Shown here: one piece after another, positions 1 to 64,000 of the stretch
Numbering within the stretch: the first letter of the stretch is position 1
Layout of the letters: every line of letters starts with the position of its first letter
Assembly (NCBI RefSeq): GCF_000738005.1
Contig: NZ_JHAL01000002.1
Location: 248,001 to 312,000, forward strand
Direction of reading: 5' to 3'
Source: Bifidobacterium crudilactis
GTDB taxonomy: Bacteria; Actinomycetota; Actinomycetes; Actinomycetales; Bifidobacteriaceae
Length of the DNA stretch: 64,000 bases
Made by a program: the position numbers and the translations under genes
Notes under the pieces: model-generated
What the model was told of the DNA's origin: nothing
Database searches by the model: none
Seen by the model: the letters and a program-made list of their open reading frames with translations, nothing else

Positions 1-181
1 ACCCGCAGATTCCCGAAAGCAATGATAGTATCGCCAGAATCACACTGAACGCCAAAGCGTGAGGAACGCTGGGATGCGCGATGGCGATGGTGCCGAGGAT
101 GAAAGACGCAAAGCTCAGGACGGATACCCGTCTGTTCCGTCGCCTGCGCGCTTCTTTCCTGGTCATCACGAAATCGGACAT
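1..181 (-). CDS. Hypothetical membrane protein, N-terminal fragment
   Basis: The window holds only the first 60 codons; the gene continues beyond base 1. It starts at an ATG (181 to 179) one base after the TGA of the upstream glycosyltransferase, so the two are probably co-transcribed. The visible N-terminus is short and basic (an Arg-rich stretch near residues 8-17) and is followed by two hydrophobic stretches separated by a His-Pro containing turn, as in a small polytopic membrane protein with a cytoplasmic N-terminus. No family can be named from this fragment. A membrane partner for the neighbouring glycosyltransferase is a guess from position only. Confidence 0.5.
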   Translation of the reverse strand, partial: MSDFVMTRKEARRRRNRRVSVLSFASFILGTIAIAHPSVPHALAFSVILAILSLLSGICG

Positions 182-182
182 C

Positions 183-1067
183 TCAGTCCACCAGATCGCC
201 GTCGTCGCGTCTGGCGATTTCTATCTGTTCACGCATCCAGACGCGTTCGGCGGGATTGATATCCATGCTGTCGAGGTATTTCTGGTACACCGGGTAGAAG
301 GTGCGGAGCACGGGATAGAGTGCGTACAGCGTATGCTCCGGCTTTTCCGTCCTCCAGTGCTGGGGATGCGCGTCGAAGGTGTTCTTGAAACGCTTCATGT
401 AGCTTCGGAACGACGAGAAGGATGTGTCCATCCTGCGCGCGCTCATACCGGCGATCATGCGTGGTGAGTATACGGTTTTGTATCCTTTGCCGAGCAGATG
501 CAGGGAAATGTCGATGTCCTCGTGCATCACATCGGACTCGTCGCGGCATACCTCGCCTGCGATGGTGTGCCAGGCCGATGCACGGATGGCCATGTTGGAG
601 CCGAAGAGTAGATAGTGTCCTCCATCGGCTCTGTAAATATTCTGCCTGATGCGGTTATCGCCTTTGAGGCCGATCTTTTTCCCGGGCATGTCGTAATAGA
701 CCACAGGGCCGGTTGCACCCATCGCTTCGGGGTCTTCCGTGAAAATGCCCGACACCACCTCTGCCCAGTCGGGTTTCAACATGCTGTCGGCATCCACCCT
801 TCCGAGGATGTCGCCGGTGGCATGGTTGAGACCCCAGTTACGGGTGGGAATCAGGCCCTGGTCGTCATCTTGGTGCAGAAGACGAACGTTGGCATCCGGG
901 TGTTCCTGGATGAACCGTTCGGTGACGTTTACGGTGTTGTCGGTGGAACGGTTATCTACGACGATCACTTCGTGAGGTGGCACTGTTTGTCTGGTGGCAT
1001 TCAGCAGGCAGTCCGTGATGCGTTCTTCTTCGTTCCAGGCAGGAATGACTATCGAGACGGTCAGCAT
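183..1067 (-). CDS. Family 2 glycosyltransferase (GT-A fold)
   Basis: The protein opens with the classical GT2 sequence SIVIPAWNEEERI and a VDNRSTDNT segment for nucleotide-sugar binding. A VDADS segment about 105 residues in supplies the metal-binding DxD motif, and HEDIDISLH is the probable catalytic-base region. It has no C-terminal membrane helices, so it looks like a soluble or peripheral enzyme that moves a sugar onto a lipid-linked or polysaccharide acceptor. The longest frame begins at a TTG (1118); I prefer the ATG at 1067, which begins MLTVSIV as in the family. A second, membrane-bound GT2 lies at 2721, suggesting shared work on a surface glycan. Donor and acceptor cannot be read from the sequence. 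Confidence 0.8.
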   Translation of the reverse strand: MLTVSIVIPAWNEEERITDCLLNATRQTVPPHEVIVVDNRSTDNTVNVTERFIQEHPDANVRLLHQDDDQGLIPTRNWGLNHATGDILGRVDADSMLKPDWAEVVSGIFTEDPEAMGATGPVVYYDMPGKKIGLKGDNRIRQNIYRADGGHYLLFGSNMAIRASAWHTIAGEVCRDESDVMHEDIDISLHLLGKGYKTVYSPRMIAGMSARRMDTSFSSFRSYMKRFKNTFDAHPQHWRTEKPEHTLYALYPVLRTFYPVYQKYLDSMDINPAERVWMREQIEIARRDDGDLVD

Positions 1068-1191
1068 GCTCTCTAGGATACGTGCCCGGGCATACACAGG
1101 CGGAACGGCACCGTCCAAACTCTGTGCCCGACGCCACCGAAGATGTGTTCGGTGCGCGATAATCCCCGATGTTGTCAGTTAACAGGACATA

Positions 1192-2721
1192 ATGGTATCT
1201 ATGAGTGCTCAAGACAATCAACAGTTCGATCTGGCCGCGGTGTTCCCCCACAAGGGTGATCCACGGCGACCGCCCGAATGGTACGGCAGGGCACTTCTAT
1301 ACACCGGCATTGCGGTATATCTGGCGTGGTTCCTGTTCCGGTCGTGGGGCAAAGTGGAGTTCGTCGTCCTCGACATCGTGATTTCCATGTTCGTCGCCCT
1401 GGCCATGGAGCCGCTGGTGCAGATCCTTGTCCGTCATGGATGGCGAAGGGGGGTTGCGGCCGCCGTGTCGCTGGTGGTGTTGGTGCTGGTCACCATCGCG
1501 CTGCTGGTGATGTTCGGCAATATGTTCGTGCAGCAGGTGACTGGCATGGCCAACGGTCTGCCGGACTTCTACGAGCAGATGTCCAAGACCATAGAGCAGC
1601 AGACCTCCTGGCAGTTGCCTGCCATCTCCGATCTGGGCAATGAAATCGTGAAGAACATTCAGAGCTCCTGGGTGACCGATTTCGCCGGACAGGCGATTTC
1701 CACGACAGTAGGATTCATGAGCTTCCTGCTCAACTTCCTCACCGTCCTGCTGGTCACGTATTACATCTGCGCGGCTGGACCGAAGATGCGCCGAAGCATG
1801 TGCCAGTGGATGAGCCAGAAAAGCCAGCGCAAATTCGTTCTCGTCTGGACGGTGGCGCAGGATCAGATCTCAAGCTTCCTGTTCAGCCGGACGATACTTG
1901 CGGTGATTAACAGTGTGTGCATGTCGATATTCATGGTCATCATGCATGTGCCCTACTGGTTGCCTCTGGCTATTTTCTGCGGCCTGGTCTCCCAGTTCGT
2001 CCCCACGATAGGTACCTATATCGGTGGAGCGCTGCCGATTCTGTTCGCCTGGGGCAGCAATGGTCTGATGGTCGCCTTGAGTGTGCTGATATTCATCGTC
2101 GTATACCAGCAAATCGAGAATCTCATCTTCCTTCCCGCGGTATCCCAACGCACGATGGACCTCAACCCCGCCATCGCCTTCCTGTCGGTTCTGGTGCTCG
2201 GCTCGGTGTTCGGTGCGCTCGGAGCCTTCCTGGCGCTGCCTATCGCGGCGAGCTTCCAGGTCATCTTCAAGACCTACACGAAGCGCTACGAGCTTATCGA
2301 CTCACCGCTGATGCAGGACCCGAAGCCGGTGAAGAAGTCGAAGGTCGTGGCGGGTGCAGAGGCCTTCAACGAGCACGTGATACAACCCGTGGCACACCAC
2401 ATGCCGAGAGCGGCAAGCGGTTCGAGCGCCCGTATAAAGGTGGGCGACCAGGAACTGGACGAATTACGCGATCAGCTGTACACCTCACCTACGTCAGATG
2501 ACCTCGACAGTTCTGAGACGATAGCCATCCCGAAGAACGTCGTAGCATCCGGCGCGAAGCGCAGGCAGCCGCTTTCGGGCAGCGGTCCGGAAATCGCGGA
2601 CGATACATCACCGGATACTCAACCAGACCCTCATGGTGCAGAGGACGAGACCGAGGCCCGGAGGTCCGACAAGAAGGCGAATCAACCTAACCGCGACAAC
2701 CCGAGGAATGACTGGCGCTGA
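1192..2721 (+). CDS. AI-2E family membrane protein (putative transporter)
   Basis: About 380 N-terminal residues form the AI-2E transporter domain (YdiK/TqsA-like), with roughly eight hydrophobic helices and the usual pairing of two helices at the N-terminus, a soluble segment and a helical C-terminal bundle. The family is linked to export of small molecules, including autoinducer-2 in some bacteria, and to Na+/H+ exchange in others; the substrate here is unknown. A charged, probably disordered tail of about 130 residues follows, rich in Asp, Ser and Pro. The start has an AGGA five bases upstream; a second ATG at 1201 is possible. The stop codon shares its last base with the next ATG at 2721, so the pair is translationally coupled. 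Confidence 0.85.
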   Translation: MVSMSAQDNQQFDLAAVFPHKGDPRRPPEWYGRALLYTGIAVYLAWFLFRSWGKVEFVVLDIVISMFVALAMEPLVQILVRHGWRRGVAAAVSLVVLVLVTIALLVMFGNMFVQQVTGMANGLPDFYEQMSKTIEQQTSWQLPAISDLGNEIVKNIQSSWVTDFAGQAISTTVGFMSFLLNFLTVLLVTYYICAAGPKMRRSMCQWMSQKSQRKFVLVWTVAQDQISSFLFSRTILAVINSVCMSIFMVIMHVPYWLPLAIFCGLVSQFVPTIGTYIGGALPILFAWGSNGLMVALSVLIFIVVYQQIENLIFLPAVSQRTMDLNPAIAFLSVLVLGSVFGALGAFLALPIAASFQVIFKTYTKRYELIDSPLMQDPKPVKKSKVVAGAEAFNEHVIQPVAHHMPRAASGSSARIKVGDQELDELRDQLYTSPTSDDLDSSETIAIPKNVVASGAKRRQPLSGSGPEIADDTSPDTQPDPHGAEDETEARRSDKKANQPNRDNPRNDWR

Positions 2722-3947
2722 TGGCACTTCTCAATATTCTTGACGTCATATTGATGATTCTCGGCGTCGTCGGCATCCTGTACCAGGCGGTCTGCATCCT
2801 GACCTCCTTCTTCGCGAAGCCCGTCACCTTTCACGACGCCCCGGCAGACAAGCATTTCGCCGTATTGATTTCGGCGCGCAACGAGGAATCGGTCGTCGGC
2901 AACCTCATAGACTCGGTTCGCGCACAGAGCTACCCTTCGCAATTGGTGGACATCTGGCTTGTGGCCGACAACTGCACCGATGACACCGCCGGCCTGGCAC
3001 GTTCGAAAGGCTGCCATGTGGTGGAGCGCAACAACCTCGACGAAGTCGGCAAGGGCTATGCCCTGACGTACCTGCTCAATCACATCATCGACTCCGAGTA
3101 TGCGCGCACCTACGACGCGTTCTTCGTGTTCGATGCCGACAATCTTCTCGACAGCCATTACATCGAGGAGATGAACAAGGCGTATCAGTCCGGATTCAAG
3201 ATTCTCACGAGCTACCGCAACTCGAAGAACTTTGCCGAGAATTGGGTATCCTCCGGTTCGGCGCTGTGGTATATCAGAGAATCCCGATTCCTGAATTCCT
3301 CGCGGATGGTGTTCGGTTCCAGCTGTCACGTGGGTGGAACGGGTTTCATGTTCTCCAGGGAAATCATGGAACGCAACAACGGATGGAAATTCCACCTGCT
3401 CACCGAGGACCTTGAATTCACGATGGATTCCGTGCTCCACGGGGACCGTATCGGGTATTGCGGTACCGCAATCCTCTATGACGAGCAACCGGTGACCTTC
3501 CGCCAGAGTTGGCGTCAGCGTGTGAGGTGGAGCAAGGGCTTCCTGCAGGTATTCCGCTACTACGGTCCCGATTTGATACGGCGAGCGATTCGTGAACGGG
3601 ACTTTTCGGCGGTTGACCTCACGCTGCTCATTTGCCCCTTCACCGCATTGGGAGCTATCCGGGTCTTCCTCGGTGCCTTGTTCGCGGCATTCGGCTTCGT
3701 CTCATGGGGTGGTCAGATAGCCGCGCTGAGCAGTTGGGCAAGCGGCATCGCACTGAGCATCCTGACCATGATGGGGCTGGCTGCGCTGACCATCGTCGCC
3801 GAGCGCAACCGCATCGGCGCCTCGAACAAGGAGCTGTTCGCATACTGCCTGAGTTTCCCCATCTACATGCTGAGCTATATACCGATTTCCTTCATGGCAA
3901 TCTTCTCCAAACCCGAATGGAAGCCGATTCAGCACAAGGGTCAGTAA
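2721..3947 (+). CDS. Membrane-bound processive-type family 2 glycosyltransferase
   Basis: One N-terminal membrane helix is followed by a cytosolic GT2 domain and three C-terminal helices, the layout of polysaccharide synthases. Conserved pieces are ISARNEES at the nucleotide-binding start, DNCTDDT, the DADN metal site, TEDLEF (acceptor-side Asp) and QRVRWSKG, which is the QxxRW motif of processive beta-glycosyltransferases. The enzyme probably builds or extends a glycan at the inner face of the membrane. It overlaps the preceding AI-2E-type gene by one base, so the two are co-expressed. Sugar specificity cannot be inferred; a surface polysaccharide or glycolipid is the likely product. Confidence 0.85.
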   Translation: MALLNILDVILMILGVVGILYQAVCILTSFFAKPVTFHDAPADKHFAVLISARNEESVVGNLIDSVRAQSYPSQLVDIWLVADNCTDDTAGLARSKGCHVVERNNLDEVGKGYALTYLLNHIIDSEYARTYDAFFVFDADNLLDSHYIEEMNKAYQSGFKILTSYRNSKNFAENWVSSGSALWYIRESRFLNSSRMVFGSSCHVGGTGFMFSREIMERNNGWKFHLLTEDLEFTMDSVLHGDRIGYCGTAILYDEQPVTFRQSWRQRVRWSKGFLQVFRYYGPDLIRRAIRERDFSAVDLTLLICPFTALGAIRVFLGALFAAFGFVSWGGQIAALSSWASGIALSILTMMGLAALTIVAERNRIGASNKELFAYCLSFPIYMLSYIPISFMAIFSKPEWKPIQHKGQ

Positions 3948-4056
3948 CAAGAAGGGTCAGTGCTGTTGCTGCCGAAGAGGGGCAGCGGCGTCAGACGTCT
4001 TGGCGCAGCACGGCAGACCGTGTTGGCGGAGATTGACCGCTTGATATGGTTAAGAC

Positions 4057-5028
4057 ATGAGTACTCCACACGAAGTGATGCCCACAAGTCCAAGCCAATC
4101 AGAGAATCCCCTCGCGGAACCGCAACCCTCGCCGGCGATGTTCAATCCCAATCCAGATGCCGCAGTATCCATCCGTGGTCTGGCCAAGCAGTTCGATGGA
4201 AAGATAGCGGTCAATGGTCTGTCTCTTGACATCCCCGTAGGCTCCTTCTACGGTCTGGTCGGTCCGAACGGTGCCGGCAAGACGACCACGCTGAACATGG
4301 TCACGGGTTTGCTGATACCCGATGCCGGGGTGGCGATGGTGCTTGGCAACAATGTGTGGAGCGATACCAACCACGTCAAGCGCATCATCGGGGTCATGCC
4401 TCAGGCGGACCAGATTTTCGACCGGCTCACCGGCATGCAGCTTCTTGTCTATTCGGGAATGCTCAGAGGCATGTCTCGGACGGAAGTGAGCGCACGCGCC
4501 CAGGATCTGCTCAATGCTTTCGACCTGCAGGCCGCGGCGAATGTGATGGTCAGCGACTATTCGGCAGGAATGACGAAGAAAATCTGTCTTGCCACCGCGA
4601 TGATTCACAGCCCCAGAATTCTCGTGCTGGACGAACCTTTCGAATCCGTCGACCCGGTTTCGAGCGCCAATCTCAAGGACATCCTCGTCGAGTATGCACA
4701 GACCGGCGGAACCGTCATCATCTCCTCGCATGTGATGGCTCTGGTCGAGAAGATGTGCACGCATGTCGCCATCATCAACCAGGGGCAGGTCGCTGCAGCC
4801 GGTACGGTGCAGCAGGTCGCTGCGGGGGAGGAACTGGAAGACCGCTTCCTCGACCTGGTGGGCGGACGGCACGCCGCCGCGCATCTTGCATGGCTCGATG
4901 GCGGCAATGCGGCTGGAGGCATCGCACCGGAGAACATCCAGGGCGCGGCACCTGCACAGACTCCCTCCGCGACTCCGCCAACGGCCGGAACGTATGATGC
5001 TTCACAAGGGCCGGTGAGCGGACGATGA
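4057..5028 (+). CDS. ABC transporter ATP-binding protein
   Basis: This is a single nucleotide-binding domain of an exporter of the CcmA/DrrA type. A Pro-rich N-terminal extension of about 35 residues precedes it. Walker A is GPNGAGKTT, the Q-loop lies in GVMPQADQ, the signature is a degenerate YSAGMTKK, Walker B is ILVLDEPFES, and the switch histidine is in SSHVM. A low-complexity Pro/Ala/Thr tail follows residue 270. The stop overlaps the next start (ATGA at 5025), which pairs it with the membrane protein that follows. No clear Shine-Dalgarno precedes the ATG, so a leaderless or weakly led mRNA is possible. Substrate unknown. Confidence 0.85.
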   Translation: MSTPHEVMPTSPSQSENPLAEPQPSPAMFNPNPDAAVSIRGLAKQFDGKIAVNGLSLDIPVGSFYGLVGPNGAGKTTTLNMVTGLLIPDAGVAMVLGNNVWSDTNHVKRIIGVMPQADQIFDRLTGMQLLVYSGMLRGMSRTEVSARAQDLLNAFDLQAAANVMVSDYSAGMTKKICLATAMIHSPRILVLDEPFESVDPVSSANLKDILVEYAQTGGTVIISSHVMALVEKMCTHVAIINQGQVAAAGTVQQVAAGEELEDRFLDLVGGRHAAAHLAWLDGGNAAGGIAPENIQGAAPAQTPSATPPTAGTYDASQGPVSGR

Positions 5029-6656
5029 ACAGTGCATTAACCGTAGTTCGATTGAGATGGGCCCTGACCATCGCCGCCATGCGCAAGTCCTCATGGCAGT
5101 TGGTCGGATATATCTTCAGTCTGCTCATAGGCCTGAGCATGGTGGTCGGTATCGGTGTGGCAGCCTGGTTTCTGGGAACCCTGGATTTCCAAAACGGGCA
5201 CTCATGGAATTTCCGCCTCCTCTACACCATCGTCGTTCTGGGCGGTGCCGTGGCCAGTCTGCTGTGCGCCCTGGTACAGGTCATGCTCATCGGAGAGGGC
5301 TCGACACTGAACCCGAAGAAATTCGCCTTGTTCGGTATTCCTGACAGAACCTTGCAAAGCGGACTGACCTTGGCCGGGCTTAGCGGCATACCGGCGATTT
5401 CCGGTCTGCTTTCCCTGCTGCTGCTCACCCTGGCATACCGGCATCTCGGCATCGGGATGATGGTGGTTTCGGTCATAGCTGCTCCATTGGCGGTGATTAC
5501 CATCATGAGCGTCTCCAAACTGGTAATCTCTCTGGCATCCACGATGATGCATTCCCGCCGCAGTCAGGCCGTGCTGTACATCCTCGTTATGGTGGTCATC
5601 GTCGGTTTGAGCAATACGCCGAACATCATCATCAATTCCGGCGATCCGACGCAACTGACCCTGGACCCTTTCACGATGATTGCCCGAGTGTTCTCGTGGA
5701 CGCCCTTCGGCGCCCCCTTCCAGTTGCCTTTTGACGCCCAGAGCGGGGATTGGCTGGCTCTCGTGGCTCGTGTGCTCATCATCGCCGCGACATGGGCGGT
5801 CTGCTTCCTGGGTGGGGTCTGGTGTCTGTCAAGAGACCGTAAATTCGCGGGGAAGGCCGAGCAGGCCAAAACCCTCAAGGGCATCGGTCCCTTCTCCTGG
5901 ATGCCGAATTCAACATCAGGAGCCGTCTCCGCACGTCTGCTGAGCTATCTTCGCCGTGACCCAAGGCAGGCGATGTTCCTGCTGTTCCCCTTGATTTTCT
6001 TGATTCTTTTTGCACTGCAGTCGGGAAATCTTCCTGAGCTGGTATGGATGGCTCCGGCCTTTTCTGCGCTGTTCCTGGTTATGGCGGAGGCGAACGGCCT
6101 GGCATACGATGGCCGTGGCTTCATCATGCAGGCCATCATCGGCGTGAGCGGACGAGATGATCGCACCGGCAGGGTACGCGTGTATTGCAGCCTGGGTAGC
6201 GTCTATCTGCTGTTGACTTGCCTGGTGTCCGCCGTCGTGGCACGCTCCTGGACCAGTTCGAGCGGCGTCCTCACGGCAGTGGTCGTCACCGGATGTTCGC
6301 TCGGGCTGTTTATGGCGGGTCTCGGCATCGCAGAGATTTTCTCGTGCATCTTCATGTATCCCGTGGCCAGCATGGACAAGCCGTTCTCGTCCCCGCAGGG
6401 CAGAGCGCTCGCCCAAGGCTTCTTCCCCTTCATCCACATGTTCGCCTGCATCGCGGCGATGCTGCCCACCGGAATCGTCGCCATCGTCCTTGCGGTGACC
6501 TCGGTGCAGGGGTTGTGGTGGATTCTCGCACCAGTGGCGCTTGCGAACGGTGTGCTGTTCCTCTATCTCGGTGTGCTGCTCGGAGGTAAGCTGATGGATG
6601 CACGGTTGCTGAAAATCGTCAGCACACTCGATGGTTTCGCCTCGTTGCAGAAATGA
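5025..6656 (+). CDS. ABC exporter membrane protein
   Basis: This is a 543-residue polytopic protein with about a dozen hydrophobic segments and short loops. It overlaps the preceding ATPase gene by four bases, so it is almost certainly the permease half of that transporter. The arrangement of one ATPase and one large permease without a substrate-binding protein fits an ABC-2-like exporter of lipids, drugs or peptides. I see no motif that names the substrate. Its stop lies three bases before dacB (6660), so transporter and carboxypeptidase may share one transcript; a link to cell-envelope assembly is only an inference from that. Confidence 0.75.
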   Translation: MNSALTVVRLRWALTIAAMRKSSWQLVGYIFSLLIGLSMVVGIGVAAWFLGTLDFQNGHSWNFRLLYTIVVLGGAVASLLCALVQVMLIGEGSTLNPKKFALFGIPDRTLQSGLTLAGLSGIPAISGLLSLLLLTLAYRHLGIGMMVVSVIAAPLAVITIMSVSKLVISLASTMMHSRRSQAVLYILVMVVIVGLSNTPNIIINSGDPTQLTLDPFTMIARVFSWTPFGAPFQLPFDAQSGDWLALVARVLIIAATWAVCFLGGVWCLSRDRKFAGKAEQAKTLKGIGPFSWMPNSTSGAVSARLLSYLRRDPRQAMFLLFPLIFLILFALQSGNLPELVWMAPAFSALFLVMAEANGLAYDGRGFIMQAIIGVSGRDDRTGRVRVYCSLGSVYLLLTCLVSAVVARSWTSSSGVLTAVVVTGCSLGLFMAGLGIAEIFSCIFMYPVASMDKPFSSPQGRALAQGFFPFIHMFACIAAMLPTGIVAIVLAVTSVQGLWWILAPVALANGVLFLYLGVLLGGKLMDARLLKIVSTLDGFASLQK

Positions 6657-6659
6657 GAT

Positions 6660-8129
6660 ATGCGGTTGTCCGATAGTTCCGAAGAACGTTCTCAGTCAAC
6701 CCCTCGGCGTCATATGCGCCGGGGGGTGACCGTCGTCATCAGCTCCGTGCTGACCTTGTTGCTCTGTCTGGCATATGTCGTGGGGGATGCCTTCGACGTC
6801 GTTCCCGGGTCTCTGACCTTCTCCGGAGTGTCTCGACCGACCTTTTCGACCGCACAGCAGGCCTTCAAGAGCTCCACCTTGATGACCTCGGTCGAGCGCG
6901 ACAAAGCCGTGGATGCGGCTGCCGCGACCTCGGCGATGAACACGCTGCTGTCTGCCGAGGGTGTGGGCAATGACTCATCGGTGGTCATCGCGGACGGAAC
7001 AGGCAAGGTCGTCGCACAGCACAATGCCGACACGGCAAGGGAACCTGCATCCACGCTGAAGACGCTGACAGCTTTCACCGCATCCACCGTCCTGGACATG
7101 AACTCCACACTCGACACCGAAGTGTATCTCAACCAGACAGGCGCTGATGGCGGTGCTCAGCTCATCCTCAAAGGCAACGGGGACATGCTGCTGTCCGATG
7201 GGGAGAACGACTCCGCGCATATCAACGGTCGCGCCGGTCTGGGTACGCTGGCCAGGGAAAGCGCCCAGGCGCTCGCCGCACGCGGCATATCCTCTGTGCA
7301 TCTGAGCTATGACGATTCGCTTTTCGGGTCGGATAGAAAACCCGACGGCATCGAGCAGAACGATGCGGAATGGCGATATTTCGCCCCCATCTCGTCCATG
7401 GCCGTCGACGGCGGGCGTCAGTGGACCGACACCGTCAAAGGCGCAGACCCCGACGTGGAGTCGAGCTATCCCACACGTTCGACGCAAACGGCACTTGACA
7501 CGGCCAACACCTTCGTGGCTCTGCTTGCGGGCAACGGCATCACCGTCAACGGAGCACCAGCAGCAGGCACCGTTCCACAAGGCATCTCCGCGCTGGTGAA
7601 GGTACGGTCGGCCAAGCTCTCGGAAATCATGGCCTTCATGCTGAGGAACTCCGACAACACGGAAGCCGAACTGCTGGGCAGGCTCAGCGCCATCAAACTC
7701 GGTACCGAAAACAGCTCGGCAGGGGCGGTCAAAGCCGTCGAACAGACATTGCAGCAACAGTCGATACAGTCGTCCGGACTGCACATGGCGGATTGCTCGG
7801 GCCTGTCACCGGGGTCGACCGTCACGGCAACCACACTGAATGCGATACAGCAGCACTTCATCGCCTCGGGAAACGGCCGCTGCTGCAGCCGAAGGCATGT
7901 CCGTCACGGGGTTGGTGGGTACCGCCGCCGACAGAGCGACGAATGCCTCGCCAATGGGCTGCTTAGGGTGAAAACAGGGACGCTGAGCACCGTCACGTCG
8001 ATGGCGGGCAACGTGTCCAGAACATCCGGGGGGCTCCTGACCTTCGCCGTGATCGTCAACAATCCACAGAACGCGTGGTCGGCCACGCTGGCCATCAATG
8101 CCTTCATGACGAAACTTCCCGAACTGTAG
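6660..8129 (+). CDS. dacB: D-alanyl-D-alanine carboxypeptidase (PBP4/DacB type), with a compensated double frameshift
   Basis: This is a class C penicillin-binding protein that trims peptidoglycan stem peptides outside the membrane. A membrane anchor or signal spans about residues 22-43. The three active-site motifs are present: S131-T-L-K134, S331-D-N and K438-T-G. Between the last two, the translation near residues 407-433 is Arg/Cys-rich and unlike the family, while the +1 frame over about 7876-7959 reads MSVTGLVGTAADR and rejoins the family pattern at LLRVKTG. An extra base near 7872-7876 and a missing C near 7959 would explain this. The open frame is kept, so the product may still fold, or the reference has two base errors. 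TilS follows after 8 bases. Confidence 0.8.
   Translation: MRLSDSSEERSQSTPRRHMRRGVTVVISSVLTLLLCLAYVVGDAFDVVPGSLTFSGVSRPTFSTAQQAFKSSTLMTSVERDKAVDAAAATSAMNTLLSAEGVGNDSSVVIADGTGKVVAQHNADTAREPASTLKTLTAFTASTVLDMNSTLDTEVYLNQTGADGGAQLILKGNGDMLLSDGENDSAHINGRAGLGTLARESAQALAARGISSVHLSYDDSLFGSDRKPDGIEQNDAEWRYFAPISSMAVDGGRQWTDTVKGADPDVESSYPTRSTQTALDTANTFVALLAGNGITVNGAPAAGTVPQGISALVKVRSAKLSEIMAFMLRNSDNTEAELLGRLSAIKLGTENSSAGAVKAVEQTLQQQSIQSSGLHMADCSGLSPGSTVTATTLNAIQQHFIASGNGRCCSRRHVRHGVGGYRRRQSDECLANGLLRVKTGTLSTVTSMAGNVSRTSGGLLTFAVIVNNPQNAWSATLAINAFMTKLPEL
7872..7962 (+). other. dacB: Compensated frameshift segment in dacB
   Basis: Within this segment the reading frame of dacB gives an atypical peptide (GRCCSRRH and onward), while the +1 frame gives an uninterrupted peptide with the family's GLVGT-A-DR sequence. 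The +1 frame ends in a TGA at 7969-7971, just after the point where the original frame resumes with LLRVKTG. The segment is bounded by a probable one-base insertion near 7872-7876 and a one-base deletion in GGC(C)TG near 7959. Confidence 0.75.
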
Positions 8130-8137
8130 GCGCACTG

Positions 8138-9271
8138 ATGGCATATTCGTCGATTCTCAAACACATGCTTGGTGAAGTGAGGGCATGTCTGGAGGCGGAG
8201 GGCATCACCCGCCAGTCCAGGAAGTTTCTTGAGCACGGACACCATCCTGCAGGGCAGGACAGCCCCCTGGTGATGGTTGCCTGTTCAGGGGGTAGGGATT
8301 CAATCGCGCTTGCATCGCTGGCGCATACGGTTTGCGGGATGTTGGGCGTGCGCTGCGGCGCAGTGGTGATTGACCACGGCCTGTTCGAAGCTTCCGCCCC
8401 ATTGACGCGCACGGTGGTGGAACGGTGCCATGGCATGGGACTGTCACCGGTGGTCGATCGCAGAATCCAGGTGCTGCCCGGAGGCAAGGGCGTTGAAGCC
8501 GCGGCCCGTGAAGCCAGATATTCGGCCATCTGCGACACCGCCCGTAAAGAGCAAGCCGCACTGGTGCTGTTGGCGCATACCGCCGACGATCAGGCCGAAA
8601 CGGTGCTGATGGGATTATTGCGCGGTGGAGGACTGAGTGCGCTCGCAGGCATGCCACGAAGCATGAATCGGGACGGTGTTCGTTTCGCCAGACCTCTCCT
8701 CGATTGCACTCGTCGACAGACAACCCAGGCATGCAGGGATCTGCACCTTGAGTGGTGGGACGACCCCAGCAATGGTGAAGGGGTCGGTACGCGGCTGAGT
8801 GCCGAGTATCCCTTGCGATCCCGGGTACGTCACGACCTGATTCCGATGATCGAAGAATTCTGGGGGAGCGACATCGTCACCCAGCTTGCCGTCGGGGCGA
8901 AATCCGCTCGATGCGACCAGGACTATCTCGAGAGACGCGTGGACGAGCTCATGGACGCCGTGGTCACCCTGCACGAGGGAACGGCAATCGGTGAAGCATC
9001 ACCGTTTGAAGATGCTTCGACAGGCGAGGTCGCGCTTTCCGTCGATGCGAAGGCCCTGGAGAGGGAACATCGAGCCATTCGTTTGAGAATTCTCTCGCGC
9101 AGCCTTGAAAGTCTTGGCTTGGCGCCGGCTCGTCGACACGTCGAGGCAATGGATAATCTCATCGTCAAGTGGCACGGCCAAGGTCCAATCGTGATAAATG
9201 GTGGATATTCCGCGTTGCGGCGAGGGCACGTCATTCTCATATGCAAAGATGGTGGGCATGCAAATTGCTGA
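8138..9271 (+). CDS. tilS: tRNA(Ile)-lysidine synthetase
   Basis: TilS attaches lysine to cytidine 34 of the CAU-anticodon isoleucine tRNA, changing both its codon reading and its charging identity. The N-type PP-loop ATP site is SGGRDS, about 50 residues in, inside a Rossmann-like domain. The segment LLAHTADDQAETVLMGLLRGGG matches the tRNA-binding region, and a variable C-terminal domain follows. The frame is open further upstream, but the ATG at 8138 just after the dacB stop gives a family-like N-terminus. The gene overlaps hpt at its 3' end, as in the usual tilS-hpt-ftsH cluster of Gram-positive bacteria. Confidence 0.92.
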   Translation: MAYSSILKHMLGEVRACLEAEGITRQSRKFLEHGHHPAGQDSPLVMVACSGGRDSIALASLAHTVCGMLGVRCGAVVIDHGLFEASAPLTRTVVERCHGMGLSPVVDRRIQVLPGGKGVEAAAREARYSAICDTARKEQAALVLLAHTADDQAETVLMGLLRGGGLSALAGMPRSMNRDGVRFARPLLDCTRRQTTQACRDLHLEWWDDPSNGEGVGTRLSAEYPLRSRVRHDLIPMIEEFWGSDIVTQLAVGAKSARCDQDYLERRVDELMDAVVTLHEGTAIGEASPFEDASTGEVALSVDAKALEREHRAIRLRILSRSLESLGLAPARRHVEAMDNLIVKWHGQGPIVINGGYSALRRGHVILICKDGGHANC

Positions 9272-9817
9272 TATTCAATCGGATATTGACCACGAGTTGG
9301 TTTCTAAGGATCAAATCGACGCGAAGATCAAATCGGTAGCCAAACAAGTAAGTATTGATTACGCAGACAATCCGCCGCTGCTGGTGGCCGTGCTCAAGGG
9401 GGCGGTGAATACGCTGACGGCCTTCTCACAGGCCCTGAGCATTCCCGTGCAGATGGATTTCATGAGTCTGTCGAGCTATGGCAACGGGACGGAAAGCACT
9501 GGAACCATTACGGTTCGCCAGGATTTGAGTGTCGATGTTCGCGGCAGGCACATTCTGATAGTCGAGGATATTGTTGATTCAGGCCGTACATTACAGTGGC
9601 TTATGGGTGAGCTGAGAGACAGAGGAGCGGCTTCGGTGGAGGTTTTCGCCTTATTGGAGAAACCTGCACGTCGTGAAGTCGAATTTGATGTGAAATACCG
9701 GGGTTTCGAGATTCCGGATGAATTCGTCGTCGGTTTTGGTTTGGATTACCGCGAGGAATACAGGAATCTTGATTCCATCGCGGTGCTCAAACCACAGGTG
9801 TATCAAGGAGAACATGC

Positions 9818-9821
<4 letters not shown>
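9258..9821 (+). CDS. hpt: Hypoxanthine phosphoribosyltransferase
   Basis: Salvage enzyme that joins hypoxanthine or guanine to PRPP to give IMP or GMP. The PRPP-binding loop is [14 protein letters not shown] and the purine-binding end contains FVVGFGLDY. The length (187 aa) is normal. Candidate starts are ATG codons at 9249 and 9258, both inside the end of tilS; I chose 9258, which begins MQIADIQ. The 3' end overlaps the ftsH start by four bases (ATGA), so tilS, hpt and ftsH are translated as a coupled group. Confidence 0.93.
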
Positions 9822-11917
<2,096 letters not shown>

Positions 11918-11936
11918 TGTCGGCGTAGATTCAAGA

Positions 11937-12980
11937 ATGGATACGATACGGCTGACGGGAATCCAAGCCGACGGCAGCGCTCAGAGCGAAGCCGCCGGTA
12001 TCGGGTTCCCGTCTTTGCGTGCGGATGTGACGCTCTTCCTCGATCTGCAACAGGCGGCCCGCACCGGAGACATCACCCAGACCGTGGACTATGAGCAGAT
12101 CGCACGAAGGGTCGCTTCGGCACTGCAGGTGGGAGCACACGAGCTTCTCGAGTCGACCGCGATGGCCGTGGCCGAATCGGTGCTGCTGTCACACAGGGTC
12201 GAGCGTGTCGAGGTGACGCTGCATCAGCGTCGTCGTATATCCGCGGTATCCCTTGAGGAAATCTCCGTAACACTTCACCGCAGTCGAAGCCAGACGTCCG
12301 ATACATCGCAGCCCAGAGTCTCCTCGTTGACAGGAGCGGCCTTCACCAGTGATGAGCGCAGGCATGCCGTTGCCACTGAAAGCCCGGATGACCGGTTCGC
12401 CGAGGATGATTCCGAAAGAGGAGAAGGCCGAACCGGCCAGACCGCGATGCCTACTGCCGTGAGACATCAAGCGATTATCGCCATGTCTACGCAGCATATG
12501 CGCGATGCCAGTCGATTGTTCCGCATGTCGATTGTGATGTTGGACGGGGTACCGGGCAATCAGGTGCTGGGCATCTCGCCACTGTATGGATTTCGTTCGG
12601 AGAAGGATGAGAGGCACTGCAGCGCTGTGGTCATGGTCGACTGTGTAGTGGGCACGGATGAACTCAACGGTGTGCTGCATTCGATAGAACGGTCAGCTCT
12701 TAGCTCGGATGCCACCCGGCAGGAAGCACGGCAGGGCATGAGCATGCATCTGCTGAGATATGACGAACATCGATATGTCAGCGCCGAGAATGACGGTGAC
12801 GAATACTCCCGCAGCTATCCGGAGGTCCGTGAGGCATGGGCTGAACTGGAACGCAGCGCGCAACAGGACGGTTCGGGCTCTCGAACGGCGGAGATGGAAT
12901 CATCCGGCATCGAAGGCCACAGGCATCATCCGGCCGTCAGTAAACTATCGGACGATTGGATTCTTGGAGGGATGGCATGA
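11937..12980 (+). CDS. Degenerate FolB-FolK fusion (dihydroneopterin aldolase / HPPK remnant)
   Basis: This 347-residue protein has the layout of the bifidobacterial FolB-FolK fusion. Residues 1-117 align with dihydroneopterin aldolase (the TVDYEQIA and ELLES segments remain). A low-complexity linker follows, then residues 178-310 align with 6-hydroxymethyl-dihydropterin pyrophosphokinase, and the tail SDDWILGG is family-like. Key residues are missing. The FolB KP motif is replaced by QR near residue 97. The HPPK GSN motif reads MSTQ near 183, its LDxD metal site reads MSMHLL near 268, and the PHPR region is unrecognisable. The frame is open, so this looks like decay under relaxed selection or a new role. 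It overlaps the next gene by four bases. Start chosen at 11937; 11892 is possible. Confidence 0.7.
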   Translation: MDTIRLTGIQADGSAQSEAAGIGFPSLRADVTLFLDLQQAARTGDITQTVDYEQIARRVASALQVGAHELLESTAMAVAESVLLSHRVERVEVTLHQRRRISAVSLEEISVTLHRSRSQTSDTSQPRVSSLTGAAFTSDERRHAVATESPDDRFAEDDSERGEGRTGQTAMPTAVRHQAIIAMSTQHMRDASRLFRMSIVMLDGVPGNQVLGISPLYGFRSEKDERHCSAVVMVDCVVGTDELNGVLHSIERSALSSDATRQEARQGMSMHLLRYDEHRYVSAENDGDEYSRSYPEVREAWAELERSAQQDGSGSRTAEMESSGIEGHRHHPAVSKLSDDWILGGMA

Positions 12981-13492
12981 AGGCACGTCGCACACCCTGG
13001 TGGTACTACCTTGTTGCAGCCCTTCTCGGATTGATCGGTGGGGCGGGTCTGGTGCGTCTGACCGAGAGCAGTCAGCTCAACGTCCTGGGGGCCCCGTGGT
13101 TCGTTTCTGCCATGTTGGTGCTGATAGCCCTGGTGGTGCTGTACATGGCATGGCAGGTTCACCTGTATGTCAAAGGCAAACGTCGCGAGATGGACGCTGC
13201 CCGCGCCGTGAACACCTTGGTTCTGGCCAAGGCTCTCGGACTTGCCGGTGCAGCGCTGCTCGGATGGTATGGCGGACAGGTGCTCATGAGCCTGTCGCAC
13301 GCCGAGGCACCCTTCTATGCGGAGATCATCAAGGAATGTCTGTTCGGGGTAGGGGCCGCCCTGGTGGATATGGTGGCCGGCATCGTTTCGGAACGCCTGT
13401 GCCAGCTTCCGCCGAATCAGGGACCCGAGCATCCGCGTGTCAAGGCGGCTCGACGCCGCAAGAGCATGGCGAAGGCCGCCAACAAGGAGTGA
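12977..13492 (+). CDS. DUF3180 family membrane protein
   Basis: A 171-residue protein with four predicted membrane helices (about 6-26, 36-62, 76-105 and 110-135) and a basic C-terminal tail. It matches the actinobacterial DUF3180 family, which commonly sits directly after the folate genes; its function is unknown. The ATG overlaps the folBK stop as ATGA, so it is coupled to that gene. Its persistence next to an eroded folBK suggests it does not depend on folate synthesis. Confidence 0.75.
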   Translation: MKARRTPWWYYLVAALLGLIGGAGLVRLTESSQLNVLGAPWFVSAMLVLIALVVLYMAWQVHLYVKGKRREMDAARAVNTLVLAKALGLAGAALLGWYGGQVLMSLSHAEAPFYAEIIKECLFGVGAALVDMVAGIVSERLCQLPPNQGPEHPRVKAARRRKSMAKAANKE

Positions 13493-13519
13493 TATCGCTT
13501 TACAATGCTGCTGAATGTC

Positions 13520-13632
13520 GTTTGTGTAGGGATTTCTGTGAGAACAGGGCATATTACTGCATGTGCCCTGACGGTATTTCGCCATTACGTAGGGGCGTAG
13601 TTCCTTGAATCATATGAAATCCCTACACAAAC
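13520..13632. repeat. 113-bp palindromic element with 17-bp perfect terminal inverted repeats
   Basis: GTTTGTGTAGGGATTTC at 13520-13536 is repeated as its exact reverse complement at 13616-13632. An inner hairpin of CAGGGCA with TGTGCCCTG lies near 13545-13570. It sits between the ends of two convergent genes (the DUF3180 gene and tesB). It could be a bidirectional terminator, but the stem is long and the loop about 80 bases, and 15 bp of the right arm recur at 28478. Confidence 0.7.
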
Positions 13633-13666
13633 AGACCCAGGTACATACTAAGACTCCCCTATAAGG

Positions 13667-14578
13667 TCACTCGCTGGCCTTAGGAACCCGAATCATGGCT
13701 TCCTGAGCCATCGCTGCCACCAGTACGCCGTCACGCGAGTACACCTTGGCCTGGCTCAGCCCGCGCCCGTGTGCGGCCGTCGGAGTGTCCTGAACATACA
13801 GATGCCACTGGCTCATGTCGACATCCCGATACCACCACATGGAATGGTCCAGCGAAGCATAGGAAATACCCGGAGTGCTCATACTCAATCCGGCTCGACG
13901 CAGCACGGGCTCCATCATGATCTGGTCGCAGCCGAGAGCCAGCATCGCACGATTCATCATCTGCGAGACCTCGGCCTTGCCGTCCGTACGCATCCACACC
14001 ATTTGCCTGCCGGTATCCTCCGATACCGCATGCTTGTCAACACCGAGAAGAATCGAAGGCGTGACATGGCGAATGTCGAACGGGGACTTGGTCGCGTAAT
14101 ACTGGGCAAATGGTGATTGCTCGGCAAAAGGTGCCATCAGCTCCTTGGCGCTGCGCAGACCTTCCGGGTCCGGAATGCCCTCGGGAATGGGGTCGGCGAA
14201 CTCGACGCCTACCTGGTCGGGGATCTGGAAACTGGCGATTGCGGTGAGAATCGTGCCGTCGGCCTGGGTCGCATTCACGCGACGAGCCGAGAAGGAGCGG
14301 CCATCACGCAGATTCTCGACATCGAACAGCACATCCTGATGGATATCGCCCGCTGCCACGAAATAGCCGTGAATCGAATGGGGGAGACGGCCTTCAGGCA
14401 CGGTTTTCCCGGCGGCGATCACCGACTGGGCGATCACCTGGCCGCCGTATACGCGCCCGGTAGGAAAATACAGGCTTTCACCATTCACATACGTGTGGCT
14501 GCGATAGGCGGATGGTTCGCCGAGTTCCAACACCTTCACCAAACGCTCCAGCGGAGTCTTCGTATCCGTACCTGGCAT
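13667..14578 (-). CDS. tesB: Acyl-CoA thioesterase II
   Basis: Double hot-dog thioesterase that hydrolyses acyl-CoA to free acid and CoA. The N-terminal hot-dog has the family-like FPTGRVYGGQVIAQ and HSIHGYFVAAGD segments; the C-terminal hot-dog has SYASLDHSMWWYRD and GRGLSQAKVYSRDG. Length (303 aa) is typical. It stands alone on the minus strand. Its role in an organism with little fatty-acid degradation is unclear; housekeeping control of acyl-CoA pools is the usual proposal. Confidence 0.88.
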   Translation of the reverse strand: MPGTDTKTPLERLVKVLELGEPSAYRSHTYVNGESLYFPTGRVYGGQVIAQSVIAAGKTVPEGRLPHSIHGYFVAAGDIHQDVLFDVENLRDGRSFSARRVNATQADGTILTAIASFQIPDQVGVEFADPIPEGIPDPEGLRSAKELMAPFAEQSPFAQYYATKSPFDIRHVTPSILLGVDKHAVSEDTGRQMVWMRTDGKAEVSQMMNRAMLALGCDQIMMEPVLRRAGLSMSTPGISYASLDHSMWWYRDVDMSQWHLYVQDTPTAAHGRGLSQAKVYSRDGVLVAAMAQEAMIRVPKASE

Positions 14579-14721
14579 AATTCCCCTTCAATGTCGCTTC
14601 GTCATTGCCCCAAGCGCCCATTCGCGGACGAGGCCCTTGCGTTCTGCTGATTAGTCTAACGGCAGCAGGTAAAAAGCTCTGCAACTTGTGTAACGAATAG
14701 GTGCAGATAGGTAAACGCAAG

Positions 14722-14760
14722 GTGACGGGTCGGCCACATCCCTTCTGGCCGACCCGTCAC
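14722..14760 (-). terminator. Intrinsic terminator of ettA
   Basis: A perfect 15-bp stem (GTGACGGGTCGGCCA and its complement) with a 9-base loop lies just after the ettA stop on the minus strand. The following U-tract is weak. Confidence 0.75.
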
Positions 14761-14782
14761 TGTTGTTGATGATTGCCGATGC

Positions 14783-16459
14783 TTATCGGCGCAGCTTACG
14801 ATGCAGACGGTGAGGTTTCGATGCCTCTTCGCCCAAACGGCTGACCTTGTTCTCCTGATAGGCCTGGAAGTTGCCTTCGAACCAGTACCAGTTCGCCGGG
14901 TCCTCGTCACTGCCTTCCCAAGCCAGGATATGCGTGCAGATGCGGTCGAGGAACCAGCGGTCGTGGGAGATGACCACGGCGCAGCCGGGGAAGCCGAGCA
15001 AGGCGTTCTCCAGACTCTCCAAGGTCTCCACATCGAGGTCGTTGGTGGGTTCGTCCAGCAGCAGAAGGTTGCCGCCCTGTTTCAGGGTCAGCGCCAGGTT
15101 CAGACGGTTGCGCTCTCCACCGGAAAGCACTCCTGCCGGTTTCTGCTGGTCGGAGCCCTTGAAGCCGAAGCTCGCCACGTAGGCTCGTGTGGGAACCTCC
15201 ACGCCGGCGACCTCCATGAAGTCGAGTCCGTCGGAAACGACCTCCCAGAGGGTCTTGTCGGGGTCGATGCCCTCGCGGTTCTGGTCCACGTAGGAGATTT
15301 TCACCGTATCGCCGATTTCCAGCTTGCCGCTGGTGACATCCTCAAGTCCGACGATGGTTTTGAAGAGCGTGGACTTGCCGACGCCGTTCGGTCCGATGAC
15401 GCCGACGATGCCGTTGCGTGGCAGCGTAAAGCTCAAATCGTCGATGAGCACGCGCTCACCGAAGGCCTTGTGAATGTGTTCGGCCTCCAGCACCTTGGAG
15501 CCGAGGCGCGGCCCCGGTGGAATCTGCACTTCGGAGAAGTCGAGCTTCTTGTTCTGACGTGCCTCCGTCTCCATCTGTTCGTAGCGTTCCAGACGAGCCT
15601 TGTTCTTCGCCTGACGTGCCTTGGGGGAGCTGCGCACCCAGTCCAGTTCGGAGTTGAGACGCTTCGACAGCTTCGCATCCTTCTGGCCCTGGACTTCCAG
15701 ACGCTTCGCCTTGGTCTCCAGATAGGTGGTGTAGTTGCCCTGATAGGGGTAGAGATGACCGCGGTCCACCTCGCATATCCACTCGGCCACATTGTCCAGG
15801 AAGTACCTGTCGTGGGTCACTGCCAGCACGGCGCCCTTATAGGTGTGGAGGAACTGCTCGAGCCACAGGATGGATTCCGCGTCCAAATGGTTGGTGGGCT
15901 CGTCGAGCAGCAGCAGGTCGGGAGCTTCGAGCAGGAGCTTGCACAGTGCGACGCGACGACGCTCGCCACCGGAAAGCACGGAGACGGGGGTGTCTGAGTC
16001 GGGGCATTGCAACGCGTCCATCGCCTGATCGAGCTGGCTGTCCAGATCCCAGGCGTCGGCTGCGTCAATCTGCTCCTGCAAGGTGCCCATCTCGGCCATC
16101 AGCTTGTCGAAGTCGGCATCGGGGTTCGCCATCTCCTCACCGATGGCGTTGAAGCGGCGAATTTTCGCCTTCATCTCTCCGAAGGCCTGCTCGATGTTCT
16201 CGCCGACGGTCTTGTCCTCGTCAAGAGGAGGCTCCTGCTGAAGAATCCCCACCGAGTATCCGGGGGAGAGCTGCGCCTCGCCGTTGGAAACGGTATCGAG
16301 TCCGGCCATGATTTTCAGCAGTGTCGATTTGCCCATGCCGTTAGGCCCGACCACGCCGATTTTGGCACCCGGGATGAAACTCAGTGTGACGTCGTCGAGG
16401 ATTACCCGATCGCCGAAAGCCTTGCGTGCTTTGATCATTTGGTAGATGAAGTCAGCCAA
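14783..16459 (-). CDS. ettA: Energy-dependent translational throttle protein EttA (ABC-F ATPase)
   Basis: An ABC-F protein with two ATPase domains and no membrane part; it binds the ribosomal E site and gates the first elongation step according to ATP/ADP. Walker A motifs are GPNGMGKST and GPNGVGKST, signatures LSGGERRRVAL and LSGGERNRLNL, and Walker B regions end in DEPTNHLD and DEPTNDLD. The linker between the domains is the P-site tRNA interaction motif. I place the start at a TTG (16459) preceded by AGGA, giving an N-terminus LADFIYQMIKARKAFGD that matches the family; an upstream ATG at 16528 would add 23 atypical residues. Confidence 0.93.
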   Translation of the reverse strand: MADFIYQMIKARKAFGDRVILDDVTLSFIPGAKIGVVGPNGMGKSTLLKIMAGLDTVSNGEAQLSPGYSVGILQQEPPLDEDKTVGENIEQAFGEMKAKIRRFNAIGEEMANPDADFDKLMAEMGTLQEQIDAADAWDLDSQLDQAMDALQCPDSDTPVSVLSGGERRRVALCKLLLEAPDLLLLDEPTNHLDAESILWLEQFLHTYKGAVLAVTHDRYFLDNVAEWICEVDRGHLYPYQGNYTTYLETKAKRLEVQGQKDAKLSKRLNSELDWVRSSPKARQAKNKARLERYEQMETEARQNKKLDFSEVQIPPGPRLGSKVLEAEHIHKAFGERVLIDDLSFTLPRNGIVGVIGPNGVGKSTLFKTIVGLEDVTSGKLEIGDTVKISYVDQNREGIDPDKTLWEVVSDGLDFMEVAGVEVPTRAYVASFGFKGSDQQKPAGVLSGGERNRLNLALTLKQGGNLLLLDEPTNDLDVETLESLENALLGFPGCAVVISHDRWFLDRICTHILAWEGSDEDPANWYWFEGNFQAYQENKVSRLGEEASKPHRLHRKLRR

Positions 16460-16647
16460 CTTGTTCCTGCTCTCACATTGCTTGTAGTGTATTGCTCGTT
16501 GCTTGATTGCCTTGATTCGTGCACTCACGATTTCCCAATGACAATCCGGTCATATATCCGCTACAGCTTAGCTGAGATACTTGACGGTTTTCTGGTGTTC
16601 ACGCAGCGCATCTCCTTAGTCCCTGCGCAAGCGGAGGATTGCCGGTC

Positions 16648-16689
16648 ATGGTGTGGCGATTATGGTGTGGCGATTACAGTCTGGCGACC
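16648..16689. repeat. Short 14-bp tandem repeat at the prmC 3' end
   Basis: ATGGTGTGGCGATT occurs twice head to tail (16648-16661 and 16662-16675), followed by a diverged third copy (ACAGTCTGGCGACC). The prmC stop codon lies inside the repeat, so the repeat overlaps the C-terminus-coding end and the trailer. Confidence 0.7.
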
Positions 16690-17672
16690 AGAAAACGAGG
16701 GCGCCCTGTAAGGTCGGCTCCTGTACGAGCGTGTGTGAACCCCGCTTCCAGGGCGCTGGCACACAATGCCTCAGCCTGGGAGATATCATGCTCCATGACC
16801 AGAGCGCCGCCGGGATGCAGGAAGGAGAAGGCTCTGCGAATAATCTCGGTAGGAATGCGCAAACCATCCCTCGAACCGCCGTACAACGCCACGTCGGGGT
16901 CCCAGTCGGCAACCTCGGGCTGTTGGGGGACATCGCTTTCAGGAATATAGGGCGGATTGGAGATGACCAGATCGATGGTGCCATTCAATTCCGCAAGCGT
17001 GTCCGCATCCGTGGCATCTGCCAGGGTGAGCCGATACCGCTCGGGGGAGATGTCTCCGGAAGCCACGAGAGCGTCGCGGTTTTTCAAGGTCCATACGCTC
17101 GCTTCATGGCTCATCTCGACCGCCCAAATCTTGGACCCGGGGATTTCCTTGCCCAGTGACAGACCGATGATTCCGCTGCCCGCGCATAAATCCACGATGC
17201 GTGGTGCGGTCACGCCGGCCCCCTGCAGCATATCGATACCTGCCTGCACCACGGTTTCCGTTTCGGGACGCGGGATGAACACCCCGTCACCGACCTGTAC
17301 GTCGATATATCGAAAGCAGGTGTGACCCACAATGTATTGCAAGGGTTCCCTGCGTATTCGTCTCGAGACTCTGGCTGCCAAGACGGTGAGTTCGCTCCTG
17401 ACAACGCCGACCGTACGGGGGCTGCCCGTCTGCGCTCGTTCCAGCATCTGCGCGACGGTGAGGTCGAGAATCTCGGCCATGCGCAGGTCCGAGCCCTCTA
17501 CCGCAAGGCTGTCGGTCACCAGCAATCTGGCATCATGCTCCGGTGTGTCGATTCCCGCGGTCTGCAGGCGATGACGTATATCGCCGAGCAGTGTCGCGAC
17601 TGGCGTCGCGGTCGTCCATCCGGCATGGTCGCCTTCGTACGAGCGCGTGGGTATATGCGGCACGATACTCAC
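16674..17672 (-). CDS. prmC: Peptide chain release factor N5-glutamine methyltransferase
   Basis: SAM-dependent methyltransferase that methylates the glutamine of the GGQ motif in release factors 1 and 2, raising their activity. The SAM-binding motif is [13 protein letters not shown] and the catalytic NPPY motif occurs in [11 protein letters not shown]. The N-terminal helical domain that docks the release factor is present. It directly follows prfA, overlapping its stop, the usual order in Gram-positive bacteria, so enzyme and substrate are co-expressed. prfB, the other substrate, lies at 39667. Confidence 0.93.
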
Positions 17673-18760
17673 CGCTGCTTTTCGAGTCTTTCCGCTTCGT
17701 CGGCTGCGATGTCGGAGTTGATAACCTCCTGCAAATCGCCGTCAAGCACCTGATCGAGGTTGTAGGCCTTGTACCCGGTGCGATGGTCGACGATGCGGTT
17801 TTCGGGGAAGTTATAGGTGCGTATACGTTCCGAACGGTCGAGGGAGCGCACCTGTGAGTGGCGCATGTCGGCCGCTTCGGCCGCATCCTGCTCATGCTTC
17901 ATGGCCAGCAGACGCGATTTCAGCACCCGCAGGGCCGCCTGACGGTTCTGAATCTGCGATTTCTGATCCTGCATGCTGACCACGATTCCCGTGGGAATAT
18001 GCGTCATGCGCACGGCGGAATAGGTGGTGTTCACGGATTGCCCACCGGGGCCGGAGCTCATGAAGATATCGATTTTCAGGTCCTTGGCGTCGATGTCGAT
18101 TTCATCATCGTCATCCTCGGCTTCCGGGAACACGATCACGCCAGCCGCCGAAGTCTGGATACGTCCTTGCGATTCGGTTACTGGGATGCGCTGCACGCGG
18201 TGCACGCCGCCCTCGTACTTCAGGCTTGCCCACACCCCGTCTTCGGGGGCGACGTTGCCCTTCGCGCGGATGGCGAGCTGAATGTCCTTGATGCCGCCGA
18301 GCTCGGTGGTGTTCTCGTTCATCACTTCCGTCGACCAGCCGCGCTTCTCGGTGTATCGCGTATACATGCGCAGCAGGTCGCCCGCGAACAATGCGGCCTC
18401 TTCGCCGCCGCTGCCCGCCTTGATTTCCATGATGGTGTTACGCGAGTCATCCGGGTCACGCGGAATCAGCGCGGTGCGAAGTCGCTCGGTGACTTCGGGA
18501 AGCCTGGTCTCCAATCGTTTGGCTTCCTCGGCGAAGTCGCTGTCCTCCGAGGCCATCTCCTGAGCGGCTTCAAGATCGTTCATCAAGTGCTGGTACTCGC
18601 GGTAGACCGTGACGATGGAACCAAGTTCCGCATGACGGCGACCGAGTTTGCGCATGGCATTCGGATCGGAGGCGACCGCAGGGTCGCTCATCTGCTGTTC
18701 GATGCGCTGATACTCACTCAGCGCCGTGGCAGCGGCGGGAAATTGTTCATCGGATGGCAC
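17669..18760 (-). CDS. prfA: Peptide chain release factor 1
   Basis: Reads UAA and UAG stop codons and triggers peptide release. The GGQ motif is in [15 protein letters not shown] and the following IPTGI segment is typical. The length from the GTG at 18760 is 363 residues, the usual size. That GTG has a GAGG sequence six bases upstream and gives a natural N-terminus ([14 protein letters not shown]); the ATG at 18811 would add 17 unrelated residues. It is the first gene of a prfA-prmC unit, downstream of rpmE and its terminator. Confidence 0.94.
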
Positions 18761-18875
18761 TCTTGACCTCTTATCAATAAAAAATGTACATATGTCGGTA
18801 TCATGCGGCAATGCTCGTGATACCCAGGAATACTCGTCTGTTACAGCAAATCCGCTTCAAGGATGAATATACAAA

Positions 18876-18928
18876 AACGCCAGTCCGGTTCCAGACATGT
18901 CAGACATGCCCGAACCGAGGCTGGCGTT
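18876..18928 (-). terminator. Intrinsic terminator of rpmE
   Basis: On the minus strand the stem AACGCCAGCCTCGGTTC pairs with GAACCGGACTGGCGTT (one bulge) and is followed by a run of T. It separates rpmE from prfA. Confidence 0.8.
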
Positions 18929-18935
18929 ACACAAG

Positions 18936-19148
18936 CTACTTGTTCTTCTTACCGTAGCGAGCTTCGAAGCGTGCGACGCGGCCACCCGTGTCGAGAATCT
19001 TCTGCTTGCCGGTATAGAAGGGATGGCACTTCGAGCAGACGTCGACGGTCATATGATCGCCTGCTGCAGTGGAGCGCGTAACGAAGCTGTTGCCGCATGA
19101 GCACAGCACTTCTACTGCGTGATATTCAGGATGGATACCCTGCTTCAT
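18936..19148 (-). CDS. rpmE: 50S ribosomal protein L31, zinc-containing form
   Basis: A 70-residue L31 with the Cys residues of the zinc form (CSCG near residue 16 and CSKC near residue 38) and the conserved HPFYTGKQK segment. The zinc form is the one used in zinc-replete cells; a zinc-free paralogue is not in this window. It precedes prfA, a common neighbour, but a strong terminator lies between them. Confidence 0.95.
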
Positions 19149-19508
19149 GGTTACTCCTAGGGTTCAAGGGACCCGGGTCGCCATACCCCGATGGCAGACG
19201 TGAACCGGAACCTACGAGATTATACGTCCCGGTCCGGATTTGCGCCTGAGGCTCATACCGGGGGCGTCGATTCAGGGCGAGGCTGCCGGGATAGCCGAAC
19301 AGGCTCATCGCACCAGGCTCTTGGCGTGTTGATGCGTGCGTATACATGCGTGTCGGCATAACCGGTCATCCGTCAGGACCCATGTCTGGCAGGTGTCTAT
19401 ACAATGAGTATAGATTCGATGCACTTCAGGCAAAGAACCGCTGACTCAAGACAAGGACGTCTTCGCGCAGGCGGATCTTCACCCTGTTGTTTCTGAAAGG
19501 AATCAAGC
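19149..19508. other. 360-bp divergent intergenic region (rpmE / sugar isomerase)
   Basis: No convincing gene is present. It should hold the promoter of rpmE (minus) and of the isomerase (plus). The one distinct signal is the inverted repeat at 19396-19414, described separately. An AAAGGA is placed eight bases before the isomerase ATG. Confidence 0.5.
19396..19414. promoter_or_regulatory. Operator-like inverted repeat upstream of the sugar isomerase
   Basis: TCTATAC and GTATAGA form a perfect 7-bp inverted repeat with a 5-base spacer, about 95 bases before the isomerase start. The size and symmetry fit the binding site of a dimeric repressor. No regulator gene lies nearby. Confidence 0.45.
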
Positions 19509-20783
19509 ATGACAGTTGACCGGCAACACGATTCTGCGGCCTATGAGTTCGGCGGCACCAAGCATCTGCACTTCCTGGAAGCCGTTCGAAAGGACCTTTG
19601 GGATTTCGGTCGTCGCTTTCCGGCCCCACAGGGTGGCTCGTACTGTTTGGACACCCTTGGAAACCCTGTTCCCGCGCAGGGAATACACACCTGGATATCC
19701 AGCCGGATGCTCCATGTGTATGCACTTGGCGAAATAGCCGGGCATCAAGGCAGTGAGAGACTTGTCGACTGCGCACTTGCCGGGCTGGCCGGCATACTCC
19801 ATGACGATGAACACGGCGGATGGTATTCGTCAATCAACGCTGACGGCACGCCACAAGCCGACAAAGTCTGCTACGCACACGCTTTCGTGATGCTGGCAGC
19901 CACATCGGCGACGCTGACATGCCATGCAGGTGCTCGGGATGTGCTCGACGAATCAGTCGACGTATTCATGGAACGGTTCTGGGACGACGATGAAGGGCTG
20001 GCCGTCGATACCTGGAATGCGGACTTCACCCAACTGGATACTTATCGTGGGCTTAACGCGAATATGCACACCGTCGAAGCGTTTCTGGCGCTCGCGGATG
20101 TCTTGCATCAGGAGGAATGGCGTGAACGAGCGGGAAGAATCGTCGCCAGGGTCTTGCCTTGGGCGGAAAGGAACCATTGGCGGATTCCCGAACATTTCAA
20201 CAAGGATTGGGAAGCTCTGCTGGAATTCAATGACGACAGGAAGGACGATCAGTTCAAACCCTATGGGGCAACTCCGGGGCATGGCATCGAATGGTCGAGG
20301 CTCATCGCGCAATACGCCTTGAGCAGTTTGAGCATCGCCGACACCACCCGACGGCATCTGATAGCCAGCGCGACGAATCTCTTCAATAGGGCGGTCCTTG
20401 ACGGCTGGGCGAGTGCGGAGGGCAAACATCCCGGGTTGAGCTACACCACTGATTGGGAAGGCGTCACCGTGGTGGGCGACCGCATGCATTGGACGCTGGC
20501 CGAGGGTGTCAACGCTGCGGCCACGCTGTACGCCGCCACGGGGGACGAGCGCTACGCGCAGTGGTATCAATGCTTCTGGAACTATATCGACGAGTTTGTG
20601 ATGGACCACACCCACGGCTCCTGGTTCCACCAACTGGATGCGCAGAATACCGTAATCGGTACCGTCTGGCCAGGCAAACCCGACCTGTATCATGCTCTTC
20701 AGGCGACGTTCATACCGCAACTCAGTCCCGCATTGTCGGTGCTGCCAGCGCTGAAATCGCAACTGGAAGAGATGGCATGGTAG
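19509..20783 (+). CDS. AGE-family sugar isomerase, YihS-like
   Basis: Member of the N-acylglucosamine 2-epimerase superfamily with an (alpha/alpha)6 barrel. Segments such as HTWISSRMLHVYALGE, YRGLNANMHTVEAFL, TPGHGIEWSRL and GSWFHQLDA resemble YihS, an aldose-ketose isomerase acting on mannose/fructose and on sulfoquinovose. The conserved His residues of these motifs, which handle the ring-opened sugar, are present. The 424-residue length is normal. It faces a convergent SDR dehydrogenase at 20874. Which sugar it uses is not clear; mannose/fructose-type isomerisation is the most cautious reading. Confidence 0.8.
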   Translation: MTVDRQHDSAAYEFGGTKHLHFLEAVRKDLWDFGRRFPAPQGGSYCLDTLGNPVPAQGIHTWISSRMLHVYALGEIAGHQGSERLVDCALAGLAGILHDDEHGGWYSSINADGTPQADKVCYAHAFVMLAATSATLTCHAGARDVLDESVDVFMERFWDDDEGLAVDTWNADFTQLDTYRGLNANMHTVEAFLALADVLHQEEWRERAGRIVARVLPWAERNHWRIPEHFNKDWEALLEFNDDRKDDQFKPYGATPGHGIEWSRLIAQYALSSLSIADTTRRHLIASATNLFNRAVLDGWASAEGKHPGLSYTTDWEGVTVVGDRMHWTLAEGVNAAATLYAATGDERYAQWYQCFWNYIDEFVMDHTHGSWFHQLDAQNTVIGTVWPGKPDLYHALQATFIPQLSPALSVLPALKSQLEEMAW

Positions 20784-20873
20784 ATAATGTCCCGCTGTAA
20801 GGGGCATCCCGTCACTGCCGGTGTGTGCTCGAACGGAATCAAGGCATGTGCACGCACCGACAGTGAGGCTCTG

Positions 20874-21635
20874 TTACTGCTGAACCGGTTGTCCGCTGTA
20901 TATCTCGAAACCTGCGGAAACCGGTATGTTCTCACCGGTGATCGGCGCGGATTCATCCGATGCCAGGAAAAACATGGTTCTCGCAACATCGTCCGGTTCG
21001 ACCAATCTGCCGAGAGGGCTGGCCTGGGCGAATTCATCGATAACCGATTCCGGATTGCTTTTGAACATCGGCGTCAGCGTCGGTCCGGGATTCACGTTGT
21101 TCACCCGGATGCCGTATTTCCCGTAATCGAGAGCCATGGCGCGCACCAGATTGACGACGGCACCTTTCGCAGCGTTGTAGACGGCCATGTTGTAATCGCC
21201 CTGAAGACCGGAGATGGATGCGGTGTTGACGATGGTCCCCGACTTTCGCTCAATCATGGCCGGTACGAAAGCCTTGGTAGTCAGGAAGATTGATTTCACG
21301 TCGGTGGCCATGACTCTATCCCAGGTGCTTTCATCGAGTTCATGCACCGCACCTTTGGCGAAGATGCCGGCGTTGTTGATGACGCTGTCGACGTGCCCGA
21401 ACTGCTGATAGGCGGCTTCTGCCAGGCTGTTCACGGAATCGGCGTCGGAAACGTCACATTGGTGGAACGCCATCCGGTCCGCACCGTACTGCGTTGACAG
21501 CTGCATGTGCACATCCTGCCCCAGCGTGTCATTGAAATCAGCCATCACGACGTTCCATCCCCTGGATAGGAACAGCTGTGAAGCGCTCAACCCGATACCC
21601 GATACTCCGCCGGTGATTACGACTGTGTTGCTCAT
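20874..21635 (-). CDS. Short-chain dehydrogenase/reductase
   Basis: Classical SDR with the nucleotide-binding TGGVSGIGLSA near the N-terminus, NNAG at about residue 85, a catalytic Ser in NTASISG and the YNAAK active site (YxxxK). The ending NIPVSAGFEI is similar to sugar and sugar-acid dehydrogenases. I chose the ATG at 21635, which has GGAGG seven bases upstream; the longer frame from 21716 has an unlike N-terminus. It is convergent with the YihS-like isomerase; acting on a related sugar is plausible but unproven. Confidence 0.85.
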   Translation of the reverse strand: MSNTVVITGGVSGIGLSASQLFLSRGWNVVMADFNDTLGQDVHMQLSTQYGADRMAFHQCDVSDADSVNSLAEAAYQQFGHVDSVINNAGIFAKGAVHELDESTWDRVMATDVKSIFLTTKAFVPAMIERKSGTIVNTASISGLQGDYNMAVYNAAKGAVVNLVRAMALDYGKYGIRVNNVNPGPTLTPMFKSNPESVIDEFAQASPLGRLVEPDDVARTMFFLASDESAPITGENIPVSAGFEIYSGQPVQQ

Positions 21636-21776
21636 GTTCTGCCTCCGTCGATTTGCGTTACCACCATCGTAGTGCCGGACCAGGAGAGTTTGACCGGAAG
21701 GCAGATTGATGAACATTGACGCGTGCCGGTACGCCTGTGGGTGATATGGCGCTCTTTGGATGGTTAGACTTGGAGC

Positions 21777-22232
21777 ATGGCGCGTGGTCGTTTAGGGGTT
21801 AAGGTCTGCTGTGTGATTGGAGCGGTTGCGGTTGTCGCTGCAGTCGCTTTTTTCGTCATGCGCCAGATGGGGGTGGCATGGCTCCAACCGCCGTTGGATT
21901 TGTCATCCACGAAGGTCGAGATATCCCAATCCGACCTGTTCACCCCGGATGTGCTGCGCAAAGGTGCGACGCATGTCGAGAATGATATGTCCTCCATGCG
22001 CGGCTGTGCCATTGAACGGATTTCGTACGCTGAGCCCGGAACTGTGGGTGAACATGGTTCGAACAAATACGGCACGTCGGTTACTTTCGAGATGGCGTAT
22101 ACCTGCAACACCTTCAATACGCAAAGGACGGCGATGCCTTCCAGCGGTTCATACGAATACCTTCTTCAATATGCTCCAGACAAGTCCGTGGACGGCACAG
22201 GCTGGGTGACGGTATCGCACGGCAATGGGTGA
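21777..22232 (+). CDS. Small secreted or membrane-anchored hypothetical protein
   Basis: A 151-residue protein with one N-terminal hydrophobic helix (about residues 9-31) followed by an outside domain with two cysteines (about residues 76 and 109) that could form a disulfide. I do not recognise the family. It stands alone between the SDR gene and the tRNA gene. Confidence 0.55.
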   Translation: MARGRLGVKVCCVIGAVAVVAAVAFFVMRQMGVAWLQPPLDLSSTKVEISQSDLFTPDVLRKGATHVENDMSSMRGCAIERISYAEPGTVGEHGSNKYGTSVTFEMAYTCNTFNTQRTAMPSSGSYEYLLQYAPDKSVDGTGWVTVSHGNG

Positions 22233-22335
22233 GAGACGAGGTATTCAAAGATGTATAGGGGTGCTGCGGAATCAACACATCGTGCCGTGGCTGCCTTGTT
22301 TCGCTGTCGTGCGTTCCTTGATAAGGCTGGAAACG

Positions 22336-22367
22336 AAAAAACCGCGGTCGCTGATGTGCGGCCACGG
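22336..22367 (-). terminator. Terminator after the CAT-anticodon tRNA
   Basis: Directly after the tRNA on the minus strand, a 10-bp GC-rich stem (CCGTGGCCGC with GCGACCGCGG, one mismatch) is followed by six T residues. Confidence 0.8.
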
Positions 22368-22371
22368 TTCG

Positions 22372-22448
22372 TGGTGGGGCCTCAGGGGCTTGAACCCTGG
22401 ACCGAACGATTATGAGTCGTTTGCTCTAACCGACTGAGCTAAGGCCCC
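22372..22448 (-). tRNA. tRNA with anticodon CAT (elongator Met, or Ile2 after lysidine modification)
   Basis: A full cloverleaf is visible: a 7-bp acceptor stem (GGGGCCT/AGGCCCC), a D arm with AGTCGGTTA, an anticodon stem AACGA/TCGTT around the loop CTCATAA, a T arm CAGGG-TTCAAGC-CCCTG, discriminator A and an encoded CCA at 22372-22374. CAT can be methionine or, when C34 becomes lysidine by TilS (gene at 8138), isoleucine for AUA codons. The body resembles bacterial Ile2 tRNA at many places, but actinobacterial elongator Met tRNAs are close too, so I leave the identity open. Confidence 0.93.
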
Positions 22449-22546
22449 GATTGGCATGAAACCAACTTAGCTATGTTAGCAAAGCCTACTCACCGCGCAA
22501 GCGCGGGTCGTGGTGGAGGGTGGGTTCATGCCGGAATCTCATGGCA

Positions 22547-22583
22547 CGGGGATGGTTGTTCTGGAGGAACCAGCCATCCCCGG
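22547..22583 (-). terminator. Terminator of the ECF S-component gene
   Basis: The stem CGGGGATGGTTG with CAGCCATCCCCG (12 bp) lies just after the stop codon at 22589 of the minus-strand gene. The loop is about 12 bases; the U-tract is poor. Confidence 0.6.
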
Positions 22584-22588
22584 TATGC

Positions 22589-23224
22589 TCAGTCGCTGAT
22601 GCCGCGTACCGCGCGACCCGAGGCGAACTTATCGAGTGCGCCCGTCTTGGCGATGGCCAGATAGAGGTACCAGCTCATCACGCCGCCGATGAGTATGCCG
22701 CCTATGATTTCGCAGGTCATGTGGATGATGCCACGCGGGCTGATGAGCGCGACGCCCTGATATTGGAAGAACAGCAGGTAGAAGCCGTATTCGATGGCGA
22801 CCAGGAATCCGGACAGCATGGTGATGCTCAGCGTCCAACGTCGATAGAGGAATATCGCGAATGCGATTTCGGCACTCAATCCTTGCAAGGCCCCCGAAAG
22901 GAAGACGAATCCGAATGAGAACTGGTTCCCGAGAAGCATTTCTACGGCGCTGCCCACCAGATTGACGAATATCGCGGCGCCCGGCTTGCGAATAATCAAC
23001 AGGGCCAACGGGCCGGAGAAATACCAGACCGCGTGGAATATGCTGCCCAGGCCTGGAAGTATGGCGGCAAGCATGGGGAACAGCCATGCGGAAACATAGT
23101 TGAATCCCCAGAACACCAGTCCGCAGGCCACTCCTATCGCAGATGAAACCGCTATGTCCATTGGTCTCCATTGCAGGGAACCGGATGGTCTGGAATATGG
23201 GTGTTGAGATTTGGTTATGGTCAT
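22589..23224 (-). CDS. ECF transporter S component, YkoE-like (thiamine/HMP precursor)
   Basis: A 211-residue polytopic protein with about five to six hydrophobic helices and the YkoE-type opening (AIGVACGLVFWGFNYV). YkoE proteins are the substrate-binding membrane part of an energy-coupling factor importer for thiamine or its hydroxymethylpyrimidine precursor; the ATPase and T component are usually encoded as ykoD/ykoC, which are not in this window. The start at 23224 has GAGGAG eight bases upstream; the longer frame is not supported. A terminator lies just after the stop. I looked for a TPP riboswitch upstream and did not see its CTGAGA core. Confidence 0.8.
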   Translation of the reverse strand: MTITKSQHPYSRPSGSLQWRPMDIAVSSAIGVACGLVFWGFNYVSAWLFPMLAAILPGLGSIFHAVWYFSGPLALLIIRKPGAAIFVNLVGSAVEMLLGNQFSFGFVFLSGALQGLSAEIAFAIFLYRRWTLSITMLSGFLVAIEYGFYLLFFQYQGVALISPRGIIHMTCEIIGGILIGGVMSWYLYLAIAKTGALDKFASGRAVRGISD

Positions 23225-23736
23225 AGAGGTGCTCCTCGTGCTGTTTGCGCACAGTATTGTCTTGTTGGCGGCGCTGCCGGTATCCGACGGACGCATAAGC
23301 ATGTTGTCGGTGACGGTGCCTGACGCTCCTTGACCTGCGCAAACGGGCGGGAGCGCCGAGCAACACTGTATCAGCGCCGTATCGTTTGCCTGTATGCGGT
23401 GCTTACTGTCGACAAGAGTTGTTGTAAGGACATTGTTGTAGAGACATGGTGTAAAGACACCGCTGTTCGACGGATACCATGCTTTCGGAACCATGTTTCC
23501 CCGAGCCGTTCCACACGCCTTCTTCGCAAACCCCCAGGACGATGGCACAATAGTGAGCGAGGAAAGCTTGGCATGGATGATTCTTATGGCTTCATGAGGT
23601 GCCGTGTATTGAACTACGAGCCTGGTGTGGAACTCTTCCACCGAAAAGGCGACAATTGACGGAGGAAGGCATGGACTCAGCGGTTGAGCGGTTCTGAGGA
23701 CATGTTTCGAGGACACGTTGAGAACCGCATGAGACA
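23225..23736. other. 512-bp divergent intergenic region (ECF gene / sua5)
   Basis: No gene is supported. Promoters for both flanking genes must lie here. The minus-strand half next to the ECF gene contains GC-rich segments able to pair (GGCGCTCC with GGAGCG, near 23325-23360), so a structured leader is possible, but no known riboswitch core is recognisable. Confidence 0.4.
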
Positions 23737-24492
23737 ATGGTGCTTTCGGCGACTAGCAGAGGAATGGCGGCAGTACAACATATGACAGGTGACGAGTCCG
23801 AACGGGTGCGTGCATTGAGCCCAGAGACGTTGGCATTGGCCACGAAGCTGGTTAAGCGCGGAGAGGTTGTCGTTATTCCGACCGATACCGTATACGGCAT
23901 CGCATGCGACCCTTTCAGCGAGCAGGCAATAGAGAAGATATTCCAGGCGAAGCGGCGTCCGCATACCAAAGCGCTGCAGGTGCTGTTGCCATCGGTGGAG
24001 TCGATCGCGGAGCTGTCTCTGAAACTTCCCACACCGCTTGAAGTGCTTGCCGAAGCCTTTCTCCCGGGCGCGTTTTCTCCTATCTGTGAGGCTCAGGAGG
24101 AATGCGGACTTGCCACGGTGCATGAAGACGGGGCATTGCGCACGCAGGGTGTGCGAGTCCCCGATTCCGAAGCATCCAGACGAGTGTTGCAGGCGACCGG
24201 TCCCGTCGCTGCTTCCAGCGCGAACATATCAGGTATGCCCAGTGCACAGACGGCCCAGGAGGCGTATGCGCAACTGGGGGATTCGGTGGCTTTGTATGTT
24301 GATGCTGGTCCGACACCCGGTCCGGTTGCGTCGACGGTGGTGGAAGCCGATTGCGCGGGGGAGGACGGCATCAGAATACTGCGCGTCGGCGTGATTCCCG
24401 AAACGGCTGTACGCAAGGTCTTGCATGACAACACCGGTCTGGGCGATGCGATGCCCTGTCATACCGAAGAAACAGGGAACGCAAGGGCATGA
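23737..24492 (+). CDS. L-threonylcarbamoyladenylate synthase (Sua5/YciO/YrdC)
   Basis: Makes threonylcarbamoyl-AMP from threonine, bicarbonate and ATP, the first step of t6A modification at position 37 of ANN-decoding tRNAs. The YrdC-domain signature VVIPTDTVYGIACDP and the KRRPHTKALQVLLP nucleotide-binding segment are clear, as is AASSANISG. The usual PGPLT segment is here PGAFS. At 251 residues it is close to the short YrdC form, without the full Sua5 C-terminal domain. The start may be 23737, 23764 or 23782. The stop overlaps the start of the next gene (ATGA). Confidence 0.88.
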   Translation: MVLSATSRGMAAVQHMTGDESERVRALSPETLALATKLVKRGEVVVIPTDTVYGIACDPFSEQAIEKIFQAKRRPHTKALQVLLPSVESIAELSLKLPTPLEVLAEAFLPGAFSPICEAQEECGLATVHEDGALRTQGVRVPDSEASRRVLQATGPVAASSANISGMPSAQTAQEAYAQLGDSVALYVDAGPTPGPVASTVVEADCAGEDGIRILRVGVIPETAVRKVLHDNTGLGDAMPCHTEETGNARA

Positions 24493-25859
24493 GGGTATAT
24501 CTGTTTATCGCCGCCATAGCGGGTGGAGCCACTTGGCTGGTCACCCCGCTGATTCGACATGTGGCGATTCGCATCGGTGCTGTGGGAGAGGTGCGTTCGA
24601 GGGACGTCCACACGGTGCCGACGCCACGTATGGGCGGAGTGGCGATGATGGTCGGTTATGTCGTAGCCATGCTCTTCGCCAGCCACTTGCCCTTTATCTC
24701 GGGGTTATTCGCGGCTAGTAACCAGGCGTGGGTAATTCTCGGAGGTGCGGTGCTGATTTGTCTGCTTGGCGTTGCAGACGATTTGTGGGATTTGGATTGG
24801 ATGCTGAAGCTTGGCGGTCAGCTGCTCATATCGGTTCTGGTGTCTTGGGGAGGTGTGCAAATCATCTCCTTGCCCCTCGGCTCCCTGGTAACGGCTTCCC
24901 CGAGCCTGTCGATGGCGATTACCGCCTTTCTTATCGTCGCTTCAATCAACGCCGTCAACTTCGTCGACGGTCTGGATGGTCTCGCATCCGGTATCGTCGC
25001 CATCGGCGGCATCGCCTTCGCCGTATATTCGTACATCATCGCGAGAACTTCTCCGAGCTATGCCTCCATGGCCACACTCATCGACGTGGCGTTGGTCGGT
25101 ATCTGCGTGGGCTTCATCCTGCACAACTGGCATCCGGCGAAGCTCTTTATGGGAGACTCGGGTTCGATGCTGCTCGGGTATCTCATCACCTGTGCTTCCA
25201 TTGTGATGACCGGACGACTCGACCCGGTTTCCATCCACACGAGCATCTATCTGCCGGTGTTCATGCCCATACTGTTGCCTATCCTGGTGCTGTTCCTCCC
25301 TGTTCTCGACATGCTGCTCGCTGTGGTCCGCAGGGTGAGCCATGGGCAATCGCCGATGCATCCCGACAGGATGCATCTTCACCATCGCATGCTGAAAATC
25401 GGCCACTCGGTGCAGTCCGCAGTGCTCATTCTGTGGGGGTGGGCCGCCCTGATAGCCTTCGGGTCGATTATGATTCTCTTCTTCGAAGCGGAATATGTGG
25501 CCATAGGGTTCGTCATTGCCTGCATCGCACTGACCGTCGTCACCTTGTATCCCTACTATCGCAGGCGCATTCCGGAGATACGAGCCGAGAACGCGGCTTT
25601 GGCGGCTGCAAAGCGTCGAGAACATGCTCATCATGCCCAATCCCAGGAAGCCAAAGTCGAAATCGATGCTTCGATGGCGGCAAGGCAAACTCGGAACGAA
25701 GAGGGGCATGTGGGTTCCGTGACGTGGGATTCACGACAGCCGGATTCGCTAACGTCGGATTCACCAGGTCGGGATGCGACGTCGCATCGCCATGCCCGTG
25801 ACGATTTCGATGACGACGCCCGTCACGGCAACCACGACGATACCGTGAAGCAGGACTGA
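24489..25859 (+). CDS. Undecaprenyl-phosphate sugar-1-phosphate transferase (WecA/TagO/MraY family)
   Basis: Polytopic membrane enzyme that transfers a sugar-1-phosphate, probably GlcNAc-1-P, from a UDP-sugar to undecaprenyl phosphate, starting wall polysaccharide or teichoic-acid-like glycan synthesis. Family motifs are DVHTVPTPRMGG (substrate loop), VNFVDGLDGLASG, FMGDSGSMLLGY and DRMHLHHRML. About ten to eleven helices fill residues 1-365; the last 90 residues are polar and probably disordered. In Actinobacteria a WecA-like gene commonly follows sua5. It could supply the glycan made by the two GT2 enzymes at the left end, but that is only a suggestion. Confidence 0.9.
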   Translation: MRVYLFIAAIAGGATWLVTPLIRHVAIRIGAVGEVRSRDVHTVPTPRMGGVAMMVGYVVAMLFASHLPFISGLFAASNQAWVILGGAVLICLLGVADDLWDLDWMLKLGGQLLISVLVSWGGVQIISLPLGSLVTASPSLSMAITAFLIVASINAVNFVDGLDGLASGIVAIGGIAFAVYSYIIARTSPSYASMATLIDVALVGICVGFILHNWHPAKLFMGDSGSMLLGYLITCASIVMTGRLDPVSIHTSIYLPVFMPILLPILVLFLPVLDMLLAVVRRVSHGQSPMHPDRMHLHHRMLKIGHSVQSAVLILWGWAALIAFGSIMILFFEAEYVAIGFVIACIALTVVTLYPYYRRRIPEIRAENAALAAAKRREHAHHAQSQEAKVEIDASMAARQTRNEEGHVGSVTWDSRQPDSLTSDSPGRDATSHRHARDDFDDDARHGNHDDTVKQD

Positions 25860-25931
25860 CAAAGAGCCCTAAAGCCCTGGAACAAAGCCATTCAGCCGAT
25901 GGCGTGTCGACACGTCAATAACCGACTATAG

Positions 25932-27488
<1,557 letters not shown>

Positions 27489-27528
27489 TCGCCGCTGATG
27501 TCGGCAATAGCGGTCTGATGCGAAGCAA

Positions 27529-27598
27529 CGAAGGTGTGCATACCCACGCAGGGTGCGCTGAATTCAGCGCAGTCGGCATGCGGGCATGCACACTTTCG
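27529..27598. terminator. Nested-palindrome terminator of guaB
   Basis: An outer 17-base arm CGAAGGTGTGCATACCC pairs with GGGCATGCACACTTTCG (two mismatches or wobbles). Inside the loop is a perfect 18-base palindrome, TGCGCTGAATTCAGCGCA (27554-27571). The structure can fold as one long arm with an inner hairpin. Confidence 0.65.
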
Positions 27599-27770
27599 TA
27601 TATTCGGAGCAACGCCTCCAAGGTTGTGGTCGGTATCTGACGGTGTGGTCGGTGCTCGGGGGTAGGTTGAAGAGTTCGGCGGACGGACGTGTCGTCCAGG
27701 CAGCGCACCCTGACCACGGTTGCGGCTTGGCGGTAATGTATTGAGGAATCAAGGAAAGGTGCACCTGCTT

Positions 27771-28472
27771 ATGTCCAATTCAGAGGATCTGACGCTCAGC
27801 GCGGAGGACTCAAGGCTTATTTGGATCGACTGCGAGATGACGGGTCTGGATATTTTCCACGACGAGCTGTGCGAAGTGTCGGTCGTGCCCACGGACTTCA
27901 ACATGAAGGTGCTGGATTCGGGCATCGATCTGGTCATCAAACCATCCGACGAATCGCTTGCCCAGATGAACGACTTCGTGCGTCACATGCACACCTCATC
28001 GGGTCTGGTCGAAGAGATGAAGCAGGGTCTTGCCCTGGCTGAGGCGCAGCGTCAGGTCATCGAGTACGTCACCCCCTTCCTGCCCAAAACCGGCAAGGCG
28101 CATCTGGCGGGAAACTCGGTCGGTTCGGACAAAAAATTCCTGGACCGTTTTATGCCTGACCTGATGGCGAAGCTGCATTACCGCGTGATTGACGTGAGCA
28201 CCCTCAAGGAGCTGTCGCGTCGCTGGTATCCTGCGGTGTACAGCAATAAGCCCGAAAAGCATGGCGGTCATCGCGCATTGGCGGACATCATCGAGTCCAT
28301 TGACGAGCTTCGCTATTACCGCGAGGCATTTTTCGCGCCGACGCCAGGTCCCGATGACCAGAAATCCAAAGACATCGCCGCTCAGGTCGAATCCACAAGC
28401 CTCCTGCGCAGCTATGAGGCAGAGGGAGCGCCCGTCGAAGACGCCTCGACCCCTGAAAAAATCGATTACTAA
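27771..28472 (+). CDS. orn: Oligoribonuclease
   Basis: 3'-to-5' exonuclease of the DEDDh family that degrades 2- to 5-nt RNAs, including pGpG. The motifs are [10 protein letters not shown] (exo I), [17 protein letters not shown] (exo II) and HRALADI with the catalytic His just before the last Asp (exo III). The start at 27771 (MSNSEDL) follows AAGGAAAGG at a suitable distance; the longer frame from 27720 is not needed. The C-terminal extension of about 40 residues is actinobacterial in style. Confidence 0.95.
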
Positions 28473-28477
28473 TTGCG

Positions 28478-28563
28478 AATCCCTACACAAACGGGATATC
28501 GCCGACAACGGTCCCGCGGAATTCCGGGCTTCTCGCAATGAGCCCAGTCGTTTCTGCAGGGAT
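28478..28563. repeat. Imperfect inverted repeat sharing 15 bp with the 13520 element
   Basis: AATCCCTACACAAAC (28478-28492) is identical to bases 13618-13632. A diverged opposite copy, GTTTCTGCAGGGAT, lies at 28550-28563, with a GGGCT/AGCCC hairpin between. Arm order is opposite to that of the 13520 element. Confidence 0.5.
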
Positions 28564-28594
28564 ATGAAAGTATGTACGTCACTCGTGGCACGAT

Positions 28595-30007
28595 ATGGGC
28601 ATGCGGCAATCAGAAGCGTTGACCATTCTCAAGGCAGGAGCCAATGTGTTCCTTACCGGTGCCCCGGGTGCCGGCAAGACCTACGTGTTGAACGAATTCA
28701 TCAGCGGTGCGAGGCGTTCCGACGCTGATGTGGCTGTGACCGCATCTACAGGCATCGCCTCCACGCATATCAACGGACAGACCATCCACTCATGGAGCGG
28801 ACTGGGCGTGGCGACCTGTTTGAGTGAACAGCTGCTCAAACGGATACGTACCAGGCGCAAGAGGCAGATATCTGGAACCGACGTGCTTGTCATCGATGAG
28901 GTCTCGATGATGCATGCGTGGCTGTTCGACATGGTCGATGAGGTTTGCAGGAGCATACGGCACAGTCCCGAGCCCTTTGGCGGCCTGCAAGTGGTGCTTT
29001 CGGGTGATTTCTTCCAGCTGCCCCCGGTCAGCCGCTCAGGGCGCAACACCGATATGCTGATGCCCAGCGAGGAGTTCGAACGTTCCAGGCAGCGGTATGT
29101 CGAGGCAGGCAAGGACCCGGAGGGCTTCATCACGGAATCCCTGGTCTGGGATGCGCTGAACCCCGTTATCTGCTATCTCACCGAGCAGCACCGTCAGGAT
29201 GACGGACAGCTGCTCACCGTGCTTACCGACATCAGGGAGGGTTCGGTCAGTCAGGAGGACCATGACGTTCTGGCCTCTCGCCTGGGCAAGACACCCGCCG
29301 AGGATGAGGTATCGGTTAATCTCTTCCCCGTCAATCGGCAGGCCGACAGTCTCAACGACCTGAGACTCTCGCAGATAGCGGACACGCCTCACCAATACCA
29401 TGCCGAATCGGCCGGTTCCGCTCAGCTGGTCGAACGACTGAAGAAGAACATGCTCGCACCCGAGCAGTTGACGTTGAAAACAGGTGCCGCAGTGATGGCT
29501 CTGCGCAATGACCAGGACCACCAGTATGTCAACGGTTCGATAGGCAAAGTGAGAGGCTTCGTCCAGGAAAACAAGGGTGGTTGGCCGATTGTCGAGTTCG
29601 AGAACGGCAATATCGTCACGATGAAGCCGGCATCCTGGGAAATGATGGATGGAGATCAGGTGCTTGCCTCGGTGAATCAGGTGCCGCTGAGATGTGCCTG
29701 GGCCATCACAATCCACAAATCACAGGGCATGACGCTTGACCGTGCGGTTATGGATTTGCGCAGAACCTTCGCTCCCGGCATGGGCTATGTGGCTCTATCT
29801 CGTGTGGAGGCGCTCGACGGGCTGTATCTCAGAGGCATCAACGAGCACGCATTCATGGTTTCTCCCGACGCTGTCTATCTTGATTCCAGGCTTCGTGATG
29901 ATTCGCGTGCCGCATGCGCGAGACTCGCGGGGGAGGGAAGCGCGTCGTTCAGCAAAGTTGCCCTGGAGCAACAGGAGGACGAATTCACCCAGGGTGACCT
30001 GTTCTAG
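28595..30007 (+). CDS. PIF1-like / RecD-type AAA+ DNA helicase
   Basis: Superfamily 1B helicase domain architecture: Walker A GAPGAGKT (about residues 21-28), TASTGIAS, the Walker B pair IDEVSMM, GDFFQLPP (motif III), a Q-rich segment, and in the C-terminal part the UvrD-like domain with AITIHKSQGMTLDRA and YVALSRVEALDGLYL. PIF1-family helicases unwind forked DNA, G-quadruplexes and R-loops. At 470 residues it is a compact bacterial PIF1. Start assigned at 28595; the upstream sequence has no strong Shine-Dalgarno. It stands alone between orn and proS. Confidence 0.85.
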   Translation: MGMRQSEALTILKAGANVFLTGAPGAGKTYVLNEFISGARRSDADVAVTASTGIASTHINGQTIHSWSGLGVATCLSEQLLKRIRTRRKRQISGTDVLVIDEVSMMHAWLFDMVDEVCRSIRHSPEPFGGLQVVLSGDFFQLPPVSRSGRNTDMLMPSEEFERSRQRYVEAGKDPEGFITESLVWDALNPVICYLTEQHRQDDGQLLTVLTDIREGSVSQEDHDVLASRLGKTPAEDEVSVNLFPVNRQADSLNDLRLSQIADTPHQYHAESAGSAQLVERLKKNMLAPEQLTLKTGAAVMALRNDQDHQYVNGSIGKVRGFVQENKGGWPIVEFENGNIVTMKPASWEMMDGDQVLASVNQVPLRCAWAITIHKSQGMTLDRAVMDLRRTFAPGMGYVALSRVEALDGLYLRGINEHAFMVSPDAVYLDSRLRDDSRAACARLAGEGSASFSKVALEQQEDEFTQGDLF

Positions 30008-30086
30008 CGTCCGCACACAGGACTTCCGTCCTTGAGCACGGTCCGAGATGGCTCCCCCGCTGCTGACAGTGCAGCATTGCCGCCGT

Positions 30087-30186
30087 GAGGGGAGGGTGGA
30101 GTCGGACACAGCGTTGCGTCACACGAACACAGCGTGGTTGCGAACACTGTGTAGACCAACACTGTGTAGACCAACACCGTGGCGTG
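30087..30186. repeat. Degenerate short direct repeats upstream of proS
   Basis: AACACTGTGTAGACC occurs twice head to tail (30143-30157, 30158-30172) and a third, diverged copy begins at 30173. Further CACAGCG and ACACAGCGTTGCG-like variants lie just upstream, so the stretch is built from related 14-15 bp pieces. The CACTGTGTA core also occurs in the tandem array at 60946. Confidence 0.55.
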
Positions 30187-30260
30187 AACACGGACCAGGA
30201 CGCCAGAGAACGTGGATACGAGGGTCGTCAGACCCGCGATGTCCTTTTGGATGAATAATC

Positions 30261-32093
30261 TTGGGAGCCATGACTGCCAAAGCTTTGCATATGTCCACGC
30301 TGTTCCTGAGAACACTGCGTGAAGACCCCGCCGATGCCGATGTTGATTCCGCCAGACTGCTCCAGCGTGCTGGTTATATCCGAAAGACCGCACCCGGAAT
30401 TTTTACCTGGCTCCCACTCGGCCTGCGCGTCCTGAACAAGGTCGAGGCCATCATCCGCGAGGAGATCAACAGCTTCGGCGCCCAGGAAGTGCACTTTCCC
30501 GCGCTCTTGCCGAAGGACCCCTATGAACGTACGCACCGTTGGGAAGAGTATGGAGACAACATCTTCCGTCTGAAGGACAGGCATGGTGCGGATTACCTTC
30601 TGGCACCCACGCACGAGGAAATGTTCACGCTCCTCGTCAAGGACATGTATTCGTCATACAAGGATTTGCCGCTGACCCTCTATCAGATTCAGACCAAGTA
30701 CCGTGACGAATTCCGTCCACGCGCAGGTCTTGTTCGCGGTCGTGGTTTCGTGATGAAGGACGCCTACTCCTTCACGGTGGACGCCGACGGACTCAAAGCG
30801 GCGTATCAGGACGAACGCGATGCCTATGAACGTATCTTCAAGCGTCTGGGCGTGCAGTATGTGATCGTGCATGCGGTTTCGGGACCTATGGGGGGTTCCG
30901 AGTCCGAGGAGTTTCTTGCGCCCCTCGCCATCGGTGAGGACACCTTCGCGCTTGCGCCTTCAGGCAAGGCATGGAACGTCGAGGCACTCACCACCCCTGT
31001 AGTTCCTGATGAGGATTTCTCCGCCGTTCCCGATATGGTGCAACTGCACACCCCTGACTCGACCACGATAGAAAGCCTTGTCGACCAGGCGAACGCCTTG
31101 CATCCCAAAGCTGACGGCACGGCATGGACCGCTGCCGACACTCTGAAGAATCTCATCGTGACCGTCAGGCATCCTGCCGATGACGAGCACGACGAGCCGT
31201 GGCGAGAGCTGGTTGCCATCGCGCTTCCCGGCGACCGTCAGGTCGACATGAAGCGCATCGAGGCCCAGTTCGCACCCGCCGAAGTCGAGGAGTCCACGGC
31301 GGAGGACCTCGCAGGCCATCCCGAATTGGTGAAGGGTTACATCGGGCCCAAGGTGCTTGGTCCGCAAGCCGAGGAAGCGGGCATCAAGAATCCGATTCGC
31401 TACTTCGTGGATGCGCATGTGGCACGCGGCAGTGCGTGGATAACCGGTGCTGATGTCGAGGGCGAGCATCTCTTCAATGCGGTCTATACCAGGGATTTCG
31501 GATGTTCCCAGCGCATAGAGGCCGTCGAGGTTCGTCACGGCGATATGAGCCCTGACGGTTCGGGGCCTCTGAGCTTCGAGCGTGGTGTGGAGATAGGCCA
31601 GGTATTCCAGCTGGGTCTGAAATATTCCAATGCTCTGGATCTCAAGGTTCTGGACCAGAACGGGAAAACCGTTCCTGTATGGATGGGCAGCTATGGCATC
31701 GGTGTGTCGAGGGTGCTTGCCTGCATCGCCGAATTCCATCATGACGAGCATGGTCTGGACTGGCCTTTGGCTGTCGCTCCGGCCCAGGTGCATGTGATGG
31801 CAACCGGCAAGGATTCACAGGCATTCGAAGCCGCCGCCAAGTTGGTGGATGCACTTGAACGGCAGAACGTGGAGGTCATCTATGACGACCGACTCAAGGT
31901 TTCGCCCGGCGTGAAGTTCAAGGATGCGGAGTTGATCGGCGTTCCCCTGATTGCGGTTGCGGGAAGGGATACCGTGAACAACGGCACCATCGAGATTCGT
32001 CGTCGTGATGGCTCGCATTCGCAGGCGGTGCCTGTGGATGACGCTGCCGATGAGGTGTTGAAGCGTCTAGCGGCTATGCGAGAGGCTGAGTAG
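30261..32093 (+). CDS. proS: Prolyl-tRNA synthetase, bacterial type
   Basis: Class II synthetase of the bacterial type with an editing insertion: the catalytic core (motif 1 near residue 40, motif 2 with [10 protein letters not shown] near 150), the INS domain about residues 225-390 that clears Ala-tRNA(Pro), and the C-terminal anticodon-binding domain. The 610-residue length is standard. The longest frame starts at a TTG (30261); an ATG at 30270 is possible but its GGGAG is only two bases upstream. A perfect 19-bp terminator lies at 32116. The first of the four 71-bp palindromic elements follows at 32189. Confidence 0.95.
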
Positions 32094-32115
32094 CACCCGC
32101 ATTCGTAGTAACTGC

Positions 32116-32167
32116 GCACAACGGCACGGCCAGCTGGGCATATGGCCCGCTGGCCGTGCCGTTGTGC
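32116..32167 (+). terminator. Terminator of proS
   Basis: Nineteen bases GCACAACGGCACGGCCAGC and their exact complement form a stem with a 14-base loop, 23 bases after the stop codon; GGTTTTGGG follows downstream. Confidence 0.8.
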
Positions 32168-32188
32168 ACGGTTTTGGGTGAATTCTCA

Positions 32189-32257
32189 GATAACTGCATC
32201 ACAAGACAGATGTTTCTGCAAAATTCTCGGGAATGCTGTCCTTATGATGCAGTTATC
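32189..32257 (+). repeat. Palindromic element, copy 1 (69 bp)
   Basis: Left arm begins GATAACTGCATCAC and the right arm ends GATGCAGTTATC. One of four related copies in this window. It is the least symmetric copy near the loop. It belongs to the ATCA/TGAT subtype shared with copy 4. Confidence 0.8.
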
Positions 32258-32599
32258 GTATGGGGCCTGTACACGCCAATCCACGGAGAGCCGGTACCAC
32301 TCGCGTTGATCATTCGTGATGCCCTGCTGTTTCGCTCCGGTGATACTGCCTGCGTTGCCGCTTGGTGAGTGTATGACGCTGCTGCGGCACCGGAGATTGT
32401 GGATAATGTGGCATCCGACCACATTGCTAGCGGACCATGTGCCTCGATGAAGCGAGGGGCGACAATGATGTCTACCGTCGGAATCGGTCAAGCGTCCATC
32501 TTATATGCGGCATGAATTCTGCCCGGATTCGACTCTGCTCTGTCCGGGAACTGACAGGATACGGTTCGGACGGTCCACATCGTCGGTGAGGAGAGAGCC
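32258..32599. other. Intergenic region upstream of ssb
   Basis: Between the palindromic element and ssb there is about 340 bp with no supported gene. It includes AT-richer sequence, and GAGGAGAGAG is correctly placed just before the ssb start. Confidence 0.5.
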
Positions 32600-33112
32600 A
32601 TGGGTATTCAGCAAGGGTTGGTAACGATAACCGGATATGTTGCCAAGGAACCGCGCAGGGTGGGAGATCCTGGTCGCACGCCGTTGTGCGTCATGCGATT
32701 GGCCTCCACTCGCTCGTATTATGATGCCAAGTCGCAGCTTTGGAAGGAGCTGCCGACCACATGGATATCGGTCAAAGCGCATCGTTCTTTGGCGAATAAC
32801 GTACTGGCCTCCGTTCACAAGGGTGACCCCGTCATTGTGACGGGAACCTTAGGAATGGACGAATGGAGTAAAGACGGCCAGCCGCAGTCCTCGCTGGTCA
32901 TCGAGGCCAATGCCATAGGCCATGATCTTTCCCTGGGGTCGACGAGCTTTTCCAAACTCGGGAATCGTTCGGAGAGTACCTCGGCCTTGCGCGCCCCCGA
33001 GGATGATGCATCCTCGGGGGCGCGGTCCGAGACCGGCCTTGCGTTTCCGTCGAGGACTCGGGTCTCGCAGGAAACAGGAATCCGCGAAGATGCCGATGAC
33101 GTGGTGTTCTGA
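32600..33112 (+). CDS. Single-stranded DNA-binding protein, accessory paralogue
   Basis: An N-terminal OB-fold (about residues 1-110) with family segments GYVAKEPR, RLASTRSYYD, WISVKAHRSLA and GDPVIVTGTL binds single-stranded DNA. A Ser/Glu-rich linker follows and the protein ends DADDVVF, similar to the DDDIPF tail that recruits partner proteins but less acidic. The housekeeping ssb usually lies between rpsF and rpsR, so this is probably a second copy for recombination, repair or DNA uptake. The linker is encoded by a strong perfect hairpin (32990-33024). A good Shine-Dalgarno supports the start at 32600. Confidence 0.85.
   Translation: MGIQQGLVTITGYVAKEPRRVGDPGRTPLCVMRLASTRSYYDAKSQLWKELPTTWISVKAHRSLANNVLASVHKGDPVIVTGTLGMDEWSKDGQPQSSLVIEANAIGHDLSLGSTSFSKLGNRSESTSALRAPEDDASSGARSETGLAFPSRTRVSQETGIREDADDVVF
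32990..33024 (+). repeat. Perfect hairpin inside the ssb coding sequence
   Basis: CGCGCCCCCGAGGAT and its exact reverse complement are separated by five bases inside the linker-coding part of the ssb gene. The 15-bp stem is almost all G and C. Such a structure in coding RNA can slow ribosomes or attenuate transcription. Confidence 0.75.
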
Positions 33113-33118
33113 CGTAGC

Positions 33119-33156
33119 GGGCCGTTCATCCATCAACAGCGACGGATGAACGGCCC
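33119..33156. terminator. Bidirectional terminator between ssb and pepO
   Basis: GGGCCGTTCATCC and GGATGAACGGCCC form a 13-bp stem with a 12-base loop. It lies between the ssb stop and the convergent pepO stop. Confidence 0.7.
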
Positions 33157-33237
33157 ATGTCAAAACGCGAGGTTCGATGAACGTAGCGGGATGATGTAAC
33201 GACTGCGGAATCTTCCCGTTCGCCACCATTCATCGCA

Positions 33238-35319
33238 TTACCAGATACGCACTCTGGAATCCGGTGCGAGCCACATCTCATCCCCGTCCTTCACCGAAAA
33301 GGCTTCGTGGAAGAGATCGACATTGCGCACGATGCCGTTCGTTCTGAACTCGGCAGGGGAGTGTGGGTCGATTTGCAGGTACTGTTCCGCCAGTTGGTCA
33401 CGCAGCTTGGTTCTCCAGATCGAAGCATAAGCGATGAAGAAACGCTGAACACCGGTGAAGCCGTCGATTTCCGGTGCGTTGACGAGAGAATCTCGGATGG
33501 CCTGCGCACTGCCGTCCTTGCTGCGACCAGCCGCCGCATCAAGGGCGAATGCATAGGCTTTCAGGGAGATGTTCACGCCGCCCAGATCGCCGATGTTCTC
33601 GCCGATGGTCAGGGCACCATTGACATGAGGAGCCTTGGTGGGGTCGTCGGCGTACAACTCGGCCAACTGTGCGGGTACGAAGGTGTTGTACTGGTCGATG
33701 AGAGCAGTCGTGCGTTCTTCGAAGTTCTTGCGATCCTCGGCCGTCCACCAGTCGTTCAGACGTCCTGAACCGTCGTATTTGCTGCCCTGATCGTCGAAAC
33801 CATGCCCGATTTCATGACCGATGACTGCGCCGATGCCGCCGTAGTTCGCAGCATCGTCCGCATCCGGGTCGAAGAAGGGAGGTTGCAGAATAGCTGCGGG
33901 GAACACGATGACGTTCATCGTGGGTTCGTAATAGGCGTTCACCGTCTGCGGGTTCATCAGCCACTCGTCCTTGTCGACTGGCTGGCCCACTTTGCTCATC
34001 TGGTATGCGGTTTCGTAGGTCTGCGCGGCGTGGATGTTCTCGCACAGGCTGGCTTTGTCGCTAACCTCAAGGGCGGCGTAATCCCTCCAGTGATTGGTGT
34101 ATCCGATTTTCGGAGAGAACTGGTCAAGCTTGTTCAGGGCCTTCTCTTTGGTCTCGGCGCCCAACCAGTCACTCGATGTGATGGATACGCGATACGCGTC
34201 GATAAGATTGCTGACGAGCTCTTCCATCCGCTGTTTGCTGGATTCAGGAAAATGCCTGCTGACGTAGATTCTGCCGACGTCCTCACCGCAGATGCCGTTG
34301 ACGAGCATGACCCCGCGCTTCCAACGAGCCCGCATCTCCGTGGTGCCCGATAGGACTTTGCCGTAGAAGTCGAAGCGTGCCTGATCGAAATCGTGGCTGA
34401 GATATCCTGCCCAGGAAATCAAGGTGTGCACGCGCGCCCAGAGTTGCAGGTCGCTTAATTCAGCTTCATCCCACACGGCGTCCAATCCGCTCAGGAAGCT
34501 CGGCTCGTGAACGATGGTGTGTTCAAGCGATCCGGCGAAGTTCAGCGGCATCGTCCGGGCGGATGGGGTCGAGTCGTAGGACCGTTGCCATGATTGTGCC
34601 CAGGCTTCGATGTCCACATGGGACAACGCGGATTGCAATGCCTTGAAATCTGTGGGGTTGTATGTTTTGTCCTGGTCGCGGGTCTCAACCACATCCCAGT
34701 GGTGTGCGGCGATACGGCATTCAAGTTTCAGGAATCGTGAGGCCTGCGCGCTCGCATCATCCATGTCCTTCGCGTAACCGGCCAACATCAGGAGTTTGGC
34801 TACCATTTCCTGATAGGCTTCGCGGATTGTCGTATAGCGGTCCTCGCGGTAATACGCCTCATCAGGCAGTCCAAGTCCGCCCTGTTCGATGTGGACGATG
34901 TTGCGTTCGGGTTCGCCAGGGTCGCCATACACCCCGATTCCCAACAGGTCCGGTCCACCCAGCGGATTCAGCGCGCCCAGCGCCTTGATGAGCTCCTGCT
35001 TGTCTGAGGTTCCGTCGATGGAGTCGAGGTCGGCGCGGATTCCTTCGATTCCCGCCGCTTCGATGGCATCGGTGTCGAGGAAGCTGTTGTACAGCGCGCT
35101 CGACTTGGCCGCCGGCGTTTCGGGGTCCTCAAGGATGTCGCGAATCTGAGTTTCGGCATCATCTGCGAGCTTGTCGAAGGAACCGAAGCGTGAACGGTCA
35201 TCGGGAAGCGAATAGGTGTCGATCCAGGGACCATTGACATAGCGGAAGAGGTCTTGTTTCGGTGTGATCACTGACGAAAACGATGTGGGATCAATGCCCG
35301 ATTTCAATTCTGTGTCCAT
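33238..35319 (-). CDS. pepO: M13-family zinc endopeptidase (PepO)
   Basis: Neprilysin-type oligopeptidase of 693 residues without signal peptide, so probably cytosolic and acting on short peptides. The zinc motif is VIGHEIGHGFDD (HExxH), the third zinc ligand lies in GENIGDLGG, and the two M13 domains (large N-terminal, C-terminal catalytic) are present; NAYYEPTMNVIVFPAAIL is the substrate-binding strand region. It starts 31 bases from the beginning of the hairpin array at 35350, so its promoter must lie in or across that array. Confidence 0.93.
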   Translation of the reverse strand: MDTELKSGIDPTSFSSVITPKQDLFRYVNGPWIDTYSLPDDRSRFGSFDKLADDAETQIRDILEDPETPAAKSSALYNSFLDTDAIEAAGIEGIRADLDSIDGTSDKQELIKALGALNPLGGPDLLGIGVYGDPGEPERNIVHIEQGGLGLPDEAYYREDRYTTIREAYQEMVAKLLMLAGYAKDMDDASAQASRFLKLECRIAAHHWDVVETRDQDKTYNPTDFKALQSALSHVDIEAWAQSWQRSYDSTPSARTMPLNFAGSLEHTIVHEPSFLSGLDAVWDEAELSDLQLWARVHTLISWAGYLSHDFDQARFDFYGKVLSGTTEMRARWKRGVMLVNGICGEDVGRIYVSRHFPESSKQRMEELVSNLIDAYRVSITSSDWLGAETKEKALNKLDQFSPKIGYTNHWRDYAALEVSDKASLCENIHAAQTYETAYQMSKVGQPVDKDEWLMNPQTVNAYYEPTMNVIVFPAAILQPPFFDPDADDAANYGGIGAVIGHEIGHGFDDQGSKYDGSGRLNDWWTAEDRKNFEERTTALIDQYNTFVPAQLAELYADDPTKAPHVNGALTIGENIGDLGGVNISLKAYAFALDAAAGRSKDGSAQAIRDSLVNAPEIDGFTGVQRFFIAYASIWRTKLRDQLAEQYLQIDPHSPAEFRTNGIVRNVDLFHEAFSVKDGDEMWLAPDSRVRIW

Positions 35320-35349
35320 AAGCCCAGCCTAATGACGTTTCCTGACAAG

Positions 35350-35703
35350 CCGAGCCGTCAAATGTGAAGCGCAGTGCGCTTCACATAGGCGAGGTGAGCA
35401 ACCGCAAAGGCCGAGCCGCCAGAAGGGGATGCCCTGTGGGCATCCCGTAGGCTCGGTGAGCGCCCGCAAAGACCGAGCCGTTAAGGCCGAAGCGCTGTGC
35501 GCTTTGGCTAGGTGAGGTGAGCGCCCGCTAAGGCTGCGATGATGCCCGTGTGTTTGGGCATAAGGGCTTGATGTAAGTACCGCATCCGGGCGACACGTCC
35601 ACTGAGCCGTTAAGCACACAACCCGGTGGGTTGTGTGTACGTGAGGTGAGCGCACAATATCGGATGTGGGCAAGCGCATAGCGATTGCGGTGAACAGCCC
35701 GCA
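35350..35703. repeat. Array of about six hairpin units with conserved flanking boxes
   Basis: The clearest repeats start at 35350, 35411, 35473 and 35602, with degenerate units between and after. Each unit has a left box near CCGAGCCGTTAA, a stem-loop and a right box near GAGGTGAGCGCCCGC. Inner stems differ in sequence but pair: 35362-35386 (11 bp), 35426-35446 (9 bp), 35486-35508 (10 bp, one wobble), 35542-35561 (6 bp), 35615-35637 (10 bp) and 35670-35688 (8 bp, one mismatch). Five of the six loops are three bases. The array lies between divergent pepO and map. Minus-strand reading gives repeated peptides, but this is a by-product of the repeats. Confidence 0.8.
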
Positions 35704-35776
35704 TGTCAACATGGCGGTCTGTAACCACATAGCAGTAGGGTGGTGGTAACCAAACAAGGTAGAAAGAAACAATCAA
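35704..35776. other. Short region between the hairpin array and map
   Basis: The remainder of the 457-bp pepO/map intergenic region. It precedes the TTG start of map and shows only a weak purine-rich stretch, with no strong ribosome-binding site. Confidence 0.35.
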
Positions 35777-36556
35777 TTGATCGAACTGAAGACACCACAG
35801 GAAATCAAATCCATGCGCCCCGCAGGAAAATTCGTAGGTAGCATTCTCAAGGATTTGCGCAAGATGACCAAGGTCGGCACCAATCTTCTTGAGATCGACG
35901 ACTTCGTCAAACAGCGCATCGAGGGACGTTCCGGCGCGGAATCCTGCTATGTGGATTATGCACCGGATTTCGGGACCGGGCCTTTTGCCCATTACATCTG
36001 TACTTCGGTGAATGACGCCGTGCTTCACGGTGTGCCTTTCGACTACGCATTGAAGGATGGGGATCTGCTCAGTCTGGATCTTGCCATCAATGTGGACGGT
36101 TGGGTAGGGGACTCGGCGATAAGCTTCGTCGTCGGTGACCACGCCGATCCGGAGGATCTGCGCATCATCAAGGCCACGGAGGATGCTCTGAAGGCCGGTA
36201 TCGCAGAGGCCGTTCCAGGGAACCGACTCGGTGATATCTCATCGGCGATCGGCGATATCGCGCACGAGAACGGATACACGGTCAACCTGGAGTTCGGCGG
36301 CCATGGCGTAGGGCACATCATGCATGGTGACCCGCATGTAGCCAATGACGGCAAGGCCCATCACGGCTACAAGCTGCGGAACGGTCTGGTCATAGCGATC
36401 GAACCATGGTTCCTCAGGACCACTGATGAGATCATCCAGGATCCGAAAGATGGCTGGACCTTGCGTTCGGCGGACGGATCACGTGGCGCTCACACCGAAC
36501 ACACCATCGCGATAACCGATGACGGTCCGATTATTTTGACCGCCAGGGACGAGTAG
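35777..36556 (+). CDS. map: Methionine aminopeptidase, type I
   Basis: Removes the initiator methionine from nascent proteins. The pita-bread metal ligands are visible: D in LSLDLAINVDG and D in WVGDSAISF, H in FGGHGVGHIMH, E in AIEPWFL and the final E in AHTEHTIAI. The start is the TTG at 35777 (MIELKTP), which gives the family N-terminus; the ribosome-binding site is weak. Length 259 is typical. The hairpin array of 35350 lies immediately upstream. Confidence 0.94.
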   Translation: MIELKTPQEIKSMRPAGKFVGSILKDLRKMTKVGTNLLEIDDFVKQRIEGRSGAESCYVDYAPDFGTGPFAHYICTSVNDAVLHGVPFDYALKDGDLLSLDLAINVDGWVGDSAISFVVGDHADPEDLRIIKATEDALKAGIAEAVPGNRLGDISSAIGDIAHENGYTVNLEFGGHGVGHIMHGDPHVANDGKAHHGYKLRNGLVIAIEPWFLRTTDEIIQDPKDGWTLRSADGSRGAHTEHTIAITDDGPIILTARDE

Positions 36557-36593
36557 CGGCAACGAGCAACACGGCGTTCTCCGCTTGCTAGCG

Positions 36594-36617
36594 GCTTGCG
36601 CAGGTGTTTGCGCAAGC
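36594..36617 (+). terminator. Short hairpin after map
   Basis: GCTTGCGC and GCGCAAGC pair across an 8-base loop. It lies about 40 bases after the map stop and before the gltA promoter region. Confidence 0.5.
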
Positions 36618-36780
36618 GCTTTCCAGAACGGCAATGGGGTCGGTTTTTGGCTCGTCAGGCAATCCTGGCGACCCTTGGACCGACCCTATTCTGCTACCAT
36701 TGGCGTTTCCGGCATCCGACCAGGTGCCTGGCGCTTCCATTCCAGTATCGTCGCTGGTCAATTCCTGGGTAGGGAGAAGA

Positions 36781-38073
36781 ATGATGCCAAAGGCAAGACT
36801 GAACATTGATACGTCGCAGTTTGACCTGCCAGTGGTGAAAGCGACGTGCGGTCCCGACGGAATCGTCGTGTCCAATCTGCGCAACGACGGATGGGTCACT
36901 CTGGATCCCGGTTTCCTGACCACCGCTCAGTGCGAATCGAAAATTACCTTCATTGACGGCAACCGTTCCATTCTGCGGTATCGCGGATATCCCATCGAAC
37001 AACTGTGTGAGCATTCCAATTTTCTGGAAGTCGCTTGGCTGCTCAACCAAGGTGAGCTGCCGAATCTGGCGCAGTATGAAGAATACCGTGATCGAGTGTT
37101 GCATCACACGGTGGTGGGTGAGGGCTTCAGGACCTTGCTGGGGTCCTTCCCGAGGAACGCCCATCCCATGAGTGTGCTCGCCTCCGCAGTCAACGCTCTG
37201 GCAAGCTTCTATCCCAAAACCTGTGATGTCAACGATCCGGAACAGTTGGATGAAGCAGGGGCAATCATCATGGCCAAGGTCAGGACGATTGTCTCGCTGA
37301 TTCACCGCCGCAGCAGAGATGAGCCTCTGCTGTACCCGGATTACACGCGTGGCTATGTCGATGACTTTCTGCGGATGAGTTTCGCCACTCCCTACCAGTC
37401 CTTTGAATCGGACCCGCTGATGGTCGAGGCCTTGGATAAGCTGCTGATCATCCATGCGGATCACGAGCAGAACTGCTCCACTTCGGTGGTGCGCATCGCG
37501 GGCTCGGCTCATGCGAATCTGTATTCCGCAGTTGCGGCCGGCATCAACGCGCTTTCGGGACCCTTGCATGGTGGTGCGAACGAGGCGGCGCTGCGTCAGC
37601 TGATGTCCATCAGGGATTCGGGGAAATCCGTCAAGGCCTTCGTCGAGGATGCCAAGAGCAACGGTCAACGTATTTCGGGGCTTGGTCACCGCGTGTACAA
37701 GTCCTATGATCCACGAGCGGCCATCGCCAAGGAATGGTTGACCAGGATCATGACGGAGGAGCAACTGGGGCTTCCTGGCAGCGATCTCGCGTTGTTCGAC
37801 GTGGCGACTGAGCTGGAGGATATCGCCTTGCACGACGACTACTTCATTTCGAGGCATCTCTACCCGAATGTCGACTTCTACACCGGGCTTATCTACCGTG
37901 CCATCGGGTTCAATCCGAGTATGTTCACGACCTTGTTCGCATTGGGCCGCATCCCGGGTTGGATTGCCCAGTACCGAGAGATGCTCGACGATCCGGCCAC
38001 CAGAATCGGTAGACCACGCCAGGTCTATACCGGCGAGCCCAAACGCGACGTCACACCCATCACCGAGCGCTGA
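36781..38073 (+). CDS. gltA: Citrate synthase
   Basis: Condenses acetyl-CoA and oxaloacetate to citrate. Active-site pieces are HGGANEAAL, GHRVYKSYDPRA and NVDFYTGL with the catalytic Asp, as expected for type II bacterial enzymes. From the ATG at 36781, with GTAGGGAGA upstream, it is 430 residues, the usual size; the longer frame from 36604 is not supported. Bifidobacteria have an incomplete Krebs cycle, so it mainly supplies glutamate precursors. A palindromic element follows 27 bases after the stop. Confidence 0.94.
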   Translation: MMPKARLNIDTSQFDLPVVKATCGPDGIVVSNLRNDGWVTLDPGFLTTAQCESKITFIDGNRSILRYRGYPIEQLCEHSNFLEVAWLLNQGELPNLAQYEEYRDRVLHHTVVGEGFRTLLGSFPRNAHPMSVLASAVNALASFYPKTCDVNDPEQLDEAGAIIMAKVRTIVSLIHRRSRDEPLLYPDYTRGYVDDFLRMSFATPYQSFESDPLMVEALDKLLIIHADHEQNCSTSVVRIAGSAHANLYSAVAAGINALSGPLHGGANEAALRQLMSIRDSGKSVKAFVEDAKSNGQRISGLGHRVYKSYDPRAAIAKEWLTRIMTEEQLGLPGSDLALFDVATELEDIALHDDYFISRHLYPNVDFYTGLIYRAIGFNPSMFTTLFALGRIPGWIAQYREMLDDPATRIGRPRQVYTGEPKRDVTPITER

Positions 38074-38100
38074 TTTCATCGTCGGACAGGGATGGATGCA

Positions 38101-38171
38101 GATAACTGCACTAAAAGAACAGCAATCTGGTAATCATTTCTCCTGAAAGCTGTCCTTATAGTGCAGTTATC
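38101..38171 (+). repeat. Palindromic element, copy 2 (71 bp)
   Basis: Begins GATAACTGCACTA and ends TAGTGCAGTTATC, with inner arms AACAGC and GCTGTCC. It lies between convergent gltA and dapD and may terminate both. It carries the ACTA/TAGT subtype shared with copy 3. Confidence 0.85.
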
Positions 38172-38241
38172 GTATTCGGTCCTGACCCGTCACAACGAGA
38201 AGTGCCAGGTATCTCTACGGGCAGCTCTACAGAGCCATGTA

Positions 38242-39216
38242 TTAGTTGGCGTGGAGCTGGGCGTTCAGGGCGATGCCGGTGTTGCGGCTGCGTGCCTCGA
38301 TGGCTCCGCTGACTGAATTGCGGATGAAGAGGATATGGTCCTTTCCGCTGAGTTCGGCGCCTTTCACGATGTCCAAAGGCTGTTTGGCGGCGATTTTGGC
38401 CTTGTCGACAATCGTCACTTTGGTGCCTGCGGTCACATACAGTCCGGCTTCCACCACGCAGTGGTTGCCGAGGGAGATGCCGATTCCCGAATTCGCGCCC
38501 AACAGGGAATGCTCGCCGATGGATACGCGGTGCTTGCCGCCTCCTGAAAGCGTGCCCATAATCGAAGCGCCTCCGCCGATATCCGAGCCGTCACCCACCA
38601 CAACCCCTTGCGACACTCGTCCTTCGACCATCGAGGTTCCTAGCGTTCCGGCATTGAAATTGACGAAGCCTTCATGCATCACCGTCGTGCCTTCGGAAAG
38701 ATAGGCGCCCAAACGGATGCGATCGGCGTTGCCGATGCGGACTCCGGTCGGAACGACATAATCCACCATGCGCGGGAACTTGTCGATGGACAGTACATTG
38801 ACATCAGCTTGATTGCTTCCAAGAACGCCGATAAGGTCGATTTTCCGCTGTGCGAAGTCATCCACTGCGAATGGCCCGTAGTTGGTCCACACCACATTGT
38901 TGAGCGCGGCAAAGATACCGTCGAGATTCAGGGTGTTCGGTTTGGCCAGTCGAAGGCTCAGCAGATGCAGGCGAAGATAGGCGTCGGCCGTGTCACTGAT
39001 GGCTGAGTCGAGAGAGGATACGGTGAAAACAGGAATGCGGCGTACTCCGCGAGCATCGGCCTTCTCATGCACGAGGCTGCCGAAGGCATGACCTGTTCTG
39101 CTTTCCTCCCCGGGCGCTTCGCCGAGATTCAAAGTCGGATACCATACATCCAGGGTGTTGCCGGCAGCATCGATGCTTGCCAATCCCCAGCCCCATGCGG
39201 TGCGTGATTCGGTCAT
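38242..39216 (-). CDS. dapD: 2,3,4,5-tetrahydropyridine-2,6-dicarboxylate N-succinyltransferase
   Basis: Succinyl transfer in the succinylase branch of lysine and diaminopimelate synthesis. The long N-terminal domain of about 160 residues is the actinobacterial type, followed by a left-handed beta-helix of hexapeptide repeats and the C-terminal end. Length 324 is typical for Actinobacteria. It is convergent with gltA and divergent from a small membrane protein at 39314. The downstream succinyl-DAP steps are not in this window. Confidence 0.93.
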
Positions 39217-39313
39217 AGCGTTCTTCCTTTCGTGCGGACACGGTCAACTGTATGACCCAGACCGGAAAATGGCGTGGTGCCGTGGTTCACAGGTCTGGGT
39301 ATCATATTCGCTT

Positions 39314-39445
39314 ATGGGTGAATACGAGAAACAGCGGGCGCGCGCCGAACGCCGCCGCCGCAGTATCGCTCGCGTGGTGTGTGCGGTTATTGCTGTGGCC
39401 ATGCTGGCCAGTCTGATTATCCCGGCGTTGTTCTCTGGATTTTGA
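39314..39445 (+). CDS. Small single-span membrane protein (43 aa)
   Basis: The protein begins MGEYEKQRARAERRRRS and then one hydrophobic helix of about 22 residues up to the C-terminus, giving a basic cytoplasmic head and a membrane tail. The frame can be extended upstream to 39155, but that part overlaps dapD and looks non-coding. Similar tiny proteins occur in other bifidobacteria, to my knowledge, with no assigned role. It lies just before prfB. Confidence 0.6.
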   Translation: MGEYEKQRARAERRRRSIARVVCAVIAVAMLASLIIPALFSGF

Positions 39446-39666
39446 CGTCGGACCGTGACTTCCGCCCGACGACTGGTGTGATGGGCCTTGAGGATACGGC
39501 ACGTCAACATCCTCGTCTTGCTTGCTTATGCGCTGTTTCGTGGTTTGAAGGGCTTCTGGCCGTTGAGTTCGGCGGTGTGCGGAAGACTGGGCAGGCTGGG
39601 CATTCCGGCTGATGGTATTGGTGTTTCAACGCGCTCTTCTGTGGCGCTAACGGTATGGTGGTAACG

Positions 39667-40794
39667 ATGGCAGACTTTGAAGTAATGCAGACGATAGACG
39701 AGGCTCGGTCGATTTTCGAGTCGATTGCCAAGGCGGTCGACATGGACGACCTGCGTGAGCGAATCACAAGCTTGGAGCAGGAGGCCAGTGCGCCCGGTCT
39801 CTGGGACGACCAGGAGAACGCCCAGAAGGTCACCAGCCGGCTGTCCGCAGCACAGACCCTGCTGAGGCATCTGGAATCAGCTCAGCAGCGTTTGGAGGAT
39901 GTGCAGACACTGGTCGAGATGGCTCGCGAGGAAAGCGATCAGGACACTCTTGACGAGGCCGCCGCTGAGTCGGATTCCTTGAAACATGACCTCGTCGAGA
40001 TGGAAATTCAGACTCTGCTCGACGGCGAGTATGACGAACGAGCTGCGGTGGTGACGATCCGCTCCGGTGCGGGTGGGGTCGATGCGGCGGATTGGGCACA
40101 GATGCTGATGAGGATGTATCTGCGTTGGTCCGAACGCCATGGTTACAAGACGACGGTTATGGATACCTCCTATGCGGAAGAGGCGGGCATCAAGTCCGCA
40201 ACCTTCCAGGTTCAGGCTCCTTACGCGTATGGGCGTCTTTCGGTCGAGGGCGGTACGCACCGTTTGGTGCGCATCTCGCCATTTGACAATCAGGGCAGAA
40301 GACAGACAAGCTTTGCGGCGGTCGAGGTCATTCCTCTGGTGGAGGCGACCGATCATATCGATGTGCCCGATTCGGATATTCGCGTTGACACCTACTGCTC
40401 GTCGGGTCCCGGCGGACAGGGTGTGAACACCACGTATTCCGCCGTGCGCATCACCCATCTTCCGACCAACATCGTCGTGACCATGCAGGACGAACGCAGT
40501 CAGATTCAGAATCGCGCCGCCGCCATGGCAGTGCTGCAGTCGCGCCTGCTCGTTCTCCGACACGAAGAGGAAGCGAAACGCAAGAAGGAACTGGCAGGCG
40601 ATATCAAAGCCAGTTGGGGCGACCAGATGCGCTCCTATGTGCTTCATCCCTACCAGATGGTCAAGGATCTCAGGACTGGCTACGAGACTTCGGATACACA
40701 AGGGGTCTTCGACGGCGATATCGACGCATTCATCGATGCGGGCATCAGGTGGCGTCATCAGCAACGTCGCGAAGACGCAGAAGCAAAGGAATAG
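39667..40794 (+). CDS. prfB: Peptide chain release factor 2
   Basis: Reads UAA and UGA. The GGQ loop is in [15 protein letters not shown] and the stop-recognition region contains DRRAT-like segments replaced here by the family's own variant near [13 protein letters not shown]. No in-frame UGA interrupts the N-terminus, so the programmed +1 frameshift seen in many bacteria is absent, as in most Actinobacteria. I chose the ATG at 39667; an ATG 12 bases upstream is also possible. PrmC (16674) should methylate its glutamine. It precedes ftsE by eight bases. Confidence 0.93.
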
Positions 40795-40802
40795 GAGACG
40801 AC

Positions 40803-42107
40803 ATGGCGCTTATCTCGTTGGAGCATGTGAGCAAGGTGTATCCGAAAGGTTCGCGGCCTGCGTTGAGTGATGTCAATCTTGACATCGAACGCGGCAATTT
40901 TGTGTTTCTCGTGGGTGCATCGGGTTCGGGCAAAACCACGCTGCTGAGCCTGCTGCTGCACGAGGAAGAGGCCACCGAGGGTGAAATCAGGGTCGCGGGC
41001 AATGACCTTCGACGACTGAGCAATCGTCAGGTGCCGATGTATCGTCGCAGCATCGGTTTCGTATTCCAGGATTACAAACTGCTCGCCAACAAGACCGTGT
41101 GGCAGAACGTGGCTTTTGCGCTTGAAGTGATCGGCACACGCCGCAGCACCATCAAATCCTTGGTGCCGCAGGTCCTGAAAACCGTTGGTCTGACGGGAAA
41201 AGAGAAGAATTTCCCTCATGAGCTTTCAGGCGGAGAGGCTCAGCGCGTCGCCATCGCCAGAGCCTATGTCAATCATCCCCAGATTCTGCTCGCCGATGAG
41301 CCTACGGGAAATCTCGATCCGACGACATCGCTGGGCATCATGGAGGTCCTCGAAGCGATTAACCGCACGGGGACCACGATTGTGATGGCCACGCATAACG
41401 AGGAGATCGTGAATTCCATGCGTAAGCGCGTCGTGGAATTGCACACGGGCAAGATCGTGCGTGACGAGGCCCGTGGCTCCTACGATTCCGCGAAGTTCTT
41501 CCCCGACGCCGACGTTGAGGCCAAGGCACAGCATGCCATACAGGGCGGGGCCATCGAAACCCATGCCGAAATCGCAGAGGAGATAGCGCCTACTCCCGAG
41601 GTCGCCGGGGCTCCGGCCGAACTCGACAATGACACTGAAAGCGGCACGGATGTGCGTAAGGCCGTCGACGGCAGCGAGCAGGGCGATGAGGGGATAGCAC
41701 GCCTCGCGAATTCGGTGCATTCTGGACGCAAGGGCAGATATGGCGAGGCTTTTGCACCGGTCGAAACCACCTTGACATGGGGCAAGGGCATCCGCCTTGA
41801 CACCCCCTCGGCGGATGCCGTCGAAGAGTCGACCGAAGAGAAGGCTTCGACTTCCGGGAGCGCATCTGACCAGGGGTCAACACAGCAGCAGACACCGGTG
41901 GAAAGCAAGGGCGCTGATTCAGGAAGCGATGATGCGTCTGCAAAGAACGCAACCGTGGATGGCGAAGAGGAAAGTCATGCCAAGGCGGTTCCGGCACCGC
42001 CCACACCTCCGAGTTCGCCGAAGGGTGAAGTTCGTGGCGTTCAGGCAGAGCCATCCGAGAATACCGAAGGGTCACAATCCCACGGTGAGGATCAGGGGGA
42101 CAAGTGA
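40803..42107 (+). CDS. ftsE: Cell-division ATPase FtsE with a long C-terminal extension
   Basis: The first 230 residues form a standard FtsE ATPase: Walker [10 protein letters not shown], signature LSGGEAQR, Walker [13 protein letters not shown]. FtsEX controls wall hydrolases from the inner membrane side during division. The remaining 200 residues are acidic, Ser/Pro/Glu-rich, and lack any recognisable fold; such tails occur in bifidobacterial FtsE. The start at 40803 follows GGAGACG. It overlaps ftsX, and the secreted CHAP protein at 43140 is the likely target of the complex. Confidence 0.92.
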
Positions 42108-43030
42108 TGAGATTCCAATTCATACTTTCGGAAACATGGACGAGCCTGAAGCGCAACGGCCCCATGATTCTCTCCGTCACTCTCGTGACCTTCATCTCCT
42201 TCCTGTTCATCGGCGCCTCGGGATTGATGCAGGCCCAGATAACCAAAGCCAAGGGTGACTGGTACGACAAGGTCGAGGTCGTGGTGTGGCTGTGCCCGGA
42301 CGGGTCCAGCCAATCCGCGACATGTGCGTCCGGCAAGGCGCCGACCCAATCGGAAATCGTCGCCATCGAGGACGTCATCCACACCGAACTGTCGGATGAT
42401 GTTTCCAAGATCACCTACATGAGCCAAGAGGACTTCTACAAGAACATCTTCCTCAAGGAATATCCCAATGGCCTCTATGAGGGGCGTACCCTCACCGCAG
42501 CGGATATGCAGTCCTCATTGCGACTGAAACTGACCGACCCGACCAAATACCAAGTGATCTCCGAGGTGCTTTCGGGCAAGACGGGGGTGGAGGAGGTCGT
42601 CGACCAACGGCAGATATTCGATCCGGTGTTCAGCATTCTTAATCGTGCGACGGCGGTGACCGTGGTACTTGCGGCGGTGATGGTCCTGGTGGCCATCATG
42701 CTTACGGGTACGACCATACGAATGTCGGCCGCTTCGAGAAAGAACGAAACCGAGATCATGAGGCTGGTCGGAGCATCGAACTGGACCATCAGTCTGCCCT
42801 TCATTCTGGAAGGCGTCTTCGCCTCGCTGCTCGGGTCCGTGCTTTCCGTCGTCGCTTTGGGTGTGATTGTCAACACATTCGTCACGGACTGGCTGGCGAA
42901 GTCGATATCGTGGATGCCGTTCATCAACCAATCCACGGTATTGCTTATGGCACCGGCCTTGATTCTTGGTGCGATGCTGCTTTCCGGCATTGCCTCGGCC
43001 TTCTCGCTGCGCAGATATCTGAAGGCCTGA
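42104..43030 (+). CDS. ftsX: Cell-division protein FtsX
   Basis: Membrane partner of FtsE: one N-terminal helix (about residues 20-40), a large extracellular loop of about 130 residues that would bind the hydrolase, then three C-terminal helices with the FtsX signature including [15 protein letters not shown]. The GTG at 42104 and ATG at 42107 are both possible, and both overlap the ftsE stop. The extracellular loop contains two cysteines, possibly a disulfide. Confidence 0.93.
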
Positions 43031-43139
43031 CATGCGATCGACAGGCACCGACGGGGCTGAGCGAGGTCCAGTCGCATATTGGCGGATACAGACTGCTGCT
43101 GTACGATATATGTCTACATGTGACTTGAAAGGCTGATTC

Positions 43140-44606
43140 ATGAAGCAGACAACACGTTTCAAAGCTGTCAGTGCGGGACTGCTATGCACAGCGATGACGC
43201 TTGCCGGCGGCATTGTGGCCAGCACCGCGGTGGTGCAGACCGCCCAGGCGGTCCCCAGTTATTCCGAATATCAGCAGAAGCTGGCATCCAGTGATGAGCT
43301 GAAATCGCAGCTCGCCGGTGTCAATTCGGCGTTGCAGGATAAAATTCTTCAACTCAACGACCTCGTCGAGAATCAGATTCCGGCCGCTCAGAAAGCTGCT
43401 GATGCCGCTGCTGATGCCGCTCAATCCGCAAAACAGCAGGCGGATGCCGCTGCTGAACGTCTGGACGCGGCGCAAAAGGACAAAAGCGATCTTGAAGGTA
43501 AGATTGCCGAAACCGGTGCGAACTACGATGACGCCAAGGCTGCCGTGGCGCAGTTGGCTCGCAGTAGCTTCCACGGTTCCGATGCATCCGATGTGATGGA
43601 TGTGGTCACCAATACGAAGACCACTGGCGAGTTCGTCGACAAGATGCAGTCGAAAGCAGCAGTGACGCGCAGTGAAAGCGAAGCAGCGAACGATGCGGCT
43701 ACAACCCTCAGCGATTCGATGAATCGCAAACAGAGGCTCGAGGCAATCGAAAAGCAGATTGCCGTGTTGAAGCAGCAGACCGCTGATCAGGCGGCCACCG
43801 CCCAACAGGCCGCGTCCGACGCCTCCGCCAAGCAGGCAAGCCTCAACTCCTTGCGAGAGGAGGGTAGCACCCAGCAGGCCGCGCTCGAATCTCAGCAGAG
43901 TCAGCTTTCTTCCGACTCCGCCAAGGAGGCCGCTCAGGCGGTGATGATGAAGGCTCAGATTGACGCGTACAACCTTCAGCTGCAGCAGCAGCGTCAGCAG
44001 GCTGCGGCCAATGCCGCTGCGGCGGCGGCTTCCGCACAGGGCCAGTACAAGAAGCCGTCGAGTTCCTCGTCTTCGAGTTCCTCGAATTCCGGTTCGAGCA
44101 GTGCCAATTCCGGTTCGAGCAGCTCGAATTCGGGTTCCGGCAACTCCGGCTCCGGCTCGAGCAATTCGGGCGGGTCCAACTCGGGCTCGGCCTCGGGTAT
44201 GAACTACTCGGTACCGGGCAACTGTCCGGCGGGTGCGACCTATTGCTACGGTCATCGCACCGGTAACGTCGGCAATGCATACCCCTTCAGTCAGTGCACC
44301 TGGTGGGCGTATATCAGAAGACAGCAGCTCAATCTCCCTGTCGGCTCATATCTGGGCAACGGACAGGATTGGGCCAACTCCGCTCGGGCTTTGGGATATC
44401 TGGTGAATCACACTCCTCATGTGGGTGCTGCGATTTCCCTTCGTGGAGGCCAGCTTGGTGCCAACGCTCAGTACGGGCATGTGGCTATCGTCGAGCAGGT
44501 TAATGCCAATTCCATCATCATCTCCGAAACCGGTGCGAGCCTGCAAGGGACCATCGTGTCCCGCACAATCTACAATCCGGGGCTGTACTGGTACGTACAC
44601 TACTGA
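43140..44606 (+). CDS. Secreted coiled-coil CHAP peptidoglycan hydrolase (FtsEX-linked)
   Basis: The signal peptide (about 1-37, ending in AQA) is followed by a coiled-coil region (about 45-305) typical of FtsEX-activated hydrolases such as PcsB, RipC and EnvC. A Ser/Gly/Asn-rich flexible linker (about 305-360) leads to a CHAP amidase/endopeptidase domain with the catalytic Cys in QCTWW and the His in YGHVAIVE. Placement directly after ftsEX supports a role in splitting daughter cells. Two terminal structures follow: a strong terminator (44629) and palindromic copy 3 (44731). Confidence 0.9.
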   Translation: MKQTTRFKAVSAGLLCTAMTLAGGIVASTAVVQTAQAVPSYSEYQQKLASSDELKSQLAGVNSALQDKILQLNDLVENQIPAAQKAADAAADAAQSAKQQADAAAERLDAAQKDKSDLEGKIAETGANYDDAKAAVAQLARSSFHGSDASDVMDVVTNTKTTGEFVDKMQSKAAVTRSESEAANDAATTLSDSMNRKQRLEAIEKQIAVLKQQTADQAATAQQAASDASAKQASLNSLREEGSTQQAALESQQSQLSSDSAKEAAQAVMMKAQIDAYNLQLQQQRQQAAANAAAAAASAQGQYKKPSSSSSSSSSNSGSSSANSGSSSSNSGSGNSGSGSSNSGGSNSGSASGMNYSVPGNCPAGATYCYGHRTGNVGNAYPFSQCTWWAYIRRQQLNLPVGSYLGNGQDWANSARALGYLVNHTPHVGAAISLRGGQLGANAQYGHVAIVEQVNANSIIISETGASLQGTIVSRTIYNPGLYWYVHY

Positions 44607-44628
44607 GTTTTCTCTGCGTGAAGGCTAC

Positions 44629-44664
44629 GGCACAGGCTCCGGAAGGTATTTCGGAGCCTGTGCC
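44629..44664 (+). terminator. Terminator of the CHAP gene
   Basis: GGCACAGGCTCCG pairs with CGGAGCCTGTGCC across a ten-base loop, 22 bases after the stop codon. Confidence 0.8.
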
Positions 44665-45023
44665 ATAGGTGATGGCTGTCGGTGCAGGAATTTGTTGGCT
44701 CTTCTCATTTGGCGTGTAAGGCCTGAACACGATAACTGCACTACCGGAACAGCAACGTGGTGATAATTTCTCCGAAAAGCTGTCCTTGTAGTGCAGGTAT
44801 CTGCGCACCTGCAAACGGGACTGAATCAGCGCAGGGTCATAGGCGATAAGCTCCCGGCTTGATGTCGGAGTATCCATCTGGGCATGATGCCCGGAAGCTT
44901 CGTGCCCGCGCTATCTGTGCTATCCTCGAGCCTTGCATATGAGGACCGTGTGTGAGCCGGTCGGCAGGGCGTGGGCCTTGCAGGAAAACGACTCGCACGT
45001 TTACCGCACGAAGGAGGTTTGCG
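44665..45023. other. Intergenic region upstream of smpB
   Basis: Apart from palindromic copy 3 (44731-44801), I see no gene in this stretch. The smpB start at 45024 is well marked by AAGGAGG. Confidence 0.5.
44731..44801 (+). repeat. Palindromic element, copy 3 (71 bp)
   Basis: Begins GATAACTGCACTACC and ends GTAGTGCAGGTATC, with one mismatch in the outer arm. It shares the ACTA/TAGT subtype with copy 2. It lies after the CHAP gene terminator. Confidence 0.85.
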
Positions 45024-45506
45024 ATGGCTAAGGAGCAGGGGACCGTGACGATTGCCAATAATCGTCGGGCACGTCATGACTATGCCATCGAGGACCACCT
45101 TGAGGCGGGTATCGCTTTGACGGGTACCGAGGTGAAATCCTTGCGCGAAGGTCGAGCCTCGTTGGCGGAATCCTTCGTGAGCATCGACAGACGAGGTGAG
45201 ATGTGGCTGGAGAATGCCAATATTCCTGAGTATCTCAATGGCACCTGGAATAATCATGCCCCCAAACGCAAGCGTAAACTCCTGCTGCACTCAGCTCAGA
45301 TTGCGAAACTGTCAAGGCAGACGGAAGCCAAGGGGTACACAATCGTTCCGCTGAGCATGTATTTCAAGGACGGCCGCGTCAAAATCGAGATTGCTCTGGC
45401 ACGCGGCAAACGCGAGTACGACAAGCGGCAATCCCTGCGCGAAGAACAGGATAAGCGTGAAGCGCAACGGGCAATGCGATACAAGAACATGAATCGCGGC
45501 GAATAG
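45024..45506 (+). CDS. smpB: SsrA-binding protein
   Basis: Partner of tmRNA in rescue of stalled ribosomes. The OB-fold core (residues 10-130) contains [16 protein letters not shown] and the C-terminal helix is basic ([12 protein letters not shown]). Length 160 is normal. The tmRNA gene, often a neighbour, is not visible in this window. AAGGAGG is six bases upstream, making the start secure; the longer frame is not needed. Confidence 0.95.
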
Positions 45507-45673
45507 CTCCGGTCTACGTAGCAGTACATCAGGCCGGGCCCACTGTTCCACCCGAGGTGCAATATTGTCATACGCCGTATGGGCAGCCTTCAACAACTCA
45601 GAGTGCTTCGGTGCTTACGGTGGCCTGGCGCATCTCAACTGAATGACCGCATATTGGGCGAATCACACGATTG

Positions 45674-45721
45674 GTGACATGGGCGAATTACCTTGTCTCT
45701 TTACGACTTCGTGACATGGGC
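45674..45721. promoter_or_regulatory. Direct repeats GTGACATGGGC upstream of the amino-acid ABC transporter
   Basis: GTGACATGGGC occurs at 45674-45684 and 45711-45721 (37 bases apart), with a related ATTGGGCGAAT just upstream. The 37-bp spacing could suit a dimer or tandem binding site before the operon at 45789. No regulator is encoded next to it. Confidence 0.35.
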
Positions 45722-45788
45722 CTTTTACTCTCCCTGATAAGGGGCGTCCGATGTTGTGCATGAGGGAGCCATCAACGAGAGGGAAGAA

Positions 45789-46730
45789 ATGACATACGGG
45801 AAATTGAAATGCGCCGTCACAGCTGTGCTCAGCGGCGCACTGATGCTGTCGATGGCCGCATGCGGCACAAGCGATGAATCCGGCGCTTCGTCGGCGGGAG
45901 TCTCGGGTTCCGCGGCGACACCGTCGGCTTATGACGTCAGCGGAATCTCCAAGGATGAGAGCATCGCCTCCCTGTTGCCGAGCTATATCGCACAGGATGG
46001 CAAGCTTACGGTGGGTATGGATACGTCTTATGCTCCTGCCGAATTCCTCGATGCCGATGGCAAGACCCCTATCGGGTATGACGTGGATCTGGTGAATGCC
46101 ATATCGAAGGTTCTGGGGTTGACGCCAGACCCGCAGACGGCGACCTTCGATGCGATTATTCCTTCGATAGGCACCAAGTACGACATCGGCGTATCCAGTT
46201 TCACGGTCACCAAGGAGCGCAGCGAGGCCGTCGACTTCGTGACGTATTTCAAGGCGGGCATGACCTATGCCGTGCAGAAGGGTAATCCGCAGAAAGTCGA
46301 CGTGAAGGACCTGTGCGGCATCAAACTGGGTGTGCAGACCGGCACCACGGAGGAAGAGGAAGCCACAACCGCGAGCAAAGCCTGCACGGACAGCGGCAAG
46401 AAGGCCATCGACATACAGTCATACAAGCAGCAGACCGATGTCACCACAGCGCTGGTGACAGGCAAGGTCGATGCCCTGTACGCCGACAGCCCGGTGACCG
46501 GCTACGCCATTGAGCAGACAGGCGACAAACTGCAGACGCTCGGGGAGGACCAGGGCGTGGCGCCTCAGGCCATCGCCATCAAGAAGGGTGACACTCAGAC
46601 CGATGAAGCCATCCAGAAGGCTTTGCAGAAGCTGATAGACGACGGCACCTACGGCAAGATTCTCAAGTCGTGGGGATCCCAGGCCGGAGCCATCGACAAG
46701 GCCGAGATCAATCCGACGGTGAGTGAGTAA
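45789..46730 (+). CDS. Polar amino-acid ABC transporter, substrate-binding lipoprotein
   Basis: Family 3 extracellular solute-binding protein. The lipobox LSMAAC has its Cys at residue 25 after a signal peptide, so it is anchored to the outside of the membrane. The ligand-facing opening is DTSYAPAEF with the partner Asp in GYDVDLV. I chose the ATG at 45789 with GAGGGAAG upstream rather than 45756. It heads a binding-protein, permease, ATPase operon. Polar or basic amino acids or cystine are likely; the exact ligand cannot be read. Confidence 0.88.
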   Translation: MTYGKLKCAVTAVLSGALMLSMAACGTSDESGASSAGVSGSAATPSAYDVSGISKDESIASLLPSYIAQDGKLTVGMDTSYAPAEFLDADGKTPIGYDVDLVNAISKVLGLTPDPQTATFDAIIPSIGTKYDIGVSSFTVTKERSEAVDFVTYFKAGMTYAVQKGNPQKVDVKDLCGIKLGVQTGTTEEEEATTASKACTDSGKKAIDIQSYKQQTDVTTALVTGKVDALYADSPVTGYAIEQTGDKLQTLGEDQGVAPQAIAIKKGDTQTDEAIQKALQKLIDDGTYGKILKSWGSQAGAIDKAEINPTVSE

Positions 46731-46790
46731 CATCGTTCGTATATGTGTGTTCTCCCGGTTGTGTACGGGTGCCGCACGTGCCGTGGCTCG

Positions 46791-46837
46791 GATGGATGCC
46801 CGGCCCGCTCTGCTTGGAGTGTTCGCGGGCATCCATC
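46791..46837 (+). terminator. Intercistronic hairpin between binding protein and permease
   Basis: GATGGATGCCCG and CGGGCATCCATC pair across a 23-base loop. Such hairpins often lower downstream expression, so the lipoprotein is made in excess over the permease; this is a plausible but untested reading. Confidence 0.55.
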
Positions 46838-46900
46838 GAGTATTGACGTGAGCAGTTGATTCGATGCCGGAAATCGGGGTGTCGGGTTTGAAGGAGGGGT

Positions 46901-47878
46901 ATGCCGAAGAGGGACAGCGACGAGGGATTGGATATACCGAATAGGATATCCGCACGGCGTGTGAGAAAACCCGGACCGTATGTTGCGGCGGTGATCGTGA
47001 TCGTCATCGCGCTGATGCTGATTCACGGCATGGTGACGAATCCGAATTTCGATTGGCCCACCGTCTGGATGTATCTGTTCAACGAGAACGTTCTTTCGGG
47101 AATCGGATGGACCCTGCAGTTGACGGTCTACGCGATGCTCCTTGCCACGGTGCTCGCGGTTATTCTGGCCATGATGCGCAAATCGGCCAATGCGGTGCTT
47201 CGTGCGGTCAGCTGGTTCTTCATATGGTTCTTCCGAGGTACTCCCGTGTATACGCAGCTGGTCTTCTGGGGTCTGTTCTCCGTGCTGGTCCCCAAGATTG
47301 CGCTGGGTGTGCCTTTTGGCCCGGAATTCTGGAGTTTCGACACTAAAACCCTCATTTCCGCCGGCACTGCGGCTGTGCTCGGACTGGGACTCAACGAGGC
47401 CGCCTATCTGTCGGAAATCGTCAGGGCCGGCATCGAGGCTGTGGATACGGGGCAATCGGAGGCGGCTGCCGCTTTGGGGATGCGTCGTTCACTGATTATG
47501 CGCCGTATCATCCTTCCACAGGCCATGCGCATCATCGTGCCTCCCACGGGCAACGAGACCATCGGCATGCTGAAAACGACGTCCTTGGTGTTGGCGGTGC
47601 CGTTCACCTTGGAATTGCAGTTTGCCACGAATGCCATCGCCAATCGCATCTACAAGCCGATTCCGCTGCTGCTGGTGGCCTGCATCTGGTATCTGGTCAT
47701 CACCACTGTGCTGATGTTCGCGCAATCCAGACTCGAACATCATTTCGGCAAGGGCTTCGATGCCAGAGCTATGGGCAGCAAGGGGCAGCAGCCGCCGTTG
47801 CCGGGCAAAACCGACGGTGAACCCAAGGATGCGGTAGACAAGGTGAATCAGGCGACGATGGTGGGGTTGAACGCATGA
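46901..47878 (+). CDS. Polar amino-acid ABC transporter permease
   Basis: About five to six hydrophobic helices, with the permease coupling loop [22 protein letters not shown] contacting the ATPase. The N-terminus has a basic extension of about 30 residues and the C-terminus a disordered tail of about 45. It overlaps the ATPase gene by four bases. Confidence 0.88.
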
Positions 47879-48684
47879 GCATGCAAGACAACAGCACGCA
47901 GGAAGCGACGAAGGCCGCCAGTACGGTGGCCGCAATCGAAATTAACGAGGTTCATAAGGCATTCGGCAACCTGCACGTGCTTAAAGGCGTGAGTCTCAAG
48001 GTGCTGCCGGGAACGGTGACCGCTATTCTCGGTCCTTCGGGTTCGGGTAAATCCACATTGCTGCGCATGATCAACCAGCTGGAGACCCGAAGCGGAGGCG
48101 AGATTTTCGTCGAAGGCGAACTGGTGGGATACAAGCATCTGAAGGACGGTGGTCTGCGGATGCTCGATGACCGTGAGATTGCGCGCCAACGTGCGAACAT
48201 CGGGATGGTGTTCCAACGTTTCAATCTGTTCCCGCACAAAACCGCCGTGGAGAATGTCATGGAAGCGCCGGTCCATGTGGCCGGAATCTCCAAGAGGGAG
48301 GCTCGTCAGCAGGCTCTTGACGAACTTGAGCGCGTGGGCTTGGCGGACCGAGCCAACTACTATCCCGCCCAGCTGTCGGGCGGACAGCAGCAGCGTGTGG
48401 CCATTGCGCGGGCATTGGCCATGCATCCGAAAATCATGCTTTTCGACGAGCCGACATCGGCATTGGACCCTGAGCTGGTCGGAGAGGTGCTTTCGGTGAT
48501 GCGGCAGGTGGCACACGAAGGCATCACCATGGTCGTGGTCACGCATGAGATGGGCTTCGCCCGTGAGGTTGCGGATCAGGTGGTGTTCATGGATGGCGGG
48601 GTCGTCGTCGAAAGCGGTACCTCCGACATCATCGACCATCCGAAGACCGAGCGCTTCTCGAGCTTCCTGAAATCCGTCCTGTGA
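47875..48684 (+). CDS. Polar amino-acid ABC transporter ATPase
   Basis: One PAAT-type nucleotide-binding domain of 269 residues: Walker [11 protein letters not shown]-loop in [11 protein letters not shown], signature LSGGQQQR and Walker [13 protein letters not shown]. It is the third gene of the operon and shares four bases with the permease gene. Confidence 0.92.
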
Positions 48685-48764
48685 CGGTGGGTGCGTGTAG
48701 AGGTTCGGATAAGAAGACGGTATTGAGCCGACGATTGTCTGCGATGACCATACACTAGAAGACT

Positions 48765-50654
48765 ATGTGCGGAATCGTTGGATATGCTGGGTCGGGTTGT
48801 GCTTGCGGTAAGCCTTTGGAAGTGTGTATGCAAGGGCTTCAACGCTTGGAATACAGGGGTTATGACTCTGCCGGCGTGGCCTTGGTCGCTCCGGGTATGG
48901 ATGAGGTTGCCTGGCGGAAGAAATCCGGTCGGCTCAATAATCTCGAAGAGGATCTGGAGCGCCATCCGATGCCTGAGGCCACGGCCGGTATCGGTCACAC
49001 CCGTTGGGCGACGAACGGCGCACCCACGGATGTGAACGCCCACCCACATATGAGCAGCGATGGTCATATTGCTCTGATTCACAACGGCATCATCGAGAAT
49101 GCACCGCAGCTCAAGTTCAATCTTCAGGCCGAAGGCTACACCTTCGCATCGGCCACGGATACCGAGGTCGCGGCGAAGCTGCTCGGCAAGGTCGCCAATG
49201 AGGTCATAGTCCAGGAGGGGCATCCCGACCTGTTCAAGGCGATGCGACGTGTGGCGAGGATGCTGACCGGTGCCTTCACGCTGCTGGCCGTCGACTCGAG
49301 ACAGCCGGACATCGTGGTCGGAGCCCGTCACGACTCACCGCTGGTGGTTGGTTTGGGTGATGGCGAGAACTTCCTCGGTTCGGATGTGGCCGCTTTCGTC
49401 GCCTATACCAAGGAGGCGCTGGAGCTCGGACAGGACGAGGCCGTGTGCATCAGCGCCAACAGCGTGGAAGTCACCGATTTCGAAGGTAACGAGGTCTCCG
49501 AGCCCAAGCGTTTCACCGTTGACTGGGATGCATCCGCCACTGAAAAAGGCGGTTGGGATTCCTACATGGACAAGGAGATTCATGAGGAGCCGGCTGCGGT
49601 TGCCGACACGCTTCTTGGACGTTTCAGCGTTGACGGAGACCTGAACCTCGATGAGGTACGCATCGACGAGGATGTGTTCCGGTCAATCGACAAGATTGTC
49701 GTCATTGCCTGCGGTTCCGCATCCTATGCGGGTCTTGTCGCCAAATACGCCATCGAGCATTGGGTGCGTATTCCCGTGGAAATCGAGCTTGCTCACGAGT
49801 TCCGCTACAGGGATCCCATTCTGACGCCCAGAACGCTGGTGGTCGCCATCTCCCAATCCGGCGAAACGATGGATACCCTGATGGCGTTGCGCCACGCGCG
49901 TGAACAGGGTTCGCGGGTGCTGGCCATCTGCAATACCCAGGGTTCCACGATTCCCCGTGAATCCGATGCAGTGCTGTACACCCATGCAGGGCCGGAGATT
50001 GCGGTCGCCTCGACGAAGGCGTTTGTGGCCCAGATCGTGGCATCGTACCTTCTTGGGCTGTACCTGGCCCAGGTGAAGGGGACGATGTATCACGATGAGA
50101 TTCGTCATATCGTGGACAATCTCCGATCCATGCCCGAGAAGATTCAGTGGGTCTTGGACAATCAGGCAGAAACGATTGCGCAGACGGCCGAACGGATGTT
50201 GGATGCCCATTCCTTCCTCTTCCTCGGCCGGCATGTGGGCTATCCCGTGGCGATGGAAGGGGCACTCAAGCTCAAGGAAATCGCCTACACCTTCTCGGAG
50301 GGCTTCGCGGCGGGGGAGTTGAAACACGGCCCCATCGCGCTGGTCGACGAAGGAGAGCCGGTTGTGGTGATAGTACCGAGCCCCCGTGGCCGTGACGTGC
50401 TGCACAACAAGGTGATCTCTTCCATCGAGGAAGTGAAGGCGCGCGGCGCATTCACCATCGCTGTTGCCGAGGTGGGCGATCCCGATGTCGAGCATTATGC
50501 GGACGTGATTTTCTGGCGGCCCGAATGCTCAACATTGCTCAGTCCGCTGACCGATGTGGTGCCTCTGCAGCTCTTCGCCATGGATATGGCGAAGCTCAAG
50601 CATTACGACATCGACAAGCCTCGCAATCTGGCCAAGTCGGTGACAGTCGAGTAA
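48765..50654 (+). CDS. glmS: Glutamine--fructose-6-phosphate aminotransferase
   Basis: Makes glucosamine-6-phosphate for peptidoglycan. The N-terminal class II glutaminase has catalytic Cys2 (MCGIVGYAG) and two SIS isomerase domains follow. Length 629 is usual. The region before the ATG is short and shows no glmS-type ribozyme core or clear Shine-Dalgarno, so the mRNA may be leaderless. The fourth palindromic element begins 28 bases after the stop. Confidence 0.95.
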   Translation: MCGIVGYAGSGCACGKPLEVCMQGLQRLEYRGYDSAGVALVAPGMDEVAWRKKSGRLNNLEEDLERHPMPEATAGIGHTRWATNGAPTDVNAHPHMSSDGHIALIHNGIIENAPQLKFNLQAEGYTFASATDTEVAAKLLGKVANEVIVQEGHPDLFKAMRRVARMLTGAFTLLAVDSRQPDIVVGARHDSPLVVGLGDGENFLGSDVAAFVAYTKEALELGQDEAVCISANSVEVTDFEGNEVSEPKRFTVDWDASATEKGGWDSYMDKEIHEEPAAVADTLLGRFSVDGDLNLDEVRIDEDVFRSIDKIVVIACGSASYAGLVAKYAIEHWVRIPVEIELAHEFRYRDPILTPRTLVVAISQSGETMDTLMALRHAREQGSRVLAICNTQGSTIPRESDAVLYTHAGPEIAVASTKAFVAQIVASYLLGLYLAQVKGTMYHDEIRHIVDNLRSMPEKIQWVLDNQAETIAQTAERMLDAHSFLFLGRHVGYPVAMEGALKLKEIAYTFSEGFAAGELKHGPIALVDEGEPVVVIVPSPRGRDVLHNKVISSIEEVKARGAFTIAVAEVGDPDVEHYADVIFWRPECSTLLSPLTDVVPLQLFAMDMAKLKHYDIDKPRNLAKSVTVE

Positions 50655-50681
50655 AAGCCGTTGAGTAGATACCGTTGAGAT

Positions 50682-50752
50682 GATAACTGCATCACCAGGA
50701 CAGCAATGTGCTGAGATTTATCGGGGAAAGCTGTCCTGGTGATGCAGTTATC
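50682..50752 (+). repeat. Palindromic element, copy 4 (71 bp), perfect stem
   Basis: The outer 23 bases of each arm, beginning GATAACTGCATCACC, are exactly complementary. The inner loop holds 25 bases. It is the ATCA/TGAT subtype. Its right arm contains the ATG at 50739 that opens the longest frame of the next gene. Confidence 0.9.
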
Positions 50753-51686
50753 GTATGAGGTGGCCTCTCGCACGACAGAATGTGAGGAGCCGCTTTCAGA
50801 GGCTTGGAGTTGTCGTTTGAATGACTGTGTTCAACCTTCTAGGGCCGGTCACCACCGTTGGGTGACCGATGAGCCGGACATTCCGTTCGACTTGAGGATT
50901 ATCTACGAGGATGAACGCATCATCGTCGTGGACAAACCTCATTTTCTTCCCACCACGCCCCGCGGCATGTGGTTTCGTTCCACGGCGCTGATGCGTCTTC
51001 GTGAGCGGTACGACGAGCCGGACATCATTCCGGCGCACAGACTCGACCGCTCAACCGCCGGTGTGGTCGTGTTCGTCAGGGACCCGGCCGCTCGCGGCGC
51101 CTATCAGATGCTGTTTCAGCGCCACGAGACGCAAAAAACCTATGAATGCATCGCACCTGCCTCGGTGCTGCGCAGGCCTCGATACGGAGTGGTTCGTCCC
51201 CTTGACCCGCCTGCGGTGTTTCCGCTGCTGCGTGTGTCCCGCATCGTCAAGGACAGAGGCACCATCCAGGCCTACGAACGCACCGGGGTGGCGAACAGTC
51301 GTACGCGAATCGACATTGCCAGTAGTCAGGATGCGGTGCTGTTCTCGAATGCCCGTCATTCGCGTGCTTACATGGCGAGGGGGAGTCGAGGGTGTCGGGA
51401 TGCGCCGCTGCTGAGGGTATACAAGCTGCATCCGGCAAGCGGCAAGACCCATCAGCTGCGTGTGCATATGAATGCTCTCGGCCTACCGATTCTCGGCGAC
51501 GACATCTATCCTCGTCTGAACATGAGACCGGTCGGTGATTTCTCACAACCCTTGCAGCTGGTGGCGAGAAGCCTGTCCTTCGTGGACCCGTACAGCGGCG
51601 AACTCCACCGTTTCACATCGGCAATCCCCCTCGTGGTTCCTCAGTCGGATGCGCAATATGCCGAGTCGTCCAGCGGGCCTCGCTGA
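50739..51686 (+). CDS. RluA-family RNA pseudouridine synthase
   Basis: Converts uridine to pseudouridine in rRNA or tRNA. The catalytic motif HRLDRSTAG (Asp about residue 103) is present, and the later GKTHQLRVHMNALGLPILGD is family-typical. There is no S4 domain. The frame starts at an ATG inside the palindromic element; the first 40 residues are not family-like, so the real start is probably downstream, for example the GTG at 50862. The exact target base cannot be assigned. Confidence 0.85.
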   Translation: MMQLSYEVASRTTECEEPLSEAWSCRLNDCVQPSRAGHHRWVTDEPDIPFDLRIIYEDERIIVVDKPHFLPTTPRGMWFRSTALMRLRERYDEPDIIPAHRLDRSTAGVVVFVRDPAARGAYQMLFQRHETQKTYECIAPASVLRRPRYGVVRPLDPPAVFPLLRVSRIVKDRGTIQAYERTGVANSRTRIDIASSQDAVLFSNARHSRAYMARGSRGCRDAPLLRVYKLHPASGKTHQLRVHMNALGLPILGDDIYPRLNMRPVGDFSQPLQLVARSLSFVDPYSGELHRFTSAIPLVVPQSDAQYAESSSGPR

Positions 51687-51750
51687 TTCGCCAAGCTCGG
51701 GGACTCAGCGGCATGACGGGTGCAGGCGTGACCGCCGACACGAGGGATGG

Positions 51751-51782
51751 CCGCTTCGGTACTACTTCGCGTACCGAAGCGG
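51751..51782. terminator. Bidirectional terminator between the pseudouridine synthase and lacI-type genes
   Basis: CCGCTTCGGTAC and GTACCGAAGCGG pair across an eight-base loop between two convergent stop codons. Confidence 0.75.
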
Positions 51783-51786
51783 TGCT

Positions 51787-52806
51787 CTATACGGTGAGAT
51801 CCCGTACGGAGGAGCGTTCGATCAACTCGGCGGGTATGACGGTTTTGACGCCGACGGCAGGCGAATCACCCTCGCACGCCCGCAGCACCATGGAAAAGGC
51901 GTTCTCTGCGATTTGCGAGAAATGCATGCGCATGGTCGTCAGAGACAAGCGGGGGACGGTGCCGTGCAGGGAATCGTCGACACCCATGACGCTGATGTCG
52001 TCCGGGACGCGTTTTCCGGTGCTTTCTATGCCTTGTATCGCTCCGTAGGCCATCTGGTCGTTTGCGGCGAAAACGGCCGTGCACTGAGGGTCGGCGGCGA
52101 ACAGTCGTCCGGCATCGTAGCCGCTGTCGGCGTTCCAGTCGCCTATGTAGGGTTCTGGAATCCTCAGGCCCTGCTGAAGCAAGGTGTCCTTCCATCCGCG
52201 CTCACGGCTCACCGCAGCCTGCGAGTGTTGGGGTCCGGCAATGTGGTACACTGTGCGATGCCCCTTGCTGAGCAGATATTCGCTTGCAGATGCGGCGCAC
52301 CCGTACTGGTCGTCGTCGATGGTCGGGCAGTGGTTGGAGGGTCCTTCGGTAACCATGATTACCGGCAGGTCTTTCGGAGGTGTGAAATCAGCGAAATCCG
52401 CCACCCGTTGTTCCAAGACCACGATCATGCCGTCTACCGGAAATTGTTTCATCTGCTCGACCGCGTGGCGCAGAGGGTGTTCGTCCGTGGTCTGCATCGT
52501 CAGCACGGTCGTCGCATAGCCCTTGGCTGCGGCACAGGTGCTGATGCCCTCCAGAATGCGCATGTTGCCATAGGTGTTCATGTTGAACATGGCGACGCCG
52601 ATATCCTTGAAGCGACCGTGTTTGAGGGCGCGTCCCGCGAAATTCGGACGGTATCCCAGCTTCTGCATCACCGCTTGCACGCGTTCGCGCGTCTCCGGCC
52701 TGACCGCCTCGCTGCCGTTGGACACTCGGGATACGGTTTGCGGAGATACGCCCGCCTCCCGGGCGACGTCCTGCATGGATGCCCATCGGGCTCGTTTGCT
52801 TGCCAT
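51787..52806 (-). CDS. LacI-family transcriptional regulator
   Basis: An N-terminal helix-turn-helix (MQDVAREAGVSPQTVSRVSN) and hinge helix (RALKHGRFKDIG region) precede a sugar-binding core of about 280 residues. The start at 52806 has AGGAGG only one base upstream, but the N-terminus is family-like and no other start is in frame. It is divergent from the sugar ABC permeases and should act on the matching sites at 52899 and 58981, including its own promoter. The inducer is probably a sugar from the same locus, for example an arabino- or galacto-oligosaccharide. Confidence 0.88.
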   Translation of the reverse strand: MASKRARWASMQDVAREAGVSPQTVSRVSNGSEAVRPETRERVQAVMQKLGYRPNFAGRALKHGRFKDIGVAMFNMNTYGNMRILEGISTCAAAKGYATTVLTMQTTDEHPLRHAVEQMKQFPVDGMIVVLEQRVADFADFTPPKDLPVIMVTEGPSNHCPTIDDDQYGCAASASEYLLSKGHRTVYHIAGPQHSQAAVSRERGWKDTLLQQGLRIPEPYIGDWNADSGYDAGRLFAADPQCTAVFAANDQMAYGAIQGIESTGKRVPDDISVMGVDDSLHGTVPRLSLTTMRMHFSQIAENAFSMVLRACEGDSPAVGVKTVIPAELIERSSVRDLTV

Positions 52807-52898
52807 GCCTCCTGTATACCCTACTTCGCTAGTTTTTGTGCGACATTGTGCGAGGACGAGTAGTGGAAAGCGGGAATCCAGTGTACGATGTGAATGGT

Positions 52899-52916
52899 TG
52901 CGTAAACATTTGCGCA
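52899..52916. promoter_or_regulatory. LacI-type operator before the permease operon
   Basis: TGCGTAAACATTTGCGCA is an inverted repeat of 8-bp arms with one mismatch and a 2-base spacer, in the divergent promoter region of lacI and the permeases. It shares TTGCGTAAACAT with the region before the binding-protein gene (58981). Confidence 0.65.
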
Positions 52917-52986
52917 TGAATCAGTGATACGCCCGCAGAAGTCATAGTCGACGAATTGTGGGTTCGCTCGAAGGAGAGTGGTGGTT

Positions 52987-53913
52987 ATGGTTGCGCCGAG
53001 TGTGCCGGTGATAAGGGGTTCGGAGCCTCCGGGTTCGGTTCGTGGTGGTCGTCGTGATTGGCGTGGCTGGAAGTTCATGCTGCCTTTCGCGGTGGTGTTT
53101 GCTTTCGTGTTCATCGTGCCGATCGTGTATGCGGTGTGGATATCCTTCTTCCAGAAGAAGATGATCGGTGGGACGGTGTTCGTGGGCTTCGCGAATTACG
53201 GGCGTCTGTTTGCCGACGCCCAGTTCTGGGACAGCGTGCGTAGAGTCGCGCTGTTCACGGTGGTGCAGGTGCCGATCATGCTGTTTCTGGCCGCCGCCAT
53301 GGCCTTGGCGTTGGACAGCATGAAGCTCCATGGTTCGAAGTTCTTCAGGATCTCCACCTTCCTGCCGTACGCGGTGCCGGCAGTGGTGTCGACGCTGATA
53401 TGGGGGTTCGTGTATGGAGCCAAGTACGGTCTGGTGGGGTCGCTCAACGATGTTCTGGGTACGAATCTGAATGTGTTGGCGCCCTCGGTGCTTCTGGCGG
53501 CCATCGGCAATATCGTGACGTGGGAGTTCACGGGGTACAACATGCTGATTTTCTATTCAAGCCTTTCGACGATTCCGCATTCCCTGTATGAGGCGGCGGC
53601 GATAGACGGGGCGAGTGAGTGGCAGATCGTCCGTCGTATCAAGTTGCCGGAGCTCAGGGGTTCGCTGGCGATTACGGTCATCTTCAGCATCATCGGAAGC
53701 TTCCAGCTCTTCAACGAGCCCAGCATTCTGCAGAACATGGTGCCGGGCAACGCGGTGACAACGTATTACACCCCGAATATGTATGCATACAATCTGAGTT
53801 TCTCGGGCAATCAGTCGAATTACGCCGCCGCATTGGCAATCGTCATGGCGGTGATCACGATGGCCATCGCGTATGCAGTGCAGCTGCGCAGCATGAAGGA
53901 GCAGATGAAGTGA
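52987..53913 (+). CDS. Sugar ABC transporter permease 1
   Basis: MalF/UgpA-like inner-membrane protein with six helices and the coupling segment EAAAIDGASEWQIVRRIKLP, the EAA loop. The start at 52987 has GAAGGAG about 10 bases upstream. It overlaps the second permease gene by four bases. With permease 2 and the binding protein at 59135 it forms a carbohydrate uptake system of the CUT1 class; the ATPase is not encoded here and may be a shared one. Confidence 0.88.
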   Translation: MVAPSVPVIRGSEPPGSVRGGRRDWRGWKFMLPFAVVFAFVFIVPIVYAVWISFFQKKMIGGTVFVGFANYGRLFADAQFWDSVRRVALFTVVQVPIMLFLAAAMALALDSMKLHGSKFFRISTFLPYAVPAVVSTLIWGFVYGAKYGLVGSLNDVLGTNLNVLAPSVLLAAIGNIVTWEFTGYNMLIFYSSLSTIPHSLYEAAAIDGASEWQIVRRIKLPELRGSLAITVIFSIIGSFQLFNEPSILQNMVPGNAVTTYYTPNMYAYNLSFSGNQSNYAAALAIVMAVITMAIAYAVQLRSMKEQMK

Positions 53914-54941
53914 GCTTGAGAACACATGATGTGGCCCCGGTGGCATCCGATGTGTCCGGTGGTGCGGGAATGGACAGGGGCGCGCATGAAGGCCCGGTGG
54001 CGAGGCCCGTGACTGAGCGGGATCGCGCGAAACGCACTGCGCGTGATGAGCGTGAGGAGCGGCGCAGGGCAGGGCGTTCCGGATTCTCGAATCCGGCCAA
54101 TCCCCGGCGTTCGACCCTGATGACATTGGTATGCGCCCTGTTCGCCGTGTACTGCCTGTTCCCCTTCGTGTACCTGCTGGTGAACGCCACCAAGACCCAG
54201 GCGGATTTCACCTCGACCTTCGGTCTGGGCTTCGGCGGGTCCTTCGCGTTGTGGGACAACCTGACGATGGTGTTCACCTATCAGGACGGCATCTTCGGGC
54301 GCTGGTTGCTGAACACCCTGTTGTACGTCGCGGTGGGTGCCGGCGGTGCCACGCTGCTGGCCATCATGGGTGGCTATGCGTTGGCGAAGTTCCGCTTCCC
54401 CGGCAGAAAAGCGGTCTTCGTGGTGGTGATCGGCGCTATCAGCGTGCCCGGAATCGCGTTGGCAGTACCGCAGTTCCTGCTCTTTGCGAAGTTGGGATTG
54501 ACCAACACCCCCTGGGCGATGATCATTCCCAGTCTCATCAGTCCTTTCGGCCTGTATCTGATGTGGATCTTCAGCGAACAGGCGGTTCCGGTGGAGCTTC
54601 TGGAGGCCGCTCGTGTGGACGGGGCCGGGGAATGGCGGACCTTCTGGAAGGTAAGCCTGCCCCTGCTGGCGCCCGGCATCGTGACGACCGCGTTGTTCAC
54701 GATCGTCGCGACATGGAACAACTACTTCCTGCCGCTGATCATGCTGAAGGACGCGGATTGGTATCCTCTGACGATCGGCTTGAACCAATGGAAGGATCAG
54801 GCCAGCACAGCCGGCGGCCAGGCCATCCAGAACCTCGTCATCACCGGCAGCCTGGTGACCATCATTCCTTTGGTCATCGCCTTCCTGCTTCTGCAGCGCT
54901 ATTGGCAATCAGGGCTCGCAGCAGGCGCGGTCAAGGAATGA
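53910..54941 (+). CDS. Sugar ABC transporter permease 2
   Basis: MalG/UgpE-like permease with six helices and the EAA loop EAARVDGAGEWRTFWKVSLP. A GTG at 53910, overlapping the previous stop, gives a 60-residue polar N-terminal extension before the first helix. Downstream, an attenuator-like hairpin separates it from the GH42 gene. Confidence 0.88.
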   Translation: MSLRTHDVAPVASDVSGGAGMDRGAHEGPVARPVTERDRAKRTARDEREERRRAGRSGFSNPANPRRSTLMTLVCALFAVYCLFPFVYLLVNATKTQADFTSTFGLGFGGSFALWDNLTMVFTYQDGIFGRWLLNTLLYVAVGAGGATLLAIMGGYALAKFRFPGRKAVFVVVIGAISVPGIALAVPQFLLFAKLGLTNTPWAMIIPSLISPFGLYLMWIFSEQAVPVELLEAARVDGAGEWRTFWKVSLPLLAPGIVTTALFTIVATWNNYFLPLIMLKDADWYPLTIGLNQWKDQASTAGGQAIQNLVITGSLVTIIPLVIAFLLLQRYWQSGLAAGAVKE

Positions 54942-54969
54942 CACCGCACCGCACCGGTGATGCCTTACA

Positions 54970-55029
54970 CCGCACGAAGGGGTGCGCCGCAGTTCCCGTT
55001 TCGGTGTGAACGCACCCTTCGTGGTGCGG
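54970..55029 (+). terminator. Hairpin between permease 2 and GH42
   Basis: CCGCACGAAGGGGTGCG pairs with CGCACCCTTCGTGGTGCGG (one bulge), with a 24-base loop, directly upstream of the GH42 gene. It could act as a partial terminator or attenuator of the operon. Confidence 0.55.
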
Positions 55030-55074
55030 GCAAGTCGGAACATCGCAAAACGACCAGGGTAGCTATGCCCTTAA

Positions 55075-57186
<2,112 letters not shown>

Positions 57187-57246
57187 CAGACGAATCATCG
57201 GCCCGCGTGGACTGTTGCGGCTGGTCGATGTTCCGGGGCGATATGC

Positions 57247-57286
57247 GGGGCCGGGCGTTCGGAATGTTCTCCGAGCGCCCGGCCCC
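57247..57286. terminator. Bidirectional terminator between GH42 and GH51
   Basis: GGGGCCGGGCGTTCGG pairs with CCGAGCGCCCGGCCCC (one wobble) across an eight-base loop between two converging stop codons. Confidence 0.85.
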
Positions 57287-57300
57287 TCGACTATGGGAGC

Positions 57301-58947
57301 TTATGCCTGCGAGCCGTGGAATCGAATCGCCGCCCATGAGATTTCAGGCATGTCGAGCGTGATGGAGCCGTCGGTGTTCGACCAGGGGGTGACATGTCGG
57401 GGGACTACCGCGTTTGGCTCTTCCGGAGAATTGCATTTCATCGGGTCGTCCTCGTGAAGCATCTGTGCGGAATCAATGATCATCCGGGAGCCAGCCATGC
57501 TGGGCATTGACGAGCAATCGACGGTGACGGTATGTGGCCGTTGCTCATCGCGGTTGACGATAAGCACCAGACCTTGCTTTCGCTTCTCGTCCCAGGTGAT
57601 CACGGAGTCAATGGCCTGAACCTCGCCGAAGTGTTGGGTGTGCAGCCTCGGGCCTTCGATGATCGGGGCATAGGCGACTCCCCGTGCGAAATTCGCAGCC
57701 GCCGCAAAGGGATAGAACACGCTTTGCCTCCACGCCGGTCCCTTGGTCTCGGCCATGATCGGCGCGATGACGTTGACCAGCTGGGCTCGCGAAGCGGATC
57801 GAACCTGCTTGCAGTGCTTCAGCAGCGTGATCATCAGCGAACCCTCCACCACCGCATCCGCGGCCGTGTAACGATCCTCCAGCAGGTGCGGGGCCTGGGG
57901 CCATGGATCGTGATGAAGTCCTGCGGCGGCCTCCTCTATCCACCGCTTCTCCTGACGATTCCATTCATCCGAGTACCAGATGCCCCATTCGTCGAAGGAT
58001 AGGGCGACTTCATGATTCGTGTGTCTGCGCGCCTTGACCGAAGAGCTGATTTCGGCGACGGTGGTGATGAAGTGTGTCATGTCGGCTGACGACAGCAGAA
58101 AATCCTGGAAGCTGGCCGCACCGCGATCATAGTAATAGGCGTGGCAGGAGATGAAATCGAGATGCTCATAGGCTTTCTCCAGCACGGTGCGTTCCCAATG
58201 GCCGAAGCTCGGCATGTGCGCGCTCGAAGAGCCGCAGGCCACGAGTTGCAGACCTGATTCCGCCAGTTTCATCGCATGGGACACCTTGGCGACGGTGGCG
58301 GCGTATTCCTGCGCATCCATATGCCCCACCTGCCACGGGCCGTCCATCTCGTTGCCCAGGCACCACATGGAGATATCCATGCTTTCGGGGATGCCGTTAC
58401 GTACCCGGAGATCGGCCCAGGCCGTGCCCGGCGCACCGTTGACGTATTCGAGCTCGTCGAGGCATTCTTGAATGCCTTTGGTGCCGAGGTTGGTCGCGAG
58501 CATGATTTCCGTGCCGGTCATGCGGCTCCACCGATGGAAGTCGTCGATGCCGACCTCGTTCGATTCGGTGCTGTGCCACGCGAGATCCCGTCGGACGGGC
58601 CTTTGGTCTCGTGGACCTATCCCGTCCTTCCAGTCATAGTTCGAGACAAAGTTGCCTCCCGGATAGCGGATGCAGGTCACACCGAGTTCTTTGACCATGT
58701 CGATGACATCATGGCGAAATCCCCAGGTGTCGGCCGTAGGGTGGTCCTTCTCGTAAATTCCCCCGTACACGCCACGTCCCATGTGCTCGATGAAGGAACC
58801 GAACAGTCGGGAGGGGATGTCGGCCACGGCGGTCGGCGCATGCACGAGGGCGGTGTCCGACAGGTCGTCGGGCGGGAACGTCGGTGAATCCGTGACATGT
58901 CCCTGAGCTTCTACGGCGGAAGTGCCTTGGGGTTCCTGATCGATCAT
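57301..58947 (-). CDS. GH51 alpha-L-arabinofuranosidase
   Basis: Retaining arabinofuranosidase with a catalytic barrel and a C-terminal beta domain. Acid/base Glu200 lies in CLGNEMDGPWQ and nucleophile Glu320 in SFDEWGIWY, and the opening IPSRLFGSFIEHMGRGVYGGIY is family-typical. It has no signal peptide, so it trims imported arabino-oligosaccharides in the cytoplasm. I start it at the ATG at 58947 (548 aa); an upstream extension of the frame is not supported. Divergent from the binding-protein gene; their shared promoter holds LacI-type sites. Confidence 0.92.
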   Translation of the reverse strand: MIDQEPQGTSAVEAQGHVTDSPTFPPDDLSDTALVHAPTAVADIPSRLFGSFIEHMGRGVYGGIYEKDHPTADTWGFRHDVIDMVKELGVTCIRYPGGNFVSNYDWKDGIGPRDQRPVRRDLAWHSTESNEVGIDDFHRWSRMTGTEIMLATNLGTKGIQECLDELEYVNGAPGTAWADLRVRNGIPESMDISMWCLGNEMDGPWQVGHMDAQEYAATVAKVSHAMKLAESGLQLVACGSSSAHMPSFGHWERTVLEKAYEHLDFISCHAYYYDRGAASFQDFLLSSADMTHFITTVAEISSSVKARRHTNHEVALSFDEWGIWYSDEWNRQEKRWIEEAAAGLHHDPWPQAPHLLEDRYTAADAVVEGSLMITLLKHCKQVRSASRAQLVNVIAPIMAETKGPAWRQSVFYPFAAAANFARGVAYAPIIEGPRLHTQHFGEVQAIDSVITWDEKRKQGLVLIVNRDEQRPHTVTVDCSSMPSMAGSRMIIDSAQMLHEDDPMKCNSPEEPNAVVPRHVTPWSNTDGSITLDMPEISWAAIRFHGSQA

Positions 58948-58980
58948 TGCTGTGCTCTCTCTTAGAATCTGGCGTTTGTT

Positions 58981-59014
58981 TGCGTAAACATATATAATGA
59001 TGTTATCGTTAACG
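58981..59014. promoter_or_regulatory. Operator and -10 region between GH51 and the binding-protein gene
   Basis: TGCGTAAACA (58981-58990) matches the operator at 52899. It is followed by TATAAT (58993-58998), a -10 candidate for the plus-strand gene, and the palindrome CGTTAACG at 59007. The layout suits repression by the LacI protein encoded at 51787. Confidence 0.6.
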
Positions 59015-59134
59015 TGAACGAAAATACAGCGTGTGTTCGAAGTCGAATACGCACTGAAAATGTGTTTCAGGTTGTAGGGGACTCTGCCAATCGACGGCGA
59101 TTCGGCGGTTCTCAAAGAACAAGGAGAGTGAACG

Positions 59135-60481
59135 ATGATGTTCAGTAAGCGAGCGATTGCACTGGTGGGGACCGTGGCGATGCTGTTCCCACTGGCTGCG
59201 TGCGGTGGTTCCGGAAGTGACTCAAGCGGCTCCGGAAGCGGCAAGACCGAGGTGCTGGTCTGGGCGTGGGATTCGACGCTGTCTCGCACGGTGGCCGGAT
59301 TCGAGAAGGAGAACCCCGATATCACCGTCAAAATCACCAATGCCGGAACCAACAAGGATGAGTACACGGCCTTGAACAACGCCATGTCAGCAGGGAAGGG
59401 TGCACCTGACATAGCCCAGATCGAGTACTACGCCTTGCCGGAATACGTAATCAGGGAAAATGTTCAGGAGCTTTCCGACCTCGGCGCCTCCGGGTACAAA
59501 GACTTCTATACGCCAGGCACGTGGAGTTCGGTCAACGTGAACGGCGGCGTATACGCCTTGCCGCTGGATTCGGGTCCGATGGCCTTCTTCTACAACAAAG
59601 AGGTATTCGACAAGGCCGGTGTCACGGAACTTCCCACCACATGGGACGAGTTCTACGAAGCGGCGAAGAAGATCCGCGCCACGGGTTCGTACATCACGTC
59701 GGATTCCGGTGATGCGGGTTTCTTCGACTCCATGACGTGGCAGGCCGGAGCGACTCCGTTCTCCACCAGCAAGGACGGCAAGACCGTCGGCATCAATCTC
59801 ACCTCCGACGCGGGTGTGAAGAAATGGACCGAGTTCTGGCAGAAAATGATCGACGAGGACCTGATTGACACCAAAACCGCCGGATGGACTGACGATTGGA
59901 ACAAGGGACTCAACGACGGTTCCATCGCCTCGCTGCTCACCGGTGCATGGATGCCATACAATCTTCTCTCCGGTGCACCTGACGGCTCCGGCAAGTGGCG
60001 GGTAGCTCAGATGCCGACTTGGGAGAAGGGTGGCACCGAGAATTCCGAGAACGGCGGCTCCTCATTGGCCATCATCAAATCCGATGACGAGGCGAAGGTG
60101 AAGGCGGCATACAAATTCCTGGAATATGCCACGCATAACGCTGACGGCATCAAACAACGCGTCGATGGAGGAGCTTTCCCCGCCGACAACAACACCCTCG
60201 CTTCCGACGACTTCCTAGGCATGACGTCGGTGAAGGATGCCGATGGCAAGGACAACGAGTACTTCGGTGGACAGGAATTCAACAAGGAACTGGCGAAGGC
60301 GGCATCGAATGTGGTCACCGGATACACCTTCCTTCCCTTCGAGGTGTATGCACGCGGTGTCTTCGCCGATGATGCCGGTGGAGCGTTCACCGATAAATCA
60401 ATCACCCTGGAGCAGGGGATTGCGGCGTGGCAGAAGAATCTGAAGAGCTACGCCGAAAGCCAGGGCTACACGGTGAAGTAG
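59135..60481 (+). CDS. Sugar ABC transporter substrate-binding lipoprotein
   Basis: Family 1 extracellular solute-binding protein of 448 residues. The signal peptide ends in a lipobox with Cys23 (PLAACGGSGS), so it is tethered outside the cell. The start is well supported by AAGGAGAG. It is separated from its permeases by GH42 and GH51 but belongs to the same regulon by the shared operator. Likely ligands are arabino- or galacto-oligosaccharides made by the surface enzyme at the right end. Confidence 0.88.
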   Translation: MMFSKRAIALVGTVAMLFPLAACGGSGSDSSGSGSGKTEVLVWAWDSTLSRTVAGFEKENPDITVKITNAGTNKDEYTALNNAMSAGKGAPDIAQIEYYALPEYVIRENVQELSDLGASGYKDFYTPGTWSSVNVNGGVYALPLDSGPMAFFYNKEVFDKAGVTELPTTWDEFYEAAKKIRATGSYITSDSGDAGFFDSMTWQAGATPFSTSKDGKTVGINLTSDAGVKKWTEFWQKMIDEDLIDTKTAGWTDDWNKGLNDGSIASLLTGAWMPYNLLSGAPDGSGKWRVAQMPTWEKGGTENSENGGSSLAIIKSDDEAKVKAAYKFLEYATHNADGIKQRVDGGAFPADNNTLASDDFLGMTSVKDADGKDNEYFGGQEFNKELAKAASNVVTGYTFLPFEVYARGVFADDAGGAFTDKSITLEQGIAAWQKNLKSYAESQGYTVK

Positions 60482-60523
60482 CAGGTCTGCGATAGTCGAA
60501 CGACAAGCGCAAGGTCGATTTGC

Positions 60524-60559
60524 CAAGGCCGTAGGGGACATGTGTCTCCTACGGCCTTG
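60524..60559 (+). terminator. Terminator of the sugar-binding protein gene
   Basis: CAAGGCCGTAGG and its complement CCTACGGCCTTG pair across a loop of about twelve bases, 42 bases after the stop codon. Confidence 0.75.
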
Positions 60560-60945
60560 TCGTATTGACGGACCAGGGAGGTGCACGGTCCGGCTTGCGT
60601 CCTTAGGTTCTTTTCACGGGCGAAGTGCGCCTTCGCGGCTGACGCAACGTGCGCCGGGTTCTCGGTGTGTGGTTGACGGGCGGTCCGGTCCATGCGGGCC
60701 GGGACCCGACCGGCATACGTCCTCGGGGCGGCACGACTCTGTTGGCCTCCGGAGCAAGGCGGAACGGTTATACGGCCTTCAGATGGTGCGAACGGCTGGA
60801 TGGGGATTTGATGATGTCAGACGACTTGCAAGGTGAGTGGTTCGACAGCGCGATCCATGCACGTGTCTTGTGACGTCCAATGCGGCCCTTTCGACACGGA
60901 GTCGGATGCCCGGACGTGAAGCGTCTTTTCGAAGTGGGGAAGGTC

Positions 60946-61057
60946 GTGTACGGAGCACTGTGTATGGAACGTTGTGTGCGGAACGTTGTGTACGGAGCAC
61001 TGTGTGCGGAACGTTGTGTGCTGAACGCTGTGTATGGAACGCAGTGTATGGAACGTC
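60946..61057. repeat. Tandem array of eight 14-bp units
   Basis: Units start at 60946, 60960, 60974, 60988, 61002, 61016, 61030 and 61044. Units 1 and 4 are identical (GTGTACGGAGCACT), as are 3 and 5 (GTGTGCGGAACGTT); the rest differ at one to four positions. Each begins GTGT. The array lies between converging genes and contains no gene. The period of 14 rules out a coding repeat. Confidence 0.85.
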
Positions 61058-61158
61058 ATGCATTCAGCACGGCGTATCCAACACTATCTGCCAGCCGTGG
61101 TGGATTCAACGCGGTACCGTCCTGGGCGCTCCGTCGGGTTCCATCGTCAGGACATGAG

Positions 61159-61208
61159 ACAGCCCCGTTCATCCGCATTCAGCAATGAATCAGGATGAAC
61201 GGGGCTGT
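61159..61208 (-). terminator. Terminator of the surface glycosidase gene
   Basis: ACAGCCCCGTTCATCC pairs with its exact complement GGATGAACGGGGCTGT, with an 18-base loop, just after the minus-strand stop at 61217. The CCGTTCATCC core also forms the ssb terminator at 33119. Confidence 0.75.
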
Positions 61209-61216
61209 CTGACGAG

Positions 61217-64000
61217 CTATCGACGTCTTCTGAGCGCGATGAGCATCGTGACTGCGGCAATTGCCAGGGCGGTGGCAGTCACGGCAATCAGAGCCGTGTT
61301 CGTACCGGTCCGGGCCAAAGCGAGGTGCTTGGTGACCGATGTGCCGGATGTCGAGGCTGATGAATCAGCCGGATTGCTTGGATTGGCTTGATTGGAAGGT
61401 TCTGAAGGAGCGGGGGAAGGCTGGGCATCGTCGTCAACGATGATTTCGAAGCTGCTCTCTACCTGAACCCCATTGTCCGTGAAGCGCACCGTCACCACAT
61501 GCTTCCCGGAAGATGATGAGTCAAAGCCCATGATTGAAATACGAGGGTCTGAAGGATCGAGCGTCGTCGTGGCGCTGGTCTCACCGTTCTTCGTATACAC
61601 GGCTGAAATGTTCAGCTTGTGGATATCCAGTGCCTCGCCTTTGGCGTAATGCGTCTTTGCCGTATCGACCTTGAGCCCGGTGAGTTTCGGCAGTACTCCG
61701 AAATTCACGCTGTATATTCGTTGAGTGCTGTTGTCGGCTGCGGTGACGGTGATTGTTGCCTTTCCTCCGTTGCCGGCGTCGGCCTGTTCGATGTTCACGG
61801 TTGCCGCGGAGTCCTTCGCGTATGCGGTCAGCTGTGGATAGGACGAGGCGTCGCCTGCAAGAGCGGAGTCGTACGTAACGACCGCCGGGTCGAAGCCCGA
61901 CAGAGGAACGCCGTTCAATCTGATGTCGTCAAGGTCCGCCACATGTGCAGGTGAAGGGGCCGAGCTGCTTTCCAATATCCTGACCTCGGCCACTTTGGTG
62001 TAATAGTTGGCGTTATCCGCATAGGTGAATGACAGACGTATGCCGGCTGTCAAGGGGAGAGCAGACAGGTCAACGGTGGTCGTATCGCCACGATTGATGT
62101 TGATGCCGGTACTTGCCGAGATTCCCGAGTCCTTCCACGTATTGTCGGTTGCGTCGAGATAGTGTACGGAGAAGCTCTTGGCCGTGGCCTCTCCGTATGA
62201 GACGAGAGCCAGCGAGTTCAGCTTTCTTGGGGTGTCGAAGGTGTATTGCAGTGAAGGGGCGTTGTCTCCGCCGCCGTTTTTCCAATTCGACCATGCCGTA
62301 TTGATGTTGCCGTCGCAACTCTTCGCGGCTGTATTCGTTCCTTCGGTATACGAGGCGATGGCCTGAGAGCAGAATATCTGCGCGAGGTTATCCCCATCGG
62401 AAATCTGCGGAGTGGTGACGAATACATGCAGGACGGCCGGAATCGTTCCTCCTGCACCGTTCTGTGCGACACCGGTGATGGTGAGGGTGCCGACTGTGGA
62501 GAGCTTGGCGTCGTCGAGACCCGAGAAGTCCCAGGTCACCGGGGTGGGCGTGCCCGGAGAATCGAGAACGTGTGCCGTCACCGTTGCCGGGGCCTTCGAT
62601 TCGACCTCGGATGCCGCAGTGCCCGAAGCGACGGTGAGAGAGCTTGGATCGCTGACCGTAAATGCTCCGACCGCTACGACGAGGGTGGCTTGAATCTCGT
62701 TGCCGAAGATATCCCGGGCCTCGCCGGTTATGCGATGGCTGCCTGCCGTATCCACCGCCCTTCGTACGGCCGCATCGTCCCATCGCACGGAGACGGGTGT
62801 GCCTTCACCCCAGGAGTAATACGGCGTGACGGTGTCGGGGAGTTGCGGCACCACCGATATAGGCGTCTGTATGGTCGGTGTCCGCACCCCCTGGGGTTGT
62901 GTTGACGCGAAGGTCCATGCCTGGCTGTCGCTGCCTGAGGAGGTCCAGAGCCCCACTTTCGTCCCGGAATCCGTCTTCTGGCCGTCCACATCCAGCGATT
63001 GCTGTGCGGCGGAGTTCGTCAGACTCCATTCCCTCCCGTTCTCGGTGTTCAGAATCCATGTTGCTCTGGGGTCACTCAGCGCGGATTGCAGTGTCATGTC
63101 GGATAGTGCATTCGTGCCGTTGTTGGATACCAGCACCTTGCCTTCCGCATTCTGCAACACGTAGGATCGTAGATTGGGTCTGGAACCGGCTGAGGTATCG
63201 AGTGCCGTGAATTTCCAGATTTGCGTCCCCGCTTCTTGTGCATTCGATGCGCTTTCGCGGAGAGACAATGCCGAATCGCCGGTGGAAACCGCGGAGAGTG
63301 CCTTGGCGGAGTGTTTGCCGATGATCTGGTAGCTTTCGCCGTCCTTTACCGCTGCGGCGTCGTCGGCGACTCCGGTCACACCCCGGAGCTGCAGGGAGGC
63401 GATGGAATGTGCCGGCACCGTGAGCGTTGCGGTGTTCTTCTCGGCATCGATGGTGACGGCATCGTGCGACTGTTTGATGTTGCTGGTTTTGTTGAGTACC
63501 TCCGGCGTCGCATACTGCTCGCCTTTGGCGATGTCTTCGTCGGAGGAGGTCCGTGTGAGATAGAGCGTGCCTGTCGCGTCGTCGGCGATGTGCGCGTAAT
63601 TGGAAAGATCGACGGTGAACTGCTGGTCACGAGCCGTGTTGTTGGTGTGGATGACCGTCTGTACCTTGCCGTCCGCGGACTGTGCGGTGAAGTTGTCGTT
63701 CTGGCTCGAGTTGGCGATGACGTTGTCGCCTTCGCCGACGAATTGCGTGTAGGCGCGGATGCCGTTGTATTTCGCATTCACCAGAACCCGGCAGGGTGAG
63801 ATGCCCTGTGTGGAACCGTTGTTGTTGTCCACTCGTCGCTGGGAGTAGAGTTTGCCGTCGGTTCCTGCCACGGTGCAGTCGAAATCGATGAGGACCGTTC
63901 CCCAGTTGGTGTTCTCTCCGGCTGGATTGAGAGTGTTGCCCTCATCGTCCGTCGAGCCTTCCTGCATGTTGTACAGGTCTTCGACAACCTGCCAGAAGGT
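61217..64000 (-). CDS. Sortase-anchored multidomain glycanase, C-terminal part (GH30-type endo-beta-1,6-galactanase likely)
   Basis: The gene runs off the window end, so the catalytic part is missing. The first visible segment (TFWQVVEDLYNMQEGS and a following NWGTVLIDFDC) resembles the end of GH30 endo-beta-1,6-galactanases. Counting from the first internal Met at 63967, a ricin-like segment (about 210-355), two Ig-like domains (380-435, 440-520), a discoidin/CBM32-type domain (530-690), two more beta-sandwich domains and a Pro/Ser-rich linker follow. It ends with LARTG (a sortase signal), a hydrophobic helix and RRRR. It is thus fixed to the wall outside, feeding the ABC transporter and the GH42 and GH51 enzymes of this locus. 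Confidence 0.7.
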   Translation of the reverse strand, partial: TFWQVVEDLYNMQEGSTDDEGNTLNPAGENTNWGTVLIDFDCTVAGTDGKLYSQRRVDNNNGSTQGISPCRVLVNAKYNGIRAYTQFVGEGDNVIANSSQNDNFTAQSADGKVQTVIHTNNTARDQQFTVDLSNYAHIADDATGTLYLTRTSSDEDIAKGEQYATPEVLNKTSNIKQSHDAVTIDAEKNTATLTVPAHSIASLQLRGVTGVADDAAAVKDGESYQIIGKHSAKALSAVSTGDSALSLRESASNAQEAGTQIWKFTALDTSAGSRPNLRSYVLQNAEGKVLVSNNGTNALSDMTLQSALSDPRATWILNTENGREWSLTNSAAQQSLDVDGQKTDSGTKVGLWTSSGSDSQAWTFASTQPQGVRTPTIQTPISVVPQLPDTVTPYYSWGEGTPVSVRWDDAAVRRAVDTAGSHRITGEARDIFGNEIQATLVVAVGAFTVSDPSSLTVASGTAASEVESKAPATVTAHVLDSPGTPTPVTWDFSGLDDAKLSTVGTLTITGVAQNGAGGTIPAVLHVFVTTPQISDGDNLAQIFCSQAIASYTEGTNTAAKSCDGNINTAWSNWKNGGGDNAPSLQYTFDTPRKLNSLALVSYGEATAKSFSVHYLDATDNTWKDSGISASTGININRGDTTTVDLSALPLTAGIRLSFTYADNANYYTKVAEVRILESSSAPSPAHVADLDDIRLNGVPLSGFDPAVVTYDSALAGDASSYPQLTAYAKDSAATVNIEQADAGNGGKATITVTAADNSTQRIYSVNFGVLPKLTGLKVDTAKTHYAKGEALDIHKLNISAVYTKNGETSATTTLDPSDPRISIMGFDSSSSGKHVVTVRFTDNGVQVESSFEIIVDDDAQPSPAPSEPSNQANPSNPADSSASTSGTSVTKHLALARTGTNTALIAVTATALAIAAVTMLIALRRRR

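Follow-up and report, generated by a model that had tools for sequence, protein, structure and literature searches.

An array of palindromic units between pepO and map

In the window, i.e. the whole stretch of 64,000 nucleotides that was analysed, an array of palindromic units lies between two divergent genes, pepO (33238..35319, minus strand) and map (35777..36556, plus strand). The gene names are those of a preliminary description made from the sequence, and both open reading frames were confirmed. As stated there, the array adjoins the start of pepO; its distance from the start codon (at 35319) is 30 bases, however, not 31. Four full units, all on the plus strand, begin at 35350, 35411, 35473 and 35602, with spacings of 61, 62 and 129, and the earlier count of about six units is therefore too high. 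The register varies with the method: the covariance model places the second and fourth units at 35411 and 35602, and another registration places them at 35412 and 35601. The left and right boxes, the self-complementary inner stems of differing sequence, the three-base loops and the spacing of 61–62 bp were all confirmed as described. On each strand the folding of the array region beats that of all 100 shuffles (z of -5.1 and -5.5).

Each unit, hereafter called E, opens with a left box (C[CT]GAGCC-GTTA or a close variant); next come a stem of 11 bp (H1) closed by a three-base loop, and then a right box similar to TA-GGC-GAAGTGAGC. Unit 1 (35350..35410) has the left box CCGAGCC, an H1 of 11 bp, the loop AGT and the right box GGCGAGGTGAGC. 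Unit 2 (35411..35472) has the loop TGT, and its basal stem is lengthened to CCGAGCC/GGCTCGG. In both of these units the right part of a second hairpin (H2) is missing, the hairpin being truncated and displaced by the next unit (unit 2 and unit 3, respectively). Unit 3 (35473..35541), which also has the loop TGT and contains one G.T pair, has the right box GGTGAGGTGAGC followed by an H2-like sequence, GCGCCCGCTAAGGCTGC. The stretch from 35542 to 35601 is not a full unit and consists of a different hairpin, ATGCCC/GGGCAT in the plus-strand sequence (35542..35561), and a plus-strand segment 5' of unit 4 (35562..35601) which resembles the host sequence T described below. Unit 4 (35602..35676) has the loop GGT and a degenerate H2. 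Together, this segment and unit 4 (35562-35653) are 88% identical to positions C2:125809-125900 of the same genome (G000), a match which suggests that E may be moved or copied with its left neighbour sequence.

A dispersed repeat family with covarying stems

E is a dispersed repeat, in which the boxes and the loop are conserved and the arms of the stem vary yet stay paired. A search of the window's own genome with the window DNA gave 25 places, including the window itself. The covariance model and the search of other genomes that the preliminary description had proposed were carried out. The model, built from 45 units, has 49 matches in this genome, which may be a lower bound because 150 of 1121 first-look candidates were scored. 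Within the genus, matches are found in six of 27 genomes. Within the order, five of 149 genomes have matches, of which three belong to the same family (best E-value of 1.1e-14 or lower); the other two have one marginal match each (4.0e-4 and 9.9e-4), which we take to be chance. An exact pattern of the boxes alone, searched over 84,980 prokaryote species, retrieved 72 stretches, every one with a Bifidobacterium title, from 27 species or isolates by count of titles. The exact box pattern had no match in viral contigs, nor did the window array in plasmids and phages by blastn.

In the loci measured, a full E is 64–80 nt long and has the form CTGAGCC-GTTA-[H1, 11 bp, loop NGT]-TA-GGC-GAAGTGA-[H2]-GAAG. 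In complete copies elsewhere, H2 is a second covarying hairpin after the right box and is usually followed by GAAG. Among 108 distinct E with H2, 89 start with CT and 85 end with GAAG. The orientation of the H1 loop is retained, NGT being present in 101 of 111 units and ACN in 1. There is also an E-like variant in which a pair of the basal stem is flipped (GAGGC..GCC for GAGCC..GGC); it lies 3' of a gene-end hairpin in the right flanks of loci L122, L168 and L180.

Covariation was assessed in three sets of units. The first set (A1) comprises 45 units left after removal of three of 49 rows (one chance match and two doubles) and of one identical row, and its selection by a folding threshold favours pairing; 95.8% of its cells pair, and 15 of its 20 pairs are changed on both sides, where shuffles lead one to expect 9.5. 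Its covariation score is 0.539 (0.190 when shuffled), and slid structures pair at 28–42%. In the second set (A3, 109 units), whose members were required to have 6 or more Watson-Crick pairs out of 11, which again favours pairing, the score is 0.608 (0.216 when shuffled), and 10 pairs show a double change, a number not above that of shuffles (104 of 500 reach 10). Two-sided change is seen in the basal GCC/GGC stem as well, from G-C to A-U in 6 of the 109. The third set was chosen by the boxes alone, which removes the pairing bias of the other two. Among the 70 of its 74 matches that have the standard length, 61 pair at 11 of 11 positions and 9 at 10 of 11; when the arms are swapped between copies, 79.6% of cells are paired. 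Hence the stems do covary in larger alignments, whose failure to do so had been named in the preliminary description as evidence against it, and its alternative of selection for structure or a palindrome-making copying process holds up, the covariation being above that of both shuffled and slid controls.

The manner in which the arms change was examined in 91 distinct arm pairs, among which 103 neighbour pairs, not independent because they overlap, differ at exactly one of pairs 2–11. In 83 of these a Watson-Crick pair is replaced by another through change on both sides (27 transversions), in 2 a double change leads to a mismatch, and in 18 the change is one-sided. A similar pattern is seen between orthologous E of G000 and a second species, G004, in aligned stretches which are 71–91% identical. 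At four of the six shared sites 16 pairs are compensated, none is changed on one side only and 24 are unchanged; at the two sites not counted the units are unmatchable, and at C2:1118 the unit match is uncertain. So few intermediates are compatible with very strong selection, or else with the use of one arm as the template for copying the other. The imperfect pairs show ratios of G.T to A.C of 23:7, 23:10 and 12:5 by set, the last being from the set chosen by boxes alone. Were G.T clearly in excess, the plus strand would be the one that folds; the excess is weak and differs with the set.

Empty sites and copies of host sequence at the borders

The orthologues of map were used to compare the site among relatives. 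In G004 and G011 the spacer between pepO and map shares the conserved ends but lacks the array, and in a third, more distant relative (G015) no unit is seen by eye. The absence of the array from two close relatives therefore indicates an insertion and not a conserved control region. The suggestion that the array is a control element touching both promoters is accordingly not supported: E is dispersed, it is absent from this site in the two relatives, and elsewhere it lies mostly between converging genes, its position between divergent genes in the window being atypical. A riboswitch or operator specific to pepO and map is rejected on the first two of these grounds. No sigma-70-like promoter was detected in a scan of 35200-35900. 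The array is, on balance, best regarded as four copies, in tandem, of a palindromic bifidobacterial repeat that is probably mobile.

In part of the copies, host sequence is found in repeated form at the borders of E. On the left, a host sequence, T, is directly repeated within 3 nt of the start of E in 34 of 108 copies, compared with 8 of 1066 controls composed of mismatched flank pairs. In 26 of the 34 the repeat is exactly flush with the start, and some of the 34 (e.g. L183, L165, L015 and L184) are longer tandem duplications which hold parts of E. The remaining 74 copies, with the window array among them, have no flush direct repeat. On the right, stems with a score of at least 10 begin at most 2 nt from the end of E in 25 of 71 loci, while random positions gave 12 of 710; three of 74 loci, in which the end of H2 was not recognised, are left out of this count. 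In 23 of the 34 copies with a direct repeat, the first 8 nt downstream of E agree in at least 6 positions with the reverse complement of the far end of the right T (81 of 1420 for random positions), and the inverted copy most often runs 4 nt beyond the end of the right T (11 of 23). The direct copies at the start of E and the inverted copy immediately after it together give the order T - E - inverted T - T, a layout that is present in other bifidobacterial species.

In the examples inspected by eye, the right T corresponds to a coding end: in L156, L114 and L119 it is the 3' end, whose stop codon lies close to the loop of the hairpin, and in L116 and L154 it is the 5' end, with the start codon. 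Therefore, the gene at the right remains whole. For one gene, presumably NhaP-like, 12 gene ends from 12 of the 27 genomes were compared and no inverted copy was seen by eye, a weak comparison at the distances involved (34–51% protein identity).

Two further arrangements were noted. Apparently the same gene-end hairpin (..CCACATATG, then ..CAGCCAGAA) bears E in G000 at C2:1680416 (L011), in G004 at C1:2331888 (L035) and in B. moukalabense (L153), i.e. in two bifidobacterial lineages, with differing H1 arms; it may represent either old inheritance or a repeatedly used target. In twelve loci (L115, L120, L121, L123, L128, L130, L137, L144, L150, L170, L174 and L178), E appears by eye to lie within a long outer inverted repeat, the inner bases of which are conserved near ACCGTAAGACTTGGC and CCGGAGCGTGTCG, and the orientation of the core relative to these arms can be either way.

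Competing explanations, proposed mechanism and related systems

Of 74 loci, 37 have convergent, 27 tandem and 5 divergent flanking open reading frames, and the other 5 are unresolved; these counts rest on crude calls of reading frames with no intergenic baseline. The predominance of convergent over divergent neighbours, the covarying stems and the retention of E by G000 and G004 at six orthologous sites would all agree with a host-selected RNA element. In this view mRNAs would be terminated or stabilised by E together with the neighbouring gene-end hairpin, often where genes converge, and selection on this function would keep the stems paired. The six sites in particular, in DNA that has otherwise diverged to 71–91% identity, would also fit a host function. 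Such an element is nevertheless unlikely: it leaves the direct and inverted copies of host coding ends unexplained, the array is absent between pepO and map in two relatives, and no classical terminator is associated with E. No T-run intrinsic terminator occurs in 35200-35900 (mean of 0.8 in shuffles), and TTTT follows E within 10 nt in none of the 71 loci with a recognised H2 end. Both scans reject a classical terminator of the T-run type, to which this result applies.

A match to a known RNA family had been named in advance as evidence against the preliminary description. The Rfam search of 35000-36100 gave one match with an E-value of 0.22, its 14.3 bits falling short of the gathering score of 82, and seven further loci gave none; a known Rfam RNA is rejected, with no match above the gathering score.

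In G000 and G004, the plus strand of E is the leading one in 26 of 32 unmixed clusters (p of 5e-4). The assignment was based on dnaA positions and samples of GC skew, one mixed cluster being left out, and the counts of the two genomes are not independent because at least six sites are shared. By local skew, the plus strand is leading in 42 and not in 30 of 72 loci from other species, which is not significant (p of 0.19).

The genomes were also searched for an enzyme that might drive E. A Y1 transposase (PF01797) was matched in none of the 27 genus genomes, six of which are E-positive, whereas named controls were positive in 5 of 14; a Pfam-detectable Y1 transposase is thus ruled out as the driver. 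The reverse transcriptase expected of a group II intron or another element driven by reverse transcription (RVT_1) was matched in one of the 27 genomes (G004) and not in that of the window, and is set aside as the driver. This gene (G004:C1:1965491-1966990, L031), the frame of which is split over two open reading frames, adjoins two E copies and may be DGR-like. Among the 25 commonest of 134 Pfam families in the flanking proteins (135 of 187 scanned), there was no transposase, integrase or reverse transcriptase. In these families and this part of the flanking proteins, then, no dedicated enzyme for E was found.

Less likely still than a host RNA element is a REP or BIME of the RAYT type, i.e. 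single-stranded DNA hairpins moved in trans by a Y1 transposase that has been lost or has diverged too far to be detected. The usual start of E, CT, is the cleavage dinucleotide of E. coli TnpA-REP according to the accessible text of PMC8266576, many units have the tetranucleotide GAAG 5' of H2, and the strand bias in G000 and G004 would be in keeping. Against these points stand the missing PF01797 match, in the E-bearing genomes as in the others, the want of an invariant GTAG tag, and the long direct and inverted host copies, of which the accessible parts of PMC3733652 and PMC8266576 make no mention for REP. Least probable of all is replication template switching without mobility, by which palindromes would be homogenised and local host sequence duplicated around an ancient, vertically inherited E: the double pair changes without intermediates, the sites shared by G000 and G004 and the yeast precedent for arm homogenisation are compatible with it, but the loop orientation is kept where the accessible text of PMC8604942 reports spacer inversion, the array is absent in two relatives, and identical starts and ends of E stand beside unrelated genes.

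Our preferred account, held with moderate confidence, is that E is a REP-like mobile palindrome, the folded single strand of which is recognised and the insertion of which involves a template switch in replication. While the anatomy of E is observed directly, its enzymology we infer as follows. A strand-specific factor would recognise E as a folded single strand (of DNA or RNA), and at the replication fork E would be joined to a 3' end. DNA synthesis would then double back along some 10 to 27 nt of the target and return, so that the target would be recopied and the gene end restored. The arms of E may be kept matched by the same palindrome-copying tendency or by selection for recognition. Replication is invoked because direct, inverted and direct copies with E at one junction are the trace expected of a polymerase. 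Since template switching in yeast inverts spacers, which is unseen in E, a strand-specific factor reading the loop and boxes is likely in addition. A bolder proposal, put forward tentatively and in our view unlikely, is that E represents a new class of mobile DNA without a dedicated transposase, a folded single strand of which would be copied into the target as replication proceeds, with the target duplicated directly and inversely, the gene end restored, a fresh target regenerated and the arms rewritten together.

Compensatory change in stems is normally read as a sign of RNA function; here it is seen in a dispersed repeat whose host flanks have also been made palindromic. E may thus offer a natural case in which to ask to what extent a copying process can imitate selection on structure. 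Should it be mobile, it would be a REP-like element in a lineage in which no Y1 transposase was detected (0 of 27 genomes). In a literature search which for the most part stopped short of full text, neither a description of such a repeat nor a counterpart of its insertion signature was found.

Among known systems, integron attC sites have conserved boxes around a variable palindromic core and are recognised as folded single strands. E also has conserved boxes around such a core, and would be recognised in a like manner; it differs in that no gene cassettes lie between its units in the loci examined and that what is copied at its borders is the nearby host gene end. Tandem inversion duplication, like E, produces direct, inverted and direct copies. 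These copies and the homogenisation of arms are also shared with quasi-palindrome template switching, which in yeast homogenises the arms of inverted repeats and also inverts spacers (PMC8604942, accessible text). In E, as distinct from both processes, one junction holds the same E sequence at unrelated genes. MITEs are defined by terminal inverted repeats of their own. E has no such repeats: its ends are CTGAGCC and GAAG, and the inverted sequences at its borders are host copies which differ between loci.

The closest resemblance is to REP, BIME and REPIN sequences with RAYT (TnpA-REP). The accessible text of PMC3733652 describes CGTC-tagged REPs as palindromic repeats without a dedicated transposase; none was found for E either, and no CGTC tag is conserved at the H1 or H2 border of E. 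Neither Actinobacteria nor 'Bifidobacter' occurs in that text, nor does 'Bifidobacter' in the accessible text of PMC12306157 (RepRanger). For GTAG-type REPs, a GTAG tag and a Y1 transposase are the marks given in the accessible parts of PMC3733652 and PMC8266576. In E, GTAG is not invariant, TAGG being present 3' of H1 in most units with a varying base before it, and no RAYT or Y1 transposase was found in its genome or kin (0 of 27). E also departs from REP and BIME in its two-hairpin unit, in arms which vary while pairing, and in the direct and inverted host copies at its borders. On the other hand, both are short, dispersed intergenic palindromes, some in tandem, with conserved strand-specific unpaired bases and a CT border, and E forms many dispersed extragenic palindromes with clusters, as GTAG-type REPs do. 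Thus E, although it fails the tests of tag and transposase, is like REP and BIME in layout.
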